NCBI GenBank assembly: GCA_902791885.1
Contig: CADAXO010000098.1
Location: 1,330-9,943 of the forward strand
Length of the DNA: 8,614 nucleotides
Direction of reading: 5' to 3'
From: Oscillospiraceae bacterium
GTDB taxonomy: Bacteria > Bacillota_A > Clostridia > Saccharofermentanales > Saccharofermentanaceae
Positions 1 to 8,614 of this stretch are shown here, in pieces. A program made the position numbers and the translations under genes. How positions within the stretch are numbered: the stretch's first letter is position 1; every line of letters starts with the position of its first letter. The notes beneath the pieces are model-generated. The model ran no database searches and was not told the origin of the DNA. It saw only the letters and a program-made list of their open reading frames with translations.

Positions 1-845
1 GGTTCTGGTGTTACCGTAGGTTCGGTCTCGTTTGTCTCCTCAGTTTCCTCAGTCTCCTCTGTCTCATATGTACCGGATTCGATATCATCAACCAAAGCGA
101 GAATCTGATCTGCATTCCAGCCTGTATAATCACACACACGCTCGAGAAGCTCGGGGTTTTCTGCGAGCATTCTTAAAGGGAAACCCGGAATCTCATCTTC
201 ATCAAGCTCCTCAAGGAAGAACTCGATACTTCCATCTTCTCTAGTCTCATCATAGAGGTAAACCTTGACGCTGTAACCGCCGTTGACATCTGTCTCGATC
301 ACTTCATGAGTATCGGGATTGGTTGCAACAACATGAACACAACCGTCAGTAATAACAAGTGATTCACGTCCGGTATCATCATAGAAAACATAACCTGATG
401 TGCCGCGGATACCGACAGTCATCGTGGCTGTTCTTATATCGAATGTCTCATCTGCCTCAAGGTGCTCCGTAACTTCAAAAAACAGACCGCCCTGAGTAAG
501 ATTCAATTCAAGCATATTTCTGCTCTTGGTAAATTCAACTCTGCTGTCATTCTCAAGAGTAACTATCTTTGTGTCATCGAGACCGACGGAAGCCAATCCG
601 TCATAACCTGTGCTTAATGCTTCACCGCTGCTGAATCTGACGTTATCGATAACAGGCTTGGAATTACCTTCGGCATCTTCAATGCTTACTGTTCCTTCTA
701 TCTTAAGAAGTCTCATCGTTGTCGCATAATAACCGCGGGACATTATTACTGCCGTTATAATACCTGCAATAACCAATACAGAGGCAACTGCGATCAGCAC
801 TTTGCTTCTCACGGACAATCCTTTTAAGCTCTCGATAAGCTTCAT
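1..845 (-). CDS. FecR-domain membrane-anchored protein (C-terminus beyond window)
   Basis: The reading frame starts at ATG 843-845 and stays open to the left edge, giving 281 codons. An AAGGAG site (855-860) lies 9 nt before the start. Residues about 15-35 form one hydrophobic segment after a short basic N-terminus (KLIESLKGLSVRSK), so a membrane anchor with the rest outside the cell is likely. Residues about 44-185 resemble a FecR domain: a KIEGTVSI strand, GEALSTGYDG, GGLFFEV, then FDIRTATMTVGIRGTSGYVF, which matches the family pattern ending in VRGT. A second part (about 200-255) is acidic and has no family I recognise. The last visible residues are a Glu/Thr-rich low-complexity stretch running into TVTPEP. 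FecR proteins in Gram-negatives relay signals to ECF sigma factors; in Clostridia, FecR-like ectodomains often have unknown roles, and no sigma-factor gene is visible here. It has its own promoter and lies downstream of a terminator, so it is a separate unit. Confidence 0.82.
   Translation of the reverse strand, partial: MKLIESLKGLSVRSKVLIAVASVLVIAGIITAVIMSRGYYATTMRLLKIEGTVSIEDAEGNSKPVIDNVRFSSGEALSTGYDGLASVGLDDTKIVTLENDSRVEFTKSRNMLELNLTQGGLFFEVTEHLEADETFDIRTATMTVGIRGTSGYVFYDDTGRESLVITDGCVHVVATNPDTHEVIETDVNGGYSVKVYLYDETREDGSIEFFLEELDEDEIPGFPLRMLAENPELLERVCDYTGWNADQILALVDDIESGTYETEETEETEETNETEPTVTPE
34..66 (-). repeat. Short 9-bp tandem repeat encoding an acidic Glu/Thr tail
   Basis: On the plus strand the units GTCTCCTCA (34-42), GTTTCCTCA (43-51) and GTCTCCTCT (52-60) follow one another, with a decayed fourth unit after them. 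On the coding strand they encode a three-residue period (EET) in the tail of the FecR-domain protein. Such repeats can change length by slippage in frame-preserving steps of 9 bp. The tail is probably a flexible extracellular linker, which is inference. Confidence 0.7.
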
Positions 846-885
846 AAACAGCGGCTCCTTGCCTGAGTATTTCCCTATAGAATTA

Positions 886-914
886 ATTATACAGATATGT
901 TAACAAATTGTGAA
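886..914 (-). promoter_or_regulatory. Sigma-A type promoter of the FecR-domain gene
   Basis: Read on the minus strand, TTCACA (909-914) and a perfect TATAAT (886-891) are 17 bp apart. The expected start near 879 leaves a leader of about 33 nt that contains the AAGGAG site. The hexamers match the consensus at 5/6 and 6/6. Confidence 0.75.
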
Positions 915-950
915 CAGAACCTTTTACAAAATAAAATATCAGGCAAAAGA

Positions 951-976
951 AAAACCCCGAGATAACTCGGGGTTTT
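951..976 (-). terminator. Intrinsic terminator after tRNA-Lys
   Basis: An 11-bp perfect stem (951-961 pairs with 966-976; core CCCCGAG/CTCGGGG) closes a 4-nt loop. On the minus strand it is followed by a T-rich tail (TTTTTCTTTT), and it begins 6 nt past the tRNA CCA end. It should stop the tRNA transcript and any purB read-through before the FecR-domain gene. Confidence 0.92.
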
Positions 977-981
977 ATATC

Positions 982-1057
982 TGGTGCACCTCCAGGGACT
1001 CGAACCCTGGGCCCACTGATTAAGAGTCAGTTGCTCTACCATCTGAGCTAGAGGTGC
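982..1057 (-). tRNA. tRNA-Lys, anticodon CTT, CCA encoded
   Basis: The 76-nt minus-strand sequence folds as a complete cloverleaf. The acceptor stem GCACCTC/GAGGTGC has 7 perfect pairs, the D stem is GCTC/GAGC, the anticodon stem ACTGA/TCAGT encloses loop CTCTTAA, the variable loop has 5 nt, and the T stem CAGGG/CCCTG encloses TTCGAGT. The discriminator base is A and CCA is genomically encoded (982-984). Anticodon CTT (1022-1024) decodes AAG lysine codons. It has its own strong promoter and terminator. Confidence 0.97.
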
Positions 1058-1076
1058 TTGACAGCTTGATTATATT

Positions 1077-1104
1077 ATTATAACATTGCGAAATCAGTTG
1101 TCAA
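1077..1104 (-). promoter_or_regulatory. Consensus sigma-A promoter for tRNA-Lys
   Basis: On the minus strand a perfect TTGACA (1099-1104) and a perfect TATAAT (1077-1082) are 16 bp apart. Transcription would begin near 1070, about 13 nt before the mature tRNA 5' end. The -35 box lies 23 bp beyond the purB stop codon. Both hexamers being perfect is typical of stable-RNA genes. Confidence 0.85.
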
Positions 1105-1127
1105 CATCTAATTTAAAGTTTTTTCTA

Positions 1128-2579
1128 TCAAACTTTAAGTTCTACTTCCTCAACCTTAAGATCAGCCTCATGAGCCTTGATAAGAGGGTTAACTACTTCG
1201 TCGAGGAAAGCTGTTACCTGCTCGGGGCAGCGGCCGATATAAAGCTTGGGATCTGCTACCTTCATAAGATCGTCCATTGTAAGGCCGAACTCGGGATCTG
1301 CAGCGATTCTCTCAAGAAGATCATTAGGCTTGCCTTCCTGCTTAACAACAGCGCCTGCCTGCATGGAAAGCTGTCTGATCTTCTCGTGAAGCTCCTGTCT
1401 GTTTCCTCCCCTCTTGGTTGCCTCCATCATGACATTCTCTGTCATCATGAAAGGAAGTTCATCCATGATATGCTTCTCGATGATCTTAGGATATACAACC
1501 AATCCTGATACGATATTCGTATAGATACCGAGGATAGCATCAACTGCGAGGAACGCCTCCGGAACAGAGATCCTCTTATTAGCGGAATCATCGAGAGTTC
1601 TCTCGAACCACTGCTCGGAAGAAGTCATGGCAGGATTAAGAACGTCTGCAATGACATATCTGGACAATGAAGCGATTCTCTCGGATCTCATAGGATTTCT
1701 CTTATAAGCCATTGCGGAAGAACCGATCTGATTCTTTTCGAAGGGCTCCTCGATCTCCTTAAGGTGCTGGAGAAGTCTTATGTCGTTGGAGAACTTATGA
1801 GCACTCTGAGCGATAGCACAAAGAGCGGAAAGTACAGTGAAGTCGATCTTTCTTGAATATGTCTGTCCTGATACATAGTAAGAGGACTCGAAGCCCATCT
1901 TGTTGCAGATCTTCTTATCAAGCTCAACACACTTGCTGTTATCGCCTTCGAAAAGCTCCATAAAGGAAGCCTGCGTTCCTGTTGTACCCTTGCAGCCGAG
2001 AAGCTTCAAAGAAGCGATGGCATTCTCTACTGTCTCAAGATCAAGAACGAGATCCTGAAGCCACAGGGAAGCTCTCTTACCTACAGTAACGAGCTGGGCA
2101 GGCTGGAAATGCGTAAAGCCGAGCGTAGGCATAGCCTTATACTCATCAGCAAATGAAGCTACCTTGGAAATAAGAACTACAAGTCTTTTCTTAACGAGCT
2201 CGAGAGCTTCTCTCATGATGATGATATCCGTGTTGTCACCTACATAGCATGATGTCGCACCGAGGTGAATAATACGGTCAGCTCCGGAACCTGCAACCTG
2301 CTTGCCGTAAGAATGAACATGAGCCATTACGTCATGGCGGCGGATCTTCTCCTCTGCAGCAGCATCCTCATAATCGATGTCATCCTTATGAGCCTTAAGA
2401 TCAGCGATCTGCTCATCAGTTATGTCGAGACCCAATTCCTTCTCTGCCTCGGCAAGAGCGATCCAAAGAAGTCTCCAAGTCTTGAATTTCTTATCAGGCG
2501 AGAAGATGTACTGCATCTCCTTACTTGCATAGCGCGAATTAAGAGGGCTCTCGTATGAGGGCTTGGAAGTAAAAGACAT
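1128..2579 (-). CDS. purB: Adenylosuccinate lyase, long eukaryote-like type
   Basis: PurB is a cytosolic homotetrameric lyase that releases fumarate from SAICAR (to AICAR) and from adenylosuccinate (to AMP), acting twice in purine synthesis. The 483 residues span the whole fumarase/aspartase-superfamily fold. Visible motifs are RHDVMAHVH (81-89), HLGATS (105-110), TLGFTHFQPAQ with general-acid His157, KGTTGTQASF (197-206) and the flexible signature loop SSAMAYKRNP (287-296) with the catalytic Ser. From memory, the whole length resembles vertebrate ADSL (about 484 residues; shared blocks include QWFERTLDDSAN and GLVVYPK) far better than the shorter B. subtilis PurB (about 431). The start ATG 2577-2579 has GGAGG (2586-2590) at good spacing. 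It lies 22 bp downstream of the aminotransferase gene and is surely cotranscribed with it. It ends TGA; no clear terminator follows before the tRNA promoter. Confidence 0.97.
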   Translation of the reverse strand: MSFTSKPSYESPLNSRYASKEMQYIFSPDKKFKTWRLLWIALAEAEKELGLDITDEQIADLKAHKDDIDYEDAAAEEKIRRHDVMAHVHSYGKQVAGSGADRIIHLGATSCYVGDNTDIIIMREALELVKKRLVVLISKVASFADEYKAMPTLGFTHFQPAQLVTVGKRASLWLQDLVLDLETVENAIASLKLLGCKGTTGTQASFMELFEGDNSKCVELDKKICNKMGFESSYYVSGQTYSRKIDFTVLSALCAIAQSAHKFSNDIRLLQHLKEIEEPFEKNQIGSSAMAYKRNPMRSERIASLSRYVIADVLNPAMTSSEQWFERTLDDSANKRISVPEAFLAVDAILGIYTNIVSGLVVYPKIIEKHIMDELPFMMTENVMMEATKRGGNRQELHEKIRQLSMQAGAVVKQEGKPNDLLERIAADPEFGLTMDDLMKVADPKLYIGRCPEQVTAFLDEVVNPLIKAHEADLKVEEVELKV

Positions 2580-2601
2580 ATATGGCCTCCGTAAATAACT
2601 A

Positions 2602-3888
2602 TTAGATAGAAAGGAACTTCTCTACAGCAGACAGTTTAACACAAACCGCGAAGACTTCGACAGCCTTATTTATGTCTTCAAGTGTAGGGAAACTCGGAGC
2701 AACTCTGATGTTGGAATCATCAGGGTCATTGCCATAAGGATATGTAGCACCTGCAGGTGTGAAAGCTACGCCGAGCTCATTACACTTAGCAACTACAGCC
2801 TTAGCTGTGCCGGGTACTGTAAATACGGAAATGAAGTAACCTCCCATGGGCTTATGCCATGTAGCTGCATCCGTGCCTGCAAGTTCCTTTTCGAGGATAT
2901 CGAGTGTAAGCTCGAACTTGGGACGGATGATGTCGGCGTGCTTATTCATGTGAGCCTTAAGTGCATCAAGATCAGGGAGCATTCTGATGTGAGCGAGCTG
3001 GTTTACCTTGTTGGCACCGATCGTCTGAACGCCCATGAGCTTAACAGCACGCTTGTAGTTTTCCTCGTTAGCTGCAATTACAGAGATACCTGCGCTTGCG
3101 AAAGTAATCTTGGATGTTGAAGCGAACTCGTATACACGTGAAGGGTTGCCTGCCTCTGCGCAAAGGCCGAGGATATCAGGGATAGAACCCTGCTTGGACT
3201 CATCGCTGTAAAGGTGGTGTACGCAGTAAGCGTTATCCCAGTAAAGTCTGAAGTCGGGAGCTGCTGTCTTCATGGAAGCCAAACGTCTGCATACTTCCTC
3301 GGAGTAAACGTATCCGTCAGGATTTGTGTAGCAGGGAACGTTCCACATACCGAGAACCGTAGGATCCTTTACAAGCTCCTCAACTACATCCATATCAGGG
3401 CCGTCTTCCTTCAAAGGTACTGCGATAAGCTCGAAGCCGCATGTCTCTGTTACCTTGAAGTGTCTGTCGTATCCCGGAACAGGGCAAAGCCACTTTCTTC
3501 CCTCAACCTGGCTCCAAGGCTTCGGGGAATCGTGCTCACCGAAAACCATTGCTCTCATGATGGAATCGAACATGAGGTTAAGGCTTGAGCCGTTACCTAC
3601 ATAGATATTGTCAGGGGATGTCTTAAGAACATCAGCGAAAAGCTTCTTTACCTCAGGAAGTCCTGTGGGAACGCCGTAGTTTCTTGTATCGGAACCGTCC
3701 TCAGACTTGAAGCCCTCAGCAGAAAGATTTGTGTAAAGATCGTTGGAAAGATCAAGCTGATTGGATGCGGGCTTACCACGGGTCATGTTAAGCGAGAGAT
3801 TCATCGCCTTGTAACCCTCGATACGCTTCTCCAGTTCTGCTTTCTCGTTCAAAAGCTCCTCTTTGCTCATTTCCTTGTAGGACTTCAT
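2602..3888 (-). CDS. PLP-dependent aspartate-aminotransferase-like enzyme (PF12897 type)
   Basis: This is a fold-type I PLP aminotransferase of 428 residues. Pieces of the active site are readable: TRGKPASNQLDLS (36-48) near the N-terminus, NYGVPTGLPEV (70-80), GNGSSLN (98-104) for the cofactor phosphate, CPVPGYDRHF (135-144), Asn189 in YTNPDGYVYS, WDNAY (217-221) with Asp218 for the pyridine nitrogen, Schiff-base Lys260 in STSKIT, and Arg395 in SNIRVAPS for the substrate carboxylate. These blocks fit the group formerly called Aminotran_MocR (PF12897), whose studied members, such as the Corynebacterium glutamicum enzyme, are aspartate aminotransferases. It has no DNA-binding domain, so it is not a MocR regulator. 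The ATG at 3886-3888 has GGAGG (3896-3900 region) 7 nt upstream. It is the first gene of an operon with purB, which fits supplying aspartate for purine synthesis (inference). Substrate choice is not proven by sequence. Confidence 0.88.
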   Translation of the reverse strand: MKSYKEMSKEELLNEKAELEKRIEGYKAMNLSLNMTRGKPASNQLDLSNDLYTNLSAEGFKSEDGSDTRNYGVPTGLPEVKKLFADVLKTSPDNIYVGNGSSLNLMFDSIMRAMVFGEHDSPKPWSQVEGRKWLCPVPGYDRHFKVTETCGFELIAVPLKEDGPDMDVVEELVKDPTVLGMWNVPCYTNPDGYVYSEEVCRRLASMKTAAPDFRLYWDNAYCVHHLYSDESKQGSIPDILGLCAEAGNPSRVYEFASTSKITFASAGISVIAANEENYKRAVKLMGVQTIGANKVNQLAHIRMLPDLDALKAHMNKHADIIRPKFELTLDILEKELAGTDAATWHKPMGGYFISVFTVPGTAKAVVAKCNELGVAFTPAGATYPYGNDPDDSNIRVAPSFPTLEDINKAVEVFAVCVKLSAVEKFLSI

Positions 3889-3923
3889 TTGGCACCCTCC
3901 ATTTTGAATTTTACAAAACGCCG

Positions 3924-3985
3924 ACTTGCATTATCATCGGCTGACCTTATTATTTAACCTCGAGCATTATAGTAATAATGCAAGT
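3924..3985. promoter_or_regulatory. Palindromic, operator-like sequence over the aminotransferase-purB promoter
   Basis: An 18-bp element GCATTATAGTAATAATGC (3964-3981) has perfect 7-bp arms about a 4-bp centre and covers the -10 box and part of the spacer. Outer arms TTAAC (3954-3958) and GTTAA (3984-3988) extend the dyad with unequal gaps. A third copy of the half-site lies downstream: ACTTGCATTAT (3924-3934) is an exact inverted copy of ATAATGCAAGT (3975-3985), with centres 51 bp apart. The upstream arm is outside the predicted transcript, so action as DNA operator is likelier than as an RNA hairpin of that unit. The regulator is unknown; I could not match it to ArgR, PurR or BirA boxes. 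Confidence 0.45.
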
Positions 3986-3994
3986 TAAAAGCAA
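3966..3994 (-). promoter_or_regulatory. Promoter of the aminotransferase-purB operon
   Basis: On the minus strand TTGCTT (3989-3994) and a perfect TATAAT (3966-3971) are 17 bp apart. Expected start is near 3959, giving a leader of about 70 nt. The -35 box is poor (3/6), which suits a regulated promoter. The spacer and -10 box lie inside a palindrome described separately. Confidence 0.6.
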
Positions 3995-4014
3995 CGATTA
4001 TTCATAAATTCCAT

Positions 4015-4374
4015 TCAAAAAGGAACAATTTCTACATTTTGTATCATTCCGTCGCGTCTGTGGGTCACACAACCTGCCAAAAAGTGCACATCCATATCAA
4101 ATAACTTATACTTACTTATGAGAACTTGAGTCGTGTTGAGCATCCTTCTCCTCTTCTTCGGAGTGATGGATCTTAAAGGATCGGCATAGACCGTATCCTC
4201 AAGTCTTGATTTGACCTCAACGACATAAAGGTCATTTCCCTTAGTCATGACCACATCAAGTTCCCCCATGTTATGTACCGTGAAGTTTCTGGTTACAAAA
4301 TTAAATCCTTCTGATGCCATCAGTCTTATAACCGCATCTTCTGCTTCATTACCTATTATCTTCGTTTGTCTCAT
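4015..4374 (-). CDS. yraN: UPF0102 (YraN) family, predicted nuclease-fold protein
   Basis: This small protein (119 residues, the usual family length) has the restriction-endonuclease-like core of the UPF0102/YraN family. Visible are GNEAEDAVIRLMASEGF (8-24), RNF (29-31), GELDVV (37-42) with Glu38 and Asp40, and VVEVKSR (51-57) with Glu53 and Lys55, the E-x-K of the PD-(D/E)xK site. The metal-binding residues are therefore kept and nuclease activity is possible, but the cell role of the family is not established. ATG 4372-4374 has AAGGAG 9 nt upstream. It diverges from birA with 26 bp between the two start codons, so its promoter must overlap the start of birA; I found no convincing one. It is followed by 126 bp and then the aminotransferase gene, which has its own promoter. 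Confidence 0.93.
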   Translation of the reverse strand: MRQTKIIGNEAEDAVIRLMASEGFNFVTRNFTVHNMGELDVVMTKGNDLYVVEVKSRLEDTVYADPLRSITPKKRRRMLNTTQVLISKYKLFDMDVHFLAGCVTHRRDGMIQNVEIVPF

Positions 4375-4390
4375 CTGTTAATTCTCCTTA

Positions 4391-4399
4391 TGCTAAAAT
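4391..4399 (+). promoter_or_regulatory. Extended -10 promoter element before birA
   Basis: TG (4391-4392), one base, then TAAAAT (4394-4399) form an extended -10 box. No -35 box stands at 16-18 bp; a TTGTCT at 4366-4371 is 22 bp away. The expected start at about 4405-4407 falls on the second in-frame ATG of birA (4407), which suggests a transcript without leader. Confidence 0.5.
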
Positions 4400-4400
4400 A

Positions 4401-5408
4401 ATGTCTATGTTGAGCACCAAAGACATCGTCATATCCAAACTGATCACGGCCGATGATTACATCTCCGGCCAGTCCCTGTCCGATTCACTCGGATTAAGCC
4501 GCGCAGCTGTTAATACAGCCGTTAAGTCTTTAAGGTTCGACGGATATGACATTCTTTCAGTCACCAACAAAGGCTACAAGCTTAATAACCGTCCCAACCT
4601 TTTGACTTCAGGAGAGATGCTCGCATGTCTTTCAGAACAAAGAATGAAGGACGTCATAGTTCTTCCCGAAGTTGATTCGACCAACAAGTATCTTAAGCAG
4701 GCAGCTTATGACGGTGCACCTTCCGGAACCGTTGTCATTTCCGATTACCAGTCCGAAGGGCGCGGAAGACTCGGAAGATCATTCTTATCTCCGTCCGGCA
4801 AAGGCATTTATCTTTCATATCTGATGCGTCCTGCGATACTTCCCGAACTTGTAAGTGAGGTTACCTGCTGGTCTGCTGTTGCTGTTGCAAATGCAATCAC
4901 TAAAGTCTGCGGTATAACTCCTAAGATCAAGTGGGTAAACGACCTTCAGATCAACGGAATGAAGATCTGCGGAATCCTTACCGAGATGAGCATAGAATCC
5001 GAGATCGGTTCAGTAAGTTCCGTTGTCATAGGCATCGGCATAAATGTCAACGAATCCCCTTCAGACTTTCCCGAAGACCTTAGAAGCATCGCATCTTCGA
5101 TCCGCCAAGAGACAGGAAGCGATTCACCTCTTCTCCGTGCTTCTCTGGCATCCGCACTCATAAGCGAACTTGATGCCGTGAATGAAAGATTCCCCGATGC
5201 ACATGATGAGTATCTTGAATCCTACAGCAAGCTCTGCTCCACCGTAGGTCTTCCCGTAAGTGTCGTATCCGCACATAATCACACGTCTGAGATCCCCCGT
5301 AACGGAGAAGTCATTACAGTCAATAACGATTTCTCACTGAAGGTACGGTTTGAAGACGGTCATGAAGAAGATCTTCGAAGCGGCGAAGTCTCTGTCAGAC
5401 GCATATAA
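4401..5408 (+). CDS. birA: Biotin-protein ligase / biotin repressor
   Basis: BirA activates biotin with ATP and attaches it to a lysine of biotin carboxyl carrier domains. The two-function, repressor-type architecture is present. Residues about 5-62 form a winged helix-turn-helix (helices in GQSLSDSLGLSRAAVNTAV, 23-41). The ligase domain (about 84-275) shows DSTN (92-95), the biotinyl-AMP loop GRGRLGR (120-126), KWVND (177-181), and KICGILTE (188-195) with Lys188. The C-terminal SH3-like domain (about 280-335) is complete. Length 335 is normal. Two starts are possible, ATG 4401 and ATG 4407; neither has a Shine-Dalgarno site, and an extended -10 box ends 1 nt before 4401, so 4407 may be the true, leaderless start. 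No biotin synthesis or transport genes are nearby. Its last 14 bp overlap the 3' end of comEA on the other strand. Confidence 0.96.
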   Translation: MSMLSTKDIVISKLITADDYISGQSLSDSLGLSRAAVNTAVKSLRFDGYDILSVTNKGYKLNNRPNLLTSGEMLACLSEQRMKDVIVLPEVDSTNKYLKQAAYDGAPSGTVVISDYQSEGRGRLGRSFLSPSGKGIYLSYLMRPAILPELVSEVTCWSAVAVANAITKVCGITPKIKWVNDLQINGMKICGILTEMSIESEIGSVSSVVIGIGINVNESPSDFPEDLRSIASSIRQETGSDSPLLRASLASALISELDAVNERFPDAHDEYLESYSKLCSTVGLPVSVVSAHNHTSEIPRNGEVITVNNDFSLKVRFEDGHEEDLRSGEVSVRRI

Positions 5409-6093
5409 GATCACGAATACCGTTAAACTTAGCTTCGCCTATCCCCTGAACATTCATTATATCTTCTATCCTCGTAAACGAAGCCGTGTTTCTGTATTCG
5501 ATTATCGCCGAAGCCGTAACTTCACCTATCCCAGGCAGCGACATCAATTCATCAGCTGAAGCCGTGTTTATATTGATAAGCGCATTTGTTCCGCTGCTAC
5601 CGTCAGCCGATACTGAATATTCTCCCCACATGGTCTGATCCTCAGCTCTTATGATCTCATTTGATCCATAGTCCTCATCCTCTCCCGGGATATAGATTGA
5701 AATATTGGACTCAATGATATAGACGAGATTGATCCTCTCGGAAGCGGCATTATCCGTAAGGCCTCCCGCCATAAGAACAACGTCATTAATGATCGATCCC
5801 GAAGCGATCTCATATACTCCGGGGTTATTCACTTCACCGCAGATATAAACGCTTACATAATGCGGCGCACAGGAAGTCTCAACCTCCGAAGAAGCCTCTT
5901 CTAAGCTTGCTTCCGAAGTTACCGTCTCTTCTGATCTTATAGTAACGGGATCTTCTTCGTTCTTAGAACTTAATAATCCGTCTGTCGTTCCACTCAAAAA
6001 TAATTTGTAGCCTAAGCTAATCAGCGTAATAAGAATGAATGCGACCACGTAAATAAGATTCTTACCGATCTTATTACCGTCTCTTCTATTCAT
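5395..6093 (-). CDS. comEA: Competence DNA receptor ComEA (SLBB + helix-hairpin-helix)
   Basis: ComEA is the membrane-anchored DNA-binding receptor that pulls in DNA during natural transformation. With start ATG 6091-6093 it has 232 residues: a transmembrane anchor at about 10-33 after basic MNRRDGNKIGK; an acidic Ser/Glu linker (45-73); an SLBB domain (about 79-138: YICGEVNNPGVYEI, AGGLTDNA, INLVYIIE, IYIPGED); a linker; and tandem helix-hairpin-helix motifs (about 171-232: ININTASADELMSLPGIGEV and IMNVQGIGEAK). This matches the classical order. A longer frame from GTG 6127-6129 (244 residues) exists, but it has no ribosome site and would begin inside a hairpin loop, so I prefer 6093, preceded by GGGATAGG. 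Being next to rsfS, yqeK and nadD reproduces the B. subtilis neighbourhood, but comEC is not in the window. Its 3' end overlaps birA. Confidence 0.93.
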   Translation of the reverse strand: MNRRDGNKIGKNLIYVVAFILITLISLGYKLFLSGTTDGLLSSKNEEDPVTIRSEETVTSEASLEEASSEVETSCAPHYVSVYICGEVNNPGVYEIASGSIINDVVLMAGGLTDNAASERINLVYIIESNISIYIPGEDEDYGSNEIIRAEDQTMWGEYSVSADGSSGTNALININTASADELMSLPGIGEVTASAIIEYRNTASFTRIEDIMNVQGIGEAKFNGIRDLICV

Positions 6094-6096
6094 AAA

Positions 6097-6143
6097 AATC
6101 CTATCCCTTAGGTGAAAGCATAACACCACAGCGGGATAGGATT
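6097..6143 (-). promoter_or_regulatory. Long hairpin hiding the comEA ribosome site / possible attenuator
   Basis: In the minus-strand RNA, AATCCTATCCC (6143-6133) pairs perfectly over 11 bp with GGGATAGGATT (6107-6097); inside, GGTG (6127-6124) can pair with CACC (6114-6111) about a 9-nt loop. The 3' arm holds the only purine-rich ribosome-site candidate for comEA and is followed at once by TTT and the ATG. The same shape, stem then a run of five T, resembles an intrinsic terminator after rsfS. It may thus limit comEA expression at transcription, translation or both. Confidence 0.65.
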
Positions 6144-6168
6144 CAAGGTTCAGATTGATAATGAAATA

Positions 6169-6495
6169 TTACTTTTTGTCCCAGAGGCTCTCGAGGTCGT
6201 AATCGGCTCTTAATTCGGGATGCATTACGTGAACTACGATGTCCTTATAGTCAATCAGGATCCACTTATCACCTGATCTTCCCTCAACATGATCGGGAAC
6301 GATCTGATCCTCGGTCTTAAGTATATACTCGACTTCATCAGCCAATGCCTTGATCTGAGTCGTGGAGTTACCTGTGGCGATAATAAAAAAGTCCGCCAGT
6401 GTTGTCTTATCAGCTACATCGATGATCTCAATATCAGATCCCTTCTTGGATTCGAGAACACTAACGATCTTGTTGGCTAATTCTTCTGTTGTCAT
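6169..6495 (-). CDS. rsfS: Ribosome silencing factor RsfS
   Basis: RsfS (YbeB/YqeL, Iojap family) binds ribosomal protein uL14 on the 50S subunit and blocks joining of 30S, lowering translation in starvation. The 108 residues cover the whole domain, with the typical core DIEIIDV (21-27), ADFFIIATGNS (34-44), a helix with QIKALADEVE (47-56), then VEGRSGDKWILIDYKDIVVHVMH (from about 70) and DLESLW near the end. ATG 6493-6495 is preceded by AAAGGAG with a 6-nt gap; another ATG just upstream is out of frame. It follows yqeK by 23 bp and is probably cotranscribed with purD, nadD and yqeK. Downstream, 75 bp with a strong hairpin separate it from comEA. Confidence 0.96.
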   Translation of the reverse strand: MTTEELANKIVSVLESKKGSDIEIIDVADKTTLADFFIIATGNSTTQIKALADEVEYILKTEDQIVPDHVEGRSGDKWILIDYKDIVVHVMHPELRADYDLESLWDKK

Positions 6496-6518
6496 GCATA
6501 TCTCCTTTATTGAGAATC

Positions 6519-7316
6519 TTAATTAATTATACCAATATCATTCATGAAGTCGACTGTCAGAGGATGTATGGGCAACCCCTTCGATTCGAACTTCTTCTTA
6601 ACTCTTAATACACAAAGACGGACTGCCTCATCAAGATCTTCTTCAGCGATCAGTCTGTCTCTTGAAAGGTCTGCATATGTCCTTGAGGGTTCAAGCTTAT
6701 CGGCAAGATACACGATCTTATCCAGAAGCGTCATATTGCCTCTTCCCGTTGTATGGTAAGTAATGGCATCAAGGATACCCGGATCGTTAACACCGAATTC
6801 TTTAGCTGCCATAACTGCGCCTGCAGGAGAATGCAGAAGCTTCTTATCCGTAAACAGATCACCTGAATTCTCATATGCCATCTCACGCTGCTTTGACTCA
6901 TCAAGTTCCTTCGCACAGTCGTGAAGAAGACCTGCGATAAGCGCACGGTCGTTAAGCGTCTTATCATACTTATTTGCATAGTAAAGACTCAGAAGGCCTG
7001 TGTTGATCGTATGAAGAAGCCTCTTCTCGCCTAAATACCTGTAGAGCTTTATCGAGAATTCGTAAAAGTCTGAAGCAGCCTCATCAGAAACCAGATCGAG
7101 GCTCTTGGCAGTATTATAAAGATCGTGAAGCTTAATAAACTCCTTTACCGTTTCAGGAGACTTATCGTAATCAGCCTCATTCTTCATCGAGCTTGATGCC
7201 GCTTCAACACCTTCGATAGCGAACTTTCTGATATCAGGGCGGAAGCCGAATACTTCTTCAAGTCTTGCAGTCTGCTCATCGATATCGACACCGTCGCCGG
7301 GTCTATCGGCAACCAT
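6519..7316 (-). CDS. yqeK: YqeK HD-domain Ap4A hydrolase with NadD C-terminal remnant (3' part of a broken fusion)
   Basis: Residues about 85-260 form a YqeK-type HD hydrolase, a family shown in B. subtilis to cleave Ap4A symmetrically to two ADP. All expected metal ligands are readable: His102 (RLLHT), His132-Asp133 (LLHDCAKE), His162 (LLHSPAGAV), His188 (YHTTGRGNMT) and Asp206 (LADKLEPSR). Residues 1 to about 70 are the C-terminal part of NadD (LMVADRPG block, then VEAASSSMKNE where ISSTxIR is usual). The frame is open upstream to 7475 without a start, encoding more NadD sequence (EFFWITGSDVL, FDKWHEADKI), so the ATG at 7314-7316 is only the first available one, with a weak AGGA before it. 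The parent gene was a single NadD-YqeK fusion of about 400 residues; the nadD half is disrupted by a deletion/frameshift near 7450. Whether the HD domain is still made is unclear. Confidence 0.85.
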   Translation of the reverse strand: MVADRPGDGVDIDEQTARLEEVFGFRPDIRKFAIEGVEAASSSMKNEADYDKSPETVKEFIKLHDLYNTAKSLDLVSDEAASDFYEFSIKLYRYLGEKRLLHTINTGLLSLYYANKYDKTLNDRALIAGLLHDCAKELDESKQREMAYENSGDLFTDKKLLHSPAGAVMAAKEFGVNDPGILDAITYHTTGRGNMTLLDKIVYLADKLEPSRTYADLSRDRLIAEEDLDEAVRLCVLRVKKKFESKGLPIHPLTVDFMNDIGIIN

Positions 7317-7333
7317 AAGTCCTGCAAGCTTAA

Positions 7334-7666
7334 CTATCTTATCAGCTTCATGCCACTTATCGAATGAAGGAAGAACATCGGAACCCGTAATCCAGAAGAA
7401 CTCGTGATTCTCCTCAGCTTTCTTGTCCTTAATGCCGTTAGCTTTAAGAATACGTTCTTCCCTGCAAAACCAGCTTCAACCGCATTCTTAACCATGAAGA
7501 ACCTGTAAGGAGCCGCGCTCATCACGCGTCCCTGCTTAAAGGGGTTTCTTCCTGAAGGTATAACAATGACCGCATCAACGATTCCGCTTTCGAGCGCTCC
7601 TTTTACAAGAGACTCGTGCCCGTAATGCCAGGGATCGAACGCTCCTCCGAGCAAACCGATAATCAT
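7334..7666 (-). pseudogene. nadD: nadD N-terminal fragment, frame broken near residue 70
   Basis: NadD (nicotinate-nucleotide adenylyltransferase) joins NaMN and ATP to NaAD in NAD synthesis. Residues 1 to about 73 are good NadD: GGAFDPWHYGHESL (7-20) with the nucleotidyltransferase HxGH signature (His14, His17), and PSGRNPFKQGR (37-47). After GFAGKNVF the frame becomes nonsense and ends at TAG 7334-7336. The continuation (ILKANGIKDKKAEE, then EFFWITGSDVLPSFDKW) is in another frame from 7457 downward and runs on into YqeK. Bridging the two frames does not restore the protein: about 17-20 residues with the family's SYTxDT-type motif are absent. The ATG (7664-7666) is 3 nt after the purD stop (TGA CAG ATG), and its nearest purine-rich site is rather far, so translation is probably coupled to purD. 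Confidence 0.85.
7446..7459 (-). other. Deletion junction in nadD
   Basis: The minus-strand sequence AAGAACGTATTCTT can be read in the upstream frame as the end of GKNVF and in the downstream frame as the start of EERIL, both plausible NadD. This is what remains after a deletion between two copies of a short direct repeat of up to 13 bp (GAAGAACGTATTC), one in each flank. The lost length would be about 50-65 bp, not a multiple of three. The junction is itself nearly palindromic (AAGAA, 4 nt, TTCTT). Confidence 0.6.
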
Positions 7667-7669
7667 CTG

Positions 7670-8614
7670 TCAGCCGAGTGTCCTTCCTATGTCGTGACGG
7701 AAATGCGCATCCTTGAAAGAGATCTTGGCTACGCCCTCATAAGCGCCGTCGATAGCCTCATCAAGAGTGTCACCCTCGTCATATACGCAGAGAACACGTC
7801 CTCCGTTGGTTACAAGTTTGCCGTCCTTAAGTGCTGTACCTGCCTGGAATACGAGCTTGCCGCATGTATCGATGCCTGTGATCTCGTAACCCTTCTGATA
7901 GCTCTGGGGATATCCGCCTGAAGCCATAACAACTACGCAGGAACACTTATCCTTCCACTTGATCTCGATCTCGTTAAGCTTTCCGTCGATAACGGCATCA
8001 ACGATATCAAGAAGGCTTGTCTCAAGCAAAGGAAGGATAGCCTGTACTTCAGGATCTCCGAATCTGCAGTTGTACTCGACAACCTTGGGACCTTCTGCCG
8101 TAAGCATAAGTCCGAAATAGATTACACCCTTGAAAGGTCTGCCCTCTGCCTTCAAAGCTTCAACAGTGGGAGTGATGATCTCATCCTGAATTCTCTTCTT
8201 AAGCTCGGGCGTCATGTCGGCACCGGGTGTAACTGCACCCATACCGCCTGTATTAAGACCTTCATCGTGGTCGTTTACTCTCTTATGGTCTCTTGATGAG
8301 ATCATGGGCACTGCCACATTACCGTCAGAGAAAGAAAGGATAGTAAGCTCGGGTCCGAACTTCTGGTCACCCATCATATCGGATACGGCCTGCTTAGCCT
8401 CCTCAAGTGTCTGCGCGATGATAACACCCTTACCGAGCGCAAGACCGTCGCACTTAATAACGATAGGCATCTTCTGTGTTTCAAGATAAGCCAGCGCCTT
8501 CTGCTCGTCATCGAAGATCTCATAAGCTGCAGTAGGAACGTTATACTTCTTCATGAGGCTCTTCGAAAAGGCTTTGGACGACTCAATGATCGCTGCATTA
8601 GCCTTGGGTCCGAA
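7670..8614 (-). CDS. purD: Phosphoribosylamine-glycine ligase, 5' end beyond window; ATP-grasp hinge missing
   Basis: PurD (GAR synthetase) couples phosphoribosylamine, glycine and ATP in the second step of purine synthesis. The frame is open from the right edge (first codons FGPKANAAIIESSKAFSKS) to TGA 7670-7672: 314 residues, about 100 N-terminal ones lying outside. Seen are the ATP-grasp block PIVIKCDGLALGKGV, DHKR and NTGGMG, the catalytic-metal block VVEYNCRFGDPEVQAILP, and a complete C-terminal domain ending HFRHDIGRTLG. Oddly, where members of the family read KFG-xxGxxVVIEEFLxG-PE, this one reads KFG directly followed by PELTILSF (codons at 8351-8359). About 14 residues with the EEFL hinge that holds the adenine are absent, in frame. 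Unless the sequence is in error, the enzyme is probably inactive. It is the upstream gene of the nadD-yqeK-rsfS run. Confidence 0.93.
   Translation of the reverse strand, partial: FGPKANAAIIESSKAFSKSLMKKYNVPTAAYEIFDDEQKALAYLETQKMPIVIKCDGLALGKGVIIAQTLEEAKQAVSDMMGDQKFGPELTILSFSDGNVAVPMISSRDHKRVNDHDEGLNTGGMGAVTPGADMTPELKKRIQDEIITPTVEALKAEGRPFKGVIYFGLMLTAEGPKVVEYNCRFGDPEVQAILPLLETSLLDIVDAVIDGKLNEIEIKWKDKCSCVVVMASGGYPQSYQKGYEITGIDTCGKLVFQAGTALKDGKLVTNGGRVLCVYDEGDTLDEAIDGAYEGVAKISFKDAHFRHDIGRTLG

Follow-up and report, generated by a model that had tools for sequence, protein, structure and literature searches.

Does a nadD-yqeK gene whose NadD sequence begins in one reading frame and resumes in another mark a bacterium that has lost NAD synthesis, or a sequence that is in error? 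The question is raised by the 8614-nt stretch of DNA analyzed here (the window), for which the earlier note left both branches standing. Comparison with relatives supports the second branch, through a further gap in the neighboring purD gene and near-identical intact copies of both proteins elsewhere, while nothing was found in support of NAD loss. It is thus highly likely that the contig is locally misassembled and that the nadD break is a sequence defect, a deduction drawn from assembled sequences rather than from reads.

Organization of the window

The features of the window are collected in Table 1. The gene order from purD to purB is common to the window and to loci L001, from a Clostridiales MAG from yak rumen, and L002, from a Saccharofermentans sp. 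MAG. Apart from nadD-yqeK and purD, the window genes that were checked are open and close in length to the copies in relatives.

Table 1. Features of the window, with strand. The names rsfS, comEA, yraN, and birA are presumed.
Feature	Position	Strand	Remarks
purD	7670..8614	-	cut by window end; 14 residues absent inside the ATP-grasp domain
42-nt in-frame gap junction in purD	8354..8359	-	near 8357, at KF^GPELT
nadD-yqeK	6519..7666	-	split into two frames
NadD N-terminal 73 residues, first frame	7448..7666	-	H-x-G-H motif; 71/73 residues identical to P0003
Out-of-frame tail of first ORF	7334..7447	-	37 residues, then stop at 7336-7334
91-nt gap junction in nadD	7447..7451	-	alignments with L001 and L002 put the gap at 7449 or 7453
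TGA closing second frame upstream	7478-7476	-	
Remaining NadD and YqeK HD domain, second frame	6519..7448	-	303/309 residues identical to P0003
265-aa ORF with whole YqeK domain	6519..7316	-	from ATG 7316-7314, first ATG/GTG/TTG of the second frame
rsfS	6169-6495	-	
comEA-like gene	5395-6129	-	
birA-like gene	4401-5408	+	
yraN-like UPF0102 gene	4015-4374	-	
Aspartate aminotransferase gene	2602-3888	-	
purB	1128-2579	-	
tRNA-Lys	982-1057	-	
FecR-domain gene	3-845	-	cut by window edge

The gap in nadD

Frame translation confirmed that the NadD frame changes at about 7448 and that a TGA closes the second frame upstream, as the earlier note had described. The first frame, read from 7666 to 7448 on the reverse strand, ends as a 110-aa ORF at 7334, and both frames are open across 7475-7337 (139 nt). 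The nearest intact NadD-YqeK among the homologues listed (P0003; 412 aa, head of an 11-member cluster) differs from the window at 8 of the 382 residues compared and has 30 extra residues (74-103) between the window's two NadD pieces. An intact gene of 412 codons plus stop spans 1239 nt, whereas 1148 nt are present in the window, so that 91 nt are missing, equal to 30 codons plus one base; at the DNA level, a 91-nt gap in nadD also appears when the window is aligned with L001, and again with L002. Since these 91 nt are lost after residue 73, the two NadD halves sit in different frames. The alignment with NadD-YqeK of relatives, proposed in the earlier note as a means of measuring the missing segment, therefore upholds its view that one added or lost base is insufficient to explain the break, ruling out a single-base frameshift in nadD, but the 50-65 nt that it had expected to be missing proved too few.

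The absence of a conserved NadD block at the junction, also claimed previously, was borne out by comparison with homologues: the S-x-T-x-x-T block of functional NadD is missing there. The motif of this block had been anticipated as SYTxDT; in this lineage it reads S[FY]T[LV]TT (nine relatives), with SFTLTT in eight relatives at the DNA level and SYTVTT in L012 at the protein level.

The earlier note had suggested that a 13-base repeat, present in two copies, mediated the deletion, an idea that did not survive inspection of the junction. The 13-mer, GAAGAACGTATTC, has a single occurrence within 7380-7520. A scan of 6519-7666 revealed no exact direct repeat of at least 9 bases that touches 7420-7500. 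In nine relatives, the right gap edge reads I-R-[AT]-F-L and not E-E-R-I-L, indicating that "EERI" simply comes from reading the left flank out of frame; the 13-mer is also absent from that edge in these relatives, and a direct-repeat deletion was rejected as unsupported. Judging from the codons of relatives, the edges of the nadD gap may share a microhomology of approximately 1-3 nt.

Predicted function at face value

The two window pieces give partial matches to the NadD model TIGR00482 (41 and 43.1 bits against a cut-off of 112.45), a cut-off that is itself a poor yardstick, as the intact P0003 scores 96.4 bits and 15 of 85 genomes of the genus pass. No continuous NadD frame is available, the frames being split at about 7448. 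The H-x-G-H motif lies in the first frame and the GSD motif, which presumably holds the equivalent of Asp-109, in the second, so that H-x-G-H and G-x-D are not found in one chain. In the P0003 structural model (mean pLDDT 88.1), the lost segment (residues 74-103) takes in the end of strand 72-74, the whole of helix 86-94, and the greater part of helix 97-106. NadD activity would not be expected from the broken gene. In one study, nadD is reported to be essential in Escherichia coli, although earlier transposon insertions in nadD had been described and its essentiality questioned (PMC1249556).

The YqeK part retains a complete HD domain (TIGR00488: 119.3 bits for the window and 119.7 for the 265-aa ORF; cut-off, 70.15). 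The ATG at the head of this ORF lies 17 nt past the stop of the first ORF and has AGGA just upstream; YqeK could be translated from this internal start. The window PurD scores 371.7 bits with TIGR00877.

A second gap in purD

The window PurD is 14 residues shorter than those of L001-L004 and L006, and the corresponding 42-nt gap is placed at the same position in the DNA alignments with L001 and L002. These 14 residues, which fall within the ATP-grasp domain (PF01071), are present in all 120 homologues listed (7999 candidates scored). One of the homologues, P0127, shares all 314 aligned residues with the window PurD, the 14-residue gap being the sole difference; it is encoded on a 26,556-base contig that may or may not be independent of the window's sample. 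Three others (P0128-P0130) show one or two mismatches. Thus, the purD gap is a further defect private to this contig, and P0127 is a near-identical intact copy located elsewhere.

The two gaps are approximately 0.9 kb apart, both within the window's final 1.2 kb, and both are clean, with short edge homology possible. In a survey of alignments with L001 and L002, covering 7614 of the 8614 window bases (positions 1-1000, with the FecR gene, being set aside), they were the sole in-gene gaps longer than 21 nt. The remaining in-gene gaps were at most 21 nt and multiples of three, save one of 20 nt at the yqeK 3′ end (6529, against L001).

NadD-YqeK in homologues and relatives

Among the 120 NadD-YqeK homologues listed (of 1390 found), 116 keep 28-30 residues in the stretch that is missing from the window. 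The other four are shorter proteins that keep fewer (P0039 and P0048, 0; P0086, 21; P0098, 15), and P0048, which lacks the NadD block, is encoded on a 55-kb contig. These short forms may be artefacts as well, or other broken copies. The earlier note had held that relatives sharing the same short intact protein would point to a natural variant: that form was not seen among the 120 listed, and the four shorter proteins do lack all or part of the block. When the frame-shifted 110-aa product was used as a query, four matches were obtained from five candidates, none with its tail, and a natural short variant common to other genomes was rejected; this absence of other frame-shifted copies is weak evidence, as the window's own product was also unlisted and its contig may lie outside that database. 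The nadD junction had no exact match in viral_contigs, a collection in which a bacterial chromosome would not be expected.

In the genus of L001, the P0003 query matched 83 of 85 genomes, with a full-length NadD-YqeK in 81; in the family, 110 of 115 genomes (the 85 included) were matched, 108 with a full-length protein. The exceptions in the genus are G011, where the gene is in two pieces on two contigs, G045, with a weak HD match alone, and G017 and G053, with no match. The G011 pieces overlap (C70:4971-5456 and C141:18971-19825), probably reflecting an assembly break inside nadD-yqeK in that genome. The one TAA flagged inside the gene of G054, and likewise of G059, corresponds to its terminal stop codon.

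As a rule, relatives carry one full-length NadD. Two full-length, differing NadD-YqeK genes were observed in G032 (C75:3342-4559 and C35:4969-6135), which may reflect a true duplication or the mixing of genomes in one bin. Save for this second copy, the genus gave weak additional matches to TIGR00482, most of them in frames of the size of CoaD, which they presumably encode. An alternative adenylyltransferase of the NadM type was rejected for relatives at the model's cut-off, with none of the 85 genus genomes passing TIGR01527 (weak matches in 82; 4 of 14 controls passed).

Six family genomes with no or weak NadD-YqeK match (G017, G045, G053, G095, G101, and G113, three of them outside the genus) also gave no rsfS match in a search with G011 as the sole positive control, suggesting incomplete bins rather than natural losses of nadD. 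Their NF005519 scores were all below the cut-off, the best (93.5 bits, G045) coming from the YqeK-like part alone.

Origin of the two gaps

Two private gaps within 0.9 kb, in two housekeeping genes that have near-identical intact copies, fit a defective contig better than evolution: the PurD gap interrupts a sequence otherwise identical to P0127, and the intact NadD-YqeK differs at 8 of 382 residues. Rather than in the cell, both gaps would then most likely have arisen in assembly, where reads or contig ends may have been joined wrongly, or a gap closed by collapsing sequence, leaving the 91-nt and 42-nt gaps with little edge microhomology near the end of the window. The organism, a Saccharofermentans-like rumen Clostridiales judging by L001 and L002, would very probably encode an ordinary, unbroken NadD-YqeK fusion along with a normal PurD. 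Counting against an assembly error are the cleanness of the gaps and the otherwise open neighbor genes, the four listed homologues without part or all of the block (one of them on the 55-kb contig noted above), and the sizes of the gaps, since 91 and 42 nt are atypical of homopolymer errors. In public genomes, assembly errors are reported to account for many putative pseudogenes (PMC11017572).

Real deletions in the sampled DNA would agree with the clean gaps, their possible edge homology, and the openness of the other window genes checked; they could stem from illegitimate recombination guided by very short homology within a lineage that is minor, dying, or degenerate, or from DNA that became chimeric before sequencing. 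They would also require independent losses in two neighboring housekeeping genes for which near-identical intact proteins exist, in relatives that as a rule have neither a second full-length NadD nor a NadM above the cut-off, and one of these losses would fall on a protein reported as essential in E. coli; such an origin is accordingly judged unlikely. Real loss of nadD, tolerated through a second nicotinate-nucleotide adenylyltransferase or dinucleotide uptake, with YqeK made from ATG 7316, finds some encouragement in the double copy of G032 (1 of 85 genus genomes), in the well-placed internal ATG, and in the YqeK score of its ORF, well above the cut-off. Within the genus, however, a second copy is the exception, G032 may be a mixed bin, and the purD gap is left unexplained, making this reading very unlikely.

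The probability is smaller still that both gaps are real in a lineage that is shedding genes for NAD and purine synthesis through deletions at short homology, is fed nucleotides by its community, and makes YqeK from the internal start. Least credible, with a probability close to nil, is a NadD that is naturally short or one rescued by frameshifting: a ribosome could in principle switch frame within the 139 nt over which both frames are open, but 30 residues would still be lost, among them the S[FY]T[LV]TT block; in the P0003 model these residues extend over two helices. Nearly all listed homologues keep 28-30 residues there, the remaining four being shorter proteins; the window's short form was not seen as a conserved variant among the 120 listed, and the purD gap would again be unaccounted for.

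The nadD break is poor evidence that NAD synthesis has been lost or that a NadD variant exists. Reading it as an assembly error keeps a bacterium from being wrongly reported to lack NadD and provides an inexpensive check for similar cases, namely, a search for private gaps in neighbor genes of the same contig together with identical intact copies elsewhere. Should the gaps be real, the loss of the cell's only NadD would make it a striking example of reliance on others for its NAD.

Comparison with known systems

The two halves of the window gene match P0003, a representative of the NadD-YqeK fusion (NCBIfam NF005519, or TIGR00482 plus TIGR00488; PF01467 plus PF01966) of Saccharofermentans-like Clostridiales, and the order purD, nadD-yqeK, rsfS is that of the L001 and L002 NadD-YqeK loci. 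In contrast to the intact fusion, the window lacks 91 nt after residue 73. Likewise, its PurD (TIGR00877) is that of P0127 at every aligned residue, but without 14 residues of the ATP-grasp domain. With a conserved gene that is broken in a single assembly but has near-identical, intact counterparts, the locus resembles the false pseudogenes from assembly errors described in PMC11017572; it differs from them in carrying two gaps of tens of bases, for which an assembly origin is here proposed as probable.
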